Assembly (NCBI GenBank): GCA_033584155.1
Contig: CP138355.1
Span: 4,987,501 to 5,051,500, forward strand
Direction of reading: 5' to 3'
From: Candidatus Electrothrix scaldis
GTDB taxonomy: Bacteria; Desulfobacterota; Desulfobulbia; Desulfobulbales; Desulfobulbaceae
Length of the DNA: 64,000 nucleotides
Positions 1-64,000 of this stretch are shown piece after piece; position 1 is the stretch's first letter; every line of letters begins with the position of its first letter. The position numbers and the translations under genes are program-made. Under the pieces are notes generated by a model that saw only the letters and a program-made list of their open reading frames with translations, ran no database searches and was not told the DNA's origin.

Positions 1-1498
1 TAAAATCACCATCGGGCTGAATAGAAGGTTTTACAGAAAAACTCAGGCCCACGTCGTGTCGATCAACCGTGATGGTATCCTTTTCCTTGTCCTCCTCTTC
101 TTCTTCGTCTGAACTCTTTTTTGATTTGGTGATAAAGGGCACATTGCGGCCTATCATAATGTGGGCTTCATGGCCGTTAAGTACGGTGAGTACCGGGGAG
201 GAAATGATTTTGCCTTTGCCTGAACTGTCCTTGGCGGTCAGATCCACATTGACGATTCCGTCAAAGAAATTGAGGAGCATGCCAGGATTTGAGGAAAGGA
301 CCATTGAGGACAAGCCATCATTGATGGAGCCGGACAGGTCGGAACGGGTAAAGGCAAAGCGGGCGCCCAGCTCCCGGAATTGTGAGTCTGTGAGATAAGC
401 AACCACGGCCTCGACCTTGACCTGTAATCCGGTCCCGTCAAGACGGCGGGCAACAGCAACGGCATGGGAAACAATGGCAGCTTCACCGGCCAGGTGCAGC
501 CGATTTTCAGAATAGGCATGAATGCGCAGGTCACCAAACATTTCCTGTAAAATCGGCTCAACCTCATCAGAAGACACAGTATGGAGGAAAACAACTGCGT
601 CGTTCTGGCCCTGATCAGGTTTGTCCAGAGCAGCAAGCACGGTGCGGATAATGTCCTGTTGTTTCCTGGTGCCAAAGACCAGAATGGCGCTGTGCCAGTA
701 ATCAGGGAAAACAGGAAAACTTGAGGAAACCGTGCCGGAGCCGGATTTATTTTTGGATTTACCCTTTGCTTTCTTACCAGAAGAGCCGCCAGAGTTGCTT
801 TTTTTACTGCTTCCTTTGAAGATCTGGAGATCAGAAAGGGCCTGAACAGCGCGTTTAACAGAAATATGCTCCACGGTTAAAGAGAGAACCCCGGATTCAT
901 CGCGCAGCGCGGGCAGATCAATACGTTTCAAAAGGGTGATAAACTCAGTGACCAGCTTAGGAGAACCGGAAAAGCTCACCATCTGATTATCACCGTAGCC
1001 ATACACAGCCATCTTGTTCTTATAGAGTATTTCCGCTGAATCCATGACCGCATCAGCGCTGAGGTTTTTGAGCTGATAGGTGCCCGAAGAAACACCCATT
1101 GATCCGGCTGAAAGAGTCGGATCTGTTTTGATGGACCAGAAATCGTTTTCGCCTTCAATCAATGAAACTGTGTAACCCAATGAGGTCAGCACATCAATAA
1201 AGGTGGGAATCAGTTCATCTTTAGGGATATTCCTCTGTGACCAGGTCACAGGGGTTTCAATATCATCGTCAAAGACAAAGGCGGCCCCGGTAAACTCAGA
1301 GACCATAAGTAACAGCTCAGAGAGCTGGGCCTTGTCAAAATCCACGCTGACCATCTGTGGAGGAAGTTTTGGCATTTTTTCAAAAACATCCTGCTTGACC
1401 TGTTCCTGTTTTGCGACATCATCCAAGGAAAGACACAGGGAAGGAAACGCAGAGAACAGAAGGAACAGCAGCAGAGAAAGAAAGAGTGTTCGTTTCAT
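1..1498 (-). CDS. Inovirus secretin (pIV-like), C-terminus outside window
   Basis: The frame is open from an ATG at 1498 to the window edge, so the C-terminus is missing. It begins with a signal peptide (KRTLFLSLLLFLLF...), followed by N-domains (about residues 40-260) with a Ser/Gly/Lys-rich linker. A secretin-type stretch near the cut end includes KIISSPVLTVLNGHEAHI and VPFIT. Secretins form the outer-membrane ring through which filamentous phage leave the cell. The start overlaps the stop of the Zot gene by 4 bp (ATGA), so the two are translationally coupled. This is the pI-pIV order known from filamentous phage. A general type II or IV pilus secretin is less likely given the neighbours. 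Confidence 0.9.
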   Translation of the reverse strand, partial: MKRTLFLSLLLFLLFSAFPSLCLSLDDVAKQEQVKQDVFEKMPKLPPQMVSVDFDKAQLSELLLMVSEFTGAAFVFDDDIETPVTWSQRNIPKDELIPTFIDVLTSLGYTVSLIEGENDFWSIKTDPTLSAGSMGVSSGTYQLKNLSADAVMDSAEILYKNKMAVYGYGDNQMVSFSGSPKLVTEFITLLKRIDLPALRDESGVLSLTVEHISVKRAVQALSDLQIFKGSSKKSNSGGSSGKKAKGKSKNKSGSGTVSSSFPVFPDYWHSAILVFGTRKQQDIIRTVLAALDKPDQGQNDAVVFLHTVSSDEVEPILQEMFGDLRIHAYSENRLHLAGEAAIVSHAVAVARRLDGTGLQVKVEAVVAYLTDSQFRELGARFAFTRSDLSGSINDGLSSMVLSSNPGMLLNFFDGIVNVDLTAKDSSGKGKIISSPVLTVLNGHEAHIMIGRNVPFITKSKKSSDEEEEEDKEKDTITVDRHDVGLSFSVKPSIQPDGDF

Positions 1499-2403
1499 TG
1501 TTCGTCCTTTTTCGTTGGTTGTTTGTTTTTGTTAGTTATTCGGTTAGTAAAAAGCGTCTGGCCAGTCGCTGAATAGGTTCTATATATATTAGGGGTGTGC
1601 TCGGAATAAGGGTTCAGGTCGGTAACAGTTTTGGTGACCTTTGATGCGGGTTTGGGTTGATTTGCTATCTGCTTGGAAAGCTTTTCTGTACCGAAAAGGT
1701 CACCCCGGATCATGCCGGATTGAAAAAGCATATAGAGAAAGAGACCGAAAACCAACGGGATAGCATAGAAAATGGGGTGTTTCAGCACATTAGCATGCTT
1801 CATGATGCCCAGTTCTTTGACGTCAGAGGCAACATAGGACTTGTAACAAAGGAAAATAATATTGTGATAGGTACGGGCATTTTTGGAAAGTGGAGGCCCG
1901 CCTGTATCTTCTCCACCGTAGGCGTAACAGAGGTATTTTTTCTGCACCAGGGAGCCGAAAAAGTTGATTTTCCTATACACATAGGTCCATTCCACCAGGG
2001 CACGAACTGCGGTATCAATACGCATGATGCTTTGTGTGATAAGCACCACGTCATAACCATGATGGCGATGCACAGAGGCCCAGGCATTAAAGGCAACATT
2101 TTTCTTGCTCTGCCAGTCGCGGGAATTGAAAACGTTCTGGACCTCATCAATGACAATCAGGCAGCCAGGAACAACATGATTCCAGAACTCCTCAATCTGT
2201 TCTTTTTCAAAGAAAAAGAGCTTGCAAGCAAGACCGTGGTCATTGAGCCCGGTTACCATCTTGATCATCTCAAGACACTCGGGCTCATTCATGCCGTCTA
2301 TATTGGTGAAGACAACACGACCCATCTTAAGATTTTCAATGATCTTACGGACTGCGTCATAAGTCTTGCCGCTGCCTGGTGTACCTGTGAATGCAATGAT
2401 CAT
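1495..2403 (-). CDS. Zot / pI-like phage assembly ATPase
   Basis: This 302-residue protein starts almost directly with a Walker A motif (GTPGSGKTY, about residues 7-15). It has a Walker B-like LIVIDEVQNVF near residue 85 and one membrane segment after residue 210 (FYAIPLVFGLFLYMLF). This is the layout of Zot/pI proteins: a cytoplasmic ATPase plus a periplasmic tail. pI works in the inner membrane with the secretin to drive assembly and export of the filament. The gene is preceded by an AGGAG-like site (GAGGAGACAAAAAG before the ATG) and lies between pVI and the secretin, the canonical inovirus order. I have no doubt about the family. Confidence 0.95.
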   Translation of the reverse strand: MIIAFTGTPGSGKTYDAVRKIIENLKMGRVVFTNIDGMNEPECLEMIKMVTGLNDHGLACKLFFFEKEQIEEFWNHVVPGCLIVIDEVQNVFNSRDWQSKKNVAFNAWASVHRHHGYDVVLITQSIMRIDTAVRALVEWTYVYRKINFFGSLVQKKYLCYAYGGEDTGGPPLSKNARTYHNIIFLCYKSYVASDVKELGIMKHANVLKHPIFYAIPLVFGLFLYMLFQSGMIRGDLFGTEKLSKQIANQPKPASKVTKTVTDLNPYSEHTPNIYRTYSATGQTLFTNRITNKNKQPTKKDEQ

Positions 2404-2421
2404 TTCTTTTTGTCTCCTCTC

Positions 2422-2859
2422 CTAGACTCTGGTCAGTGATGCAGGGATGAGATTCATAAGCATGCGGATGCCAGTAGCGGTAACAATAAGAGAGACACCC
2501 TGACTGAAATCTATCTCGCACAGAATCCAAACCAGTTGGTCAGGCAACGAAGACCAATCAAGTACAGTATCAAAACCAAGGGCAGAAAGATCAAGAACGG
2601 TAAAAAAGCCCTCAACAACAAAAAGAAAACCGCTGAAAATAAGATAAAAAGGATCAGTGAAAAGATACCAGGCTGTCGTAAGTGACCAAACAACAAGGTC
2701 GTAAAGAGTTTGAAAAAAAGAGCCGAGCCACTCAAAAACATCTACTGCATGTGCCGGAGCGGGTGCCAGGAAATCACCGAAAAGAAAGAAGAAAAAAAGC
2801 AACAGCGGTACTAAATTTTTAATTTTTTTTGACTGATGTTTTTTTATAAAGGAAAACAT
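2422..2859 (-). CDS. Minor coat protein pVI-like (DUF2523 type)
   Basis: This 145-residue membrane protein has a basic N-terminus followed by a long hydrophobic signal/anchor ending near AHA. More hydrophobic segments follow, and the C-terminus (VSLIVTATGIRMLMNLIP) resembles the pVI/DUF2523 family. pVI sits with pIII at the end of the virion and helps release it from the membrane. The gene lies between pIII and Zot, as in Ff phages. Family assignment rests on C-terminal similarity recalled from the family and on position. Confidence 0.75.
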   Translation of the reverse strand: MFSFIKKHQSKKIKNLVPLLLFFFFLFGDFLAPAPAHAVDVFEWLGSFFQTLYDLVVWSLTTAWYLFTDPFYLIFSGFLFVVEGFFTVLDLSALGFDTVLDWSSLPDQLVWILCEIDFSQGVSLIVTATGIRMLMNLIPASLTRV

Positions 2860-2865
2860 AATGGC

Positions 2866-4374
2866 TCACCTCTTCAGGGTTATGATACGGACCGCGACAA
2901 AAAGAGAGGTGATATAGATAACAGAGCGAAAAACAAGCAAGCCAGCGCTCCAATCACCAAAATTTATTTGCTGAGTGCCATAGGTTGAACCACCATCAAT
3001 GGTAAGAACAGGAGTTCCGCCTGAAAGACCTGAGCCGGAAAGCTTATCAGGAATAGAGAAAAGAGAGGTCTTTTTCATGTTATCGATAAACTCTTTAAAA
3101 CGGTCGGTATAACGAAGAGGTAACAAATCAACATCAGGGATGGAAAATCCTGATGTATCAACACCGGGTAGATCTAGATCCGGGACACCATCACCATCAG
3201 CATCAGGATCTTCATCGTCCGGGCGGCCATCTCCATCAGAATCGGGTTTGGAATCGTTATCCTGATCATCAGGAATGCCATCCCCATCATCATCATTATC
3301 ATCCACATCATCGGTGCCATCATTATCATCATCAGGGTCAGTATAATCAGGATCACCATCACCATCAGAATCCTTTTTACAATCATCAGTGACCTGGCAC
3401 TGACCTTCAGTGGTATTATCAGAGGTGCAACAATCCTGAAACTGCTGGACACTGAGAGAGGCTATAGGATGTATAGTTGTTGAGCCGTCAGAACAGCTAA
3501 TTGAGATGTAACCGCAGGAATCACCGATTGGTACAATATCTTCACAAGCAGCGGAGCCATTGAAATGATTAATCTGATCACGGGTGACGGAAGCATTATC
3601 AGGACAATCGTCGCAAGGATCATAAACCCCATCGCCGTCTGAATCCTGACATGGTTCAGCACAGGTAAAATCACAAGTATCAGGATAATCATCACCCCAG
3701 ACTATATTTTCATAGCCGCCGCATTGCTCGACCGGAGAGGGAGAAACACCATCACAAGGGTCAGAATCATTGCACTCATAAGCGCAACCGGAAGTTTCAT
3801 CTATAGAGCCCTCTTTAACACCGCCTTTATTCTCACAGGCACATTCAGCCTGTTCCTGACATGTAGAAAGACCGGAGCAGGGAGAAGAGCAAGTGTCAAA
3901 ATCATAAGGTAATTCACCGTTGTAATCTGGACACTTACAATGATATTGACAAGAATCTTTATCATCCCAAACTAGATTTGAAGGAGAACCACAAAGATCA
4001 GAAGCCGTAGACAAATCACAGCAAGAACAAGTTATAGTACCGAAATGATCACAGTAAGACTCAGTACAAATAGAATCATCATCATATCGTATAGCCGGAG
4101 GACTATCATTTACAAATGTATAAGATACAGAAATACCACAAAGATCCTGATCAGCACAAAAGGCATCAGCAACACCAGTTCCACAGCCAGTAATATTGGA
4201 AAAACACCAATCAATAGGAGTACCACCTTTAACGGCATTAAATTCCTTGTCAACAAACTGAACAGTGTCAGCAAACGCCCGATGCACCAGGCCGATGAGG
4301 AAAAAGCCCAGGAACACAAGAGCGATAACAATAATCAGGCGCATTTTGAAAAATGAGGGGATAGGAGCGGCCAT
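2866..4374 (-). CDS. pIII-like adsorption protein with Asp-rich calcium-type repeats
   Basis: The 502-residue protein has an N-terminal signal/anchor (about 12-36) and a Cys-rich ectodomain (about 50-290, more than 30 cysteines). A run of DSDGDG-type repeats follows (about 330-400, e.g. DSDGDGDPD, DADGDGVPD). One C-terminal membrane helix and a short basic tail close it (VAVRIITLKR). This matches an inovirus pIII: a receptor-binding exported domain anchored in the inner membrane before assembly. The Asp repeats look like thrombospondin type-3 calcium sites. The start at 4374 follows the upstream stop by 2 bp and lacks a clear Shine-Dalgarno site. An ATG at 4344 is a possible alternative start. 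Confidence 0.85.
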   Translation of the reverse strand: MAAPIPSFFKMRLIIVIALVFLGFFLIGLVHRAFADTVQFVDKEFNAVKGGTPIDWCFSNITGCGTGVADAFCADQDLCGISVSYTFVNDSPPAIRYDDDSICTESYCDHFGTITCSCCDLSTASDLCGSPSNLVWDDKDSCQYHCKCPDYNGELPYDFDTCSSPCSGLSTCQEQAECACENKGGVKEGSIDETSGCAYECNDSDPCDGVSPSPVEQCGGYENIVWGDDYPDTCDFTCAEPCQDSDGDGVYDPCDDCPDNASVTRDQINHFNGSAACEDIVPIGDSCGYISISCSDGSTTIHPIASLSVQQFQDCCTSDNTTEGQCQVTDDCKKDSDGDGDPDYTDPDDDNDGTDDVDDNDDDGDGIPDDQDNDSKPDSDGDGRPDDEDPDADGDGVPDLDLPGVDTSGFSIPDVDLLPLRYTDRFKEFIDNMKKTSLFSIPDKLSGSGLSGGTPVLTIDGGSTYGTQQINFGDWSAGLLVFRSVIYITSLFVAVRIITLKR

Positions 4375-4376
4375 AA

Positions 4377-4514
4377 CTAAAAAGGTGATGAAAGAATTTT
4401 AACGATTAAAAAACCGCAACCAATAAGAAAACCAATAGATACAAAAGGACCGGCAGCGAAAAAAAAATCACTGAGTAGTGCTGCTGTATCAAATCCGGGA
4501 GGTAACTGTATCAT
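4377..4514 (-). CDS. Small single-helix membrane protein (45 aa), inovirus
   Basis: The reading frame gives a 45-residue protein with a short polar N-terminus and a hydrophobic core (FAAGPFVSIGFLIGCGFLIV). The start ATG overlaps the stop of the preceding gene (TGATG) and the stop is 2 bp from the pIII start, so it belongs to a tightly coupled morphogenesis operon. By size and position it could be a minor end-cap protein (pVII/pIX type). There is no sequence proof of that role. Confidence 0.65.
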   Translation of the reverse strand: MIQLPPGFDTAALLSDFFFAAGPFVSIGFLIGCGFLIVKILSSPF

Positions 4515-4663
4515 CAGATCCACTCAATTTTCGTTGCAAGAACAAACGCCATAGCGGTTAAAGATCCGAGACCGAAAGAAAAAATATCCACGATCTGCAC
4601 AAGGATATCATCCTTCAAAAGGAGCTCTATAGCGTCGTAGAATGCTTGGGCTTCGGGAGTCAT
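4514..4663 (-). CDS. Small membrane protein (49 aa), inovirus
   Basis: The protein begins MTPEAQAFYDAIELLL and has a C-terminal hydrophobic segment (IFSFGLGSLTAMAFVLA) ending in a basic residue. It is coupled to the next gene through a TGATG overlap. N-terminal acidic helix followed by a membrane helix is the general plan of filamentous phage capsid proteins, so it may be a minor capsid protein. No specific family is recognised. Confidence 0.6.
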   Translation of the reverse strand: MTPEAQAFYDAIELLLKDDILVQIVDIFSFGLGSLTAMAFVLATKIEWI

Positions 4664-4674
4664 AATAAAAGTCC

Positions 4675-4809
4675 TTAGCGACCGTGAGGTATATGACCTA
4701 TACCGCGAGCAAGGGAAAAAGCGTAAGAAACACCAAGGCCAGCAACCCAGCCGACCATAACAAGCCCCAACCCGTAACCGTACGCTGTGAGATTTAAGGT
4801 AAAAGTCAT
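4675..4809 (-). CDS. Small membrane protein (44 aa), inovirus
   Basis: This is a short frame with a Gly-rich hydrophobic helix (YGLGLVMVGWVAGLGVSYAF) and a basic C-terminal end (HIPHGR). It lies in the row of tiny membrane genes between the central terminator and pIII, where Ff-like phages keep minor coat genes. The Shine-Dalgarno site is poor and the upstream region is AT-rich. Function is not determined. Confidence 0.55.
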   Translation of the reverse strand: MTFTLNLTAYGYGLGLVMVGWVAGLGVSYAFSLARGIGHIPHGR

Positions 4810-4867
4810 TTTTTATAAATATTTGATATTTAAATAATTATTTTAAAAGCAAAACAAAAAAATACTA

Positions 4868-5200
4868 CTAAACGTCGTAATCACCAGGATTATAACGAGA
4901 AGATTTTATTGAAACACTTTGTTGCAAATGTTTGTGATACAAAGCATTATAGTAATCAAATTCAAACGAACCAGCGTCGGAAGCTTCACGATGCAAATGA
5001 GCCCATTGAGCAAGTTTAAAATTACCATCAGCACGTCTTGCGAGAGCAGCACTCTGTAATTTTTCAGTAAGCATATCAAAGCCAATAAGGACCATACCTA
5101 AAAAAAGCATACCGAGAAGAAGTGTCTTCATATCGGTAATAAGACCGCCTGTAAGCTGGGAAAACGCTTCAAAAAGAAAATTATCAAAGGGTAGTGGCAT
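4868..5200 (-). CDS. Inovirus membrane protein of unknown function (110 aa)
   Basis: I place the start at 5200 (MPLPFDNFLF). An in-frame ATG at 5239 lies inside the terminator hairpin that follows the coat gene. The protein has one membrane segment (TLLLGMLFLGMVLIGFDML) and a charged C-terminal half rich in Tyr and His. It is the first gene after the central terminator and precedes the minor coat cluster. No family recognised. Confidence 0.6.
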   Translation of the reverse strand: MPLPFDNFLFEAFSQLTGGLITDMKTLLLGMLFLGMVLIGFDMLTEKLQSAALARRADGNFKLAQWAHLHREASDAGSFEFDYYNALYHKHLQQSVSIKSSRYNPGDYDV

Positions 5201-5212
5201 AATATAACTATC

Positions 5213-5242
5213 ATAAAAAATAGAGGGGTGCCGAAGCACCCC
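5213..5242 (-). terminator. Central terminator behind the major coat gene
   Basis: On the minus strand a perfect 7-bp stem GGGGTGC/GCACCCC closes a TTCG tetraloop and is followed by TCTATTTTTTA. It lies 20 bp after the stop of the pVIII-like gene. Ff phages have a terminator at the same place, which lets coat mRNA be made in excess over the downstream assembly genes. Confidence 0.9.
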
Positions 5243-5261
5243 GAACAGCGTTCAAGCAGGG

Positions 5262-5528
5262 TTATACGGAAACGCCTGTGCGCTGAAGCAGCCGACGACC
5301 GAAGAACAGCAGGCCGATAGCAACCATCGCGGCAAGAACGGTAAAAATAGCCGCCTGAGCACCGGAAACGTCAACCAGGGCAAACAAAGCCGCCATATCA
5401 CTTGAAGCAAAAGCACCGGAAGCACCAGCAAGAACAGCACCAGCACCGGCAATGGAAGGAATAGCAAACTTACTGGACAACACACGTTTTGCAGGGCGGT
5501 ACAGCGTTACATTCATAAATTTTCTCAT
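5262..5528 (-). CDS. Major coat protein pVIII-like
   Basis: This 88-residue precursor has a basic start, a hydrophobic leader ending GASGAFA and a predicted mature protein of about 46 residues. The mature part has a short acidic N-terminus (SSDMAALFALVD), one hydrophobic helix (AIFTVLAAMVAIGLLFFG) and a basic C-terminus (RRLLQR). This is the complete plan of a filamentous phage major coat protein. GGAG lies 8 bases before the ATG at 5528, and a strong terminator follows immediately. I see no alternative explanation. Confidence 0.92.
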   Translation of the reverse strand: MRKFMNVTLYRPAKRVLSSKFAIPSIAGAGAVLAGASGAFASSDMAALFALVDVSGAQAAIFTVLAAMVAIGLLFFGRRLLQRTGVSV

Positions 5529-5596
5529 GGTATTACTCCTTTGTTGAGTTGAGAAAGGTTTGTAAAATGCTCACGATGAGCGGGTTAAATTTTAAA

Positions 5597-5800
5597 TTAC
5601 TTGATCACTCGATAGAGAATACCGAGACCAAGAATAATAAATAACAGTAGGACAATGCCGCTGACTGTCGTAAGGAGATCGCCCTTGATCCCGTCGAAGT
5701 AACTATCCTGCATCAAGGGTGTCCAAGTCCATGCAGCGAGACAATCAGAAGCGGAAAAAATTGATAAAAATGAAAGAAAAAATAAACGTATTCTGGACAT
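5597..5800 (-). CDS. Second coat-like exported membrane protein (67 aa)
   Basis: The precursor has a signal peptide ending near SDCLA. A mature part of about 45 residues follows, with an aromatic/acidic N-terminus (AWTWTPLMQDSYFDGIK), one helix (VSGIVLLLFIILGLGILY) and a basic end (RVIK). A GGAG site lies about 10 bases before the ATG. The size and plan match a pVIII-type capsid protein, and the gene sits directly upstream of the main coat gene. It could be a second capsid subunit or a minor coat protein. Confidence 0.7.
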   Translation of the reverse strand: MSRIRLFFLSFLSIFSASDCLAAWTWTPLMQDSYFDGIKGDLLTTVSGIVLLLFIILGLGILYRVIK

Positions 5801-5821
5801 AGCGTCTTAACTCCTGCCTTA

Positions 5822-5884
5822 TCCCTCCGCACCGGAGCCCCCCGGCCAATGCCGGAGGGCCTCCGGCCCGGAGGGGGTCCGGGC
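5822..5884. repeat. GC-rich nested inverted repeats in phage intergenic region
   Basis: The gap between the ssDNA-binding gene and the coat genes holds overlapping palindromes: CCTCCGG/CCGGAGG pairs, and CCGGC..GCCGG around an ATTG loop. It is far more GC-rich than its surroundings. It may act as a transcription attenuator or as a folded signal on the single-stranded genome (origin or packaging hairpin). The sequence alone cannot decide. Confidence 0.5.
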
Positions 5885-5907
5885 GATAGTGAGAGACCAG
5901 CCTTTCA

Positions 5908-6249
5908 TCAAACGGCTAAAAAAGGCCGGTCTGTATTTTCTTCTACCCGCCAGAAGCTGACGTTGTGATAGTACACACCGTCTTTCTTGCGGTTATTGGG
6001 ACGTGCTTCAACAAGCACTTCAACATCCTGTCCCTTGGTTCCGAGCGGAGTGGATGCATTGACAGCAAAGGTTTTGGGATGAGTGTATTCATCAGGAGCG
6101 GGAAGCTTCAGCAATGTTGAAAAAAAGTCTCCGTTATCTGATTGAATACGCTCATGGCTTTGCACGCGGCCTTTGAGTAACAAGGTCAAGTCGTTAGCTT
6201 GATGTCCGTTTGAAGCGTTTTTTTTCTGTGCGTCAGTTTTAGGATCCAT
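5908..6249 (-). CDS. Inovirus ssDNA-binding protein (pV-like)
   Basis: The 113-residue protein has a polar N-terminal 20 residues. A region with OB-fold character then follows: LTLLLKGRVQSHERI, a central FAVNAS..LGTKGQDVEVLVE segment and YYHNVSFWRVE near the end. Small OB-fold proteins at this place coat the phage single strand and switch from replication to packaging. GAGGA lies upstream of the ATG at 6249. I judge function from fold pattern and position; a close match is not recalled. Confidence 0.7.
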   Translation of the reverse strand: MDPKTDAQKKNASNGHQANDLTLLLKGRVQSHERIQSDNGDFFSTLLKLPAPDEYTHPKTFAVNASTPLGTKGQDVEVLVEARPNNRKKDGVYYHNVSFWRVEENTDRPFLAV

Positions 6250-6309
6250 TGTTTTTTCCTCGTCGTTTGTTTGTTATGGGGTGTATGGAATTAAGGGTTA
6301 GAGATAGAA

Positions 6310-6534
6310 TCACGAAAAATCGTCCGAAAAATCTCTATCCAAAGATTCATAATGATCTATATCACGTTGAAGCTTTGCTCTTTCGGCACGATCTCCGAAT
6401 AAAGCAAAATGCTCCTGATCAAGCCTCTCGTCTTCAGGAAATTCCCCTGAATCAAAATCGTCTTCAGGGTCAAAATTTACTGAAAACCCTTCATCCGGGT
6501 CGTATAAATCAGGGTTGTCAGGATCAATGGGCAT
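6310..6534 (-). CDS. Very acidic small protein (74 aa), inovirus early region
   Basis: The protein is dominated by Asp and Glu (MPIDPDNPDLYDPDEGF...) with no membrane segment. The ribosome-binding site AGGAGA lies just upstream of the ATG. It sits between a zinc-ribbon gene and the ssDNA-binding protein. The acidity could suggest DNA mimicry or partner binding, but this is guesswork. No family recognised. Confidence 0.65.
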   Translation of the reverse strand: MPIDPDNPDLYDPDEGFSVNFDPEDDFDSGEFPEDERLDQEHFALFGDRAERAKLQRDIDHYESLDRDFSDDFS

Positions 6535-6560
6535 AATGTTTTCTCCTCTTAGAGCGTCGG

Positions 6561-6710
6561 TTATAAAGAGATATGGTTAAAGCACCGGGAACAAGTGGCA
6601 CCCGGTGCTGTGAACGCGTTCTTAAAAGTGAGAAAAACAACGATCAGCAAGCTTGCCTGACAATGCGGGCAAAGGGTTCTGTACTGTCGTGTCGGCTGCA
6701 TGATGCGCAT
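6561..6710 (-). CDS. Small zinc-ribbon protein (49 aa)
   Basis: Starting at the ATG at 6710 (AGGAAAAAAG upstream), the frame encodes MRIMQPTRQYRTLCPHCQAS..., with a second pair CSRC near the C-terminus. Two CxxC knuckles 24 residues apart make a minimal zinc ribbon. Proteins like this occur in the early operons of inoviruses and plasmids. The role may be nucleic-acid or protein binding. Confidence 0.6.
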   Translation of the reverse strand: MRIMQPTRQYRTLCPHCQASLLIVVFLTFKNAFTAPGATCSRCFNHISL

Positions 6711-6722
6711 CTTTTTTCCTTA

Positions 6723-7109
6723 CTAGTCCCTGCGACCTGATGTTTTTATGATGCTTGCAAGAGCGTTTCGTATTTTTGCAAGGGTTACGCGGTCAACAGC
6801 GTTGAAAAAACGGAGGAGAAACACGTTTTCTTTCCTGTAGCTCTGCGGGAAATACTGAGAGCGGACGAACTCGACAGCCAGATAAAGCAGGATCAGAAGA
6901 AAGCAGAAGCCTACTGACCAGTCTATATACAGCTCAATGAAGCGGAGAAAGTAGGGGTAGAGCTGAACTGGTACAGAATTACCCAGGGAAAAAGACAGGA
7001 TAAATACACCGAATACTGAGGCGGAGGCATACCCCAGCAGGAAAACAGCGAGGTGCATTATCCTGTGATATCCGTTGAGGTGCATATGGTCGGGGCTGGG
7101 TGTTTTCAT
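6723..7109 (-). CDS. Membrane protein with two or three helices (128 aa)
   Basis: The protein has hydrophobic segments around residues 17-42 (LAVFLLGYASASVFGVFIL) and 62-82 (DWSVGFCFLLILLYLAVEF). A basic C-terminal cytoplasmic-type tail follows (KIRNALASIIKTSGRRD). It belongs to the row of minus-strand phage early genes separated by short leader repeats. No family recognised. A host-membrane modifying or immunity role is possible but unproven. Confidence 0.6.
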   Translation of the reverse strand: MKTPSPDHMHLNGYHRIMHLAVFLLGYASASVFGVFILSFSLGNSVPVQLYPYFLRFIELYIDWSVGFCFLLILLYLAVEFVRSQYFPQSYRKENVFLLRFFNAVDRVTLAKIRNALASIIKTSGRRD

Positions 7110-7131
7110 AGCGCTGTTACAGTGCGTTTTA

Positions 7132-7386
7132 TTAGGATTTCATTTCTACGCCGAGAGCCCAAGGCCAGAAAAAAAAGCTGAAAACCAATGAAAAAATAAA
7201 AGTTAAAAAGTATGATTCAGAGCTCAAATAGCTGAATTTTATATCAAATGCGTGGAAAAAGTCACTGTATCCAAGCGTGAATAACCAGCCACAAACCCAA
7301 AATATTTTTTTATATTGACGAAGATAATCAGCAATGACCATGTAACCGTTCAGTGCGTCTGAAGTATTCGTTGTAGTTTCTTTCAT
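7132..7386 (-). CDS. Small membrane protein (84 aa)
   Basis: It has two hydrophobic segments (IFWVCGWLFTLGYSDFF and YFLTFIFSLVFSFFFWPWAL) after a polar N-terminus. It is preceded on the minus strand by the AACGCACT-type leader repeat shared with its neighbours. Function unknown. It lies within the phage early operon. Confidence 0.6.
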   Translation of the reverse strand: MKETTTNTSDALNGYMVIADYLRQYKKIFWVCGWLFTLGYSDFFHAFDIKFSYLSSESYFLTFIFSLVFSFFFWPWALGVEMKS

Positions 7387-7406
7387 GAGATATCGTTGGT
7401 AGTCGT

Positions 7407-7628
7407 TTACAGTGCGTTTTCAGTCGGAATAAAGGGAATGCAGCCGACCGGAACATGGACAAAAAAGCATTTACTGAAGCAACCATCACAGCTCTGGAGA
7501 CCGATATCAAGTCCGTTATAATAATCAAAAAAATGCGTATGCGGCTTGCGATGGTCGCAGTTTGCGGGGCCGTCGCAGGTACAGGCGTGGTCACAGATGA
7601 AAAGTTGGTTCGGGATCGGGGCGGTCAT
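7407..7628 (-). CDS. Cys/His-rich small protein (73 aa)
   Basis: The N-terminal half carries a dense metal-binding pattern (CDHACTCDGPANCDH then KPHTH), and CDGCFSKC follows later. There is no signal peptide. A clear GGAGA site lies before the ATG at 7628. The pattern suggests a zinc-binding fold, but it does not match a family I can name. It is part of the inovirus early operon. Confidence 0.6.
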   Translation of the reverse strand: MTAPIPNQLFICDHACTCDGPANCDHRKPHTHFFDYYNGLDIGLQSCDGCFSKCFFVHVPVGCIPFIPTENAL

Positions 7629-7682
7629 TACTTTTTCTCCTTAGGGTGATTGGTCGTTTGTTGTGCGTTAAGAGTGCGTTAT

Positions 7683-8000
7683 TTAATAAAGAAACCTCGG
7701 GGAACAGAGGACAGATACGGATTCAGAAGAAAGATCCGGGTATTTCGAAGAAACCAAACGCGCACACTGTTCAACGGGCACCCGATCATAAGAAGATGAA
7801 GGGGAATTAAAATAATGAAAATATAACGTTGAAATATAGGGCGTATCAGTAATTTCAGAGCAAACCTTATCTGCTTGTTTCATAGTGGCTGAATAATGCT
7901 TCTGAACAAAAATGGAGCATTTGTAAAAAGGGTATTTATCGTCAAAACTGCACCCGTTGAGCAAAAGAGCTGCAAGGGGGAACAGGAGTAATCTTTTCAT
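7683..8000 (-). CDS. Predicted lipoprotein (105 aa), inovirus-encoded
   Basis: It has a basic N-terminus, a hydrophobic stretch and a lipobox LLNGC at residues 13-17, so it should be exported and lipidated. The mature part has four more cysteines and many aromatic residues. Lipoproteins in temperate phages often block superinfection at the surface, which is a reasonable but untested idea here. The stop is next to one copy of the leader repeat that precedes the following gene. Confidence 0.65.
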   Translation of the reverse strand: MKRLLLFPLAALLLNGCSFDDKYPFYKCSIFVQKHYSATMKQADKVCSEITDTPYISTLYFHYFNSPSSSYDRVPVEQCARLVSSKYPDLSSESVSVLCSPRFLY

Positions 8001-8049
8001 GAAGTATTCCTATCAGCTTAAAGTTCGTTATTTGTTCGTTCGGAGTGCG

Positions 8050-8391
8050 TTATATATCGTGGATACAATCAAAACCGGACGGTGTAAGAGCGACTGTGAA
8101 GGGAGTCAAGGTGATGAACCCTTCTTCCTTGAGAGCCACTAATGCATCGTTGAAAAACTTCTTTGTGCCGCAGCAGTAAAGGGAGCTTTCAAAAACCTCC
8201 ATACGGGAAACAAGGAGCCCGATTGCATCTTTGCTGTATCTGTTCGTGACAGCGGCAATATCAAAAAGAAGATTCCGGTTAACGAGTTTCTTTTCGACTC
8301 GATCATACGGAATATCCTTGGAATATTTTTTTGTAAGCGCATGGTGTGTCATGCCGTTGCCGGGAAAGCCTTCTGTAATCTGTAGAGCCAT
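8050..8391 (-). CDS. Probable winged-helix-like protein (113 aa), inovirus
   Basis: The start at 8391 (MALQITEGFPGN) has GGAGAAACGAAC directly upstream. An in-frame ATG at 8475 would translate the leader repeat and is unlikely. The C-terminal part (ALVALKEEGFITLTPFTVALTPSGFDCI) looks like the recognition helix and wing of a winged-helix fold. It could be a transcription or replication regulator. I could not find a dedicated replication initiator elsewhere in the phage. Confidence 0.55.
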   Translation of the reverse strand: MALQITEGFPGNGMTHHALTKKYSKDIPYDRVEKKLVNRNLLFDIAAVTNRYSKDAIGLLVSRMEVFESSLYCCGTKKFFNDALVALKEEGFITLTPFTVALTPSGFDCIHDI

Positions 8392-8441
8392 GTTCGTTTC
8401 TCCTGTCGTTATTCGTTCGTTGTTTGTGCGTTTTAAGTACG

Positions 8442-8615
8442 TTAGATGATTTGGGCCAAAAGAAAGAAAAGGCAAAAACTACCCAGAACCATTAAAAAAG
8501 AGGAAAAAGAGCCGGAAACCTCAATGTTAAATTCAATACTTCCGTTAGCAGCTGCAAGGACGGAAGAAACCAAAGCAAGAAGCCAGTAAATAATACGAAT
8601 ATCAAAGGAATCCAT
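8442..8615 (-). CDS. Small two-helix membrane protein (57 aa)
   Basis: The frame reads MDSFDIRIIYWLLALVSSVL..., with a second hydrophobic segment at the C-terminus (FLMVLGSFCLFFLLAQII). GACAGGAGAATTA lies directly before the ATG at 8615. It is the first convincing gene of the leftward phage operon. Function unknown. Confidence 0.6.
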   Translation of the reverse strand: MDSFDIRIIYWLLALVSSVLAAANGSIEFNIEVSGSFSSFLMVLGSFCLFFLLAQII

Positions 8616-8747
8616 TAATTCTCCTGTCGTTATTTGTTCGTTATTCGTTCGTTGTGTGTGCGTGTGAAGTGCGTTCGGTATCCCTCAACAACCAGTTGTA
8701 TTTTCTGATGTACTTCTGGTATGGTGGAGGTTTGCATGTAAAAAAAG

Positions 8748-8836
8748 CAGCATTCTGCAAATTTTTTTGCGTATATATTTTCTATAGCGCAAATAAATCT
8801 GCGAGTCAACGATAATTGCAGATTTTTCTGAATAAA
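8748..8836. promoter_or_regulatory. Divergent promoter/operator region of the phage
   Basis: The AT-rich gap between the leftward phage operon and the rightward repressor gene has an inverted repeat TTTGCG (8766-8771) / CGCAAA (8788-8793). It also has GCAG/CTGC around CATT (8750-8761). Such symmetric sites are where a CI-type repressor would be expected to bind. Promoter hexamers are not clear enough to assign. Confidence 0.45.
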
Positions 8837-9229
8837 ATGAACTTTTCTAACGTTTGGGAACGGATACAGAGAGAAGCGAAGATAAAAAATATAAGTCAAC
8901 TTGCTGAAATAGTTGGAAAAACACACCAAACTATTTCAGCAAAAAAAGCTCAAGGAAAAGAATTCCCCATAGAATGGGCTTACTTAGTCGCTAAAAAATA
9001 CAATCTTTCAACAGACTGGATTTTAACAGGAAAAGGAGACAAGCATGTTGAAGGAAAAATAGAGCCATCAAAAAAGATTATTATAAGGCTAGAAAAATGG
9101 CTTGAAAACCTAACCGCAAAAGACCCAAGAAAAGAAATTTGGTTTGAATGCGAAATAGAAAGGCATTTCCCAGAGTTTAAGGAGTGGGATGAACAGCAGA
9201 ATGAAAAGAAGGACCAAAAGGCAGCATAG
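8837..9229 (+). CDS. CI-type phage repressor, HTH
   Basis: From MNFSNVWERIQREA the first 65 residues form a helix-turn-helix (ISQLAEIVGKTHQTISAKKA). WAYLVAKKYNLSTDWILTGKGD follows, the signature of the bacteriophage CI repressor N-terminal family. No protease or LexA-like C-terminal domain is visible, and the rest is a charged helix. The gene is divergent from the inovirus operon, so it probably maintains the prophage state. I chose the internal ATG at 8837 because it begins the domain. An upstream ATG at 8816 would add 7 residues. Confidence 0.85.
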   Translation: MNFSNVWERIQREAKIKNISQLAEIVGKTHQTISAKKAQGKEFPIEWAYLVAKKYNLSTDWILTGKGDKHVEGKIEPSKKIIIRLEKWLENLTAKDPRKEIWFECEIERHFPEFKEWDEQQNEKKDQKAA

Positions 9230-9291
9230 GCAAGTGGCCGCCTTATCTCAGAAGAATCAAATAATAATTTTTCGGTGAATACATAACGCGA

Positions 9292-9897
9292 ATGAAAACA
9301 ATCACGGAAGTGGAAAAGGAGATAGCAATACTAGAGAAAGAAAGGAATAAAGGCGAAATAGGGGAATTGATGATAAGGAGTAGCTTAGCGGCATTCTGCG
9401 CAAGCTCAAAAGCTCATCTGTTGAACAATATTACCATAGGATATAGAGAAGGAACGACGCAGATTGACCATATATTGATAACAAAGAAGGGAATACTTGT
9501 TATCGAAACAAAGCACTATTCTGGATGGATTTTCGGAGAAGAACGAAAAAAAATCTGGACACAATGCCTCTACAAAAAGAAATACCCTTTTCAAAATCCA
9601 TTACGACAAAATTACGGACATATTGCAGCAGTAAGAAAGCAACTCGGATTTATCCCTGAAAACAAAATACAGGGTATTGTTGTCTTCACAAAAGACGCCG
9701 AGTTTAAGACCCCACAGCCAAACGGTGTTATCCTTTTCAAGGAGCTGTTCAATTATTTAATGAGAATGAACTTTGGAGTCATCAGCGATACCGAAATGTA
9801 CATGGCCATAGGGTACCTGGAATACAGAAGGTTTCAGCTGACTGAAGAGACAGACTTGGATCATCAGAAGCATATCGCTCAGAAATTTACGAGATAG
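9292..9897 (+). CDS. NERD-domain (nuclease-related) protein
   Basis: The 201-residue protein has a coiled N-terminus and then a NERD domain: KGEIGE near residue 20, TQIDHILITKKGILVIETKH around residues 55-75 and FQNPLRQNYGHI around 100-111. The D-x(9-13)-ExK core matches the restriction-endonuclease-like fold. NERD proteins are thought to cleave nucleic acid and are often found on mobile DNA. Next to a phage repressor and outside the structural operon, it looks like a cargo (moron) gene, perhaps defensive. The low-GC, Lys-rich composition agrees with transfer. Confidence 0.8.
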   Translation: MKTITEVEKEIAILEKERNKGEIGELMIRSSLAAFCASSKAHLLNNITIGYREGTTQIDHILITKKGILVIETKHYSGWIFGEERKKIWTQCLYKKKYPFQNPLRQNYGHIAAVRKQLGFIPENKIQGIVVFTKDAEFKTPQPNGVILFKELFNYLMRMNFGVISDTEMYMAIGYLEYRRFQLTEETDLDHQKHIAQKFTR

Positions 9898-9969
9898 AAG
9901 CAAACGAAATATCTCAGACGAATCAAATAACGAACTTTGGAAGAATTTTGAAAGCACCTAGAGAGAAAT

Positions 9970-10890
9970 ATGAACCGTCAATACGAGTCCCCAAAAGGGA
10001 GCTTTGTAGAAATTGCATCCCTCTTGCCCTGGTGGGCATGCCTCCTGTTCGCATTAGCTTCATGGGCAATCCTTCATCTCATCGCAGGTATTCAAGTTGA
10101 AGTAACACCCGGAGCCGAAGGGCTTTTTAAATTCGCCGGAAAACAGCTATGGATAACATTAGCAATGTTAGGGCAAATTGTACTTCCAGCTCTCTTTGTT
10201 ATTGCTGCAATAAGTTCAGCTATACAGAAAGCGCAGTCTCCTATAATTGCTGCCAGTGTGCTATTCTTGACAGGAGCCATCCTATTATCATTTCTAGTTT
10301 TCCATAAAAAGCCGGAAGAAAAATGGAAATGGACAGAAGAAAAACTATATGGAATGGATTGGGAACCATTCACATTTGATATATGGAAATCAGGAATGGA
10401 TATTGACGAAATAATATCCATCGCAAGGAGAGAAAATATATCAATAGGAAGAAAAACAGTCATAAATTTCAATAAAGACTTTATTGAGGCATATATCACT
10501 CCCTATAAAGATAAAGAAACTATCTATAATTACCAAACTGAGCTTCTTGGAAGCAAAGCAAAAGTATTCCTCTTTCTGACAGAAGAAGAAAAGAGGATAA
10601 TGAAAATTTCAATTGTCTGGGATCACGGAAAAGAACTATTTGAAACGGTAAGGAAAATAATTGAGGACAAGATACCGATAGCACAAAAAACAAAAAGAAA
10701 GACAATGACAACGAAAACAAAATATAAGATAACAAAAGGACTAGAAATAGAATACGAAATTATGGCAGGTGATAGACTAACAATGACATACAACGACCTA
10801 TATCTCATTCAGTCTAATGAGGAGTACAAAAGAAATACAAAAATGCAACAAAAAGAAAAGGCTAACCGAGAGGACAAAGGGAAATTTTAG
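9970..10890 (+). CDS. Membrane protein with three N-terminal helices and charged C-terminal domain
   Basis: The N-terminus (IASLLPWWACLLFALASWAILH) closely resembles the membrane module in front of some Mrr-type restriction endonucleases. Further hydrophobic segments lie around residues 55-80 and 95-112. The remaining 190 residues are Lys/Glu-rich, with no Mrr core (no visible D-x-ExK). So the anchor may carry a different effector. It is codirectional with the NERD gene and the repressor. Weak support for any function; possibly a defence cargo gene. Confidence 0.6.
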   Translation: MNRQYESPKGSFVEIASLLPWWACLLFALASWAILHLIAGIQVEVTPGAEGLFKFAGKQLWITLAMLGQIVLPALFVIAAISSAIQKAQSPIIAASVLFLTGAILLSFLVFHKKPEEKWKWTEEKLYGMDWEPFTFDIWKSGMDIDEIISIARRENISIGRKTVINFNKDFIEAYITPYKDKETIYNYQTELLGSKAKVFLFLTEEEKRIMKISIVWDHGKELFETVRKIIEDKIPIAQKTKRKTMTTKTKYKITKGLEIEYEIMAGDRLTMTYNDLYLIQSNEEYKRNTKMQQKEKANREDKGKF

Positions 10891-10903
10891 GAACTGCTGA
10901 AAT

Positions 10904-10937
10904 AAAAAACCGGGTCATGCGCTGAGCATGGACCCGG
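10904..10937 (-). terminator. Terminator of the traX-like gene
   Basis: A stem CCGGGTC..GACCCGG with an inner CATGC/GCATG pairing is followed on the minus strand by TTTTTTATTTC. It lies between two converging genes and can stop the leftward traX transcript. Two other minus-strand genes nearby end in nearly the same design. Confidence 0.8.
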
Positions 10938-10957
10938 AAAAATAAGATTAACTAGGG

Positions 10958-11626
10958 TTAGAATAACCTATTCATAGAAACATTTGAAGATAAAATAAAA
11001 ACGACCCACAAAAGCAATAAATGCGCCGGGTAAAATGCATAGTAGAAATACTTCATGCCAGGAAACCCGAAACGATCACGAAAGAAAAAAAGCGGTACGG
11101 CACACAGGGCGAATATCTGCATTGTGCCGAACTGATAAGAAATGAACGTCATCAGAACGAAAAACACAGCAGAAACAACAGCTCCGGTAAATTCTGTAAA
11201 GGTATCCCGGATAACATAAAAACCGATGACAGACATAATCCCGTAAAATCCGAAATCAAAATTAAATAGAAGATATATAGTTGAGACAAAGGCGTAAAAA
11301 ACAAAGAAGTGAAAATAAGATTTATTTTCAATAAAATGCACAATCAAGACAGAAAATGCGAAGGGAAACAGAATATTAAGAGTTAAGATATTATAGTCTA
11401 AAACCTGCATCAATAGGGAGAAAGGGAGCTGAGACAAAAAGGCGAAAAAGAACAATCTGTAAGCATACTGCTTCATATCGGAAGTATGCAAAAGCCCCGT
11501 TGCCACCTGATAAGCGAAAATAGGAAAAGCTAATCTACCAACGAAGCGAAGGAAGTGCATATCAGGGAAAAATACAAGCGCGGTATGGTCGATAAACATG
11601 AATATACAGGCAAGAATCTTAATCAT
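10958..11626 (-). CDS. TraX family membrane protein
   Basis: The 222-residue protein has about seven hydrophobic segments and TraX family hallmarks. These are IKILACIFMFIDHTALVFFP at the start, RFVGRLAFPIFAYQVATGL near residue 30 and FYYAFYPAHLLLLWV at the end. TraX of plasmid F acetylates the pilin N-terminus; chromosomal homologues are acyltransferase-like membrane proteins of unknown substrate. Here it is the last gene before the tRNA attachment site. It might modify phage coat protein or surface polymers to change phage adsorption, which is inference only. Confidence 0.85.
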   Translation of the reverse strand: MIKILACIFMFIDHTALVFFPDMHFLRFVGRLAFPIFAYQVATGLLHTSDMKQYAYRLFFFAFLSQLPFSLLMQVLDYNILTLNILFPFAFSVLIVHFIENKSYFHFFVFYAFVSTIYLLFNFDFGFYGIMSVIGFYVIRDTFTEFTGAVVSAVFFVLMTFISYQFGTMQIFALCAVPLFFFRDRFGFPGMKYFYYAFYPAHLLLLWVVFILSSNVSMNRLF

Positions 11627-11643
11627 GAGATTGCTCAGTGAAT

Positions 11644-11669
11644 GTTGGGTTGTTGGGTTCGCTGTTGGG
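11644..11669. repeat. GTTGGG direct repeats beside the attachment site
   Basis: Three GTTGGG copies lie at 11644, 11652 and 11664, and two more at 11847 and 11859. They flank the tRNA-Glu fragment on both sides. Repeated short sites around an attachment core are typical of recombinase arm-binding sites, but the copies on the chromosomal side could be chance. Confidence 0.35.
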
Positions 11670-11749
11670 TTTTTATTTCAGAGTTAGATGGTTTTGAACG
11701 AATTTAAAACACGCTACATAACGAAAAAACGGTTAAATAGCGCCCCTGC

Positions 11750-11798
11750 ACCGGCCTTTCACGCCGGCAACACCGGTTCAAATCCGGTTGGGGACGCC
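11750..11798 (+). tRNA. tRNA-Glu 3' fragment (attachment site)
   Basis: The segment holds a perfect anticodon arm (CCGGC CTTTCAC GCCGG, anticodon TTC) and a T-arm with CACCGGTTCAAATCCGG. It ends in the acceptor 3' strand GGGGACGCC. The D-arm and the 5' acceptor strand are absent: upstream bases do not pair with GGGGAC. So this is the 3' half of a tRNA-Glu gene. Displaced tRNA 3' ends mark one side of an integrated element, and the terminator right behind it suggests this is the original chromosomal end. Confidence 0.85.
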
Positions 11799-11807
11799 CT
11801 TTATATC

Positions 11808-11842
11808 AAGGACTTAGCATTCATTTGCTAAGTCCTTTTTTT
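11808..11842 (+). terminator. Terminator behind the tRNA-Glu fragment
   Basis: A 12-bp perfect stem AAGGACTTAGCA/TGCTAAGTCCTT with a short loop is followed by a T-run. It lies 10 bp after the tRNA 3' end, as expected for the native terminator of a tRNA gene. Confidence 0.9.
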
Positions 11843-12451
11843 ATTTGTTGGGCCGCTTGTTGGGCCTTTTATCCAGCCTGCTTTCCCCCTTAGTACAGCA
11901 AGCTCATATCCAAGCATAGATACCATATCTTCCAAAAGGCCTTATCCAACTAGCGCACACTCTCCCCAGAGCCCCACAGACTCAAATTCCTTTCGCCAAA
12001 AAATATCGACCTGTGCGGTTAGCCGTTTTTTAGTCTATGCAGCCAGTTTAAAATCAATATCCTTTTCCTCAAACCATTTTCTGTATTCATTATTGTGCGC
12101 AAGAGCAGTAATCGTGGCCAAGGCCACTGTTCCTTTGTTAGTCCAGCTCATTCCATTATGTTTTTGTCGTTCTGACACAATGAGATCATTCGCCTTCTCA
12201 CCGGCAGCACTTGAATTACAAAGTCCGAGTTCTTTTCGGGCAGCATAACAGGGAATATAAGGTCGGTTCCTTTCCAGATAGGCGATAAGTTTTTCTAATA
12301 ATTGACTGTTCTTTATATCCTGCTCTGGAATTTCACGCAAAAACTCAATTGCTTTATCGGTGAGACCGTACCAGAGCAAAGGTTTGATTTTATTGAGAAC
12401 TTCATTGCGTGGTTTCCGACCATTCATTGTTTGACTCAGCAACTCCCCACA

Positions 12452-14022
12452 GGGAGCATTCCCAAAAAGTAGGAATGTACTTTTTTTAACTGCTGATTTG
12501 TTTTTTGCAAGACATCAGGATCAATTCATGGAATTAACACAGCCCTGAATCACTCTTTCAAATTCAGGACAGCAAATCATGAAAAAGGGAACGTGTTCCG
12601 TCGAAGGAAATCTTGGTGTATTGGAAAATGAGATCTATGACAGTCAGCTTGAAATTAAATGGCTGATTAATGAGATATTTCATATCAACTGCCCTGCTTC
12701 CCTGCATAAAGCCGAACAACAGATAGTTAAAGCAACAAACAGGCTTGCTGCTCGTATCTTGGCATTGAAAATACAGGAAAGTCTGAAGAGAGATAAGATA
12801 CAGGACGAGGAAAGGAAAGTAGTACGCTCTATTCCTAAAAAAATGAAGAATCAGGGTGTACGGGGAGTTAACATATCGACTTCACTTGGTGTAACGATCA
12901 CAGTAGTGGCGAGCTACTTCAGTCGGGCGGTCAAAAAAGATAAGAGACGCAAAAAAAGAAACGGCATTTATCCGGGCTTGTTTCTCCTGGGTATACATGA
13001 TCGCCTGACTCCAAAACTTGCCTCTGAAGTCAGCTCAACAGCCGTCATTGTCGGCTCTTATGCTGAAGCCCGACAGGTTCTGGAGGGGAATGGAATATTC
13101 CTTGCTATCAATAAGATATGTAATACCTGCCGACGCTACGCTCAACGTGCGAAGCTGTCGGCCCGGACTGAAGGATACAACTTTTCCGAGACATTGTCCG
13201 GTTGCCGGGTTGTTGTTTCTGTGGACGGGGGACGTGTTCGGATACGAGAAAAGAAACGCGGTCCTAAAACCCAAAAGGGACGCTCGGGATATCACGGTGC
13301 ATGGCGAGAACCTAAGCTTTTGATTATTCATACGGTTAACGATCAAGGAAAAGTTGACAGGACCTTTGCGCCGTTTATAGATGCGAGTATGAAAGGGCCG
13401 GATGCTGTTTTTTCGCTCCTACGTTTTTATCTTGAAAAGATCAATGTGAGCTCGGCAGCGAAAGTGTTGTTTGTCGCCGACGGTGCCCGATGGATATGGA
13501 ATCGTGTCAGTAAGCTGTTCACGTCACTCGGCCTTGCCTCCAATCAGTGCCATGAACTTCTCGATTTTTATCATGCAGCTGAGCATCTAAACAAGGTGTC
13601 AGGATTGCAGAAAAAATTAAAACCGGCACAAAGGAAGCGATGGTTTGCGAAACATAGAGCCATGTTGAAAAACGGCAGAAGTCAGGAAGTAGTTGAGGCG
13701 ATAAAAGAGCTTTATCGCAGGAGTCGAAATAAAAAGCTCAAAACAGAGCGGGATTATTTTGTCCGCAACATGCATCGCATGCTTTATTCCGATGTCGCGG
13801 AAAAAAGTTTACCGATAGGGAGCGGGTCCGTCGAGAGCGCGATACGCAGAGTGGTTAATCTGCGCCTTAAGGGCGCTTCGCTGTTCTGGTTGCAGGAAAC
13901 AGCGGAGGCTATGTTGTATTTACGAGCGCACTATAAAGCTGGCCGATGGAACATGTTGAGAGAACATGTTTTTTCCCTAAAGGCCGCGAGTGTCATTTGA
14001 CCTACTTTTTGGGAATGCTCCC
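12452..14022 (+). mobile_element. IS-1: ISKra4-like element inside IS-A
   Basis: The 1571-bp element has a perfect 22-bp terminal inverted repeat beginning GGGAGCATTCCC. Its 9-bp target duplication CTCCCCACA lies at 12443-12451 and 14023-14031. It interrupts the C-terminal third of the IS-A transposase. Its own transposase is uninterrupted, so it may still be active. Confidence 0.92.
12579..14000 (+). CDS. IS-1 transposase (ISKra4-like, DDE)
   Basis: The 473-residue enzyme has the three acidic motifs in order: VVSVDGGRVRIR (about residue 215), VLFVADGARWIWN (about 300) and PIGSGSVESAIRRVV (about 420). LLDFYHAAEHL follows the second Asp, and RLKGASLFWLQETAEAML lies behind the Glu. This set matches ISKra4-type transposases. 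It fills most of the element between the inverted repeats and ends 22 bp before the right end. No frameshift is seen. Confidence 0.88.
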   Translation: MKKGTCSVEGNLGVLENEIYDSQLEIKWLINEIFHINCPASLHKAEQQIVKATNRLAARILALKIQESLKRDKIQDEERKVVRSIPKKMKNQGVRGVNISTSLGVTITVVASYFSRAVKKDKRRKKRNGIYPGLFLLGIHDRLTPKLASEVSSTAVIVGSYAEARQVLEGNGIFLAINKICNTCRRYAQRAKLSARTEGYNFSETLSGCRVVVSVDGGRVRIREKKRGPKTQKGRSGYHGAWREPKLLIIHTVNDQGKVDRTFAPFIDASMKGPDAVFSLLRFYLEKINVSSAAKVLFVADGARWIWNRVSKLFTSLGLASNQCHELLDFYHAAEHLNKVSGLQKKLKPAQRKRWFAKHRAMLKNGRSQEVVEAIKELYRRSRNKKLKTERDYFVRNMHRMLYSDVAEKSLPIGSGSVESAIRRVVNLRLKGASLFWLQETAEAMLYLRAHYKAGRWNMLREHVFSLKAASVI

Positions 14023-14532
14023 CTCCCCACACTTCTTACCAAGATGGTACCAGTCCAATATTATTCCCATATTTTTTTTCCAAGAGCAGGACTTCATGAT
14101 TGCTGTATTCAAGGCTGTATGGCCATCAGTAAAAAACTGGAATCGTTTCCCGGAAAGACCGTTAGCAAGCAAAAAAGACATTATAATGGGAAGTAGAGAG
14201 GTTGTGGACGCCCCATTTAAGACATATTTTGTCCCGTTGTGAGAAAGACGAGCGATTGTGTTATGTGCGTATTTCCGTTTATGCGTGGTTCTTTTTTGCC
14301 CCGGAATCCTGTTGTCTTCCTGTCTTTTTACATTAACATCATCGACCGCTATGTTGACTGTTTCAGAAGGATTCTCGTAGCCTATCGGATTGTCTATGTA
14401 ACCATCAGAGGCATGCTTCATATCCCGGTTGACACTTTTCCAGAAAGTTACTCATAACGTTGCGACAACCTGCTTGGTTTAGCTATGATGACGGCAGATA
14501 ATCTTCAGCCTAATTAAAACCAAGATCGCTTT

Positions 14533-16348
14533 ATGTTTCCTCTTACACCAGCAGTGCCCGCACTTGATCACACGAACAATATTTTCGGCAACAAATTTCT
14601 TCGCCGCCCTGATTTAACGACTTTTGATCGCCTTCAAATTGCTTAGGGTGCGGCTCTTTTAAATCAAAGTTATCGTCTTGAAAAAGTGTCAATACTTCAT
14701 TTCACTTTAACTGTTATTTGCCTAAACTGTTCCTGTTAATGCGGTGGTAATTATGGGGTCTATTTTTACCGGATTAAAAGTCGAGCAGTTCGAGCGAATA
14801 ACGCTCAATTTGAAATCTACAATTGATGTATTATTAGTTAGCTAGAATTGAATAAGAAGAGCCGCACCCAATTGCTTACGAGGCACTTTGCGCAAAGATT
14901 TTCGGGCATTGGGGTATGATATCCGCTTTAGCCAAATATCACAATATTTCCAGGACGTTTATTTATAACACCTTGGCGGTTTTTGAAGAAGTTGTTGAAC
15001 TTGCACTTGGAGAGCCCCCCCAACAGATTGAAATTGAGAACAAAAGAGAATATGTTGAGCTGATGATCGTGTTGCGACTTGAAGGTAAATGCAGCGTAGG
15101 AGCAATTTCGACAATAATGAAGCGTCTCAATCACCGTTTTTCCGGACAAGGCACTGTAAGTACGTATTTAAATCATATCGGCTCACTTGTCCCGTCTGGA
15201 CTCATGACTGAAGACAATGTACGGCTTGTCTTTTTGAGCGATGAGGTTTTTTCCGGCAACATCCCTATCTTAATCACTGTCGATCCAACCAGTTCCGCGA
15301 TTTTAAAAATCGAACTGGTCGATAAACGGCGTGCCGAAGAATGGAGCAGGCATTGGCTATGTCTTAAAAAAACGGATTTGAAGCAATTTATTATGTTACC
15401 GACGAAGGTTCCGGGCTCTGTTCGGCCCACGAGAATCTTTTTACAGGTGCCATGAGGCAGCCGGATACATTTCATGCTGTTGCCTATCGACTCGGAGGGC
15501 GTTTAGAGCGTCTTGAAGAATCAGCTTACAAAGCAATCGCTTATGAATATGATCGTAAAGAAAAAATCCTTTCTGCGAAATCGGAAGACGTTGTCAGCAA
15601 GCGAACCGGGAAGTATGAACAAGCGTGTGACAAGGCAGAAAAGGCTATGGAGCTTTATGACAGTTTCTCCTATCTCTATGGCTGTATTCTTAATGAGATG
15701 AAGCCTTTTCACCATAACGGGGAGTTAAGAAATCGTCATCAGGCAGAGGAGAATATTCAGGCGGCTCTTGAGATGATAACATCCCTTGGTCACGAAAAAA
15801 TTAACGATGCCGTTAACAAAATAAGGCGCATCATGCCGACCCTGCTCAATTATTTCGATGTCGCCCGCGAGATACGAGAAGGGCTTGATAAGCTGGCGAT
15901 TGACCAGAACGCCCTGTCATCGCTCTGTTTAGCATGGCAACATCATAAGGCTGTAATCAAATCAAAAAAGACGGACCGCCGTAAAAAATGCGCGGACAGA
16001 GAGCAAAGGTGTCTTGAATTTGCCGAAGGGTATCTTCAGGAAAAATTCGAGATTATCAAAGAGCGTGTATACAGCGAGTTGGATGCGATTGTGCAGAGTT
16101 CGGCTATGGTGGAGTGTATCAACTCCATTATTCGTCCGTACCTGAACACTTCACGGGGACAGGTCAATCAGAATATGCTCAACTTGATCGCTTTTTATCA
16201 TAATAACAGACGGTACCGTGCAGGAAAACGCGCTAATAAAACCCCGATGGAGATTCTGACAGGCAAAAAACAGGATAAGGACTGGACGGAGCTGCTGTTT
16301 GATTTGCTTGAGGAGAAAGATCCTCAATTTTTCTCAGCAGCAGCCTGA
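14533..16348 (+). pseudogene. IS-2 transposase, interrupted by MITE and -1 frameshift
   Basis: The start is the ATG at 14533 (MFPLTPAVPALDHTNNIFGN). The frame runs to 14645, is interrupted by the MITE and resumes at 14879 (IAYEALCAKIFGHWGM). At the A7 run 15366-15372 the frame must slip by -1 to read NGFEAIYYVTDEGSGL and reach MRQPDTFHAVAYRL. With that slip the total is 528 codons. The C-terminal part has a long coiled region and SSAMVECINSIIRPYLNTSRG, a plausible Glu-containing catalytic end. I do not know the IS family. The A7 slip could be mutation or programmed. Confidence 0.8.
14646..14869. mobile_element. MITE copy 1 (224 bp)
   Basis: It has a 13-bp terminal inverted repeat GGGTGCGGCTCTT and a 9-bp target duplication AATTGCTTA (14637-14645 and 14870-14878). 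No coding capacity. A second copy of exactly the same length lies at 29651-29874. It splits the IS-2 transposase after 37 codons. Confidence 0.92.
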
Positions 16349-17004
16349 AATTATACCTCAATACCTCAACGGTTTCTGATTTTCAGCTAAGAAACCGTTA
16401 GCCCACTCTGCGAAAGCTCCAGCGGTGTAATGCATTGGTACGCCTTCGCCATGCTGTATTCAAAAAAAGTGTCAACTACTTTTGGGGGTATATGAAGCAT
16501 GCCCCATCAGAAAAGGAATATCCTTCTGTACAAACAGAGAGTGCTTCGTCAATCCTGGACTGAGGCAGAAGGACGGGGCGGGATTGAGTATACTGTGGAT
16601 TCCGTCCTCGGTATATCCCGGTCTCTTCAAAGCCGTGATGAGATAATATCTGTTTAGATTTTCTTGTAATATGCTCAAGAAGAGAAGTACCTTCCCGCTC
16701 TGTAACTTCATGAAGTGTACGAGATGGAGTGCCGTCTTTTTCCTGGTACCGGATGCGATTGATCAATCGTGTTGTCTTTCTGTATGATTCTTTCGTATCA
16801 CCGTAAATCAAAGCTATTTCTTTGAAACCTGCGGTTAGATAATACTCTTTTCCGTGCAGGCACGAAAAAACATCTCGACCGGTGTTGTATTGCACGTCGC
16901 CATTCTTCAGGATACTATGAGTAAGGAATGTAAATCGTCCGGCTTCACCATCAACTTTGTATGGACAACTATTTTGAATTACTTGTTCTCCTGCTTCACT
17001 CATT

Positions 17005-17232
17005 TCACCAGCTTTTTTTTTGAGACACCCTGGTAAGGTGCTCGGATAAAGCAGACCGTATTGTCGGATATGCGGTTTGTAAAATCGTTTTTTCGCACTT
17101 GTCTATACTTACAGCATCTTTCTCGTTGATAACCATACTGAAACTTCCATCTTGCTGCTTTGTCGGGCTATCGCTAATAGATTCGTTACACTCTACAAGT
17201 TCAACGCTTACTTTCACTTTATACCCAGTCAT
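17005..17232 (-). CDS. IS-A accessory ORF (75 aa)
   Basis: The protein MTGYKVKVSVELVECNES... is followed after 1 bp by the transposase start. It lies inside the IS-A inverted repeats, so it belongs to the element. It has alternating beta-type N-terminal sequence and a C-terminal helix ending SEHLTRVSQKKSW. Small leading ORFs are known in related elements; their role is unclear. Confidence 0.65.
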   Translation of the reverse strand: MTGYKVKVSVELVECNESISDSPTKQQDGSFSMVINEKDAVSIDKCEKTILQTAYPTIRSALSEHLTRVSQKKSW

Positions 17233-17467
17233 TCTGATCCCTCCGCATGAAATATAAGTCCTGTCCTTCTATAATTTTAATCACATATCACGCGTGAGGG
17301 TAGTAAAAAATAATCTAACCGCACAGGTCGAAAAATATTATCCACACAAAGGAACTTTTTTACTGCCAGCAAAAAAAATAGGGGCACAATCAAACAGATA
17401 TATGTAAACTATCCAACAAGGAAGAACTCTCAACATGCTTTGGAATTCCAAAAAGGAGAAAACCAGA

Positions 17468-17872
17468 ATGAACAACTTATTACTGACCGCGAAGAAGACA
17501 ACACACAAACTCTCTCTTGCATCGTTTGCGCTTTTATCATTATTCCTAGTAATGAACGGAACACACACCCAGGCTGCGGACCTCACAGCAGACGAACAAA
17601 AATGCCTGGAAACAGCACTTGAAAATATAAATCAGTCAGAAACCAGCAAGAGCTTGTTAAAGGCGTGGAATGAAAGTGGAGCAAGCTGCCAGGAAAGAGA
17701 TTCAAAAATCTTTACTGAATATCTTTCCCATACTATGAAGAATATAAAAATAAACCCATGCCTAGCCTCTCGCATGGTGAATGATTCTGATTTCAAAAAT
17801 TTACCTACAATTCAAATGCAAATGCTCGATACTATCCAAAAAAAGCTGGAGTCAGCGACCTGTCCCCAGTAA
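17468..17872 (+). CDS. Small secreted Cys-containing protein (134 aa)
   Basis: The start at 17468 is preceded by AAGGAGAAAACCAG; an in-frame ATG at 17435 has no such site. The protein has a signal peptide (LSLASFALLSLFLVMNGTHTQA) and a mature helical region with four cysteines spread as two pairs. The mature part is periplasmic or secreted. No family recognised. A strong terminator follows at 17966. Confidence 0.65.
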   Translation: MNNLLLTAKKTTHKLSLASFALLSLFLVMNGTHTQAADLTADEQKCLETALENINQSETSKSLLKAWNESGASCQERDSKIFTEYLSHTMKNIKINPCLASRMVNDSDFKNLPTIQMQMLDTIQKKLESATCPQ

Positions 17873-17965
17873 AAAAATATAATATCGAGCAGAAGGTTGC
17901 CTTTTAGAGGAGAATTTCTCCCACTCTATGCAAAAATGAGTAAAGTGCGACCGCTCACTCTCCAC

Positions 17966-18001
17966 AAAAAGGACTCAGCGTTTTCCGCTCAGTCCTTTTT
18001 T
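17966..18001 (+). terminator. Terminator of the secreted-protein gene
   Basis: The stem AAGGACTCAGCG/CGCTCAGTCCTT (one C-C mismatch) has a TTTTC loop and is followed by Ts. It lies about 95 bp behind the stop at 17872. It is A-rich on its left side, so it may also work leftwards. Confidence 0.8.
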
Positions 18002-18073
18002 GGTGATTACACAACCGATGGGATACCAACCCCACACCTTGATACCAAGAAGACTCTTCAAAAAGCAGGAAAT

Positions 18074-18155
18074 AAAAAACCGGGCAACGTGTAAAAGCAC
18101 GCACCCGGTAACAAACCCTAAAAAAAATCCTGCTATAAAAATGATCAAGCAGGAT
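18074..18155 (-). terminator. Tandem terminators of the 59-aa gene
   Basis: Two minus-strand hairpins follow the gene at 18185. AATCCTGCT/AGCAGGATT (18125-18155) is followed by a T-run, and then comes CCGGG..CCCGG (18080-18108) with TTTTTTATTTCC behind it. The second has the same plan as those at 10904 and 18627. The region 17873-18184 holds only these signals. Confidence 0.75.
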
Positions 18156-18184
18156 TCGTATATCTTTCTGACCTGATTATAAAA

Positions 18185-18364
18185 TCATACCCCTTCTGAA
18201 CACTTCAACGTGCTCAATTCCATTTTCAGCGCATCGATATAAAAAGAGTTTGCCTCTGATAAAATCGGGTGCGTTTCCTTGTAATTATCTCGTGCATTCT
18301 CCGCATAACAAATCTTAGATTTCAGCTCACGGATACGTTTATTTATCGTTTTCTCATTATCCAT
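18185..18364 (-). CDS. Small helical protein (59 aa)
   Basis: The start at 18364 (MDNEKTINKRIREL) has GGTGGAGTTGTT upstream; the longer in-frame start at 18412 lacks a site. The protein is almost entirely charged helix, likely a coiled coil, with two cysteines. It stands alone between terminators. No family recognised. Possibly a small regulator or a moron remnant. Confidence 0.5.
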   Translation of the reverse strand: MDNEKTINKRIRELKSKICYAENARDNYKETHPILSEANSFYIDALKMELSTLKCSEGV

Positions 18365-18626
18365 AACAACTCCACCCATCAATAACTTGATAAATAAAAT
18401 ACATTCCAGCACTTTGCTTGCACCATCCTGCTTTCTAGCAGGGTTACTCCAAGATAACTCCGCAAAGGAAAAACAGGGTCTTTTTGGAGCACCCTTAAAA
18501 TATAAAAAATTATACCATAAAGGTCAATATAAAAATTTTTGAACCAATAGGAAAAATAAACATCCCATGCATAGGAATGTTCAGTGTGATACAGGCGAGG
18601 AGATATGCAACAAGATAAGAGGAAAA

Positions 18627-18665
18627 TAAAAAAAGCCGGGCACACACAAAGTGTGTACCCGGCTT
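18627..18665 (-). terminator. Terminator of the 47-aa gene
   Basis: A long perfect stem AAGCCGGG(C)ACACAC/GTGTGT(A)CCCGGCTT with an AAA loop is followed on the minus strand by TTTTTATTTTCC. It is the third hairpin of the CCGGG/CCCGG type in this part of the window. The stretch 18365-18779 contains nothing else I can support. Confidence 0.8.
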
Positions 18666-18779
18666 AGTGAAGATAATCAAGAACCCTTACAAATAAGGGT
18701 AAGTAAAAAATAACCAATAAGCAAGTTTTTATTTCAAAGAAAGTGGCAATATCTTTCCAAGGACCTATTTTCCCTTTTA

Positions 18780-18923
18780 TTAAAAACTATTATGACGCCC
18801 TCTAACAGAAGTCTTAAAAGCGATCCCAGAATTATCTGCTGAATGCTCTATTGCGGAGTGCAAAAAAACAACTGCTGAACTCAGTAAAACCAACACAACA
18901 AAATGGCCTATAATTTTTTTCAC
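18780..18923 (-). CDS. Small exported or membrane peptide (47 aa)
   Basis: A GTG start at 18923 is preceded by GGAAGGAGGAAACAC, a very strong ribosome-binding site. The product begins KKIIGHFVVLVLLSSAVVFL, a signal peptide or single membrane helix, followed by a short polar tail ending VRGRHNSF. The ribosome-binding site and downstream terminator argue that it is real despite its size. Function unknown. The stretch 18924-19439 upstream holds AT-rich sequence with no gene. Confidence 0.55.
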   Translation of the reverse strand: MKKIIGHFVVLVLLSSAVVFLHSAIEHSADNSGIAFKTSVRGRHNSF

Positions 18924-19439
18924 GTGTTTCCTCCTTCCATGACAATTTGAACCCACGGTATAAAAAATGATATCGACAACGTCAACAAAAAAATACAGGC
19001 CTCTTGTAAATTCTAATTTTTTAAATAAACGTAACTTCCAAAAGCTACACACCACAAGCATATAAAAACAAGACAAACCATATAATATCAAAATATTAGG
19101 CCAAAAATATTATACACATTCTCAACCCCTCATAGATCCACCCACTGAGCTAAAAACAAGAACTTATAGTTCTCATTTCTCTTTATCAGACCTGACAATT
19201 CTTAATTTGATCCTCGCCTCATAAACGATGACTATTAGCAGTATATTTCCTCTGAAATTTCTAAACCCAAATAAGGCCCCGCAAAAAAACAAGAACTGCA
19301 AATTCTCACTCCCTACTTACCAACACCTTACGCTTCCATAAAAAAACATAATAACAGTTCATTACCTTTAAGAATCAGCGAGGCACAAAACTTGCTTTAT
19401 TCATTTGGTCCAAATCAATTTATTCACGGAGGAGACGCT
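18924..19439. other. AT-rich gene-free stretch
   Basis: No convincing reading frame, repeat or RNA gene is seen in these 516 bp. It must hold the promoters of the divergent neighbours, the 47-aa gene (left) and the LysW-like gene (right), but I cannot place them. Confidence 0.4.
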
Positions 19440-19700
19440 ATGAAAGCAGAGAAATGTCCGGCCTGTGGTGGAAAAATACAAATCTATTATGACCACGAAC
19501 CCGGCGATGAAGTGTACTGTGAAAATTGTGAAAAAGGATTTCAGCTATTGGGGCTTGATCCTCTTCGACTGGAGCCCTTTGAGCAATACGATGATGAGTA
19601 TTTAGATGATAGTTATTTTGACGATGACTATTTTGATAATGACTATATTGATAACGACTATGTTGATGAAGGATATTTTGAAGATGAGCAGTATGCGTAG
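19440..19700 (+). CDS. LysW-like zinc ribbon with Asp/Tyr repeat tail
   Basis: The start at 19440 has CACGGAGGAGACGCT upstream. Residues 1-50 (AEKCPACGGKIQIYY, then VYCENCEKGFQLLGLDPLRL) look like the LysW/amino-carrier zinc ribbon, with two CxxC pairs and the LDPL element. LysW normally ends in EDWGE. Here the C-terminal 35 residues are instead a tandem series of DDDYFDNDY-type units of about 5 residues. No lysine or arginine biosynthesis genes lie nearby, so it is unlikely to be a true LysW carrier. The tail could bind metal ions or a basic partner. Confidence 0.65.
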   Translation: MKAEKCPACGGKIQIYYDHEPGDEVYCENCEKGFQLLGLDPLRLEPFEQYDDEYLDDSYFDDDYFDNDYIDNDYVDEGYFEDEQYA

Positions 19701-19729
19701 CAATAAGAGCTGAGCTCTCCCTTAAAAAA

Positions 19730-19761
19730 AAGGACGTAACGGGGTTCCGCCAAGTCCTTTT
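19730..19761 (+). terminator. Probable terminator of the LysW-like gene
   Basis: AAGGAC/GTCCTT form the base of an imperfect hairpin with an inner CGG/CCG pairing, and TTTT follows. It is preceded by an A-run, so it may act in both directions. Confidence 0.55.
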
Positions 19762-19822
19762 CACCTCCAATGTCTCCTTCCTATGCTCAAACACGAGAAG
19801 AAAACATCTTGCTCCAACGAAA

Positions 19823-20020
19823 TTAATCGTCAAAAATTCCGCTGGGATCACCAAGAGCTCTTTTCATACACTCTTCCAGCAATTCTCTCTTTGTTAATTT
19901 GAGATCAATACAGGCCTTTCTGATTAACTCTACGTATTCAGGTTGCAAACGAACTTGCACCGATATCAAACTTTCATTTTTATCCTCTTCCTGCTGACGA
20001 AGGATTGGATCATTCTCCAT
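19823..20020 (-). CDS. Ribbon-helix-helix type small protein (65 aa)
   Basis: After a charged N-terminus the protein has a beta-strand ISVQVRLQPEYVELIRKA and a second helix LKLTKRELLEECMKRAL. This is the pattern of Arc/CopG DNA-binding antitoxins and regulators. GGAGA lies before the ATG at 20020. No toxin gene is next to it, so it is an orphan antitoxin or a small regulator. Confidence 0.6.
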   Translation of the reverse strand: MENDPILRQQEEDKNESLISVQVRLQPEYVELIRKACIDLKLTKRELLEECMKRALGDPSGIFDD

Positions 20021-20341
20021 TATATTCTCCTTTAGATATAATTAATTCATAATAAGGATACTCTGAGCCCATATCTAGCGCAAGAGCAAATCCAGACACC
20101 ACAAGATGCATCTTTCCTCTTCATAATCTGCTATGGATTGACTTTCAAACTTTTCTCGTGGGCATTGAAATCTTGCATAAAGACGGGTATCGTACCTATA
20201 TCGTACCAATCTTTCGCTATACCCTATACCACATCGAGCTCCGCGATAAAATGCAGGCGCAAAACTGCACAGGCTATGGGACTCAACAGGAGGTCTCCAT
20301 TCCATCCCGTTTCCGAGACTCACTATAACGCACTCATTCCA
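20021..20341. other. Gene-free stretch upstream of the ABC ATPase
   Basis: A long frame runs into the ABC ATPase from 20138, but its first 68 codons show no domain and I treat it as non-coding. The stretch should contain the divergent promoters. I cannot assign hexamers. Confidence 0.35.
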
Positions 20342-21034
20342 ATGACTGACTTTCTTCGTATAACAGGCATCAACAAGACTTTTCAGCCCAGCAAAGAAGT
20401 ATGCGTCCAGGCCCTGCATGATATTCATCTCAATGTTGAGCAAGGTGACCTTGCGGTTCTGTCCGGCCCCTCAGGCAGCGGCAAAACCACTCTCCTCAAT
20501 ATAATTGGCGGACTTGATAGCCCGAGCAGCGGCGAGGTGGCCCTGGACGGACAACAAATCACCGGGCTATCTCAATCCGAGCTTTCACTGGTCCGACGGG
20601 ATCAGATAGGCTTTGTCTTTCAGGCCTACAACCTGATTCCAGTTCTAACAGCGCGAGAGAATATTGAATACGTCATGAAGCTACAGGGGAAAAAACAGGA
20701 AGAGTGCGACCAACGCACCATTGAGGTTGCTCAAAAACTGGGCATCGACACCCTGCTGAACAAGCTGCCATCCCAGATGAGCGGAGGACAACAGCAACGA
20801 GTTGCCGTAGCCAGGGCTGTGGCTGCAACCCCAAAATTAATCCTGGCTGACGAGCCTACTGCCAATCTGGACTCTACCACTGCGGCCTCTCTCATGAACA
20901 TGATGCAGCGGCTCAACGAAGACGAGGGCGTCACCATTATCTTCTCATCCCATGACCCGCTCGTGATTGATAAGGCCCGGCACTCTGTAATCCTTCATGA
21001 CGGCAAGGTGATCGCGAATGAGCGGACTTCCTGA
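20342..21034 (+). CDS. ABC transporter ATP-binding protein (LolD/MacB type)
   Basis: The 230-residue ATPase starts at MTDFLRITGINKTF. It has Walker A GPSGSGKTT (about 43-51), Q-loop VFQAYNLIPVLTARENIE, signature MSGGQQQRVAVARA (about 145), Walker B LILADEPTANLD and the H-loop SSHDP. The Q-loop wording and length are typical of the MacB/LolD/FtsE group, which extrude lipoproteins or exported compounds together with an FtsX-like permease. No permease follows. Instead the stop overlaps an outer-membrane barrel gene by 17 bp. Confidence 0.88.
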   Translation: MTDFLRITGINKTFQPSKEVCVQALHDIHLNVEQGDLAVLSGPSGSGKTTLLNIIGGLDSPSSGEVALDGQQITGLSQSELSLVRRDQIGFVFQAYNLIPVLTARENIEYVMKLQGKKQEECDQRTIEVAQKLGIDTLLNKLPSQMSGGQQQRVAVARAVAATPKLILADEPTANLDSTTAASLMNMMQRLNEDEGVTIIFSSHDPLVIDKARHSVILHDGKVIANERTS

Positions 21035-22007
21035 ACTCCTGCTGGCTGGCCTGCTGGGCATTAGCCCAGAGTTTGCTTTTGAGAACACCAATATTGCGGG
21101 CTACGATAACATCTATCAGAGTGGAGACTATAATCGCATTCGTGCCGAGCTTTCGCTGAGCCATGAGCAGTACAGCAATTTTGCGGCGACTGTGATTGTG
21201 GACAACCAAACCATCTACACAAGCTCACCAAGCCTCCTCAAAAATGAACTTTTGCTCTATCGGGCCTACGGCCAATATCAGGGAGAACGCCATTTCTGGT
21301 CCATTGGTAGGCAGCGCATACCCTTGGGAGTTGGACGGATCTGGAATCCCATAGACATCTTCAACCCCGTCAATATCCTTGCTGTAGAAACAGACGAACG
21401 GACCGGCACTGACTCAATCCGTTACGAGTATGCCATCAGTGAACTCTCCAACCTTGATATCACTGTTGCGGATGGCAAGGCTGCTGCCCGCCTGAAAGGC
21501 TATCTGGAATATGCAGATATCGGCCTGATCGCCTTAAAAGATAATAATAATGATCGCAACATATACTGGGGAGAAAATACTTCCCTTGATATCATTGGCT
21601 GGGAATTGGAAGGTCGCTTGCCAGGAACCGGAGTGGAACTGCGCAGTGAGGGAGGAAGAGTACATAATCAAGATACCGGTGAGGTTTTTACCGAGTTTAT
21701 CTTTGGTGCGGAATACGGTTTTCCCAACTCTCTCACCCTGCTTGGTGAATATCATTTTTCTGATCAAGATGGAAATGATCAATTAGCCCTTCAAGTCGGG
21801 GCCCAGCCCGGTCTCCTCTGGAGCTTCCAGGTTGTGCTGCTAACTGACCTGAATGATGGCTCACTCCTTATCGCGCCTTCCGTGACCTATAGCCTCAGTG
21901 ATGAGATGACCCTCAGCTTAGGTGGTTTTATCTCCACAGGCGATGCAACAGAAGCCTTTTCAGAAGATGGCAACAGGTGCTACCTCCGCTGGTTTGTTCA
22001 TTTTTAG
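21018..22007 (+). CDS. Outer-membrane beta-barrel protein
   Basis: The protein starts within the end of the ATPase gene (17-bp overlap). It has a short hydrophobic leader (ELLLAGLLGISPEFAF) and then alternating amphipathic strands through residue 329, ending in a terminal Phe (CYLRWFVHF) as barrels do. SIGRQRIPLGVGRIWNPIDIFNP is typical of porin-like proteins linked to export operons. The overlap and orientation tie its expression to the ABC ATPase. Substrate unknown. Confidence 0.7.
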   Translation: MSGLPELLLAGLLGISPEFAFENTNIAGYDNIYQSGDYNRIRAELSLSHEQYSNFAATVIVDNQTIYTSSPSLLKNELLLYRAYGQYQGERHFWSIGRQRIPLGVGRIWNPIDIFNPVNILAVETDERTGTDSIRYEYAISELSNLDITVADGKAAARLKGYLEYADIGLIALKDNNNDRNIYWGENTSLDIIGWELEGRLPGTGVELRSEGGRVHNQDTGEVFTEFIFGAEYGFPNSLTLLGEYHFSDQDGNDQLALQVGAQPGLLWSFQVVLLTDLNDGSLLIAPSVTYSLSDEMTLSLGGFISTGDATEAFSEDGNRCYLRWFVHF

Positions 22008-22037
22008 CTCTCCTTTTCCCCTTCCCCTCATACGTTC

Positions 22038-22559
22038 ATGAAAAAATATCTCAAAAACAACCTGCTGGCAGGATACAGGGGCTCCCCGCTCAGTAACGCA
22101 AAGATTTCTTTGACACTACTGGCTCTCCTTCCCCTTATTGCTCTGCCTGTCGGAACCTTTGGCAATCTCTTCTCCTTTCAGCTCCTGGATGCACAAACAG
22201 CCTGCATCGCCATCTTCGCCCTGTTCCTCTTTCCGGCCCTGCTGGAAGAATCCTTTTTTCGTGGTCTGCTGGTCCCCATCAAGACCAGGGAGAATGGGAA
22301 AAAAGCTATATTTTTGTTCACTCTGCTCAGCGCATCTCTGTTTACCCTCTGGCATCCGCTCAACGCCCTGACAATCAATCCTGGCGCACAGGCATTATTC
22401 TGCGATCCATATTTTCTGTGCATCGTCTTTTGCTTGGGTATCGCTTGCAGCCTCTCCTATATTTTCTCCCGCTCTCTTTGGGTGCCAATCATCATCCACT
22501 GGTTAACCGTGGTGGCTTGGGTTATCTTTCTCGGCGGTCGAAATCTCTTCTTACAATAA
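22038..22559 (+). CDS. CPBP family intramembrane protease
   Basis: This 173-residue membrane protein has the CPBP/ABI motifs: EESFFRG (about 71-77), TLWHPLNAL (about 102) and a final IHW near residue 155. The Glu-Glu and His residues form the metal site of Rce1-like proteases. It follows the barrel gene by 30 bp and is probably co-transcribed with it. In bacteria such proteases process membrane proteins or give bacteriocin immunity; the target here is unknown. Confidence 0.8.
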   Translation: MKKYLKNNLLAGYRGSPLSNAKISLTLLALLPLIALPVGTFGNLFSFQLLDAQTACIAIFALFLFPALLEESFFRGLLVPIKTRENGKKAIFLFTLLSASLFTLWHPLNALTINPGAQALFCDPYFLCIVFCLGIACSLSYIFSRSLWVPIIIHWLTVVAWVIFLGGRNLFLQ

Positions 22560-22563
22560 AAAA

Positions 22564-22604
22564 AGCCGATCCCATCCTGGTAATACTGCCAAGATGGATC
22601 GGCT
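22564..22604 (-). terminator. Terminator between the CPBP gene and ihfB
   Basis: The stem AGCCGATCC..GGATCGGCT is extended by a further ATGG/CCAT region. On the minus strand it is followed by TTTTTTTATTG, so it ends the ihfB transcript. Its symmetry may also stop the converging CPBP transcript. Confidence 0.85.
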
Positions 22605-22652
22605 AAAGTAAAGCAAACGCGATCACAGGATATTGCAAGGGCGCTCTTTTTC

Positions 22653-22934
22653 CTACTCCTCAATAAGAACTTCCTTGAGAGATTTACTCATCGTGAAGTG
22701 CAGGGTCTTTCTTGCCGGGATATCCATCATCTTTCCGGTCTTTGGATTCTTTGTCGTACGAGGTTTACGCGTTCTCACGGAAAAACTCCCAAATCCACGA
22801 ATTTCAACCCGTCGCCCTTCCGTCAGGGCCTGTGTTATATTTTCCAGTATAATATCGACAGCCTGCGCTACATCCTGTTTATAGTAGCCGCCTAACTGCT
22901 CAGTAACCTCACTTACCAATTCACGCTTGAGCAT
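22653..22934 (-). CDS. ihfB: Integration host factor / HU family protein, IhfB-like
   Basis: The 93-residue protein has the full HU/IHF fold signature: the helical start MLKRELVSEVTEQLGGYYKQ, then VEIRGFGSFSVRTRKPRTTKNP, then IPARKTLHFTMSKSLKEVL. The GFGSFSVR..RNP-type arm bends DNA. It lies directly downstream of rpsA in the same direction, which is the conserved rpsA-ihfB arrangement, so the beta subunit is the best assignment. An ordinary HU cannot be excluded. Confidence 0.85.
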   Translation of the reverse strand: MLKRELVSEVTEQLGGYYKQDVAQAVDIILENITQALTEGRRVEIRGFGSFSVRTRKPRTTKNPKTGKMMDIPARKTLHFTMSKSLKEVLIEE

Positions 22935-23023
22935 GTTGAGTCCCTTTTAAATAAATCTGTAATTGTTCATGATTCGTTGTGTCACCGCTCTACGAACGGT
23001 GCTTCCTGTTCAGTACCAACAGG

Positions 23024-23072
23024 AAAGGGTACGACTTCCTGCACAAGACAAGGACAAGAAGTCATACCCTTT
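23024..23072 (-). terminator. Hairpin between rpsA and ihfB
   Basis: A 15-bp stem AAAGGGTAcGACTTC/GAAGTCaTACCCTTT has one mismatch and a 19-base loop. It lies between the two genes. There is no strong T-run, so it may be an attenuator or an mRNA processing/stability element. Confidence 0.5.
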
Positions 23073-23098
23073 AGGTTAAGCCGCTCACGAATAACGTG

Positions 23099-24874
23099 TT
23101 ATTTATCCGAAGATTCCTCCTCGTTATCCTCGGCACTAGCGGCAGCCTTCAGCAGATCACCAAAGGTGGCCGGGCCTGAGCTGGCTTTGGTTGCAGCCTG
23201 CTGCTTCTGGGGAGTTTCCTCAGCAGCAGCGCTGTCTCCGCTCGCTTCTGCCTCATCCCCTTCCAAGGCCTTCAGAGAGAGACCGATCTTACGGTCAGCA
23301 GCAGAAACATTGATAACAGTGGTTTTCAGCATATCCCCTACATTGAACATGCCAACCGGGGTTTTGATCTTCTCACGGCTGATTTCGGAAACATGTACCA
23401 AACCTTCAATACCTTCTTCAAGCTGGACAAAGACGCCGAAATCAGTGATGTTGGTGATCTTTCCTTCAACCAGGCTTCCGATGGGGTAATTGCTTACCGC
23501 TGCCTGCCAAGGATCCGGCTCCAGCTGCTTCACACCGAGGGAGAAGCGTTCGTTCTCCTTGTCGATCTTCAGAACAACAGCCTGAATAGCTTCGCCTTTT
23601 GCGTACTTCTCAGAAGGATGCTTAATACGCTCGGTCCAGGAGAGGTCGGAAACGTGGATCAGACCATCAATACCCTCTTCGATACCGATGAACACACCAA
23701 AATCGGTGATGTTTTTGATCTTACCCTCAATAACCGCACCGATGGGATAGCTTTCCTCAACCAAATCCCAAGGATTAGGCTGCAGCTGCTTCATACCCAG
23801 GGAGATACGCTTGGTCTCAGCTTCCACCTTCAGGACCTGAACGTCGATCTCAGAACCAACGCTGACGATCTTGGATGGATGACGCGGCTTCTTGGACCAA
23901 CTCATCTCAGAAATGTGAACAAGTCCTTCCACGCCTTCTTCCAACTCAACAAAGGCACCGTAATCAGTGATAGAAACAACCTTTCCGCTGACTTTGGCAC
24001 CAACCGGATAGGTCTCCGGTACCATTTCCCAAGGATCAGACTTGAGCTGTTTCACGCCGAGAGAAACGCGGTCGGAATCCTGGTCATACTTGAGGACCTT
24101 GACCTCGATTTCCTCACCCACGGTGTACAGCTTGGAGGGATGGGAAACCCGGCCCCAGGATAGATCGGTGATGTGACAGAGACCGTCCATGCCACCCAGA
24201 TCGATGAACAGACCGTAATCAGTGATATTGGTAATAGCACCGCAAATGGTCTGACCTTCTTCCAGGGTAGCACGCATCTGTTCGCGCAGCTGTGAACGCT
24301 GCTCTTCCAGAATCGCACGACGGGAGATAACCACGTTATTGCGTTTACGGTTGAACTTAAGGATCTTAAATTCAAAAGTTTCACCGATAAGACCATCAAG
24401 GTCTTTCACCGGACGCAGGTCTATCTGAGAATACGGCAGGAAGGCCGGAACACCGATATCAACAGACATACCACCCTTCACTCTGTTGTCGATGCGTCCT
24501 TCAATGGTACCATCTTCTTCTTGAATTGTGGCAATCTGTTCCCAGACTTTAATGGCAATGGCCTTTTCACGAGAGAGCAGCAGTCCACCCTCTTCTTTTC
24601 TTTTTTCAATGAAGACTTCAAACTGATCCCCGATTTGAATCACACGATCAGGATCTTCCCTACGGAACTCTCCAATAGCGATATAGCTTTCTGCCTTATC
24701 GCCAACATCAATGAGGACAGCATCACTGTTCAGATCAACGACTGTTCCGATTGCTACTTCCTGAACATTAATAACAGTATTATTGTCTTCTTGTTCGAAG
24801 AGTTCAGCAAAGCTGATATCTTCCATGCCACTTTCTTCTGCCGCAGTTGCGGGCTGAATTCCACTGTCAGTCAT
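23099..24874 (-). CDS. rpsA: 30S ribosomal protein S1
   Basis: The 591-residue protein contains six S1 RNA-binding repeats with recurring phrases such as ITDYGAFVELEEGVEGLVHISEM and NITDFGVFVQLEEGIEGLVH. The first two are degenerate, as in typical S1. The N-terminal 50 residues are acidic, and an Ala-rich tail (about 545-591) follows the last repeat. S1 brings mRNA to the 30S subunit. The following gene is ihfB. Length and repeat number are normal. Confidence 0.97.
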   Translation of the reverse strand: MTDSGIQPATAAEESGMEDISFAELFEQEDNNTVINVQEVAIGTVVDLNSDAVLIDVGDKAESYIAIGEFRREDPDRVIQIGDQFEVFIEKRKEEGGLLLSREKAIAIKVWEQIATIQEEDGTIEGRIDNRVKGGMSVDIGVPAFLPYSQIDLRPVKDLDGLIGETFEFKILKFNRKRNNVVISRRAILEEQRSQLREQMRATLEEGQTICGAITNITDYGLFIDLGGMDGLCHITDLSWGRVSHPSKLYTVGEEIEVKVLKYDQDSDRVSLGVKQLKSDPWEMVPETYPVGAKVSGKVVSITDYGAFVELEEGVEGLVHISEMSWSKKPRHPSKIVSVGSEIDVQVLKVEAETKRISLGMKQLQPNPWDLVEESYPIGAVIEGKIKNITDFGVFIGIEEGIDGLIHVSDLSWTERIKHPSEKYAKGEAIQAVVLKIDKENERFSLGVKQLEPDPWQAAVSNYPIGSLVEGKITNITDFGVFVQLEEGIEGLVHVSEISREKIKTPVGMFNVGDMLKTTVINVSAADRKIGLSLKALEGDEAEASGDSAAAEETPQKQQAATKASSGPATFGDLLKAAASAEDNEEESSDK

Positions 24875-25083
24875 GGGTGTTTTTTTCCCCTGTTCACCGG
24901 TCCATACCGGCCATCAGTATTACGTAATTGTTTAATTTTTCTCGCACCCCCCATGGGCGAAGATATAAAAACAAAACTTTTACCAAAGATATTCCTGAAA
25001 AACAACTGTTTCATACTGAAAGACTGACTTTTTTTTCAACCCGAGCTAAAAACAACTCCATCCCCTCGGAAATGCACACCTTC

Positions 25084-25851
25084 TTACTTTCCGTAAGAAC
25101 TTAACTCCTCAAGAAAAGGGCCAAATAGTTGCTCGTAATACGGTATAGACTTATGCAAAATCAACTGAAAATTCTTCATATCCTTATCTGCAACCACTAA
25201 ATTAGCACTATTTGCCAAGGCCTCAATATCATAAAGGGTGGTAAAATCCGGCCCAATCAGGATATAAAAAATCATCCTCCGTTTAGACATAGGCATATCG
25301 CGCATAAAATTATGGAAGATTGAGTCGTACAGTGCCCCACCTTCGAAACTGACGTGATACACAATGCTGGCAAAACTCACCGAACCAACCTGATCTATGG
25401 CTTCCTGCGCGGAGGTCAGCGTCATCACCTGATAACCAAGGGCCTCCATAGCCGCTGCCAGCTGATGCCGAAAACCATCATCCTCGTGTAAAACCAAGGC
25501 CATAGGAACATCCCGGACATGATCATCCATAATACCGCCCTGATTTTCTTCTAGGAAATCCAGTGGTGGTGGTGGTGGTGGCTTAACAACCTGCTCCCCA
25601 CTCTCAGCGGGTTTGGGGGCAGTTTGAGGAGTTGCTTTCTGTTCCGCTTTTGCAGGAGCCTTCTTCGGGGCTACGCCAGCAGATCCTTCCACCTGACCAG
25701 AAGCATCAAGCTGCATAGGCTGCTTACAATGGGGGCATTTCAAGGGCAGACGTTTGCCCGGTTTCAATGCCTTAAGGGCCTGTTCAATCTTGGCCATCTG
25801 GGCCGCATTAAATTTTAGAGCACCCTGACAATGGGGACAGTTACTGATCAT
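25084..25851 (-). CDS. Zinc-ribbon protein with degenerate response-receiver domain
   Basis: The first 50 residues hold two CPHC knuckles (about 5-8 and 39-42). A Lys/Ala/Pro linker with a run of six prolines follows, and then a CheY-like fold (about 115-245: MALVLHEDDGFRHQLAAAMEALGYQV). At the usual phospho-acceptor site the sequence is SIVYHVSFEGG, with no Asp, so it is probably not phosphorylated. It lies 87 bp behind the PilT/PilU gene in the same direction. That suggests a role in pilus control, for example as an adaptor. Confidence 0.7.
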   Translation of the reverse strand: MISNCPHCQGALKFNAAQMAKIEQALKALKPGKRLPLKCPHCKQPMQLDASGQVEGSAGVAPKKAPAKAEQKATPQTAPKPAESGEQVVKPPPPPPLDFLEENQGGIMDDHVRDVPMALVLHEDDGFRHQLAAAMEALGYQVMTLTSAQEAIDQVGSVSFASIVYHVSFEGGALYDSIFHNFMRDMPMSKRRMIFYILIGPDFTTLYDIEALANSANLVVADKDMKNFQLILHKSIPYYEQLFGPFLEELSSYGK

Positions 25852-25938
25852 TCTCTTCTCCTTGGTTCTGCAATATCATCATGCAGTATCAAACCTTATC
25901 GCACCGGAAATATCTTACGCGGAATGCCTTATACCTCA

Positions 25939-27108
25939 TCAATCCTCTTCTTCACCCTGCTCCATAGCCAAGCCTGAAATACTGGAGGTATTTTCACCAC
26001 GGGCCGCCCTGATATTATCCATGCCCCGCTTCACCACACTGCGGTTGGTACAATAGGTCAAAGCCACCTTCTCATCTATCAGCTCTCGGGTAAAGAGATC
26101 TAAGATATCCTGATCAAAGGTCTTCATACTCAGAGTCGAACCTTCCTGAATCACGTTATAAAAGGTCTTTTCTGCGGCAACGTCCTCACCGTTCAGGAGG
26201 ATATCTGTGACCCGCAGGCTGCTGCGGAGAATTTCCTGGGACGCCACCCGCCCCCCGCCGCGCTTCGGGAGAAGACGCTGACTGACCACCCAGCGAATGG
26301 TATCAGCCAGCCGAACCCGGATCTGTTCCTGCTCATCGTGCTCAAACATACCAACAATACGGTTCAGGGTTTGGCCTGCGTCAATGGTATGTAGGGTAGA
26401 GAAAACCACATGGCCGGTTTCAGCAGCGGTTAGGGCGATTTCCAGGGTTTCCCGGTCACGGATCTCACCCACCAAAATAACCTTGGGTGCCTGCCGCAGG
26501 GCCGCTCGCAGACCACTGGCAAAGCTGTCAAAGTCATCGCCCTGTTCCCGCTGATTAAAAGTGGCTTTTTTATGAGGATGAACATACTCAATCGGATCTT
26601 CCAGAGTCACGATATGAATCGATCGACTCTTATTAATCTGGTTCAAAATAGCGGCCAGCGAAGTGGTCTTACCAGTACCGGTACCACCGGTAAAAAGGAT
26701 CAGACCATTCCGCTCTTCCGCCATATCATAAAAGCACGGGGGAAAACCAAAGTCCTCGATAGAGGGGATCTTGGTCTCCAATTTTCGAAGAACAGAAGAG
26801 TAGTATCCTTTTTGGGAGAAGATATTCACCCTGAAACGCGCTCCTTCACCCAACACATAGGAAAGGTCGCAGGAGCCTGTCCGAACCAAATCGCCCAGGA
26901 GTCGTTGATTGCCATTAATCAGGTTGAGGGCAAAAACTTCGGTCTGGAACGGGGTAAGCTTTTCCACTGGCGGCTCCACCTCCACCGGGGTCAATGCACC
27001 ATCAATCTCCACCTGAAGACTCTTCCCCACTGTAATGTTCAGGTCGGACACTCCCTTTTTCGTGCCTAACATGGCGGCGACCCAGTAGGCGGTTTCCGGC
27101 TGTTTCAT
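25939..27108 (-). CDS. PilT/PilU family pilus retraction ATPase
   Basis: The 389-residue ATPase has Walker A GGTGTGKTTSLAA (about 140-152), the Asp box IVTLEDPIEYVH, Walker B ALRQAPKVILVGEIRDRET and the His box GHVVFSTLHT. The C-terminus has MKTFDQDILDLF, like the GMQTFDQ element of PilT/PilU. The N-terminal PAS-like half is present. PilT-family motors depolymerise type IV pili for twitching and DNA uptake. PilU is slightly the better fit by length and ending. The acidic tail (MEQGEEED) is as expected for this group. Confidence 0.92.
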   Translation of the reverse strand: MKQPETAYWVAAMLGTKKGVSDLNITVGKSLQVEIDGALTPVEVEPPVEKLTPFQTEVFALNLINGNQRLLGDLVRTGSCDLSYVLGEGARFRVNIFSQKGYYSSVLRKLETKIPSIEDFGFPPCFYDMAEERNGLILFTGGTGTGKTTSLAAILNQINKSRSIHIVTLEDPIEYVHPHKKATFNQREQGDDFDSFASGLRAALRQAPKVILVGEIRDRETLEIALTAAETGHVVFSTLHTIDAGQTLNRIVGMFEHDEQEQIRVRLADTIRWVVSQRLLPKRGGGRVASQEILRSSLRVTDILLNGEDVAAEKTFYNVIQEGSTLSMKTFDQDILDLFTRELIDEKVALTYCTNRSVVKRGMDNIRAARGENTSSISGLAMEQGEEED

Positions 27109-29650
27109 AGATAACCTCGCAGTCTCAGATTAACCTGCCCGGAAGGGACAGGTGTGGAAACGGTGTTTCGGAATTAACAAGAACGATCATTATTGAATAG
27201 TATCGCTGGATATGCGTGTAGAATAAGTATGAAACTGATTCAGGTAAACTGCAAGTTTTTTTTCGGAACAGGAAGAAGGGTTGCAGAGAAATTTTTCTGG
27301 AGATATTGCCCTCGGCCCATCCTCTTCAGGATCCATAGTAGGTAAAAATAAAAAGAAAAATAGGGTAAACCAACCCTTAACCCTTCTGAGCAAGTCGTTC
27401 CAGCCGAGTAAGCCAGTCATTAAAATGCCGACACTTCTGCCGCAGCATGAGCAGGCCGATCTTCTCAGCAACGGCAACACCGGCTGTGACCTTGTCATAC
27501 TCGGGAATTTCGCTAAGAATGCGCTTTGAAGGTGTCGTCACGGGTCCATCATTGATGAGTTCTGGATTCTGACTTGCCACCATAGTAACCAGATTTCCGA
27601 TTGGGACGTCATGCTCCAGATATTCCCAATCCAACTGTTTCGGATCTGCAAAAAGCAAGGCCTCGAATTCGTGCAACTGAATGTATGGAATAAAACGGCT
27701 ATCGCCGACGCTCTCAGCCATTTTTTGCTCCAGGATTCCAACCCGTTCATAAGGATCGCTGTTTCTCATCGCCTCGGCATAGCCAGGAAAATCATCCGGC
27801 AATGCGTAGAAATCAAACATGGTTGTAAAGCGGCACTCCACGTGATCATCCTCCTTCAACCACGCCCGGATATCCTTTTCAGCCTTCTCATAGCTCAGCA
27901 AGCCGCCGCGATATTCCCTAGCCTTCCTTTTATCCCTGCTCGTTAAGCAATGGTTCGGTAAATTTTGCTTCAGATTATGCAAGTGCTGCCGCTGTATTCA
28001 ACAGATCTTCATAATCGAAGTCGAATTTATCTGAAACCAGCTCAATATCCAGTTTGGATAAAATTCGGTCAAGAAATAATTTTTCGGAATAATAGTCAGT
28101 TACATCTCTCATTGAGAAAGGAGTTCCCTGGTTTTCAACACTGTCATAAAAATTGGCTTTAGCGATTGAAACGGCGGTTAGTGAAGAGTTGAAGTGAAAA
28201 TACAGTTTGTTTTCACTTCTTGCCTGACAATGCGTGAGGCCGGTATATTGTTTCGCATCCCGAAAGAGAAACTCTATCTGAAATCGAGCCTTGTAATACT
28301 TGTAAATCAAGAATCCGTCCAGATTCAAATCGGTAGAGAAAAGAATAGCATAACTGTCGGAGCATTTCTTGTAGATATAGGCGATACGAACATTGCACTT
28401 CAGCAGCACGCTATTGACGACAGCAGTATATATAATGATTTCATCATCTTCATAACAGGTGTCGAAACGGTACGTCTCGAGTTTTTTCCATCGGATTTTT
28501 CCGTCATATTGCCTCGGTCGCCCCGGTCCCGGCATTCTTGGCCCTGTATACAAATAGCGCATATTCGCATTTTTGGGAAATTTACTGACAAGATGCAACC
28601 CGGTATTTTCAGTTATGCCATCGACAAACTTTTTCTTTGCCGCAGCACCGTCGTAAACAAAATAGTCAGCGATTTTATCAAGTTCTGGGGCACGGTTGAT
28701 CACTTGATTAACATAAAAATCAATTCGGCTTTCATTATCTGGGAGAGTTCCCGGAGTTTGCTCACATTCAAGATGAAAGGCTGTATTCGCTTTAAGGTCG
28801 ATAACCGCAAGAGAGCTTATTTCAAGTCCAGGCAACGACTTGGAAGCGCATCCACTCCAGAACTTGGCACCTAAATTGAGCGATTCTTGATATAAAATAA
28901 TCCTTTTCCATGTTTCAACCATATGTTATTATTCATGTAAGTAAAGAACTACAGCTTAATTGATTTGCAACCCTCCGGGTGAAGTACCATGAAGAAGAAA
29001 AAAAACACGACCTATCGAAAAAGTGACCTGAAAATTAATTATATTGACATAACTGACGACTGTTTGACCAGTCGGTCAGGTCTGTCTCTTTTTATAGCGT
29101 ACCTGCATGGTATTTCATTATTCCCTATTATTGAGAGTTTATTCGGCGATCTGAGAAAAAGCAAAAAAGGTGCATCGGCGGTTGAGATATTCAAGCAGAT
29201 ATTCTGTTTCATGATGGACGGAACCAGTCGACATCTGGTGTACTTTGACGATCTTAAGGCAGATAAGGGCTATGCCGCCTGTATAGAGACATCAGAGGAT
29301 GACATGGCCTCCTCGCATACAATCAAGCGTTTTTTCGGCAATTTTTCTTTTGTTAAAGTGTTTGTTTTTCGACGTCTGCTGCAGAAACTGTTCATTTGGC
29401 GATTGAATATAACCAAGCCAGCCGTTGTTGAACTCGGCATTGATACAATGGTTATGGAAAACGATGACGCAGAGTGTCGACATGGAGTAAAACCGACCTA
29501 TAAAAAAAAGAAAGGATTCCAGCCGTTACAGATGAACTGGGGAAGATTTTTTGTAGATGCGGTTTTTCGCGGTGGTGATAAGCACTCGAATCACGGTGAC
29601 ACTGTCCAAAAAATGATATTGCATATTGTGAATCGCATCAGAAAGGAATA

Positions 29651-29874
29651 GGGTGCGGCTCTTCTAAATCAAAGCTAGGGTATTGAAAAAGTGCCAATAC
29701 TTCATTTCACTTTAAGTGCTATTTGTCTAAACTGCTCCTGTTAATGTGGTGGTAATTATGGGGTCTATTTTTACCGGATTAAAAGTAGAGCAGTTCGAGC
29801 GAATAACACTCAATTTGAAATCTACAATTGATATATTATAAATATGTTAACATCAAAACAGAAGAGCCGCACCC
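29651..29874. mobile_element. MITE copy 2 (224 bp)
   Basis: It has the same ends (GGGTGCGGCTCTT) and length as copy 1. The 9-bp duplication AAAGGAATA lies at 29642-29650 and 29875-29883. Interior sequence is largely the same as copy 1, with about 15-20 base differences by eye. It interrupts the IS-C copy 1 transposase after 220 codons. Confidence 0.92.
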
Positions 29875-30448
29875 AAAGGAATATCGACATGATGTCCCGA
29901 TTGTTATCCGAATGGACAGTGGTTTTTTCGACCAGAAGATTTTTGAATTTTGTGAGCAACTTGGTGTTGGTTATATCTGTGGTGGGAAGATGTATAAAGA
30001 TATAAAACTCGACTATCAAGTTTTTAAAGTTAGGCAACGTTGGGCATGAACTGTTATAGTTGATGGATTTCTTCATTTATCCCATTAACTTTTTACATGA
30101 CATTGCCTTATCATACTTCACGATTCCCCTGCATTTATTAAAACATTTGTCGATGAGCTTGACAGCAGTTTGAAAAAACATGACCCTGAAGCCGGACTTT
30201 CCCGTATTCAGAGAAAATGGCTATCATTTTGTATCTTCGGCATATTGATGATGAACTCTATAAACTGGGCGAGCTTTGAACGTGCCGGTTTTGGCGGATA
30301 TAAAAAAGCCGCTCTTTCGTGGATGTTTCGTCACGGCAAAATATTCTGGGATCATCTGCTGATCGCAAGTGTCAAGCTTGTTTTGCGACAATACGATATA
30401 AAAGAAGGCATTGCTGTGTTGGATGAGCTGGACCGGGCCCGTTGTAAA

Positions 30449-32187
30449 CCTAAATTGAGCGATTCTTGATATAAAATAATCCTTTTCCATGTTTCAACCA
30501 TATGTTATTATTCATGTAAGTAAAGAACTACAGCTTAATTGATTTGCAACCCTCCGGGTGAAGTACCATGAAGAAGAAAAAAAACACGACCTATCGAAAA
30601 AGTGACCTGAAAATTAATTATATTGACATAACTGACGACTGTTTGACCAGTCGGTCAGGTCTGTCTCTTTTTATAGCGTACCTGCATGGTATTTCATTAT
30701 TCCCTATTATTGAGAGTTTGTTCGGCGATCTGAGAAAAAGCAAAAAAGGTGCATCGGCGGTTGAGATATTCAAGCAGATATTCTGTTTCATGATGGACGG
30801 AACCAGTCGACATCTGGTGTACTTTGACGATCTTAAGGCAGATAAGGGCTATGCCGCCTGTATAGAGACATCAGAGGATGACATGGCCTCCTCGCATACA
30901 ATCAAGCGTTTTTTCGGCAATTTTTCTTTTGTTAAAGTGTTTGTTTTTCGACGTCTGCTGCAGAAACTGTTCATTTGGCGATTGAATATAACCAAGCCAG
31001 CCGTTGTTGAACTCGGCATTGATACAATGGTTATGGAAAACGATGACGCAGAGTGTCGACATGGAGTAAAACCGACCTATAAAAAAAAGAAAGGATTCCA
31101 GCCGTTACAGATGAACTGGGGAAGATTTTTTGTAGATGCGGTTTTTCGCGGTGGTGATAAGCACTCGAATCACGGTGACACTGTCCAAAAAATGATATTG
31201 CATATTGTGAATCGCATCAGAAAGGAATATCGACATGATGTCCCGATTGTTATCCGAATGGACAGTGGTTTTTTCGACCAGAAGATTTTTGAATTTTGTG
31301 AGCAACTTGGTGTTGGTTATATCTGTGGTGGGAAGATGTATAAAGATATAAAAGAATTTGCAAGTGAGACAACCCGTTGGAGGCGTTTTGCCGCACCCGG
31401 TAAGAAAGATATTTGGGAGTATGCGGAATTCGGCACTAAAAGGGGTAATTGGAAGCAATTTCGACGTGCTATATACTGTCGCCTGTGCAACCACGGGTCT
31501 CAGCTTCGGCTTCCAGGAACTGGTCCAGACACCGTGATCATTACAAATCTTGGGCGTGGCGGAACTATTGACGAACTTCTTGAAAAGGCGGGAGTTATGT
31601 CAGAATATGTAAGTGCCAACGCTATTGTTGCAGGGTATCATGTACGCGGTAGCGACGAGTTGGTTAACCGAGGTTTCAAGGATTTTGGCCATGAACAACT
31701 GCCGTTCACTCGATTCACTCCAAACGCTGCGTGGTATTACATGCTACTGGTCGGCTTTTTTCTTTTTGAATCATTCAAAGAGGATGCAGCTTCTCCCGTA
31801 GTTTCAATAACAGCCTATGCATCAACAGTGCGCCGTCAACTGATAGATGTAGCGGGTAAAATTGTCAGGCACAGCGGTCAGGTTGTATTAAAAGTGGCCC
31901 GGTGTGCTTTTGAAGGGCTTCAATTAGCCGAAATGTTAAAAAGGTGTATTGAGCCCCCTGTGTTACAACACTAGGTGAGCATCTCTGGCAATTCTCAATT
32001 TGAATTCAGACAGGATAAGTGCGCCCAATTTTCATGAAAACTGCGGAAATTGGCCCCAAAACGTAACGGATCTGAAGAAAAGCTATATTCAGAGGTGTTT
32101 TTGTTTTCCCCTGAGAACCAATTTTTAAAAAATTGAGCTTTTCTTACCGGAATTGCTTTACCCAGACCATGAATCGCTCAATTTAGG
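30449..32187 (+). mobile_element. IS-C copy 2: complete IS1380-like element (1739 bp)
   Basis: Complete ends (CCTAAATTGAGCGATTC inverted repeat) and the duplication GTAAA (30444-30448 and 32188-32192). It is inserted in IS-D, which sits in IS-C copy 1, so this family landed inside an element that had landed in another copy of itself. It is in direct orientation with copy 1. Confidence 0.95.
30568..31974 (+). CDS. IS-C transposase (IS1380 family), intact
   Basis: The 468-residue enzyme has VVELGIDTMVMEND (first Asp, about residue 150) and KKGFQPLQMNWGRFFVDAVF. IVIRMDSGFFDQKIFEF (second Asp, about 228) follows, with a C-terminal region RFTPNAAWYYMLLVGFFLFE. This is the IS1380 pattern. No stop or frameshift. 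The ATG is preceded by GGGTGAAGTACC. It is the only undamaged transposase in this nest and could supply activity to both copies. Confidence 0.92.
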   Translation: MKKKKNTTYRKSDLKINYIDITDDCLTSRSGLSLFIAYLHGISLFPIIESLFGDLRKSKKGASAVEIFKQIFCFMMDGTSRHLVYFDDLKADKGYAACIETSEDDMASSHTIKRFFGNFSFVKVFVFRRLLQKLFIWRLNITKPAVVELGIDTMVMENDDAECRHGVKPTYKKKKGFQPLQMNWGRFFVDAVFRGGDKHSNHGDTVQKMILHIVNRIRKEYRHDVPIVIRMDSGFFDQKIFEFCEQLGVGYICGGKMYKDIKEFASETTRWRRFAAPGKKDIWEYAEFGTKRGNWKQFRRAIYCRLCNHGSQLRLPGTGPDTVIITNLGRGGTIDELLEKAGVMSEYVSANAIVAGYHVRGSDELVNRGFKDFGHEQLPFTRFTPNAAWYYMLLVGFFLFESFKEDAASPVVSITAYASTVRRQLIDVAGKIVRHSGQVVLKVARCAFEGLQLAEMLKRCIEPPVLQH

Positions 32188-33928
32188 GTAAAAAAACAAA
32201 AAGGATCCATAAGGCATACAAACAGAAAGATAAGAAAACAGGTGGTTACGTTAATGGCCAAACTGTTGTTCTCTTACTTCTGGTGACGGACAGCATTACT
32301 TTTCCGGTTGGTTTCAAATTCTATATGCCCGATCCTGTTCAAACTGCCTGGAAGAAAGAGGATAAAAAACTTCGCAAGAAAGGGGTTCCAAAGGAGAAAC
32401 GACCAGTGAGCCCCGATCCTGATCCGGAATATCCGACAAAACAGAGCCTGGCACTGGAGCTGCTTAAAGAATTCAAACAAAATCACCCGGAAATCTCTGT
32501 ACAATGCCTGCTGGCCGATGCCTTGTACGGAACCGGTGATTTCATGGATAAGGGGTGCAGCATACTCGGTACAAGCCAGGTTATAAGTCAGCTTCATTCC
32601 AACCAAATTATATATTACCGAGGGCGAAAGAAGAATCTGTCTGATTTTTTTAATGTAACCTGCAAAGGGACAATACGTAAAGTGCGTGTCCGGGGCGGTG
32701 AAGAAATCACAATGACTGTGGCCAGTGCTCGCCTCCATGTTAAAGCGCATGGTAAAAAACGCTTTGTTATTGCTGTTAAATATGAAAATGAAAAAGACTA
32801 CCGTTATCTTGTTGCCACTGATATGAGCTGGCGAACAGAGGATATTATTCGCGCCTATACCTTGAGATGGCTTGTGGAGGTTTTCTTTGAGGACTGGAAG
32901 CTTTACGAGGGTTGGGGGCAGGAGGCCCGACAGTTTGACGAGAAGGGATCAAGCCGAAGCCTGATTCTGAGTCTACTGTTCGACCACTGCCTCCTTCTTC
33001 ATCCAGAGCAAGTAGCCCGCATAGATAACAAACTGCCTGCGTTTACCGTAGGCAGCCTACGACGAAGAACTCAAATGGAAGGATTGCTTGAATTTATCCA
33101 GTTTCTGCTTCAGCAGGACAATGCCGGAAAACAGCTTGAAAAGTTAGGCAAAAAAGTCAAAGAGTTTTTTCAGCTTGTTCCTTCTAGCAAACATATGAGT
33201 GGGCGGGATCTCGGAAGACTGGAGGCAACGCCTTCATTATCCTACAGAGCTTGCCATTGTTAGACGAAACCCGAAAAAGGCTCAAAAAACTTGATAGTCG
33301 AGTAAAAGAATTTGCAAGTGAGACAACCCGTTGGAGGCGTTTTGCCGCACCCGGTAAGAAAGATATTTGGGAGTATGCGGAATTCGGCACTAAAAGGGGT
33401 AATTGGAAGCAATTTCGACGTGCTATATACTGTCGCCTGTGCAACCACGGGTCTCAGCTTCGGCTTCCAGGAACTGGTCCAGACACCGTGATCATTACAA
33501 ATCTTGGGCGTGGCGGAACTATTGACGAACTTCTTGAAAAGGCGGGAGTTATGTCAGAATATGTAAGTGCCAACGCTATTGTTGCAGGGTATCATGTACG
33601 CGGTAGCGACGAGTTGGTTAACCGAGGTTTCAAGGATTTTGGCCATGAACAACTGCCGTTCACTCGATTCACTCCAAACGCTGCGTGGTATTACATGCTA
33701 CTGGTCGGCTTTTTTCTTTTTGAATCATTCAAAGAGGATGCAGCTTCTCCCGTAGTTTCAATAACAGCCTATGCATCAACAGTGCGCCGTCAACTGATAG
33801 ATGTAGCGGGTAAAATTGTCAGGCACAGCGGTCAGGTTGTATTAAAAGTGGCCCGGTGTGCTTTTGAAGGGCTTCAATTAGCCGAAATGTTAAAAAGGTG
33901 TATTGAGCCCCCTGTGTTACAACACTAG

Positions 33929-34031
33929 TACACTGCGGCGTAAGTCTCACGCTACTTTTTACAACAACATGCCTAACTGAAATCAGGAAAACGCCTCTGG
34001 GAAAGCATGGGGATATTTAAGCCGAGCTGTA
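33929..34031. mobile_element. 103-bp mini-element
   Basis: IS-C copy 1 has 107 extra bases compared with copy 2 at this point: a 103-bp insert plus a repeated CTAG (33925-33928 and 34032-34035). Its ends form an imperfect inverted repeat (TACActgCGGCgTAA against TACAgctCGGCtTAA). Non-coding. A very short MITE is the best explanation. Confidence 0.75.
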
Positions 34032-34808
34032 CTAGGTGAGCATCTCTGGCAATTCTCAATTTGAATTCAGACAGGATAAGTGCGCCCAATTTTCATGAAA
34101 ACTGCGGAAATTGGCCCCAAAACGTAACGGATCTGAAGAAAAGCTATATTCAGAGGTGTTTTTGTTTTCCCCTGAGAACCAATTTTTAAAAAATTGAGCT
34201 TTTCTTACCGGAATTGCTTTACCCAGACCATGAATCGCTCAATTTAGGTGGCAACATGTGGAGTTTTTATTCCTGCCTTCGGGATGAAGGAGCAGTCTCC
34301 GGCAAGAATTCTGTGAGGAGAACAGAACCTCTCCACAAGTTGCTTGTTAAAATTGAAAAAATCAAATTCTTTCTCAAAATGACTCCGGTATGTTTTCTCG
34401 GAGAAGCGACCATGTCGGGCCATCGCAAGAAAATTGATACGGCCCGGCAGAGCGATGAAGAGAATAAAAATATGGATCAGGGCATTTTTTCTGACAGCTT
34501 TGATTCCCTCTATTTCGCTTAAAATACTTCTTATTTTTTGTTTCAACACTCTGTATGTCCAGTAATAATTTCAAGAAAGTCTCTGGACAACAGAGAGACA
34601 AGATAAAGATAAGGTTGTTTTTATTCAAGCTTTTTTAGTCCTAAGAGGCTCTAAGTATCATTTGCCTCGCTGCTGAAAAAAAATTACCGAACCATTGTTA
34701 AGACACAACGTGCATCAACAAAAACACCGAAGCCAGCCAGATGAGGCGCGAGCACTTTCCCGGCAAAGGACTGCTCGGTCTGTCCTTCGGCAGTGATATG
34801 CAGACGAA

Positions 34809-35927
34809 TCACGGCTGACCTCCCAGCACGTTCTTTTCCCATAACTCAGAGAGACTGTAACGCTCAAGCCAGTCCTGCAACTGTTCAGGATCAAGTTTTT
34901 TAAAAACAGAACAACCTTTCTGCTCATTGCGCTCAACCACAACCACATCTTCTGCGGAAAATTCATCAACAAGACGAGTAGACTGTGTTGCCAGCAGCAC
35001 CTGCGTTTTTTGTGATGCCGAACGAACGATCCCGGCCAATTCTCCAATAGCAGCAGGATGAAGCCCTAGTTCCGGCTCATCCAGGACAATAAAGGTTGGC
35101 AGGAGTTCCGGCGGCTGAAGCAGCAGAGTTGCCAGGGCCATAAAACGGAGGGAACCGTCTGATATCTGATCGGGACCGAATAAATAATCACTGCCTGATG
35201 CATCTTGCCAGTTCAGGCTAACATAATCTTTATTGCCAGGAATCGGCTCCAAGTCGAAGTCATGGAATTGCGGCATAACGCGCTGTACGTGCCGGACGAT
35301 TCGATCATAATATCTTTGATACGCTTTGTTTTGCTTGAGCATATTCAGAAAGGCAGCCAGATTTCCTGCATCGCTACGGAGATATTTGGCATCATCAATA
35401 TAGCCGCGATCTTTAATCTTGGCTGTGTCTGAGGTGTCATGAAACTGATAACTCCGTACCCCCGACAAAAGGCGATACAAGACTGCACTGGTTTTCCTTT
35501 GGTCGCTTGCCAACCCTGATTCACTTCCACCTGCGTCAAGAAAATACTCCTGTGGCTGTGGTGAAGGAGGGCTAATTTTATGATAAATAATCTTTTCGCC
35601 GCTGACGAATAAACGATCCGGCAAGCCGTGCGCGAGTCTCACCTCATAGGTATCATGGGAGGATTCGGATGCAAAGGCAAGCTCAAAGGAAATGGATTCG
35701 GTGTGTTTGGGGCCGTAAAAAAGCAGGTGGCTGACCCCGTATTTACCCACGTATTGCTGCAAGGCTCCGCTTGTCATGAAATTGAGCATCTTGAAGAATG
35801 AAACCAGATTACTTTTGCCGGAACCGTTAGCTCCGAGCAGGACCGTCAGGTCACCGAAGGGAATGCGTTGACCGACACGGCCATCAATAGATTTGTATCC
35901 CTTTATATGCACTTCTTTCAGTTTCAT
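34809..35927 (-). CDS. AAA ATPase of the RecF/OLD-like group, partner of DUF4276
   Basis: The 372-residue protein begins MKLKEVHIKGYKSI and has Walker A LLGANGSGKSNLVSFF (about 31-46). A signature-like ISDGSLRFMALATLLL (about 255) is followed by Walker B FIVLDEPELGLHP (about 280) and a switch LLATQSTRLVDEF. This is the ABC-type ATPase of AAA_21/AAA_15 proteins. Its stop overlaps the DUF4276 start (GTGA). AAA plus Toprim-like pairs act in several anti-phage systems (OLD/Gabija/PARIS type). This pair may be such a system, but its effector is broken by IS-B. Confidence 0.88.
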   Translation of the reverse strand: MKLKEVHIKGYKSIDGRVGQRIPFGDLTVLLGANGSGKSNLVSFFKMLNFMTSGALQQYVGKYGVSHLLFYGPKHTESISFELAFASESSHDTYEVRLAHGLPDRLFVSGEKIIYHKISPPSPQPQEYFLDAGGSESGLASDQRKTSAVLYRLLSGVRSYQFHDTSDTAKIKDRGYIDDAKYLRSDAGNLAAFLNMLKQNKAYQRYYDRIVRHVQRVMPQFHDFDLEPIPGNKDYVSLNWQDASGSDYLFGPDQISDGSLRFMALATLLLQPPELLPTFIVLDEPELGLHPAAIGELAGIVRSASQKTQVLLATQSTRLVDEFSAEDVVVVERNEQKGCSVFKKLDPEQLQDWLERYSLSELWEKNVLGGQP

Positions 35928-36134
35928 GACGCTCTCCGACAGAACAGCCTTTCTTTCCCGCTGATATTTTATTAAGATTGCGCCTTATTATGGTGTAGCT
36001 TCATGGTGATGTCAATATGTTTGGCACCCCGTGCCTCCGGGACCTGTTCCTTGTCCTAAAGGGACAGCCGGGTAGGGAGGTAACATCAATCGAAGATTGT
36101 ATCAGCTTGGAAATAATATTTATTGAGGATTATT

Positions 36135-36857
36135 ATGGTACAAGGCAAACTCCAGCTCGGTGATTCTGTCATTGTAAAACCGAATGTTGAAGAACTTGAT
36201 TTAAATATCAACATTGGCGGATGGCAGGGACGGGTCGCTGAAATCGAAGAAGAAGACGGCCTGATTGGTATAGATTGGGATAGCCTGACTCTCAAGCAGA
36301 TACCTGACAAAACGATTGTCTACTGTGAAGTAGAAGGGTTGGACTGGGCCAGAGCGTATCTTGAACCAGCAGATGTTGAACAAACAACAGCCAGAGATAC
36401 CGAGGATGATGTTGTAAAAGCAATTGAAGACATTGAAAGCAAGCATGATTTTACTTGGACAGATGAAGATCCTGAAGAATCAGAGGAAATAGACAGGAGA
36501 ATACAGGCCGTCTTAGACAACGCTGAAGATGAGAGTGAAGAGGCGGCCTTTGAGGTATGGCAGGAGTATCTTGAGGATGAGTTGGAATTTCCCTTTGAGG
36601 CAGAGATCTTTGAGTGTCAAGAGGAGGGGCCGTTACAAGAAGGAGATCAGGTAACGGTAGTGGATATTTATGAAGATGATGATGAAGAATATGATGTTTT
36701 TGATGATGATATTGAGGATATCTATGGAATACTGGTGTCGTTACGGCATGGACGCGAGAAGTATGAGTTTCCCTTATGTGATTTAGAAGTCCTGGATAAA
36801 TCCTCGTCTAACTATCAGCCAGTAAAAGATTATGCGATCTGGCTTGCAAATCGTTGA
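36135..36857 (+). CDS. Acidic calcium-binding-like protein (240 aa)
   Basis: The start at 36135 (MVQGKLQLGDSV) follows TTGAGGATTATT. The protein has an SH3-like first part (VIVKPNVEEL..GWQGRVAEIEEEDG..GIDWDSLTL) and an acidic linker. A second unit has YLEDELEFPFEAEI, DQVTVVDIYEDDDEEY and YEFPLCDLEVLDKSS. The FPFEAE motif and ending YAIWLANR are typical of bacterial proteins annotated as calcium-binding. It is soluble and probably cytoplasmic. Role unknown. Confidence 0.7.
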   Translation: MVQGKLQLGDSVIVKPNVEELDLNINIGGWQGRVAEIEEEDGLIGIDWDSLTLKQIPDKTIVYCEVEGLDWARAYLEPADVEQTTARDTEDDVVKAIEDIESKHDFTWTDEDPEESEEIDRRIQAVLDNAEDESEEAAFEVWQEYLEDELEFPFEAEIFECQEEGPLQEGDQVTVVDIYEDDDEEYDVFDDDIEDIYGILVSLRHGREKYEFPLCDLEVLDKSSSNYQPVKDYAIWLANR

Positions 36858-36939
36858 GGTGTTGCGATTCGTTCCACTGTTAACGTTGCGTCCCTCCGGG
36901 ATACCCTTTTTTGCGTGAAGAGCAATCCCCCTGTGACGC

Positions 36940-37194
36940 GGGATAATCCCCATGTGAATGATGACCAATTTGTACCGAACAATGACAATCTCCTTGGGGA
37001 TAATGATGATCCCCTATGGAATGATGACAATCCCCAAGGGGAGGAAGGCGATCCCCTTGTGACCGACGATAATCCCCAAGGGGCGAAAGGTAATCCCCTT
37101 GAGGTGGACGATGATTACCAAGGGGCGAAGGGCAATCCCCTTGTGACGGACTATTACCCCTAAGGGGCGGAAGACGATCCCCTTGTCCCGGAGG
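36940..37194. repeat. 42-bp tandem repeats with CCCCAAGGGG core
   Basis: Four units lie at 37029-37070, 37071-37112, 37113-37154 and 37155-37194, with decayed units to the left from about 36940. Each 42-bp unit has two 21-bp halves, one with CCCCAAGGGG and one with ATCCCCTTG. Both strands stay open because 42 is divisible by 3: one strand would give a 14-residue repeat (HKGIAFRPLGIIV-like), the other DNPQGAKGNPLVTD. No ribosome-binding site supports either, so I regard it as non-coding repeat. Confidence 0.75.
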
Positions 37195-37230
37195 GACAAC
37201 CGATAATAGCCCCGTGATTTATCGCGGGGC
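37184..37230. repeat. REP-like palindromic element
   Basis: TGTCCCGGAGGGACA (hairpin) is followed by GCCCCG..CGGGGC around TGATTTATCG. The gene-free stretch 36858-37325 consists of this, the 42-bp repeats and short flanks. Similar paired hairpins are common between genes in related genomes, though no second close copy is in this window. Confidence 0.5.
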
Positions 37231-37591
37231 GGGGTGTAGGGTAATTATGTCTTCTTTATCAATGTATGAGGTGCGCAGGCAATGATGGATAAAGAGCTAC
37301 TGAAGGCGATAATAATGAGGTGATTATGTCCTTACTAACCAACAAGTATTTTGTTGTGTTCGGCATTCCGCTCATACTCATATTCTGCGGAGCCATAATC
37401 AAAAAGCTAACTCGTGGCAGAAGTATCTCGCCTACGCAAGAGTTAGAAGACTGGTTCCTCGGCATTGAACTAATCTTCTCCGCCTTCACGTCAGCTGTTT
37501 TCAAGATGATTGAGATAGCACGTTCACTACAGAGACAGGCTGCATCTTCAGTCAATACTCTTCCACCTAAAGATATGGAGAAGATGTATCA

Positions 37592-39265
37592 CCTAAATCC
37601 TGCAATTGATCTTTTTGGCTCAAATGACTAACCATTTGGTGTTGTAGAAAACCAAAAATTCTGAAAATAGTTATCAGTTGATAGTAAAAAACACCGAAAA
37701 GTGCTGTTTCCAGATAAGCAGATGCCTCTTTAAGGCTGATCAAGTAGAATATTTTGCCCCACAAGACGCACTAATCCTGTTGATGGAAAAAAATATTTCA
37801 AAAAAAGAGGTAGTAGTGCTGGTCAGTACAGCCCCACCGCCACCCAGTCATCCCACTGAGTGGAATACAGCATTCGTTCGGGAACAAATAGCTTTTGCTG
37901 CCGTCCACCAGTAGTATACTTCCCAGCCACCCGAACGAGAAATGTACGAATTGTACCTGGCTCCCAGCGACGTAATACAGCATTACCGCTCAATAAAGCC
38001 ATCCATCGTATCGTGTTGTATGCCAGAATAGCAGCTTGAAACAACACACTATTTGCCCAGAAATCTTCTGTCTTGATATGTACCAACGCAGTCTGGTTTT
38101 TTGCTTCCTCAATCCAGGTTTCACAAGTTGCTCGTTGGCCGTATCGTTTGTGGACCTGCCATGGATCAGCAATCTCACTGACCACATAACAGAAGTAATC
38201 GAACTCCTTCATCTCAAACAGGGTCGCTGGTTTTGCCGGGTCAGCCGGTTTCTCTCTGCGGACCGCAACAAAGAGTCGGGTCGAAGACCAGGTCGTACAT
38301 TTATGAAAAAAGATACATTGTTCCCAACCGGCCTGCCCGGGGACCGGCTCCCAGGATTGTTTGGACAGAAGGGTGACCAGCCCCTTGAGCTTAACCTTGA
38401 TCAGGTAACTATGACCATACTGATCCAAAAGATCAAGCAGGGCACCAACAAAAAAACCGCTGTCGCCCCTGAACAAAATCCGGGTTCCATTGGGAAGGTG
38501 TGCCAGAAGTTGCTTGGTAAACTCGACAATACCATTACTTGTATAGGCATTGCCGCATCGAAGCCACCCTTGCAATATCTCTTTGCTTTCAGCGCAAAAT
38601 GCAAGCAGAGGATGATACGATTTTGCACCGCGTTTATGTGGATTAAACCCTTTGGCCGCTCCTTGCTGAGAACCGTATACCGTCTTTTCTGTGGAATCCA
38701 CATCAACAACCAGACAGTGGGCTGCACCGACTTTACTTTTCCCGGATCGCAATCCCTTACGCCACATGCGAGCACGCAACCGATGATTAAGAACTTCCAG
38801 GTTATTGATATGACGATAGCTGAATGTTCGAAAAAGGCGGCCAAAGGTTGTTTCGTCCGGGATTAACCGCCATCCTGCTATCCGGCAAAGTACGCTATCT
38901 GCCCAGACTGTTGCAATATTGCTGATAGAACGAGCTCCGCCGATAATAGCTATCAAAGGGAGAAATATTATATCAACTGCATCATAAGTGGCGGTGGCTC
39001 CGCGTTGATGTTCTAAAGTTTCCTGGATAAGCTGGCCAACATTATGTTTTTGCAGGAACTTTACGGCAGGAATCAAGCCTGCCTGTGCTGTAACCCCTTT
39101 TGCTCCTTTATTAATTTGTATTTTTTTGGGCGAGACTCGGGCAGATCGTTTATTCTGTTTAGACTTCATAAAAATAGTGACCCTCTTCTGTAGTAATTTT
39201 ACCTTTAACATATTGAGGATTATACTATTTTTACGATACCCTTTCAACTAATTGCAGGATTTAGG
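37592..39265 (-). mobile_element. IS-E: IS1380 family element (1674 bp)
   Basis: The 16-bp inverted repeat is CCTAAATCCTGCAATT, and the 5-bp duplication TATCA lies at 37587-37591 and 39266-39270. It starts with CCTAAAT like IS-C, and the transposases belong to the same broad family but differ clearly. It is complete, with an intact transposase. Confidence 0.95.
37823..39169 (-). CDS. IS-E transposase (IS1380 family)
   Basis: I take the ATG at 39169 (MKSKQNKRSARVSPKK) as start; the frame is open upstream to 39247 but without a ribosome-binding site. Motifs: CLVVDVDSTEKTVYGSQQGA (first Asp), KRGAKSYHPLLAF, TRILFRGDSGFFVGALLDLL (second Asp) and a C-terminal ATCETWIEEAKNQ (Glu). VYG.Q.GA and YHPLLAF are clear IS1380 family marks. 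Undamaged. Confidence 0.92.
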   Translation of the reverse strand: MKSKQNKRSARVSPKKIQINKGAKGVTAQAGLIPAVKFLQKHNVGQLIQETLEHQRGATATYDAVDIIFLPLIAIIGGARSISNIATVWADSVLCRIAGWRLIPDETTFGRLFRTFSYRHINNLEVLNHRLRARMWRKGLRSGKSKVGAAHCLVVDVDSTEKTVYGSQQGAAKGFNPHKRGAKSYHPLLAFCAESKEILQGWLRCGNAYTSNGIVEFTKQLLAHLPNGTRILFRGDSGFFVGALLDLLDQYGHSYLIKVKLKGLVTLLSKQSWEPVPGQAGWEQCIFFHKCTTWSSTRLFVAVRREKPADPAKPATLFEMKEFDYFCYVVSEIADPWQVHKRYGQRATCETWIEEAKNQTALVHIKTEDFWANSVLFQAAILAYNTIRWMALLSGNAVLRRWEPGTIRTFLVRVAGKYTTGGRQQKLFVPERMLYSTQWDDWVAVGLY

Positions 39266-39437
39266 TATCAATATGTCCTGTTCCTATTCGTCAGTTTCAT
39301 TGCTCTTATCATAATCATGTTTATTCATCAGCGTGGCATAGACTGGAACAGAAAAACACGTACTATATTGTTGGGCATTGTAACGAACATATTAGGTGCG
39401 ATAGCAATTGTAGCATTCTACTCTATATAAGGAAGCT

Positions 39438-41798
39438 ATGAACAAAGAAAACAAAAGGTTTACTGGCTACATATCTATCATTTCAGGCTCAGTCGCCTTG
39501 CTAGGTATATTTATTATGTTCATATCTTTTATAGGGATGAACTTTGATATACTCACAAGTGTCATCATCATGCTGATAACAATATTATCTGCATTTCTCT
39601 ATATATGGATGCTCAAACAAGAGCAACGTCGCGCTGCCCAATTACAGGAGATTATCAAGTTGTCGCTGCTGACCCAGCTTGATCTCAGCGACAAGAACTT
39701 GACCAAACTGCCGCCCGAATTGTTCCAGCTAACCAAGTTGACGGGTCTGGAAGTTCTTAACCTCAGTGGTAATCAGTTTGCAACGTTTCCGCCGGAAATC
39801 TTTGAGCTGACGAATTTGACACTGCTTGACCTCAGCAATAATCAGCTCACAGCTTTGCCGCCGAACATCCTTCAGCTAACTAATCTGGAAGTTCTCAACC
39901 TCAGCGGCAACAAACTGACAACATTACCGCCGGAACTCTTCGAGCTGACGAGCCTGATCCTGCTTAACCTCAGCGGTAATCAGCTCACTAGCCTACCGCC
40001 AGAAATTCTTGGGCTGACAAATTTGACTCTGCTTGACCTCAGCAATAATCTGCTCAAGACTCTACCGCAGGAAATCACCCAGCTAACCAGACTGGAAAAG
40101 CTTTACCTTAAAGGCTGTCCGCTCACCTCACCTCCGGCAGAAACCGCACAACAGGGAATAGAGGCTGTGCGCAGCTATTTTGTCTCCCTGAAAGAAGACG
40201 TGCAGCCCTTAAATGAGGTAAAAGTTATCTTAATCGGTGATGGAGCAGCAGGAAAGACTTCCTTAGTCAAGAGGCTATTTGGCGAGAAGTTTGACCACTG
40301 CGAAGCCACTACGCACGGCATCAATATCCATAACTGGCAGGTGCAGGCCGGGGACAAGGCCATCAAGGTCAATCTCTGGGACTTCGGCGGCCAAGAGATA
40401 ATGCACGCCACACATCAGTTCTTCCTTTCCCGCCGCAGCCTTTATGTGCTGGTCGTGGATGGCCGGAGAGATGAGCGGCCTGAATATTGGTTGCGGCACG
40501 TCGAGGCTTTCGGCGGAGACTCACCTGTCCTGATAGTCCTCAATAAGTACGATATCAACCCGAACTTTAATGTTAACCGACCTTTCCTGCAGGAAAAGTA
40601 TCCAAACATCAAGGCATTCTTTCGAACCTCTTGCGCAACCGGCCTAGGCATAGAGGATTTTCGGAAGATTCTAATTGGCGAGCTGACGCAGATACCTCTG
40701 GCCGAAACCCGTTGGCCGCAAAGCTGGTTTCGAGTCAAGCAGAGGATAGAGAATCTGAATAAACCATATATCAGCAGTAATGAATACGCATCCCTCTGTA
40801 AAGAGGAAGGCATCACGGAGCAAGATAGTCAAGAGGTGCTGGTTGACTTCCTCAATGATCTAGGCGCAGCCGTACATTTCGATGACTATGTTCTGAATGC
40901 CATGTATGTGCTTGATCCGCTCTGGGTGACGCAGGCAGTGTATAAGATCATCACGGCCAAGGAGATAACGGACAGCAACGGTCTTCTGCATGTGGCAAGC
41001 CTGACGGAAATTCTGCGGCATGAAGAAGGGGAAAAGCACTCCTGGCCGGTACATACGCATGTATTTATTCTGGAGCTGATGAAAAAGTTTCAGCTCTGCT
41101 GGGGTATAGGCGAACAGGCAGTGCTCCTCCCGCAGCTCATTCCTGTTGATGAACCGGAATTTGTCTTTGACTATAGCGGCTCATTGAGTTTCGTTCTTCA
41201 GTATCAGGATTTCCTTCCTCCCTCGGTTTTTCCTCACTTCATGGTCAAGGTGCATCAAAGTATCAAGCCGGGTCTATGCTGGCGGACTGGGGTGGTGCTG
41301 ACGGACCAACGGAGCGGGGCACAGGCCTTAGTCAAGGCGGATGTGGAAGCTCGACGTATCAATCTCTGGGTGCATGGCGAACGCCCTAGGGAGTATCTGC
41401 ACTATCTCCGCTATCTGCTGGCCGATATTAACAGCAGCTTTGAGAAACTCACCGTCAGCGAGCGCGTGCCCATGCCGGATGACCCGCAACGGACAGCGGA
41501 CTATGAGACACTTCGGAAATGTGCAGAGCGGGGCATCGAGCGATACATGCCGGACGGATCTGACAAAGATTACAGTGTGCGTCAACTGCTTGGCTTGGTG
41601 CAGCCCAAGAATAGATATGAATTGCTCGGGCTGGCTAAAAAGGTTGATCCCCAAGATGAGGACAAAGATTTTTTAGCTGAACTGCTTACCGGAATAGTTC
41701 CATCCAAGGTGACCGTACTCGGGATAACCTTTAACCTCCACGGCTTCTTCAAGGAGCTGCTGGCTCGGCAGAAGCAGAAGCGCAGGCAGGGCAAATAA
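39438..41798 (+). CDS. Membrane-anchored ROCO protein (LRR-Roc-COR)
   Basis: The 786-residue protein has two N-terminal membrane helices (about 10-55). Seven or eight leucine-rich repeats follow (about 75-240, LTxLPPEIxxLTNLxxLDLSxNQ). A Roc GTPase (about 262-430) has P-loop GDGAAGKTS, WDFGGQE and NKYD, and a COR dimerisation domain runs to about residue 700. No kinase is attached. ROCO proteins are GTP-controlled switches and scaffolds. The membrane anchor plus the disrupted membrane gene just upstream suggest a membrane-associated signalling unit. The GTPase motifs are complete, so it should be active. Confidence 0.93.
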   Translation: MNKENKRFTGYISIISGSVALLGIFIMFISFIGMNFDILTSVIIMLITILSAFLYIWMLKQEQRRAAQLQEIIKLSLLTQLDLSDKNLTKLPPELFQLTKLTGLEVLNLSGNQFATFPPEIFELTNLTLLDLSNNQLTALPPNILQLTNLEVLNLSGNKLTTLPPELFELTSLILLNLSGNQLTSLPPEILGLTNLTLLDLSNNLLKTLPQEITQLTRLEKLYLKGCPLTSPPAETAQQGIEAVRSYFVSLKEDVQPLNEVKVILIGDGAAGKTSLVKRLFGEKFDHCEATTHGINIHNWQVQAGDKAIKVNLWDFGGQEIMHATHQFFLSRRSLYVLVVDGRRDERPEYWLRHVEAFGGDSPVLIVLNKYDINPNFNVNRPFLQEKYPNIKAFFRTSCATGLGIEDFRKILIGELTQIPLAETRWPQSWFRVKQRIENLNKPYISSNEYASLCKEEGITEQDSQEVLVDFLNDLGAAVHFDDYVLNAMYVLDPLWVTQAVYKIITAKEITDSNGLLHVASLTEILRHEEGEKHSWPVHTHVFILELMKKFQLCWGIGEQAVLLPQLIPVDEPEFVFDYSGSLSFVLQYQDFLPPSVFPHFMVKVHQSIKPGLCWRTGVVLTDQRSGAQALVKADVEARRINLWVHGERPREYLHYLRYLLADINSSFEKLTVSERVPMPDDPQRTADYETLRKCAERGIERYMPDGSDKDYSVRQLLGLVQPKNRYELLGLAKKVDPQDEDKDFLAELLTGIVPSKVTVLGITFNLHGFFKELLARQKQKRRQGK

Positions 41799-41945
41799 AA
41801 CTCACCAGTGACTTTATCAGAAACTTACCGGTTAGTTTATCCTCAACTCACCAGTGACTTTTCAAAGAACTTACTTACTTAGTTTACCAGGAACTCACCA
41901 GTGAGTTTCAGAAGAACCACCCGGTGAGTTTCAAGAGAACTTCCC
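41799..41945. repeat. Six degenerate 23-24 bp tandem repeats
   Basis: Directly behind the ROCO stop, units of the form AACTCACCAGTGAGTTTcag repeat with variation. Each has a short inverted repeat (ACTCACC/GGTGAGT). The array ends near 41945 with CCCGGTGAGTTT. It is non-coding and could fold as a series of small hairpins. Confidence 0.65.
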
Positions 41946-41971
41946 CCATGAGAAGGCGGGGCCAGCCTGAA

Positions 41972-42154
41972 TCAGGATATATCTTTCGGCTCAGTAAGTG
42001 ACCTGATTCCTTCCAGTATCTCAAGGAACCGCTACTTGGAAACCTGACCATTGAAGAGGTTATTTTGAACAACGAGATACGGATGACGATAGCCCGGCTC
42101 CGAACCTCTCGGCTCACCCAAATCGAGCCAATAGATCTCCCCCTGCCGAATCAC
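41972..42154 (-). pseudogene. MazF/PemK-type toxin with internal deletion
   Basis: A GTG start at 42154 overlaps the antitoxin stop (GTGA). The frame reads IRQGEIYWLDLGEPRGSEPG and YRHPYLVVQNNLFN, which is the N-terminus of MazF. It meets a TAG at 42032 after NGQVSK. In the same frame the next codons read RFLEILEGIRSLTEPKDIS and stop at 41972, which looks like a MazF C-terminus. About 50 central residues are missing, so the toxin is dead. Confidence 0.75.
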
Positions 42155-42408
42155 CACGGCTCCTGCTCTGTTATCCCCTGCTGCACATTCCGCATTGATC
42201 GGACAATATTTTCTTCTTCCTCTGTCGGCTCGTCCTTATACACCGCATTCAGCTGATCAAGCAGACGCTGATTCCGCCGTCTCTCCATAAACTCAAGCAA
42301 TGCCTGCCTGATCACACCGCTTCTGGACGTATTCAGGTCACGAGCCGTCTCTTTGACTTCATTGAACAGATGCTCATCCAAGGAAATCGCTGTTTTTATC
42401 CCGGACAT
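42151..42408 (-). CDS. Ribbon-helix-helix antitoxin of a MazEF-type pair
   Basis: The start at 42408 (MSGIKTAISLDEHLFNEV) follows GAGGAAAGAAAGT. The first 45 residues form the ribbon-helix-helix domain (DLNTSRSGVIRQALLEFM). The C-terminal half is acidic (KDEPTEEEENIVRSM), as in antitoxins that wrap around MazF. It seems intact while its toxin is degenerate. Confidence 0.8.
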   Translation of the reverse strand: MSGIKTAISLDEHLFNEVKETARDLNTSRSGVIRQALLEFMERRRNQRLLDQLNAVYKDEPTEEEENIVRSMRNVQQGITEQEPW

Positions 42409-42560
42409 ACTTTCTTTCCTCATAAGATCGTATTACTATGCTTGTTCTTATTATGATGCAGCTTCATATCGCTGTCAACACCTTTGACCGCCGAGAGAAG
42501 GCACTGCCTGTACCCGAAAAATAATGCAAGAATGCTATTGTAAAAAACAGGAGAAGCAAC

Positions 42561-44393
42561 ATGGCAATCCCCCTTCGCAGCAACGAAACGACCCAAGGCA
42601 GAAGAATGGCCGGAGCGCGCGCCCTGTGGCGGGCCAACGGCATGACCGAAGAACAGATCGGCAAACCTATTATCGCGGTGGTCAACTCCTTCACCCAGAT
42701 GGTGCCCGGCCATGTCCATCTGCACGAGATCGGCCAGCAGGTGAAGCGACAGATCGAAGCACAGGGCTGCTTTGCTGCTGAGTTTAACACCATCGCCATT
42801 GACGACGGCATTGCCATGGGCCACGACGGTATGCTCTACTCCCTGCCCTCCCGCGAGCTGATCGCCGACTCGGTGGAGTATATGTGCAACGCCCATAAGG
42901 TGGATGCCATGATCTGCATCAGCAACTGCGACAAGATCACACCGGGGATGCTCATGGCTGCCATGCGCCTGAATATTCCGGCCATCTTTGTTTCCGGCGG
43001 GCCGATGGAAGCGGGTCGGGTTAAAGGACAGGAACGCGGTTACGACCTGATTGATGCAATGGTCATGGCAGGCGACCAGGCGGTCTCTGATGAGGAAATC
43101 GCTGAAGTGGAGCGGGCGGCCTGTCCCACCTGCGGTTCCTGCTCCGGCATGTTCACGGCCAACTCCATGAACTGCCTCACCGAGGCCCTGGGACTGTCCC
43201 TGCCCGGCAACGGTACTGTGGTGGCCACCCACACCAATCGCCTTGCCCTGTTCGAGCAGGCAGCCGCCCGCATCGTGGCTATGTGCCAGGCATGGTACGG
43301 CAACGAAGATGGTTCGGTACTGCCCCGTTCCATTGCCAGCAAGGCCGCATTCAACAATGCGATGGCCCTGGATATCGCGATGGGCGGTTCCACCAACACC
43401 GTGCTCCATATCCTGGCTGTAGCCTACGAGGCCGGGGTGGATTTTACCATGCAGGATATTGATGCCCTGTCCCGCAAGGTGCCCAACCTCTGCAAGGTGG
43501 CCCCTTCTGCTGCCTATCATGTAGAGGATGTGAACCGGGCAGGCGGTATCCTGGGAATTCTCGGCGAACTGGATAGGGCTGGTTTACTGGAAACATCAGT
43601 GAGCAGGGCCGACGGTCTGACCCTGGCGCAGGCCCTGGCGCAGTTTGATATTGCCGGAGACAGCGCAGGCGAAGCAGCCCGTAGCCTCTACGCCAGTGCG
43701 CCGGGCAATAAAGGCCGCAATCTGGTCATGGGATCACAGGACACCCTGTACGATGCGCTGGATACAGATCGGGAAAAAGGCTGCATTCGTGATATGGAGC
43801 ATGCCTATTCCAAGGACGGTGGACTGGCGGTGCTGTACGGAAATATTGCTGAGAACGGCTGCATCGTGAAAACCGCAGGGGTTGACCCGTCCATCCTCCA
43901 TTTTCAGGGTAAGGCCAAGGTCTTTCATTCGCAGGAGGCAGCCTGCGAGGGCATTCTGGGCGGAGAGATTACAGCAGGTGATGTGGTCTTTATCCTCTAT
44001 GAGGGTCCCAAAGGTGGACCGGGGATGCAGGAGATGCTCTATCCTACCTCCTACCTGAAGTCCATGCACCTCGGAGCAGCATGCGCTCTGGTCACGGACG
44101 GACGCTTTTCCGGGGGCACTGCCGGTCTGTCTATCGGCCATGCCTCCCCGGAAGCAGCAGACGGCGGGGCTATCGGGCTGGTCCGGGATGGCGATCCCAT
44201 TGATATTAACATCCCGGAACGGAGTATTTCTCTCCAGATCAGCGCAGAGGAACTTGCCCAACGTCGTCAGGAAGAAGAGGCCCGTGGCCATAAAGCCTTT
44301 ACTCCCAACCGGGAGAGAACAGTTCCCAAGTCCTTGCAGGTCTATGCCCGTTTTGCCGCTTCAGCGGACAAGGGGGCGGTACGGATGCTGTAG
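42561..44393 (+). CDS. ilvD: Dihydroxy-acid dehydratase
   Basis: The 610-residue enzyme has the IlvD signatures [12 protein letters not shown] (about 123) and [14 protein letters not shown] (about 515). It also has cluster cysteines in SNCDK and [16 protein letters not shown]. It converts 2,3-dihydroxy-isovalerate and its homologue to the 2-oxo acids of valine, leucine and isoleucine synthesis, using an Fe-S cluster and Mg2+. GGAGAAGCAAC precedes the ATG. It stands alone here, without other ilv or leu genes. Full length with no defects. Confidence 0.97.
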
Positions 44394-44399
44394 ATTGCC

Positions 44400-44484
44400 T
44401 AGGGGCAGGCCCCTGTGCCTGTCCTGTTGGAACTGCCCGGCCCGGATAGTAAAAAGGGCGGACACAGGGATCCGCCCCTACCTA
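44400..44484. repeat. Palindromic intergenic sequence behind ilvD
   Basis: GGGGCAGGCCCCTGTGCC and GGGCGGACACAGGGATCCGCCC form two linked hairpins between the converging ilvD and kinase genes. A related block lies behind the VWA gene at 50362. It may serve as a terminator, but lacks a T-run. Confidence 0.5.
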
Positions 44485-44490
44485 CATCAA

Positions 44491-47400
44491 TCACCCAAAA
44501 AAACGATCCAGTTCCGCAAAGACCGCATCCAGTTCCTTGACGACCTTGCGGAACTGCTCATCCCTTGCCTGTTCCTGTACCTGCCCCTCTTCCCGGCAAA
44601 GCATCTCTAACTGTAACGCCTCTTCCTGAAGCCGAGTTGCACCCACTGTTCCAGCAATACCTTTCAGGGTATGAGCTAAGCGAGTCGGTGCAGCAGGATC
44701 TTCTCCAGCCTGTGCATCCTGGAACTGTTGGGCAAAACTCCCCTGATCCTTCCGAAAGAGCAGCAAAACCTGACGATAGATCTCAGGATCATTCATGGTA
44801 TTCTTCATGCCCTTACCCGCCTCAATACCTGTAAGACCAAAGAGACTGACAGGCTCCTTGACAGGGGCTTTCTTTACTTCCGGTTCCTGCACGGGCTGTT
44901 TCTTCTTCGCTGCTGGCATTAAACTCTCAGGATGCATCAGGCGTGCCATCATGGCAAACATCTCTTCCTCACGAAAGGGCTTGCCGATATGCCCGTCCAT
45001 ACCTGCCGCCTTGCTTTTTTCCCGATCACCAGCCATCACATTGGCTGTCAAGGCAATAACAGGTAGCTCACTGAACTTGGGATCCTTGCGTATCTCTGCG
45101 CAGGCAGTGTACCCATCCATCACTGGCATCTGAATATCCATGAGGACACAGTCGAACTCCTGCTGTCCGAGGATAGCCAACGCCTCTTCACCGTTATCGG
45201 CAAGAGTCACATCTATACCCTGACGACTGAGCATAAGCTGAGCGACCTCCTGATTGATCTGATTATCCTCCACCAGCAGGACTCTCGTCCCTTGAAGAAG
45301 CCTGATGATCTCGGCCAAATCAGCTTGTTTTTCAATCTCAGCATAGGGACTGCCGATCTGCTGGGGCAGAATAAAATGAAAGCAGGATCCCTGCTCATAG
45401 GCACTCTCTGCCCAAATCTTCCCGCCCATCATTTCAACCAGCCGTTTACAGATAGATAAGCCCAAGCCAGTCCCCCCGTATTTACGGGTAATCGAATTAT
45501 CTGCCTGACTGAAGAGCTGAAAGAGCCCCTTTTGCTGCTCCAGGGTCATGCCAATACCGGTATCTGTCACGCTGAAATGAAGAACCACCTGCTCTTCTGT
45601 CCTATCCAGGAGCTCAACAGAGATAGAGACACTCCCCTTGTCCGTGAACTTAATCGCATTATTGACCAAATTGACCAGAATCTGCCCCAGACGTAAGGGA
45701 TCCCCCTGTAAAATATCCGGGACATTATCGGCTACATCAATATGCAAAAGCAGCCCCTTTTCCTCCGACTTCAACCCAATAAGATTATAAAGATTATCAA
45801 ATACAGCATGCAAATGGTAATGAATAATCTCCAAGCCCATCTTGCCTGCTTCAATCTTGGAAAAATCGAGGATATCATTTAAAATCCCGAGTAACTGCTC
45901 AGCAGAATGATGCGCCTTAGCAATATAATTCCGTTGCTCTGTGCTCAGTTCCGTTTCCAGAGCAAGCTTGGACATCCCGATAATAGCGTTCATCGGGGTA
46001 CGGAGCTCATGGCTCATATTGGCAAGAAACTTTGATTTAGCCTGACTGGCAGCCTCTGCATGCTGCTGCGCTCCAATAAGCTCCTGCTCGATTTCTTTCC
46101 TGGCCGTTATATCCAGCACAGAACCTATGGACTGCAAAGGCTTCCCGGTATCATCGTACTCGGTCTCCCCCCGCTCAAGTACATACTTGATCCGCCCATC
46201 CTCCATCAGCAGCCTATGCTCAGAGCAAAAAGGCTCCCTGCTGAGCACTGCATCTGTATAGGTAGCACTGACCATCTGCCGATCATCAGGATGCACTCGC
46301 TCAAGAAATGTATGCCAGGAAGACTTAACCGTCTCATCAAATTCCAGGATAGCATACATTTCCGGGGACCATTCCTGCGCATTATCAGGCAGCGTCTGTC
46401 GCCAACTGCCCAGCCCGGCAATCTGCTGGGTCTGGGCCAAAAACTGCTCACTCTTCTTCAACTTTTTCTCAGCCAAACGCTCTGCTGTAATTTCACGACC
46501 GATAATCACCAAGGCCTTACGTTGCCCATCCGGAAAGAACAAGGGCATCTTTCGCACTTCAAAGACCTGCTCCTGCCCATCGGCTCCCAGAACCTCCTCG
46601 TAATCAATAAACATCTCCTTGACCTGCCAGGCCTCCTGATCACTGGTAATACAGGAGAGATGGGATCTTCTCCAGCCAAGACGCTCTTCAGCAAGCTCCA
46701 GATCGTTCTTTCCTTGCCAGGGATAGTCTTCAATCTGGAACAATTCTCTCGCCGTCCGATTCGTCAGCTGCCAACGCCCTTCCCCATCCTTGAGAAAGGC
46801 GGCATCGGGCAAGGTTTCCATAAAGGTAATCAGGTTTTCATAATTTGCCTGCCTCTGGGTCTCAGCCTCTTTTCTTTGGGTGATATCTATATGCACCCCC
46901 ATAAAACGCTCCACCTCCCCTTGAAGGCCCCGACGGACAACTCGCCCTACATCACGAATCCACGTCCATTGCCCACCAAAGCTACGCACCCGATATTCTG
47001 TACAATAGCAATTATCGTCACCACCAAAAAAAAGTTCCCGAATCGCTATAACCTCCTGAAGATCAGCAGGATGAACCCAGTCCATCCACTGTTTCATGGT
47101 AAAGGGTACATCTCCTTGTGGAGGATAGCCCAGCATGGTGAAAAAGATATCATTGGTGTACACAGCATCACCATCCAGAGGGCGCCAATCCCATATCCCC
47201 AGATCTGCCACCTCCAAAGCAAGGGCCAATTGCTGGCGGCTCTCCTCCAACACAGCGCCGGATTCCACCAACTGCAGCTCTGTCTTACGCAAGACATGAT
47301 AATAAAAAACCAGCAGCAGAACTGCCAAACCCAATAAGATCAAGAGGAAACAATTATTCATCCTCCGGGCAAGCAGCAGCTCTTTGAGCTCATCATGAAC

Positions 47401-48312
47401 AAAGACCAGATGCCCCACCTGCCTGCCGGAAATATCAAGCAAAGGTCGGTCATAAATCATGTAGAACATATTCTCTGGAAAGATAAACCGATGCAAAAAA
47501 TTCTGAAACCTGTGGTCTTCGCCCTGCTCCCTGCCGAGATAGGCAAAACGCTCCGGCAAGGTATTGATCATGATTACCCGGTCAGAAAATGCAGACCAAT
47601 CCGCTGACCGATTCAACATCGCCATCCCCAAGGCCCAGCCTTTCCGTTCAACAAGCTGTTTTTTCACGGTCAGCAAGTAGCCATCAACTGTATCAGATTG
47701 CCGAAAAGCGGACACTACTGAGGCCAACTCTCTCCCCAGCTCCAGATACCCGATCAACTTGCCCCCAACATACCAGGGGATAACGGCCCGCAAGGTCAGA
47801 GTCCCCAAGGGGCCAAGCTCCAGACCGGAGGCAATTTCTCCTGTTTTACTGGCCTCCTCTATAGTGAAACGATCAATTCGATCCCCATAACGTTGTGGCT
47901 GATGCACCCTGAGAAAATTCACCCTGTTTGGCAGGTGATAATAAAAATGGGTAATATGGTATTCCTGACTCAGTTTTCTTTCCAGATTATGGCTGGTTTC
48001 CAGCAGCAAATCCCGATCTCTGGCAAGAAAATACTGTTGCAGAGCCGGATTCTCCCGTAACACCATTAATAATGCACGCAGGTTATTTTCCGCTTCATTG
48101 ATCCGATTCGAGTACACATCTTCAACGGTTTGTTTCCACTCCTGAAACCGCACCTCATCCTGCTGCCGATACATCCAAAAAACCGAGATAAGATAGACCA
48201 AGCCCAGCAGTACCATTCCAGCCAGAATATAACAAAATATCCCTTTCTTAATCGCATAGACACCTTGAGGGAGCCTTCCCGTCAGAGTATTATGTATTTC
48301 TTTTGTCCTCAT
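44491..48312 (-). CDS. Hybrid sensor histidine kinase with three PAS, REC and HPt
   Basis: The 1273-residue protein has two membrane helices (about 27-49 and 318-340) enclosing a periplasmic sensor region of about 270 residues. Three PAS domains follow (about 355-480, 490-620, 640-765). HisKA has NMSHELRTPMNAIIG (about 790) and the ATPase domain has DTGIGM and GGTGLGLSI (about 890-1000). A receiver has LMDIQMPVMDGY (about 1070), and a C-terminal HPt domain has AHTLKGIAGTVGA (about 1205). The architecture is BarA-like: a full phosphorelay in one chain. The output regulator is not nearby. The signal is unknown. Confidence 0.93.
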   Translation of the reverse strand: MRTKEIHNTLTGRLPQGVYAIKKGIFCYILAGMVLLGLVYLISVFWMYRQQDEVRFQEWKQTVEDVYSNRINEAENNLRALLMVLRENPALQQYFLARDRDLLLETSHNLERKLSQEYHITHFYYHLPNRVNFLRVHQPQRYGDRIDRFTIEEASKTGEIASGLELGPLGTLTLRAVIPWYVGGKLIGYLELGRELASVVSAFRQSDTVDGYLLTVKKQLVERKGWALGMAMLNRSADWSAFSDRVIMINTLPERFAYLGREQGEDHRFQNFLHRFIFPENMFYMIYDRPLLDISGRQVGHLVFVHDELKELLLARRMNNCFLLILLGLAVLLLVFYYHVLRKTELQLVESGAVLEESRQQLALALEVADLGIWDWRPLDGDAVYTNDIFFTMLGYPPQGDVPFTMKQWMDWVHPADLQEVIAIRELFFGGDDNCYCTEYRVRSFGGQWTWIRDVGRVVRRGLQGEVERFMGVHIDITQRKEAETQRQANYENLITFMETLPDAAFLKDGEGRWQLTNRTARELFQIEDYPWQGKNDLELAEERLGWRRSHLSCITSDQEAWQVKEMFIDYEEVLGADGQEQVFEVRKMPLFFPDGQRKALVIIGREITAERLAEKKLKKSEQFLAQTQQIAGLGSWRQTLPDNAQEWSPEMYAILEFDETVKSSWHTFLERVHPDDRQMVSATYTDAVLSREPFCSEHRLLMEDGRIKYVLERGETEYDDTGKPLQSIGSVLDITARKEIEQELIGAQQHAEAASQAKSKFLANMSHELRTPMNAIIGMSKLALETELSTEQRNYIAKAHHSAEQLLGILNDILDFSKIEAGKMGLEIIHYHLHAVFDNLYNLIGLKSEEKGLLLHIDVADNVPDILQGDPLRLGQILVNLVNNAIKFTDKGSVSISVELLDRTEEQVVLHFSVTDTGIGMTLEQQKGLFQLFSQADNSITRKYGGTGLGLSICKRLVEMMGGKIWAESAYEQGSCFHFILPQQIGSPYAEIEKQADLAEIIRLLQGTRVLLVEDNQINQEVAQLMLSRQGIDVTLADNGEEALAILGQQEFDCVLMDIQMPVMDGYTACAEIRKDPKFSELPVIALTANVMAGDREKSKAAGMDGHIGKPFREEEMFAMMARLMHPESLMPAAKKKQPVQEPEVKKAPVKEPVSLFGLTGIEAGKGMKNTMNDPEIYRQVLLLFRKDQGSFAQQFQDAQAGEDPAAPTRLAHTLKGIAGTVGATRLQEEALQLEMLCREEGQVQEQARDEQFRKVVKELDAVFAELDRFFG

Positions 48313-48617
48313 ACGTCTCTCTCATCTCCCGGCAACGTGTAACGCATATATCGTACGGCTTCAATCCAGGGCATCTCCTTTCCAAGCCTTTCACGGCAGG
48401 TATCCGCATGGTCTTTTCCTAACTACAAGCAGCGGACCCAGCAGACTCCTCACGAGGTAGGAAGGAGAATATATCCAAATGTATTGCCGTTTTTTTTCTC
48501 ATCGTGTAATGAGTACAGCAGAGTTTAATGCATAATATATCATTCTACACCTCGAAAGCTGAAAAGCAAAGTTGTCGACCAATATTTTCACTACCATAAC
48601 GGCAGAGAGGCCTTCCA
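48313..48617. other. Divergent intergenic region, kinase / VWA gene
   Basis: About 305 bp without a gene between two diverging genes. It has no repeats I can see. It should contain both promoters; no clear hexamers could be assigned. Confidence 0.4.
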
Positions 48618-50345
48618 ATGAATATCAAGAAAATCATAGCCCTTACCCTCCTTTTTACCCTGACTGCATGTTCAGACAGGTCCCAAAAAGACGCTGAGGT
48701 AAAAAACTCAAACCAAAACACGGTTGCTCACACGGTCGCGAGTTCTCAAAAAGGCAACTCTGTGCAAAAAACGCGAGGAACAGGCTCCGCAACCACTCCT
48801 CTGCCTTCAGCTCCTCCCCGAGAATACTTGGATGCGGAGGATGCAGGCCTCATGATGGAAGAGATTCCAGCGAAAGCATTGCTGCTGACAAACGCACCTG
48901 CTCCTGAACCACAGCCCCAGTGGAACACGGAATCCTATAATGCCCTCAAAGAAAATGGTTTCACCAGCACAGCTCACGATCCTCTATCCACCTTTTCCAT
49001 AGACGTAGATACGGCTTCCTACAGCAATGTACGCCGCTTCATTAATGAAGGCCGCCTTCCACCTGTTGGCGCAGTACGTATTGAGGAGATGATCAATTAT
49101 TTCTCCTACACCTACCCCCAGCCAAGTGACGATCATCCTTTTTCCGTGACCACAGAGCTTGGACCCAGCCCCTGGAATGACAGCCGCAAGCTGGTTCGCA
49201 TCGGCCTGAAAGCAAAGGACATTGACAAGAAAAACCTGCCCCCGTCCAACCTTGTCTTTCTGATTGATGTGTCCGGTTCTATGTCCGATGCCAATAAATT
49301 GCCTCTCTTGCAGAAGGCCATGAAGATGCTGGTCAACCAGCTGGGAGAACGGGATAAGATTTCCCTGGTGGTCTATGCGGGCAATGACCATGTGGTCCTG
49401 CCCCCGACCTCCTGTTCAGAACAGCAGAAGATCATCAGCGCCATTGATTCACTGGGTGCAGGTGGCTCCACCCATGCCTCCAGCGGCATCACAACAGCCT
49501 ATGAACTAGCTGAACAGGCCTTACTGCCCAAAGGGAATAACCGCATCGTCCTGGCTTCGGACGGAGATTTTAACGTAGGTATTACCAGTCGCGATGAGTT
49601 ACAAAAACTGGTTGAGGAAAAGAGGAAATCAGGCGTCTACCTGACTGTGCTCGGCTTTGGTATGGGAAATTATCACGATGATACGATGGAGATTCTTGCC
49701 GACAAGGGCAACGGCAATTATGCCTATATAGACAATCTGCTGGAGGCGAAAAAAGTCATGGTCAAAGAGATGAGCGGTACCCTCTTTGCCTTGGCAAGCG
49801 ATGTCAAAATCCAGGTGGAATTTAACCCGGCAAAGATTGCTGCCTACCGGCTTATCGGTTATGAAAACCGAGCCTTGGCAGATGAAGACTTTAATGATGA
49901 CAAAAAAGATGCCGGTGAAATCGGGGTGGGACACACAGTCACGGCCCTTTATGAACTCATCCCGGTGGGTGCTGCCGGCCACCCCTCAGTGGACCCGCTC
50001 AAATATCAAAAGTATCAGAAGCCCGAACAAAGTGCAGAGGCCTCGTATGCTGACGAGCTCATGACGGTAAAACTCCGCTATAAGCCGCTTCAGTCCGCAA
50101 AATCTGTCCTGCTCAGCACAGTGGTGAAGGAAAAAAGCCCGACCTTAGAGGAAACCAGCGACGATTTCCGCTTTGCCTCTGCTGTTGCCGGTTTCGGGAT
50201 GTTACTCGGCGAGTCCGAACATGGCGATGGAGTCACCTGGCCGCAGGTGCTCAGCCTTGCCAAGGGCGCAAAAGGCCAGGATGAAGAAGGCTACCGAGCT
50301 GAGTTTATACGGCTTGTCGAAACGGCAGAGCTCTTGAAAAAATAA
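48618..50345 (+). CDS. VWA-domain lipoprotein (YfbK-like)
   Basis: The 575-residue protein has a lipoprotein signal (LLFTLTAC, Cys at about 18). It then has a YfbK-type N-domain (FSIDVDTASYSNVRRFI, VRIEEMINYFSYTYP), followed by a von Willebrand A domain with the metal site LVFLIDVSGSMSDANK (about 210-225) and later T and D positions. The C-terminal third has the YfbK tail (FASAVAGFGMLLGES). It is probably attached to a membrane and binds divalent metal and partner proteins. The exact role of this family is not known. Confidence 0.9.
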   Translation: MNIKKIIALTLLFTLTACSDRSQKDAEVKNSNQNTVAHTVASSQKGNSVQKTRGTGSATTPLPSAPPREYLDAEDAGLMMEEIPAKALLLTNAPAPEPQPQWNTESYNALKENGFTSTAHDPLSTFSIDVDTASYSNVRRFINEGRLPPVGAVRIEEMINYFSYTYPQPSDDHPFSVTTELGPSPWNDSRKLVRIGLKAKDIDKKNLPPSNLVFLIDVSGSMSDANKLPLLQKAMKMLVNQLGERDKISLVVYAGNDHVVLPPTSCSEQQKIISAIDSLGAGGSTHASSGITTAYELAEQALLPKGNNRIVLASDGDFNVGITSRDELQKLVEEKRKSGVYLTVLGFGMGNYHDDTMEILADKGNGNYAYIDNLLEAKKVMVKEMSGTLFALASDVKIQVEFNPAKIAAYRLIGYENRALADEDFNDDKKDAGEIGVGHTVTALYELIPVGAAGHPSVDPLKYQKYQKPEQSAEASYADELMTVKLRYKPLQSAKSVLLSTVVKEKSPTLEETSDDFRFASAVAGFGMLLGESEHGDGVTWPQVLSLAKGAKGQDEEGYRAEFIRLVETAELLKK

Positions 50346-50361
50346 TTACGTTCCCGGCCTC

Positions 50362-50432
50362 TTAGAGCGCCCCCCTGTGCTTACCCTGGCTGCCTTCGGA
50401 TACAGGGCAGGTACAGGACCTGCCCCTGCAAC
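50362..50432. repeat. Palindromic intergenic sequence
   Basis: CCCCCCTGTGCTTACCCTGG and TACAGGGCAGGTACAGGACC give several overlapping pairings, including GGGCAGG/CCTGCCC. It resembles the block at 44400 in wording (CCCCTGTGC, GGACCTGCCCC) and may be another member of the same dispersed family. Confidence 0.45.
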
Positions 50433-50468
50433 ATATACTGACAACAAAACAACAGCACGACATTCACC

Positions 50469-51053
50469 ATGATGAGATTTCTCCCTGGGATTTTTCTTCT
50501 CCAGGCCGTGACAGGAGGACTTGCCTATCTTCTCATAACAGGAGGCAGCTCCATCGAGAACAACCTTCTCTTTGCCCTGATCGCTCTGGATATTGCCTTT
50601 ATCCTGCTTATGGCCCTCTGGTTTTCCTCTCTGGCCCGGCAGAATAATTTTGCGGCAATGGAATCGCTCAAGGAGGCCCATGCCAAGGAACGGGAAAAAC
50701 TTCGGGTCAATGCGGAGCGGCAAAAAAACAGGCTCGTGAATAAGAAACATAAGGAGATACTGCGGGAGACAAAACGGGCCTATGCAATGGCGAATATCAA
50801 GGCAGGAACCGTTGTCACTGGCCTTGTTGTCCTGGGAGGGGTTTTGCTCTACACCCAGTTTATCACCTTCGGCTCCATGCTCCTCACTGCGGGTGGAGGA
50901 GGTTTGCTGGGCTACTTAGCCCGGGCAAAGCAGGAAAACCTCTTCCGGCGCGGCCCATCGTCTCTATCGGAACTCTCACCAAAAGCCACTGAGAAACAGG
51001 AACAAAAAAAATTGACCAAAACAAGCCCCCAGTCAGCCAAAGAACCCGGGTAA
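50469..51053 (+). CDS. Membrane protein with coiled-coil middle (194 aa)
   Basis: It has two N-terminal membrane helices (about 5-24 and 30-52) and a strongly charged helix of about 55 residues (LKEAHAKEREKLRVNAERQK). Two further hydrophobic segments with a Gly-rich loop follow (TVVTGLVVLGGVLLY, LTAGGGGLLGYLARA), and the C-terminus is basic. It follows the VWA gene in the same direction after 123 bp. No family recognised. Confidence 0.65.
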   Translation: MMRFLPGIFLLQAVTGGLAYLLITGGSSIENNLLFALIALDIAFILLMALWFSSLARQNNFAAMESLKEAHAKEREKLRVNAERQKNRLVNKKHKEILRETKRAYAMANIKAGTVVTGLVVLGGVLLYTQFITFGSMLLTAGGGGLLGYLARAKQENLFRRGPSSLSELSPKATEKQEQKKLTKTSPQSAKEPG

Positions 51054-51450
51054 AATTTTTTATACTTCCCTCTGCTTATCAAAAATCCTCTCCAAATCCC
51101 CCTGAATTTTGGCACAAGGTCTTCTCTGAAAGATCTTTCTTCCGCCATAAAACAGTATCATTTTATAAAAATTTGTTCTATTTTATTCCAAGGGAGGAAA
51201 AAAGCGTCCTTGTGTGGCAAAGATTTCAGCCTGTCGTCTCTGCGACACCTCTATTTTTACGCAGTTTCGCAGACAACAGCGCCACCTGACATCAAGCACA
51301 AAGCGCCCCTCCCTACCACAAAAGAGTCCAACACGTTTATATGAAAGCAGCAGGAGATTCCTTTGAATCGACTGCGTTGACTTTTATATTTTTATTGTCT
51401 CATCCCCAAGGGGTGAAGATGGGTATTATGCTGCAAAAGAGGAGGATTGA
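51054..51450. other. Gene-free stretch
   Basis: These 397 bp show no supported reading frame, RNA or repeat. GAGGAGGATTGA at its end is the ribosome-binding site of the next gene. Confidence 0.4.
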
Positions 51451-51885
51451 ATGAACTGGCTGACAAAAGCTGTACGTATCACCGTGCTCGTTGCTGTTCT
51501 GGTCTTGGGTGGAACCACACAAGGACGGACTCAATCACTTAATATCGTGGTTATTGATAGTCTTTGGGGGGCAGCTGTTGGTGGCGTTGCTGGCCTGTCC
51601 ATCGGCCTGTTAAGCGACGATGATAATGATCTATTCTCCGACTATGTAGCAAAAGGAGCAGGAGTCGGTGCTGTAGGTGGTTTACTCTATGGCCTTTTTT
51701 CTTCTCCCTCTCCCTATTACGGACAGATGTACCTCAATAATGGGCAACCCAAGGGACTGCTCCACTTCGACGCTGATGAAAATCTTCTGGCCATAAATCT
51801 GGGCAAGGTCATCCCCCGGAGACAATTTGACAAGGATCTGGAAGAAAGCAAATGGCGTCTTGACCTCTTTACGACGACTTTTTAA
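51451..51885 (+). CDS. Exported glycine-zipper protein (144 aa)
   Basis: It has a signal peptide (ITVLVAVLVLGGTTQG) and a Gly/Ala-rich segment GAAVGGVAGLSIGLL. A second such segment, GAGVGAVGGLLYGLF, follows. Glycine zippers of this kind insert in or span membranes. The C-terminal 60 residues are soluble (DADENLLAINLGKVIPRRQF). The start is preceded by GAGGAGG. No specific family is assigned. Confidence 0.7.
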   Translation: MNWLTKAVRITVLVAVLVLGGTTQGRTQSLNIVVIDSLWGAAVGGVAGLSIGLLSDDDNDLFSDYVAKGAGVGAVGGLLYGLFSSPSPYYGQMYLNNGQPKGLLHFDADENLLAINLGKVIPRRQFDKDLEESKWRLDLFTTTF

Positions 51886-51938
51886 TCTTCTTTTGCATTC
51901 TTGAGTTCTTTTTCCCAATCTGTCCAACTTGTTTTCCA

Positions 51939-54755
51939 ATGATTTCAAACAAACAAAAACTTCTCGCAAGCACGACATCTTACTGTTTCACTACACTTTT
52001 TGTACTTCTACTAGCCTCTGTTGCGGCAGCAAAAATTATTTACGTACCCAATGATTATCCCTCCCTAAGCGCGGCAATTCAGGCCGCACAGGAAAAGGAT
52101 ACCATCAGGGTTGCCCAAGGAAAATACCTGGAAAGGGTCTCCCTGCGACCGGGTATTATCCTGGAAGGCAGCTGGGACAGCAACTTCACCAAACGCGACC
52201 TCGCAGCCTCCCCTTCCATATTAGGCGGAAGCTCTATGGGTGGTTTCTCTGTCTTGGGTGCGAATAACACAGTCATAGACGGCTTTGTTATCACCGGTGG
52301 CAAGGCCCCGCTTATCGCCCCGGATGCCCCGATAGGTCCAGGTATCTTTGCCAGCGGCATTACCATTACCATAAAGAACAACCTTATCATGGCGAATAAC
52401 GCCGCAGGCATATTTCTCCATACCTGCAATGCCAAGGTAATCAGCAATATCATTATAGACAACGGCCAGGCTGGCATTTTCCTGGAGAAAAACACCTCAG
52501 CGCTCATCCAGGGCAATAAAATCTCCCAGAATCTTGCTGCGGGCATCAGGGTCGGCGATAACGTGCTCTCTGCAATCAATGTATCTAATAATGTCCTGGA
52601 TAATAATAAACGGGCAGGCATCAATGCAGCCTGGGCAACTGGCATCATCCGTAATAACATAGTCTACGAAAACGGCCATGCCGGTATACGCGCTGCGGTC
52701 AGCCCTATGCTCATTGCTAATAATACGGTGACCAAGAACGTACTTGCCGGTATTTCCATTGGCGAGCCCCCTCTGGACGGAACTTCGGGCGGCAACAAAG
52801 AAGAGACAAAGACCCCGGAAATAAAGAATAATATCATCACCCATAACGGCGAGGCAGGTATTTACTCCAACGGCTCCGGGTATTCCCATAACCTCCTCTT
52901 TGCCAATAACAAGGTCAATGGCTTCCACCCGGATTTCCTCTGGTATACCCGCCTCCAATTCGGGGGCTACGAGGATATCGTCAGCCTGGAAAAGAGTAAA
53001 CATATCCTGGCGGATCCCCTCTTTGTCGATCCGGCCCAGCACGACTACCATCTGCGACCCGGCTCACCGGCCATAGACAGTGGCGACCCGGATGTCACCT
53101 TTAACGACAAGAACTTCGGTCCCTCCCTGGGGGCAGACATAAATGATATGGGTGCCTATGGCGGACCTTTTACCATTGCAGAGGCACGGCCTGTTAATCT
53201 TGCCCCGGTAGCGGATATTGAGCTGCCCAAGAATCCTCTCTATGCAGGCGATAAAATCACCCTGAACGGAGAAGTCAGCACAGACCCCAATGGTGACGAA
53301 TTATCCTACACCTGGTATATGCTGGATAAACCAGTGGGAAGCAAGGCAAACCTCTCGGCAAACAGCAAGTCCAAGACCAAGCTGGCCTGCGACAAAGGCG
53401 GCACCTATAGAATTCGCCTGGATGTTACTGATCGCTGGGGATTTAAAAGCAGCCCCAAAACCATTACCCTGCGAGTTGATCCCAACAAGCCGCCCACAGC
53501 AAAAATAAGCAAACAGATGGAACCGGTAAACGTCGGTGATACCGTCAAACTCTCTACCTATGATAAGAAGAAACAGAACGGCGACGAGCTGAAATTCTTC
53601 TGGAGCTTCAGCAAAAAGCCTCCAGCGAGCAAGGCAAGCATCGTTGACGCCTCTGCCGCAAAGCCGACCTTTGTCATGGATACCCCTGGTTGCTATACCG
53701 TGCAGTTGCGGGTGTATAACGGCAAGAAATACAGCGAAGCAGCAACATCTCATATCTGCTCCCGACAGAGCCGCTTTGCTGGACAACGAATCGTCCCGGA
53801 CGAATATCCAACCATACAGAGTGCCCTGGATACAGCGGAGCCCAACGACCAGATCATCGTGAAGGCCGGGACCTACAAAGAAAAGATCATCGTTGATAAG
53901 GCGGTCGATCTTATCGGGGTGGGCTGGCCAGTGATTGACGGTGGTGGCGAAGATAATAACGACGCAACAGTCTTTATCTGTTATCTGGACAATACCAGCA
54001 CCGGCAAGATGGAAGGCTTTGTTGTCACGGGCGGAGGCTCAGGGATCTTCGGGCATGGCCTGCAAATCCTCAACTCCAGCCCGGAGATCTTTAACAACCG
54101 AATTCGCGGCAATAAGCATGTGGGCATCGGTATTCACGGTCATAAGCGCTTTACAGAAAAGACCAGGATCCACAATAACTTTATCTATGACAATGCCATC
54201 GGGGTGAGTCATGGCCTCGGCACCTATGGTCAGGTCTACGATAACACCATCTATAATAATAAGGTCACCGGCATCGGGGTGCGCGGTCTCTCCAAACCGA
54301 CCCTCAGGGGAAATAAGATCTACGATAATTACGTCGGCATAGGGGTTCGGGAAGAGGCCTACCCGCAGATTGAGAACAACGAGATCCGAAACAACATTGT
54401 TGGCATAGCCATTAATCCTGGAGCTGCAAATGCGGTCTATGCTGAAGAGGAAAACAGGATTAAGATCAGAAATAATTCCGTCTACAGCAACGAACAATGC
54501 GGTATTTTTATCTCCTCGCTCCATAGGAACGGGATTGTCACCCAGGGCAATGTCATCAGAGATAACAACACCTCGGCCACACCGCGTAACAGAAGCGGCG
54601 GTGCGGTTGTGGGCTATCCCCACGAAAGCCTCTCGGATATCTTCTTGCATAATAACGATATACGGGGGAATAACGGCAAGAACATCCAGCAATTCAAGGC
54701 TATCGCGAGCTCTTATGGTGAGATCGGCGATTCCAAGAATCGCAGACCGTTTTAG
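51939..54755 (+). CDS. Exported protein with two beta-helix domains and two PKD-like domains
   Basis: The 938-residue protein has a signal peptide and then a right-handed parallel beta-helix (about 30-390: PNDYPSLSAAIQAAQEKDTI, many NNxI/NGxAGI rungs). Two immunoglobulin/PKD-type domains follow (about 425-520 and 525-605: ADIELPKNPLYAGDKITLNG, STDPNGDELSYTWYM). A second beta-helix starts at about 620 (PDEYPTIQSALDTAEPNDQI) and runs to the end. It resembles NosD/pectate-lyase-like surface proteins. No catalytic set is evident, so binding to a polysaccharide or a surface role is more likely than lysis. Confidence 0.85.
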   Translation: MISNKQKLLASTTSYCFTTLFVLLLASVAAAKIIYVPNDYPSLSAAIQAAQEKDTIRVAQGKYLERVSLRPGIILEGSWDSNFTKRDLAASPSILGGSSMGGFSVLGANNTVIDGFVITGGKAPLIAPDAPIGPGIFASGITITIKNNLIMANNAAGIFLHTCNAKVISNIIIDNGQAGIFLEKNTSALIQGNKISQNLAAGIRVGDNVLSAINVSNNVLDNNKRAGINAAWATGIIRNNIVYENGHAGIRAAVSPMLIANNTVTKNVLAGISIGEPPLDGTSGGNKEETKTPEIKNNIITHNGEAGIYSNGSGYSHNLLFANNKVNGFHPDFLWYTRLQFGGYEDIVSLEKSKHILADPLFVDPAQHDYHLRPGSPAIDSGDPDVTFNDKNFGPSLGADINDMGAYGGPFTIAEARPVNLAPVADIELPKNPLYAGDKITLNGEVSTDPNGDELSYTWYMLDKPVGSKANLSANSKSKTKLACDKGGTYRIRLDVTDRWGFKSSPKTITLRVDPNKPPTAKISKQMEPVNVGDTVKLSTYDKKKQNGDELKFFWSFSKKPPASKASIVDASAAKPTFVMDTPGCYTVQLRVYNGKKYSEAATSHICSRQSRFAGQRIVPDEYPTIQSALDTAEPNDQIIVKAGTYKEKIIVDKAVDLIGVGWPVIDGGGEDNNDATVFICYLDNTSTGKMEGFVVTGGGSGIFGHGLQILNSSPEIFNNRIRGNKHVGIGIHGHKRFTEKTRIHNNFIYDNAIGVSHGLGTYGQVYDNTIYNNKVTGIGVRGLSKPTLRGNKIYDNYVGIGVREEAYPQIENNEIRNNIVGIAINPGAANAVYAEEENRIKIRNNSVYSNEQCGIFISSLHRNGIVTQGNVIRDNNTSATPRNRSGGAVVGYPHESLSDIFLHNNDIRGNNGKNIQQFKAIASSYGEIGDSKNRRPF

Positions 54756-54790
54756 GAGAATACATTCCTTTCCAGTCTGACCAATAAACA

Positions 54791-54812
54791 ACCCCGCTCC
54801 TTGAGACGGGGT
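54791..54812. terminator. Short hairpin behind the beta-helix gene
   Basis: ACCCCG/CGGGGT close an 11-base loop 36 bp after the stop. There is no T-run, so it is a weak terminator at best. Confidence 0.4.
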
Positions 54813-54876
54813 ATTGATAAAAATTGTTCTGCTGTTACGCCGCAAGTAGCGGGGGTATCGAACCCGAAGATTCGCA

Positions 54877-55230
54877 ATGAAAATATCTCAAACAGGTATT
54901 ATTTTCTCTGTCTTACCAAGTTTGTGTGCCCTTGCATTAATTGGCTCTCTGGCTGTCCATATCCATCTTATTGGCTGGCAACTCTCGAACATCCCCCTGG
55001 GGTATTGGCCACCTTCATTGGATGTACACTTCGCTATCTGGTCAACTTACTTTTGCACTCTGTTTTCCTTAAGCATCAGCATGGTTCCCATTGCTACCAT
55101 TGTTTGCTTAATTGTACCGCGCTTACGGCATATTACATTGTATTTAGCATTGCATACCCTGATGCTTGTCGCCACAATTTACCTGAGCGATTTTCTACCC
55201 GATTCCTTCACAAAATGGTTGTGGGACTGA
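54877..55230 (+). CDS. Membrane protein (117 aa)
   Basis: Three hydrophobic segments (IIFSVLPSLCALALIGSLAV, IWSTYFCTLFSLSISMVPIA, LYLALHTLMLVATIYL) separated by short polar loops. It lies alone, 120 bp behind the beta-helix gene. A frame over the same bases from 54801 is less likely: it has no hydrophobic pattern and a poorer start. No family recognised. Confidence 0.5.
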   Translation: MKISQTGIIFSVLPSLCALALIGSLAVHIHLIGWQLSNIPLGYWPPSLDVHFAIWSTYFCTLFSLSISMVPIATIVCLIVPRLRHITLYLALHTLMLVATIYLSDFLPDSFTKWLWD

Positions 55231-55300
55231 TTACTCTCTAATAGACAATAGAGGAACAGACCACCGTGCGGGGACCGCACCCTACCCAACTTGACAGGTA

Positions 55301-55531
55301 TCATGCCCCGGTCGGTGAAAAATCACAGACCTCCAGCATATATCGTCCATAGGAAAGCAGGCTTGCCACGAACAGATCGTAGGAGCCGCTATCCATGAAG
55401 TTCACCGTCACATCCGCATTATCTCCGATAACAAAGAGCTTAGGCTGCTCCGCCATGACCACGTTGGTGGAGCCCAGGTGTTTGGCATACTCAGCCGTGC
55501 GCAGCTGAAACCTGTCAGCAGCCTTGCGCAC
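55301..55531 (-). pseudogene. Possible gene remnant
   Basis: A short frame reads like real protein (QLRTAEYAKHLGSTNVVMAE then YDLFVASLLSYGRYMLEVCD). Its upstream sequence dissolves into GC-rich non-coding DNA, so it looks like the 3' end of a lost gene. I cannot name a family. The rest of the stretch 55231-55789 holds nothing else I can support. Confidence 0.35.
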
Positions 55532-55789
55532 CTTGCAAGGCGACTACCATCAACCTTTGCGGTGCCAGGCCGCACCCTGCCCGCCCGGCTAAAGCGCCCC
55601 GTCGAGAGCAACCCCAGCTTTCCCTGAAAATCTCCGCTCCATCGCTAAAAACCAAACAATCCTCCTCTCCCGCCCAACGCACAGTTAATCCATCCTTTTG
55701 ATAAGCAATCTCAGAAAATTCGCTCTTTCTAAAGGTTAGTCAAGGCCACGACACACCATCGATCAAAAAAAACAAAAAAACTTTTCTGC

Positions 55790-55822
55790 TTAATCTTCCG
55801 TTAACCTTTACTTTGCTATTGT
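55790..55822 (+). promoter_or_regulatory. 11-bp direct-repeat promoter of small secreted protein 1
   Basis: TTAATCTTCCG is followed without gap by TTAACCTTTAC, then a short spacer and a -10-like TATTGT at 55817. The repeats occupy the -35 region. The same layout is found at 56312 and 58079. Two 11-bp direct repeats next to the -10 is how PhoB/OmpR-type activators bind. The regulator is not identified here. Confidence 0.6.
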
Positions 55823-55878
55823 AGAGATATAAGCAAGAGCAACTTACTTCTACCAACATCACAAACGGAGGTTTACTC

Positions 55879-56205
55879 ATGAAAAAGACAACAGCAGCCC
55901 TGACCCTCATTAGTTCGTTTCTCGTCCTGGGACTCTTCGCAACTGCACACGGCAGTGGTGGCGAACGCGGTAGCCGCTATGAATATCGTGGCGAGCGCGG
56001 GAGCAGTTATGAATACCGTGGTGGTGAGCGTGGTAGCCGCTACGAGTATCGCGGAACCGGGCGTTACTCCGATGATGACCGCTATGAATATCGCGGAAAC
56101 GGACGTTACTCTGATGATGATCGATATGAATATCGCGGAAACAGACGCTCCGATGGCGATGATCGATATGAATACAGAGGCTACGGCTATGGTTATGGCT
56201 CCTGA
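55879..56205 (+). CDS. Small secreted Arg/Tyr/Glu/Gly repeat protein 1 (108 aa)
   Basis: It has a signal peptide (TTAALTLISSFLVLGLFATAHG). The rest is low-complexity repeats of GERGSRYEYRG and GRYSDDDRYEYRG type, ending YGYGYGS. Start ATG at 55879 after CGGAGGTTTACTC. There is no fold or catalytic motif; alternating Arg, Tyr and acidic residues suggest a disordered, self-associating or surface-binding polymer-like protein. It is the first of three tandem paralogues. Upstream about 120 bp resemble those of paralogue 2, so the duplication included the promoter. Confidence 0.75.
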   Translation: MKKTTAALTLISSFLVLGLFATAHGSGGERGSRYEYRGERGSSYEYRGGERGSRYEYRGTGRYSDDDRYEYRGNGRYSDDDRYEYRGNRRSDGDDRYEYRGYGYGYGS

Positions 56206-56311
56206 GAGGATGAGCAAACTTACCGACGCATGACAACAAGCGATGTCTGAAACCCTGATGCAGTGTCAATAGTTTTCCAGGATAGCATAAAAAAAAGAAA
56301 AATTTTACCCG

Positions 56312-56344
56312 TTCATCTTCTCTTAACCTTTGCTTTGTTATCGT
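56312..56344 (+). promoter_or_regulatory. 11-bp direct-repeat promoter of small secreted protein 2
   Basis: TTCATCTTCTC is followed directly by TTAACCTTTGC, then TTTGT and TATCGT (-10-like at 56339). The spacing is the same as at 55790. An identical ribosome-binding site (CGGAGGTTTACTC) follows the leader. Confidence 0.6.
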
Positions 56345-56401
56345 AGAGTTATAGATAAAAGCAGATTACTACACCCCTTATCACACAACGGAGGTTTACT
56401 C

Positions 56402-56722
56402 ATGAAAAAGACAACAGCAGCCCTGACCCTCATTAGTTCGTTTCTCGTCCTGGGACTCTTCGCAACTGCCCACGGCAGTGGTGGCGAGCGCGGCAGCAGA
56501 TATGAATATCGTGGCGAGCGCGGAAGCAGTTATGAATACCGTGGTGGTGAGCGGGGTAGCCGCTACGAGTATCGCGGAACCGGGCGTTACTCCGATGATG
56601 ACCGCTATGAATATCGCGGAAACGGACGTTACTCCGATGATGATCGATATGAATATCGCGGAAACAGACGCTCCGATGGCGATGATCGATATGAATACAG
56701 AGGCTACGGCTATGGCTCTTGA
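56402..56722 (+). CDS. Small secreted Arg/Tyr/Glu/Gly repeat protein 2 (106 aa)
   Basis: Nearly identical to paralogue 1 in the signal peptide and repeats, but two residues shorter in the C-terminal YG run. Most base differences from paralogue 1 are silent. That shows the protein sequence has been kept under selection or that the copy is recent. Start at 56402 after the same ribosome-binding site. Confidence 0.75.
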   Translation: MKKTTAALTLISSFLVLGLFATAHGSGGERGSRYEYRGERGSSYEYRGGERGSRYEYRGTGRYSDDDRYEYRGNGRYSDDDRYEYRGNRRSDGDDRYEYRGYGYGS

Positions 56723-56835
56723 TGCCATGATGCAACATGCAGACGCATAGAAGCTGCCTGAAAAAACAGAGACTGTGCCCCTCTAAATAGAAGAGCAACG
56801 TACTTTACCCATTATTACAACAGGAGATTTTCCCC

Positions 56836-57126
56836 ATGAAAATGAAAACAGCAACTCTCTCACTGATCGGTTCATTCTTCGTTCTGGCATTATTTGCAAC
56901 GGCTTACGGCAGTGGAGGTGAGCGCGGCAGCCGCGGCAGCCGTTATGAAGGCGAGCGAGGAAGTCGATACGAATACCGTGGTGGTGAGCGTGGCAGCAGA
57001 TATGAGCGCGGCAGCCGTTATGAAGGCGAGCGTGGCAGTCGTTATGAAGGCGAACGCGGCAGTCGTTATGAATATCGCAGAGACGGGCGTTACTCCAATG
57101 ATGATCGATATGAGTATCGCCGCTGA
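56836..57126 (+). CDS. Small secreted Arg/Tyr/Glu/Gly repeat protein 3 (96 aa)
   Basis: It is a more distant paralogue with its own signal peptide (TATLSLIGSFFVLALFATAYG). Its repeats are richer in RGSRYEGE units and it ends YSNDDRYEYRR. ACAGGAGATTTTCCCC precedes the ATG. The direct-repeat promoter is missing, so it may be read from promoter 2 or be regulated differently. Confidence 0.7.
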   Translation: MKMKTATLSLIGSFFVLALFATAYGSGGERGSRGSRYEGERGSRYEYRGGERGSRYERGSRYEGERGSRYEGERGSRYEYRRDGRYSNDDRYEYRR

Positions 57127-57321
57127 TCCTTATCCGCTTTCTTGAGCGGTTAAATATCAGAGAATTAGTACCTGCGAGCCTCTGGCCCTGGACAGGAGCT
57201 GTTTTGTTGAACTCTCTCCCTTTCGAGACCCTCGCAACTCTCGGGAGGGAGACAGCTCACTTTCATATTATGTTGTCTCGGTCTGGATATCCGAGATGAA
57301 AGTTAGGTTATGGAGGCCTCT

Positions 57322-58044
57322 ATGTTTCAGCAAAAAATTCAACCACGTCAAACAGCACTCTTTTTTCTGGCATGCGCCATTCTCTTGACCGTGCTGCACA
57401 GTATAGCTCAGGCTCTTATGATTTCTACTGGAAATCATTACGTGATGTGCATAGCAAGATATCTTGATCTGGATATAGAGAAGAATATACCGTCCTTCTA
57501 TTCCGGCTTTATCCTCTTTTTCTCCTCCTTTCTCTTCTTTTGCATTTCCTTACTTGATGCCAAGCAGGGAAAGACGCGCTATTACTGGCTCGGTCTTGCC
57601 GCTGTTTTTTGCTTTCTCTCTCTGGATGAAACCTTTGTTCTGCATGAGAGACTCGGTGATTACACAGAAAAGCATATCACATCATCAGGTATTCTTGAGG
57701 TAAGCGGATTACTCTATTTTCCCTGGATTATCCCCTACAGCATCCTGATGGCTATCCTGGGGCTGCTCTATTTCCGCTTTATTCTTCGCCTGCCCCGCAA
57801 GACAACTGTTCTCATGATCCTTTCCGCGATTATCTTTCTTACCGGGGCTGCTGGGTTGGATATGCTCGGAGGCAAAGAGGCAGAGCTAAACGGCTATTAC
57901 AGCAACACCTATGTCGTGCTGTATACTATTGAAGAATTCCTGGAAATGAGCGGCGTTATCCTCCTCATCTACACCCTGCTTGATTATATTGAGCAGCGCT
58001 TCGGAAGACGCCTCTGTTTCTCACTTGAGTTGCAGGAGGCGTGA
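57322..58044 (+). CDS. Multi-helix membrane protein (240 aa)
   Basis: I start at 57322 because GGAGGCCTCT directly precedes it; an ATG at 57310 would overlap that site. Six or so membrane helices are visible (ALFFLACAILLTVLHSIAQA, FILFFSSFLFFCISLL, YWLGLAAVFCFLSLDE, and three more). FLSLDETFVLHERLGD is a conserved-looking acidic/His motif in a helix. Function unknown. It is in the same direction as the small secreted proteins and followed by the sRNA candidate. Confidence 0.65.
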   Translation: MFQQKIQPRQTALFFLACAILLTVLHSIAQALMISTGNHYVMCIARYLDLDIEKNIPSFYSGFILFFSSFLFFCISLLDAKQGKTRYYWLGLAAVFCFLSLDETFVLHERLGDYTEKHITSSGILEVSGLLYFPWIIPYSILMAILGLLYFRFILRLPRKTTVLMILSAIIFLTGAAGLDMLGGKEAELNGYYSNTYVVLYTIEEFLEMSGVILLIYTLLDYIEQRFGRRLCFSLELQEA

Positions 58045-58078
58045 AAAAATGAGGTTGGCATGTATTTTTTATGCCGCG

Positions 58079-58110
58079 TTCATCTTCTGTTAATCTTCTC
58101 CTGGTATAAT
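58079..58110 (+). promoter_or_regulatory. 11-bp direct-repeat promoter of the sRNA candidate
   Basis: TTCATCTTCTG and TTAATCTTCTC lie back to back, then CTGG and a perfect TATAAT (58105-58110). Of the three such promoters this has the best -10 box. The repeats match those before the two secreted-protein genes at 8 or more of 11 positions. Confidence 0.65.
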
Positions 58111-58116
58111 CAGGAA

Positions 58117-58196
58117 ATCTTAACATCGTGTTAAGACCGTCCGACCCGATACCTCGGCAGGTTTATCCTCCTTCTTTTTCCTGCCGGGGTATTTTT
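58117..58196 (+). ncRNA. Candidate small RNA (about 80 nt)
   Basis: A strong promoter ends at 58110 and a terminator ends at 58196, with no reading frame between. The predicted RNA starts with a hairpin CTTAACA-TCG-TGTTAAG (58119-58135). It has a single-stranded middle and ends in a stem ATACCtCGGCAGG/CCTGCCGGGGTAT (58149-58192) followed by TTTTT. This promoter-hairpin-terminator layout is that of a regulatory sRNA. The region 58045-58354 otherwise holds no gene. Confidence 0.6.
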
Positions 58197-58354
58197 ATGG
58201 TTTCTGATAGATATACTCTTTGACGATCCGCCCCCCCTTTTCTGCCCCCCACCCAACCTTGCTTTTTCCGTTTTCAATGTTCACCGCCATACAGTATGAT
58301 ACGAGGGAAAGAGCATGGAACGTCTCCACGTATTAACTCTCTTATGCAACAGGT

Positions 58355-58825
58355 ATGGCGATGATTTATCCCCAGAGAATGACCGCAGCTGTAGAGGAAG
58401 ATTTTGTCTTATTCCTTATCGGAATGCGGATAAATAAACTGTGGAAGGTCCATAAATGGCTGCCTGTGGCTCGTTCTATGCTCAATATGATTGATGAACT
58501 GTATGAACATCCTGAGCTTGGTTTTCTCAGTCATGAGCAGTGGATTGGCAGAACGACCGTCATGATGCAATACTGGAAATCGTTCGAACACCTGGAAAAC
58601 TTTGCAAAGAATAGAACATCAGTCCATCTCCCTGTATGGACGCGCTTCAATAAACAGATAGGCACAAGCGGAGATGTGGGTATTTGGCATGAAACATACC
58701 TGTCCGGTAAAGGGCGTTACGAATGCGTATATAACAATATGCCTCAATTCGGGCTGGCAAAGGTTGGGAATCATATTGAAGCACGAGGAAAGTACCTGTC
58801 AGCTCGCTCCAGAATGAATGCATAG
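58355..58825 (+). CDS. DUF4188-type protein (156 aa)
   Basis: The protein begins MAMIYPQRMTAAVEEDFVLF and has LIGMRINKLWKVHKWLPVA. MMQYWKSFEHLENFAKN and VGIWHETY follow, a pattern I associate with DUF4188, a small alpha/beta-barrel monooxygenase-like family. Soluble, no signal peptide. It lies alone behind the sRNA candidate. A role in modifying a small toxic compound is possible; no substrate is known. Confidence 0.75.
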   Translation: MAMIYPQRMTAAVEEDFVLFLIGMRINKLWKVHKWLPVARSMLNMIDELYEHPELGFLSHEQWIGRTTVMMQYWKSFEHLENFAKNRTSVHLPVWTRFNKQIGTSGDVGIWHETYLSGKGRYECVYNNMPQFGLAKVGNHIEARGKYLSARSRMNA

Positions 58826-58934
58826 CAGGCTTCCGCTCCCCTGCCGGAAATGCGATGGGGGTAGGCGTCAAGCAGTACGAATATTGCCCCGATTCCTGTT
58901 CCTGATTTTCAAATCAACAATATTTGACTTTCAT

Positions 58935-59036
58935 TTCAATTTAACTTAACATTAAACCTAGGAAGAAAAGTTAACTTCTTGCAGCATTCCTTTCTGATTA
59001 CCGGGTCGGTGCTCAGCAGCACTTGACCCGGTTTTT
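58935..59036 (+). ncRNA. Second, weaker small-RNA-like unit overlapping the cbiA end
   Basis: On the plus strand TTTAACTTAAC-type sequence is followed by a clear terminator (59000-59036: ACCGGGTC..GACCCGGT with inner GTGCT/AGCAC, then TTTTTC). It resembles the sRNA unit at 58079 in order and in wording (TAGGAAG, GTTAACTT). The terminator lies within the last 60 codons of cbiA on the other strand. The promoter match is poor, so this is tentative. Confidence 0.35.
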
Positions 59037-60528
59037 CTTTGTCCTGATCAAATGCATCGTTTTGATCGTTGCTTCGCTCTGCCTGCCCTTCTAAAACGCT
59101 CGGTTGAGACCTGCCCGCCCGCAACAGCCCTGCTACCCACTCCGGGGTGCCCGGTGCAATGACGTGGGTGTATAAGGCCAGGACATTCTTCTTTACCAAG
59201 CCATCACGTTTCTCCTGAAAGCCGGTACCCCGCTCCATCCGTAAGGCCAGCTCTTCCGGCGCACCATCCCAGCTTTCCACCACCGAGTAACGAAACTCGT
59301 GCCCCTTCACCTGCGTACCCACAGGGTAGAACGCATTTTCCTGCTCAACAATAAAGGTGGAATAGCCGTGGGCCTGGGGTTTCGTTGACATGCTGAAGGT
59401 CACCGGAAAGACCCTGGCAAGGGAAAATTCCTCTCCCTCAAGAATAATGGAGCGACCAAGGAAGATCAGCCCACCGCATTCCGCATAGATGGGAAGCCCC
59501 TGTTCTGCGGCCTGCCGTACTGAATCCCGGAAGGAGACATTATCCGCCAGCTGCCGGGCACTGGTTTCAGGGAACCCCCCTCCGATATACAAGGCATCCA
59601 AATCATCAGGCAAGGCCTCTGCACTCAGGGCATTGATCATGACCAGCTCTGCCCCGCCTTCTTGCAAGGCATCCAGGTTTTCCTGGTAGTAAAACTGAAA
59701 GGCTGCATCGCGCAGGACGCCGACCCGCACCCTCTTCGCTCCTGGAGCAGGCCCTGCCGATACAGGAGTCGGTGGGCTGAAACGCCGTTGTTCCATCAAA
59801 CCTGTAATTCGCTCCAGATCAAAATGTTCTTCTGCAAGAGCAGTCAGGCGGTCCACAGCCGCATCACTTGCGGCGGCCCCGTACTCCTGATGCGGAGTCA
59901 CCCCGAGATGACGCATGGGGAAGATATCCGTCTGCATGCGCGGGATAATTCCCACCACTGGAATACCGGTGTCTTTTTCCACTGCTTCGGTAATAATCCG
60001 CTCATGGCGAGGAGTGGCAATCTGATTAAGGATCACCCCGGCAATACGCACCCGCCTATCCAGCTCCCGGCAGCCCAGGACCATCGCAGCAACCGTGCGG
60101 GTGGTCTTACTACAATTCATCACCAGCAGGACCGGCAGATCCAGGAGCACAGCCAGCTCAGCGGTAGAGAAACCGCCATCAGCGGTCACCCCATCATACA
60201 GCCCTCTATTGCCCTCGATCAAGGCAAAATCAGCAGCAGCTGCGTGCTGCTGAAAGGAATCCGTCAGAGCAGCATCCGTCATGAGATAGGGGTCCAGATT
60301 ATAGCAGGGACGTCCGGCAGCAGTACTCATCCAGCCTGCATCGATATAATCTGGTCCCTTTTTAAAGGGCACCACAGCATATCCACGGCGTTGCAGGGCA
60401 GCGGTCAGGGCCACCGAGGCCACGGATTTCCCGGAGCCGCCGCTCAACCCGGCAATAACGAGGCATCCTGTACTGTCCTCATCTTTTTGGCCTGTTCCGC
60501 TCACCTCGTGTTCATCTAACGCTGTCAT
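58936..60528 (-). CDS. cbiA: Cobyrinate a,c-diamide synthase family amidase (CbiA)
   Basis: The 530-residue enzyme has an ATP-grasp-like dethiobiotin-synthetase half with AGLSGGSGKSVASVAL (about 26-41). A class I glutamine amidotransferase half has the Cys nucleophile in YAECGGLIFLG (about 352) and GHEFRYS near residue 425. It amidates the a and c side chains of cobyrinate. In sulfate reducers a relative (DsrN) amidates sirohaem and in methanogens CfbB acts on Ni-sirohydrochlorin, so the substrate is open. The last 60 residues have no family counterpart and run through a plus-strand terminator. The start overlaps the ppx stop by 4 bp. Confidence 0.88.
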   Translation of the reverse strand: MTALDEHEVSGTGQKDEDSTGCLVIAGLSGGSGKSVASVALTAALQRRGYAVVPFKKGPDYIDAGWMSTAAGRPCYNLDPYLMTDAALTDSFQQHAAAADFALIEGNRGLYDGVTADGGFSTAELAVLLDLPVLLVMNCSKTTRTVAAMVLGCRELDRRVRIAGVILNQIATPRHERIITEAVEKDTGIPVVGIIPRMQTDIFPMRHLGVTPHQEYGAAASDAAVDRLTALAEEHFDLERITGLMEQRRFSPPTPVSAGPAPGAKRVRVGVLRDAAFQFYYQENLDALQEGGAELVMINALSAEALPDDLDALYIGGGFPETSARQLADNVSFRDSVRQAAEQGLPIYAECGGLIFLGRSIILEGEEFSLARVFPVTFSMSTKPQAHGYSTFIVEQENAFYPVGTQVKGHEFRYSVVESWDGAPEELALRMERGTGFQEKRDGLVKKNVLALYTHVIAPGTPEWVAGLLRAGRSQPSVLEGQAERSNDQNDAFDQDKEKPGQVLLSTDPVIRKECCKKLTFLPRFNVKLN

Positions 60529-62027
60529 GAAGAAAATCTCAGAGTAAAATCCACATTCTGTAAATAGAAGGCCTCATGCTGGAGGCTGGCAAGCTGGAGG
60601 GGATGGCGGTCCAACTCGCCTTCAGCAAAACAAAGAGAAAGACCATCTTCCTGGGCAACAACCTCCTCAAGGATGGCGGTCTCATCCTTGCGGGAACGGT
60701 GCAGAAGGGCAGCAAGGCGCAGAAGGACAGCAAGGCGGAGGATGGTTTTCCGCTTTGCCCTAGGTATCTTTCGTAAAAGTCTTTTGGATATCTTTTTCCG
60801 ATGACAACGCACCAGCGTGCTCATCCAATCCTGCTCCGAATAAGAAAAACCTGGCAGATCTGCATGGTCCAGGAGATAGGCCCCGTGTTTCTGATAGCCA
60901 CTCAGGGAAACAGCCAAGCCAATCTCATGAAGGCTGCCAGCCCAGTAGAGAAGCTCCGCATCATCAGATTGTAAGCCCCAAGTCTGTTCACAGGCACTGA
61001 ACAGGCGATGAGCCGTCCGATTCACCCGTTTCGCGTGCTTGGTGCTGATCTGAAAACGTTGCTGCACCGTTTCAACTGTTTTTAGACGACTATCCTCGCA
61101 ACGAATCCGCCCCAGACGCTCATAGAGCAACCCCTCTCGTAAGGCTCCATCAGAGACCTGCATCTTCTCAATACGCAGGGCCTCAAAGGTGGCAATCAGA
61201 ACCGCCAGCCCTCCGGCGATGACCGGCTTTCGTTCAGCCTTGAGGCCGGGCAGGTCCAGCTTATCCAAATGCCCTGCTGCAATCATCCGCTCCCGTATGG
61301 CATAAAGACTGTCCAGGGTAATATGATAGGGGCTCAGTTCCAGGGCCTGCACTATACTTCCCACGGTCTTAATGGTACCGGATGCCCCGGTGGCTGAAGA
61401 GAAGTCCGCTCTCTGAAAATACTTCCTGACCGGGCGGAGTTCCAGATGGGCAGCTGTTTTGGCCTTTGCCCATGCTGCCTTGTTCAGGTCCCCGTTGCGA
61501 AAATATTTCAGGCTCATGCTGACACAGCCCATACTCAAACTACGCAGGTACTGAGGCTCAAAGTTCTCGCCGAGAATCAGCTCGGTACTGCCGCCACCGA
61601 TATCCATAACAAAGCGTTTTCCGTCCTCAGCAACGAGAGAGTGGGAAACCCCGAGATAGACCAAACGAGCCTCCTCCTTACCACCGATAACGAAAATGGG
61701 GTGTCCCAGAGCCTCGCTGGCCTTTTCAATAAAACGACGGGATCTCCTGGCCTGACGCAGGGTCTTGGTCCCCACAGCGGCCACGGTTCCGGGCGGAAAA
61801 TTGCGCACCCGCTCGCCAAAGCGCTGAAGACAGGCAAGTGCCCGTTCCCGCGCCTCTTTGGAAAGCCGGTTCTGCTCATCAAGGCCAGCACCAAGGCGCA
61901 CCATCTCCTTTAATTTATCCAGGATATGGATATGGCCGTCTTCGATCCGGGCCACCACCATGTGAAAGCTGTTGGAGCCAAGATCAACGGCGGCCAGGTA
62001 TTGGGGGGGCGGACTTGACTCACTCAC
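60525..62027 (-). CDS. ppx: Ppx/GppA family exopolyphosphatase
   Basis: The 500-residue protein has the actin-like phosphatase motifs AAVDLGSNSFHMVVA (about 9-23), VMDIGGGSTELILG (about 140) and GASGTIKTVGSIV. A C-terminal HD-like helical domain follows (RLFSACEQTWGLQSDDAELL, AGSLHEIGLAVS). It hydrolyses polyphosphate or guanosine pentaphosphate. The stop overlaps the cbiA start (ATGA), so the two are coupled. Ppx and GppA cannot be told apart from sequence by eye. Confidence 0.9.
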   Translation of the reverse strand: MSESSPPPQYLAAVDLGSNSFHMVVARIEDGHIHILDKLKEMVRLGAGLDEQNRLSKEARERALACLQRFGERVRNFPPGTVAAVGTKTLRQARRSRRFIEKASEALGHPIFVIGGKEEARLVYLGVSHSLVAEDGKRFVMDIGGGSTELILGENFEPQYLRSLSMGCVSMSLKYFRNGDLNKAAWAKAKTAAHLELRPVRKYFQRADFSSATGASGTIKTVGSIVQALELSPYHITLDSLYAIRERMIAAGHLDKLDLPGLKAERKPVIAGGLAVLIATFEALRIEKMQVSDGALREGLLYERLGRIRCEDSRLKTVETVQQRFQISTKHAKRVNRTAHRLFSACEQTWGLQSDDAELLYWAGSLHEIGLAVSLSGYQKHGAYLLDHADLPGFSYSEQDWMSTLVRCHRKKISKRLLRKIPRAKRKTILRLAVLLRLAALLHRSRKDETAILEEVVAQEDGLSLCFAEGELDRHPLQLASLQHEAFYLQNVDFTLRFSS

Positions 62028-62063
62028 TGGACAAAATGTGGTAAATTTTCAGGCATGCTGATT

Positions 62064-62462
62064 TCATTTGCTTTCCTCACCTTTTTCTTTGAGGGTTGCC
62101 AAATAGCTGATGATGTCAGCCCGGTCCTGATCGTTTTTCACGCCGATAAACTCCATCTTTGTTCCGGGAATGAACGCCTTAGGATTTTTGAGATACGTAT
62201 CAAGTTGTTCCTTATCCCAGACAGCATGGTGTGTCTTTTTCTGGAATTCATTTGAGTAGATATACTCTTCAGCTGTTCCGGCTACCCGCCCGACAACACC
62301 GAACAGATACGGCCCGATATTATTTTTCTTTGCGGGTGTCAGATCGTGACAAACAACGCATTGGGACTCAACGATGTTCTTTCCTCGTTCCTGGGCTTCA
62401 TCTGCCTGGGCAGAATTGAGGAGGAAGAGAGAAAACAAACAGATTGGAATGACTTTTTTCAT
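62064..62462 (-). CDS. Class I c-type cytochrome
   Basis: The start at 62462 follows AAAGGAGTAGTGCT. It has a signal peptide (VIPICLFSLFLLNSAQA), one haem site CVVCH (about residue 35) and a Met ligand in IPGTKMEF (about 100). PYLFGVVGRVAG lies between them. Order and spacing fit mitochondrial/c2-type cytochrome c, a soluble periplasmic one-electron carrier. No oxidase or reductase gene is adjacent. An upstream in-frame ATG (62495) would precede the ribosome-binding site. Confidence 0.92.
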   Translation of the reverse strand: MKKVIPICLFSLFLLNSAQADEAQERGKNIVESQCVVCHDLTPAKKNNIGPYLFGVVGRVAGTAEEYIYSNEFQKKTHHAVWDKEQLDTYLKNPKAFIPGTKMEFIGVKNDQDRADIISYLATLKEKGEESK

Positions 62463-62540
62463 AGCACTACTCCTTTCGGTGTTTTTAAGGAACATTTTAT
62501 GTTGATTTCCTCCTTTGTTACAACCTACTGCGACAAGGTC

Positions 62541-62583
62541 TCAGGGTGTTACCCTGAGCTGATATATACAGCCCCGTTGGGGC
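62541..62583. repeat. REP-like double hairpin
   Basis: TCAGGGTGTTACCCTGA and GCCCCGTTGGGGC are two compact palindromes 13 bp apart in the gap between two minus-strand genes. This paired form is typical of dispersed palindromic elements. No second copy is in this window. Confidence 0.55.
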
Positions 62584-62696
62584 ATTGTCTCGCCATTACA
62601 TGTAACGAGGGAGCAGAAGTGCCCTTGCCGGACGAAAAAAAATCGTCTGCGCTGCGCGCAGAAGAAAACAGAAGGCAGCATTTCAGGAAGCAGAAA

Positions 62697-64000
62697 TCAG
62701 GAGTCAGGAACCAGCGGCCAGGGAGAACATACAACCCGAAACCCTAAGTCGTAGTCCCGAATGTTCGGGTAGTCCCCGCTGCGGACAGAGCAGCGGGAGT
62801 AATCTGGATCGTCGTACCAGGAGCCGCCCCGGGTAATCCGTCCTTCTCCCTTTTCAGGCCCCAGAGGATTCTTCACCGTTCCCTGCCGTTGACAATCCGC
62901 GTAGTACTCTTTTCCATACCAATCCCCGCACCACTCCCAGACATTGCCGTGCATATCATGCAGGCCCCAGACATTAGCCTTTTTCTCGCCCACCGGATGG
63001 GTTTTCCTACCAGAATTTTCCACATACCATGCGTAGTCGCCGAGCTGTGCCTCATCATTACCAAAACACCACTTGGCTCCACTGCCTGCCCGGCAGGCGT
63101 ATTCCCATTCCGCCTCTGTAGGCAGACGATAGTCCCTACCTGTTTCCCGACTCAACCACGCGCAATAATCAACTGCATCCTGCCAACTGATATTGATCAC
63201 TGGACGTTGTCCTCCGCCCCAGCCCTCGTCTTTCGGCTTCTCCCGACCAGTCGCTGCACAAAAGGCATCATACTCGACAAAGGTTACTGGATAACGACCA
63301 ATGGCAAAGCTATCCAGCTCCACTTCATGCACTGGCCATTCACTTTCGTGCCCATCACCTTGGATATCGCCCATCCGAAAACGGCCCCCTGGGAGCATAA
63401 TCATTTCCGGCCCGGTCGCACCGTTTTTCAACCGATCTCGCAGCAACCAATATTTTTCAACATAACGCTTGAAACTGAACTCGCTCATATCAAAACAAAA
63501 CAGACAGGCTGTTCTACCAGCAGCAAGCTCAACAAAACGCACAAGCTGATCTGTGGCTGGCAATTTTTCCTGCCTGACCAGCTGTTCATTCACCATCCCC
63601 CAAGCCAGAAGAAACTCCTGGATCGTATAATGACTGAAGCGGAAGGCCCGGTCAGAATTGCGATTAAGTAGTGAACGCCCACCCAACTCAAATTCCTCCA
63701 ACCAGCCAATATTCTCGTCCTCCCGGATCAGCAGCTGTAAATCTTCCTCAGCAATAATCCGCCGGTCACCCTCGCTCCGTTCCATCTGCTCGGCAATACG
63801 CAGACAGGCATGAAACAACTCTTTGCGTTCCGGGACCCGCTGATGTTCATGCTGCTCCCTCAGCTTACGCACTTCCCTGTCCAGCCATTGCTCAACCAAT
63901 GCCTCATACACTGTATAGGCATTCCAATCCTGCTGGCAACCTGCAGCAAGGAGCTTATCGATATGCTGCAGGAGCATGGGACGCATACGCAGATCCTGCA
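62697..64000 (-). CDS. NACHT-type NTPase end with C-terminal SUMF1 (formylglycine-enzyme-like) domain, partial
   Basis: The frame stays open to the window edge (reading [17 protein letters not shown]), so the N-terminus is missing. The first 190 visible residues look like the helical region behind a NACHT or similar NTPase ([18 protein letters not shown]). From about 215 there is a full SUMF1/FGE-sulfatase domain (MVMLPGG-like [66 protein letters not shown]). Such fusions are found among bacterial conflict and signalling proteins, where the SUMF1 fold often binds rather than modifies. The active-site Cys pair of true formylglycine enzymes was not evident. Confidence 0.85.

Follow-up and report, generated by a model that had tools for sequence, protein, structure and literature searches.

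Locus and layers

The analysed stretch (hereafter the window) comprises 64,000 nucleotides of the genome of Candidatus Electrothrix scaldis and contains six mobile elements stacked within one gene of this cable bacterium. The interrupted gene lies on the minus strand and encodes a DUF4276 protein. Its 3′ part occupies positions 27377 to 27947 (PF14103, 3.2e-44; PADLOC HEC-01B, 1.6e-64), and its 5′ part, with a GTG start at 34812, was placed at positions 34698 to 34812 by comparison with the congener genome G005. An uninterrupted AAA ATPase gene adjoins it on the same strand (34809 to 35927; PF13304, 1.2e-25; PADLOC HEC-01A, 5.7e-128), and HEC-01A is the top of the 105 PADLOC models matching that gene. 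Both HEC-01 genes match and are adjacent, and on these model matches the host gene would belong, as one of two members, to HEC-01, a candidate anti-phage pair. The first-pass annotation had suggested looking for empty sites in relatives, and in G005 the host site is empty: the two flanks of the gene are contiguous there and read CTCGTCAAGACAC, against CTCGTTAAG and TTAAGACAC here.

The outermost element, IS-B (27948 to 34697, transposase on the minus strand), encloses all other layers and is flanked by the target duplication TTAAG at 27943 to 27947 and 34698 to 34702. Within it lies IS-C1 (28870 to 34248, plus strand), a copy of an IS1380-family element that was delimited by alignment to the second copy, IS-C2, and is bounded by TGGCA at 28865 to 28869 and 34249 to 34253. 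Three inserts, all on the plus strand, split IS-C1: MITE-a, of 224 bp (29651 to 29874), with the duplication AAAGGAATA at 29642 to 29650 and 29875 to 29883; IS-D (30008 to 33302), with TAAAA at 30003 to 30007 and 33303 to 33307; and a 103-bp mini-element (33929 to 34031), with CTAG at 33925 to 33928 and 34032 to 34035. IS-D is in turn divided by IS-C2, an uninterrupted IS of 1739 bp on the plus strand (30449 to 32187; transposase of 468 aa at 30568 to 31974, plus strand), flanked by GTAAA at 30444 to 30448 and 32188 to 32192. The boundaries and duplications given in the first-pass annotation are thus present in the sequence, and its reading of one IS-C copy as inserted into an element that was itself inserted into IS-C is supported. 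The nest that it described as five-level is real, but that figure counted the host gene; the elements alone are four deep (IS-B, IS-C1, IS-D, IS-C2).

Element families and reconstruction of the split copies

The transposases of IS-C (NF033539, IS1380; 256.5 bits, cut-off 180), of an autonomous ISKra4 element with the same ends as the MITE (308.5 bits, cut-off 205; one copy translated) and of the ISL3 parent of the mini-element (345.7 bits, cut-off 180) pass the curated NCBIfam cut-offs of those families. For IS-B and IS-D, all matches to IS701 and IS4 models fall below the cut-offs (69.4 bits against 170 for the best model of the IS-B fragment; 77 bits against 150 for the best IS701 model of IS-D), and both elements are therefore filed as IS701/IS4-like only.

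The earlier claim that IS-C1 without its inserts has the same 1739 bp as the second copy was examined by aligning the outer IS-C1 pieces to IS-C2 as they stand, with nothing excised. The pieces correspond to IS-C2 positions 1 to 781 (one mismatch), 773 to 905, 901 to 1526 and 1522 to 1739 (the last three at 100%) and so cover the full 1739 bp. Their overlaps of 9 bp and 5 bp are the MITE and IS-D duplications, respectively, and at the mini-element the pieces share 5 bp, of which four are CTAG and one matches by chance. The lone mismatch, an A at IS-C position 272, is private to IS-C1; the base is G in IS-C2 and in 16/16 other copies read there (13 in this genome and three in G005), a count that leaves out the copy at 1196k, which lacks that part. 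The open frames of 469, 450, 397 and 227 codons reported before agree with our reading. The first two are intact ORFs (468 aa plus stop for the IS-C2 transposase, 449 aa plus stop for IS-D), and for the two remaining split genes the codon phases agree across the breaks, and the lengths of 397 and 227 codons follow from arithmetic alone.

Uninterrupted counterparts confirm the IS-D and IS-B layers. Elsewhere in this genome IS-D occurs twice without an insert, at 1551 bp, and the pieces in the nest differ from each of these copies by two mismatches. The IS-B pieces match all nine G005 copies found, in most of which the element is 1366 bp long, with three mismatches in all for seven of them and one extra difference each for the other two. 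IS-C, whose terminal inverted repeats match (ends CCTAAATTGAGCGATTC), was detected by its ends in 16 copies in the genome, 15 of them with both ends; a perfect 5-bp target duplication flanks 13 of these 15, and two have none. The six other full-length unbroken copies that were read are 99.4-100% identical to IS-C2, so activity was recent. Compared with a plasmid collection, IS-C DNA gave no match.

MITE-a is too short to encode a transposase. It shares its ends, GGGTGCGGCTCTT, with the autonomous ISKra4 element (one end of the long element reads GGGTGCGGCTCCT), and both produce 9-bp duplications, which are perfect at six of eight long copies; its interior resembles the long element at about 70% identity only across roughly the last 85-107 bases. 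It was presumably moved by an ISKra4-type transposase. The mini-element is an internal-deletion derivative of a 1523-bp ISL3-family IS, since its positions 1-34 and 27-103 match opposite ends of that IS at 97% and 98.7%, with CTTTTTAC at the deletion junction common to both matches; the transposase that moved it was probably of the ISL3 type.

Integrity of the assembly

Near-identical repeats can be misjoined, and IS-C1 and IS-C2 are 99.9% alike and less than 6 kb apart; the genome paper, in its available text, also shows chimaeras in an amplified-DNA assembly. A perfect duplication of its own nevertheless accompanies each of the six insertions, with lengths as at other copies of each family (that of IS-B also at four of nine G005 copies), and a misjoin would not create these. 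According to the same text, the genome of Candidatus Electrothrix scaldis GW3-3, with 120 predicted IS making up 3.4% of it, was closed with native Nanopore long reads. We consider it highly improbable that the nest is a misassembly.

Order of arrival

Six successive transposition events, proceeding from the host gene inward, very probably built the nest. IS-B would have entered the DUF4276 gene of the candidate defence pair, and IS-C1 would then have entered the transposase gene of IS-B; the MITE, the 103-bp ISL3 derivative and IS-D would each, in any order, have inserted into IS-C1, and the second IS-C into IS-D. Once dead, an insertion in a dispensable gene may have served as a harmless AT-rich landing pad on which, with several families active, the nest could grow.

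The first-pass annotation regarded the order of events as known for most layers. What stands of this is that none of the window junctions has a second copy among the other IS-C or IS-D copies in this genome, which favours arrival of inner elements after outer ones; what does not is the assumption that this must be so, since composites probably move here. Four other IS-C copies hold MITEs at a single identical 9-bp site, and three of these MITE-bearing copies, which lie at different places (361k, 2357k and 2487k), are each flanked by a perfect IS-C target duplication. Some inner layers could accordingly have come with a carrier, as IS-C1 with its MITE or IS-D with IS-C2, mobilised in trans by intact copies. 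We judge this unlikely at the present locus: no other IS-C in this genome is broken at 773/781, 901/905 or 1522/1526, both other IS-D copies are uninterrupted, and the MITE and IS-D of IS-C1 break the transposase frame, whereas in the other composites the MITE precedes the transposase start (the mini-element sits at the IS-C1 stop codon and leaves the frame whole). The inner elements thus probably arrived in place rather than as passengers, and the order of layers is the parsimonious one, not a proven one. The nest is a clean record of transposition; if the layers came in place, IS-C1 acquired no more than one private base change in the meantime.

IS-C as a possible landing pad, and chance, tolerance or targeting

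Seven of the 16 IS-C copies carry an insertion of another element. Two subfamilies of MITE, which differ at 25-26 of 224 bases, occupy one identical 9-bp site in the same orientation in the IS-C leader, 22 bp upstream of the transposase start, and once this site holds MITEs side by side with three target copies. We tentatively suggest, at somewhat short of even confidence, that in this lineage IS-C has served repeatedly as a landing pad, taking both subfamilies into its leader, and that the composites then moved as units, so that non-autonomous elements spread on an unrelated family and may alter expression of its transposase. No outward promoter from the MITE to the IS-C transposase is claimed; the one composite inspected has a single promoter-like site, where shuffled sequences would lead one to expect 1.8.

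Whether such a pile-up reflects chance, tolerance or targeting was explored with a crude sequential insertion model that placed 144 elements, 90 of which were represented by 1400-bp stand-ins. Under uniform targeting, none of 1500 runs produced a nest of equal or greater depth and size. With permissive fractions (the share of unique DNA tolerating insertion, at values of our own choosing) of 20%, 12%, 8% and 5%, such a nest appeared in 0.13%, 1.4%, 5.3% and 24.6% of runs, respectively. At least 15 element-in-element junctions are present here, a lower bound that is not a census, and the model gives 11.8 to 18.4 junctions at 20% to 12% permissive; since the number met fits the fractions at which the nest occurs in only 0.13%-1.4% of runs, the nest is an outlier under simple tolerance. 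This rarity, the seven IS-C copies hit and the use of the same 9 bp by two MITE subfamilies would suit elements that actively favour each other as targets by sequence or structure, beyond tolerance. An ordinary AT-rich target profile nevertheless fits the MITE sites. In a profile built without IS-C sites, the MITE site of IS-C1 ranks 7 of 1731 9-mers, and high-scoring MITE targets number 12.7 per kb in IS-C and 14.0 in IS-B against 7.5 in the rest of the window, which speaks for growth of the nest on an AT-rich landing pad; against it, IS-D (7.8) is close to the window and the ISKra4 element (4.7) poorer. As stronger tolerance (5-8% permissive) yields the nest in 5-25% of runs and the junction number is a minimum, active targeting seems a rather doubtful explanation. 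The nest offers a test of tolerance against targeting in bacterial transposon pile-up, and shows several element families active in an unculturable bacterium, in which a candidate anti-phage gene was the first to be hit.

Comparison with known systems

Nested IS are already known in general, and the present nest is an unusually readable example and no new kind of system. It is not described in the available parts of the cable-bacterium and general mobile-element literature searched, the genome paper, in the part of its main text available, does not use the word "nested", and a review of prokaryotic MITEs makes no mention of nested, inserted-within, tandem, ISKra4 or hitchhiking. As far as the accessible text of each source goes, the closest parallels are the following. 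In Lactobacillus delbrueckii (PMC4082628), four two-element cases of nested IS are reported, and there, as here, IS of different families are nested where two or three sit together; our case instead involves six elements that reach four levels of nesting, one IS occurs at two of these levels, and a congener has the empty site. A survey of IS hotspots (PMC9208149) likewise finds that existing IS loci take further IS of other families, but it counts consecutive IS, whereas the elements described here lie in layers, and every junction of the nest carries its duplication.

Structure of the nest

The nest at positions 27943-34702 of the window holds six elements, nested four deep (IS-B > IS-C1 > IS-D > IS-C2). 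The first-pass annotation had called it five-level; the nest itself stands, but a fifth level is reached only by adding the host gene. IS-B (27948-34697), IS-C1 (28870-34248), IS-C2 (30449-32187) and IS-D (30008-33302) each have terminal inverted repeats and a perfect 5-bp duplication (TTAAG, TGGCA, GTAAA and TAAAA, respectively). IS-C1 matches IS-C2 from end to end in an alignment in which no insert was removed beforehand: the outer pieces map to IS-C2 positions 1-781, 773-905, 901-1526 and 1522-1739, thus spanning 1-1739, with one mismatch in total. Neighbouring pieces overlap by the target duplications: 9 bp at the MITE (MITE-a, 29651-29874, 224 bp), 5 bp at IS-D and, at the mini-element (33929-34031, 103 bp), CTAG with one further base that matches by chance.

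IS-C belongs to the IS1380 family (256.5 bits; cut-off 180), with 16 copies in the genome counted by their ends, both ends being present in 15. IS-B and IS-D score below the curated cut-offs of the IS701 and IS4 transposase models that they resemble. Two uninterrupted 1551-bp copies of IS-D lie elsewhere in the genome, each with 2 mismatches to the window pieces; the IS-D copy of the congener G005 (G005:C1:246436-250117) is broken by ~2.6 kb, and IS-D positions 272-275 match either side of the break. IS-B has one copy in this genome, plus two short partial matches, and nine in G005 (L137-L145), all uninterrupted and 99.7-99.8% identical. Of these nine, four are flanked by perfect 5-bp duplications; the other five show a 4-bp duplication, with one additional base at each element end.

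Eight longer elements (seven of ~1690 bp, one of 1297 bp) share GGGTGCGGCTCTT ends and 9-bp duplications with the MITE; the single copy translated encodes an ISKra4-family transposase, and likeness to the MITE inside the ends is weak, ~70% across the final 85-107 bases or so. A copy of the second subfamily, MITE-b, lies at 14646-14869 with the perfect 9-bp duplication AATTGCTTA. The mini-element matches an ISL3-family IS of 1523 bp at both of that element's ends, and the 8-bp word CTTTTTAC is shared at the deletion point.

Genome and host locus

Candidatus Electrothrix scaldis is an uncultured environmental bacterium with long-distance electron conduction. The genome carrying the window (4987501-5051500) is one contig of 5,089,909 bases. 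For GW3-3, PMC10926707 gives a circular genome of 5 089 909 bp, obtained by Nanopore and Illumina sequencing of native DNA, and predicts 120 IS in it (3.4% of the sequence). At window 11737-11789 there is a partial tRNA-like match in Rfam (31.5 bits), where ARAGORN makes no call.

The DUF4276 gene split by IS-B matches HEC-01B, and the ATPase gene next to it matches HEC-01A; PADLOC lists the two together as a candidate defence against phage. In the 5,110,699-bp genome G005, from a second species in the genus, the two flanks join directly, at 96.6% (left) and 90.0% (right) identity, and the empty site reads TCAAG. We describe the G005 homologue as uninterrupted rather than intact because its open frame stops earlier than the window's, probably owing to a 2-base gap in the flank alignment.

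Order and timing of insertion

The earlier account was right in substance but stated the order of events slightly too strongly, as outer-before-inner follows only if carriers brought no passengers. A search of this genome for another copy sharing the window's junctions found none; the G005 part of the search took in 5 of 22 IS-C candidates. Certainty is lowered because four other IS-C copies in this genome have MITEs inserted in their leader, always at one and the same 9 bp (IS-C 89-97) and in the same orientation. Three have a perfect IS-C duplication: G000:C1:361415-363384 (361k, L077) with MITE-b, G000:C1:2355934-2357905 (2357k, L076) with MITE-a, and G000:C1:2486966-2489170 (2487k, L075) with MITE-b and MITE-a in tandem and three copies of the 9-bp target. 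The fourth, G000:C1:1949654-1953306 (1949k, L074), has MITE-a split by an IS1380-type IS and lacks the IS-C duplication. The simplest account is at least two MITE insertions at one site, followed by movement of the composites.

The single IS-C1/IS-C2 difference is private to IS-C1, all 16 other copies read at that base having G. If the layers arrived in place, three direct hits and a fourth nested one fell within ~1 substitution per 1739 bp. Between the two species, IS-C (G005 L097 against window 30449-32187) is up to 99.9% and IS-B (L137 against the window) up to 99.8% identical, against 90-97% for host-locus DNA, which suggests recent exchange of both elements. One MITE insertion (L014, L112) is common to both species and was probably inherited, since its duplication, ATCTCCTTT, is the same in the two and its flanks are homologous.

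Chance, tolerance or targeting

In a crude model, 144 elements were inserted sequentially at random while the permissive fraction of unique DNA was varied. None of 1500 runs gave a nest at least 4 deep with at least 6 elements when 100%, 50% or 30% of unique DNA was permissive; the share of runs with such a nest was 0.13% at 20%, 1.4% at 12%, 5.3% at 8% and 24.6% at 5%. At least 15 element-in-element junctions were met in the genome, a tally rather than a census. The window nest accounts for 5 of them, the loci at 1949k, 2487k and 3079k for 2 apiece, and those at 2357k, 361k, 4163k and 1196k for 1 apiece. The model yields 11.8 to 18.4 such junctions at 20% to 12% permissive, fractions at which this nest is rare. 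Under tolerance alone the nest therefore remains an outlier in this crude model, and a degree of targeting, or a tolerance that is higher locally, may have to be invoked.

The MITE target profile is AAWNNNWTT-like. When it is built without the two IS-C sites that were hit, these take ranks 2 and 7 among 1731, and the chance that two random MITE hits in IS-C fall on one site is ~2.3% under that profile. Targets are denser in IS-C and IS-B than in the rest of the window, about equal in IS-D and poorer in the ISKra4 element.

Comparison with known cases

The window is not the only place in this genome with apparent self-nesting. At G000:C1:3079798-3083380 (L082:499-4081), MITE-a holds a complete IS1380-type element, the same one as at window 37592-39265, beside a further copy with its final 653 bases inverted. 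The arrangement fits self-insertion followed by recombination between inverted copies, and this element, too, appears to have landed in a copy of itself inside the MITE. IS inside IS has already been reported in bacteria (PMC4082628), as have IS hotspots (PMC9208149); the present nest is a good example for its depth, its legibility, its empty site and the presence of one IS at two depths.
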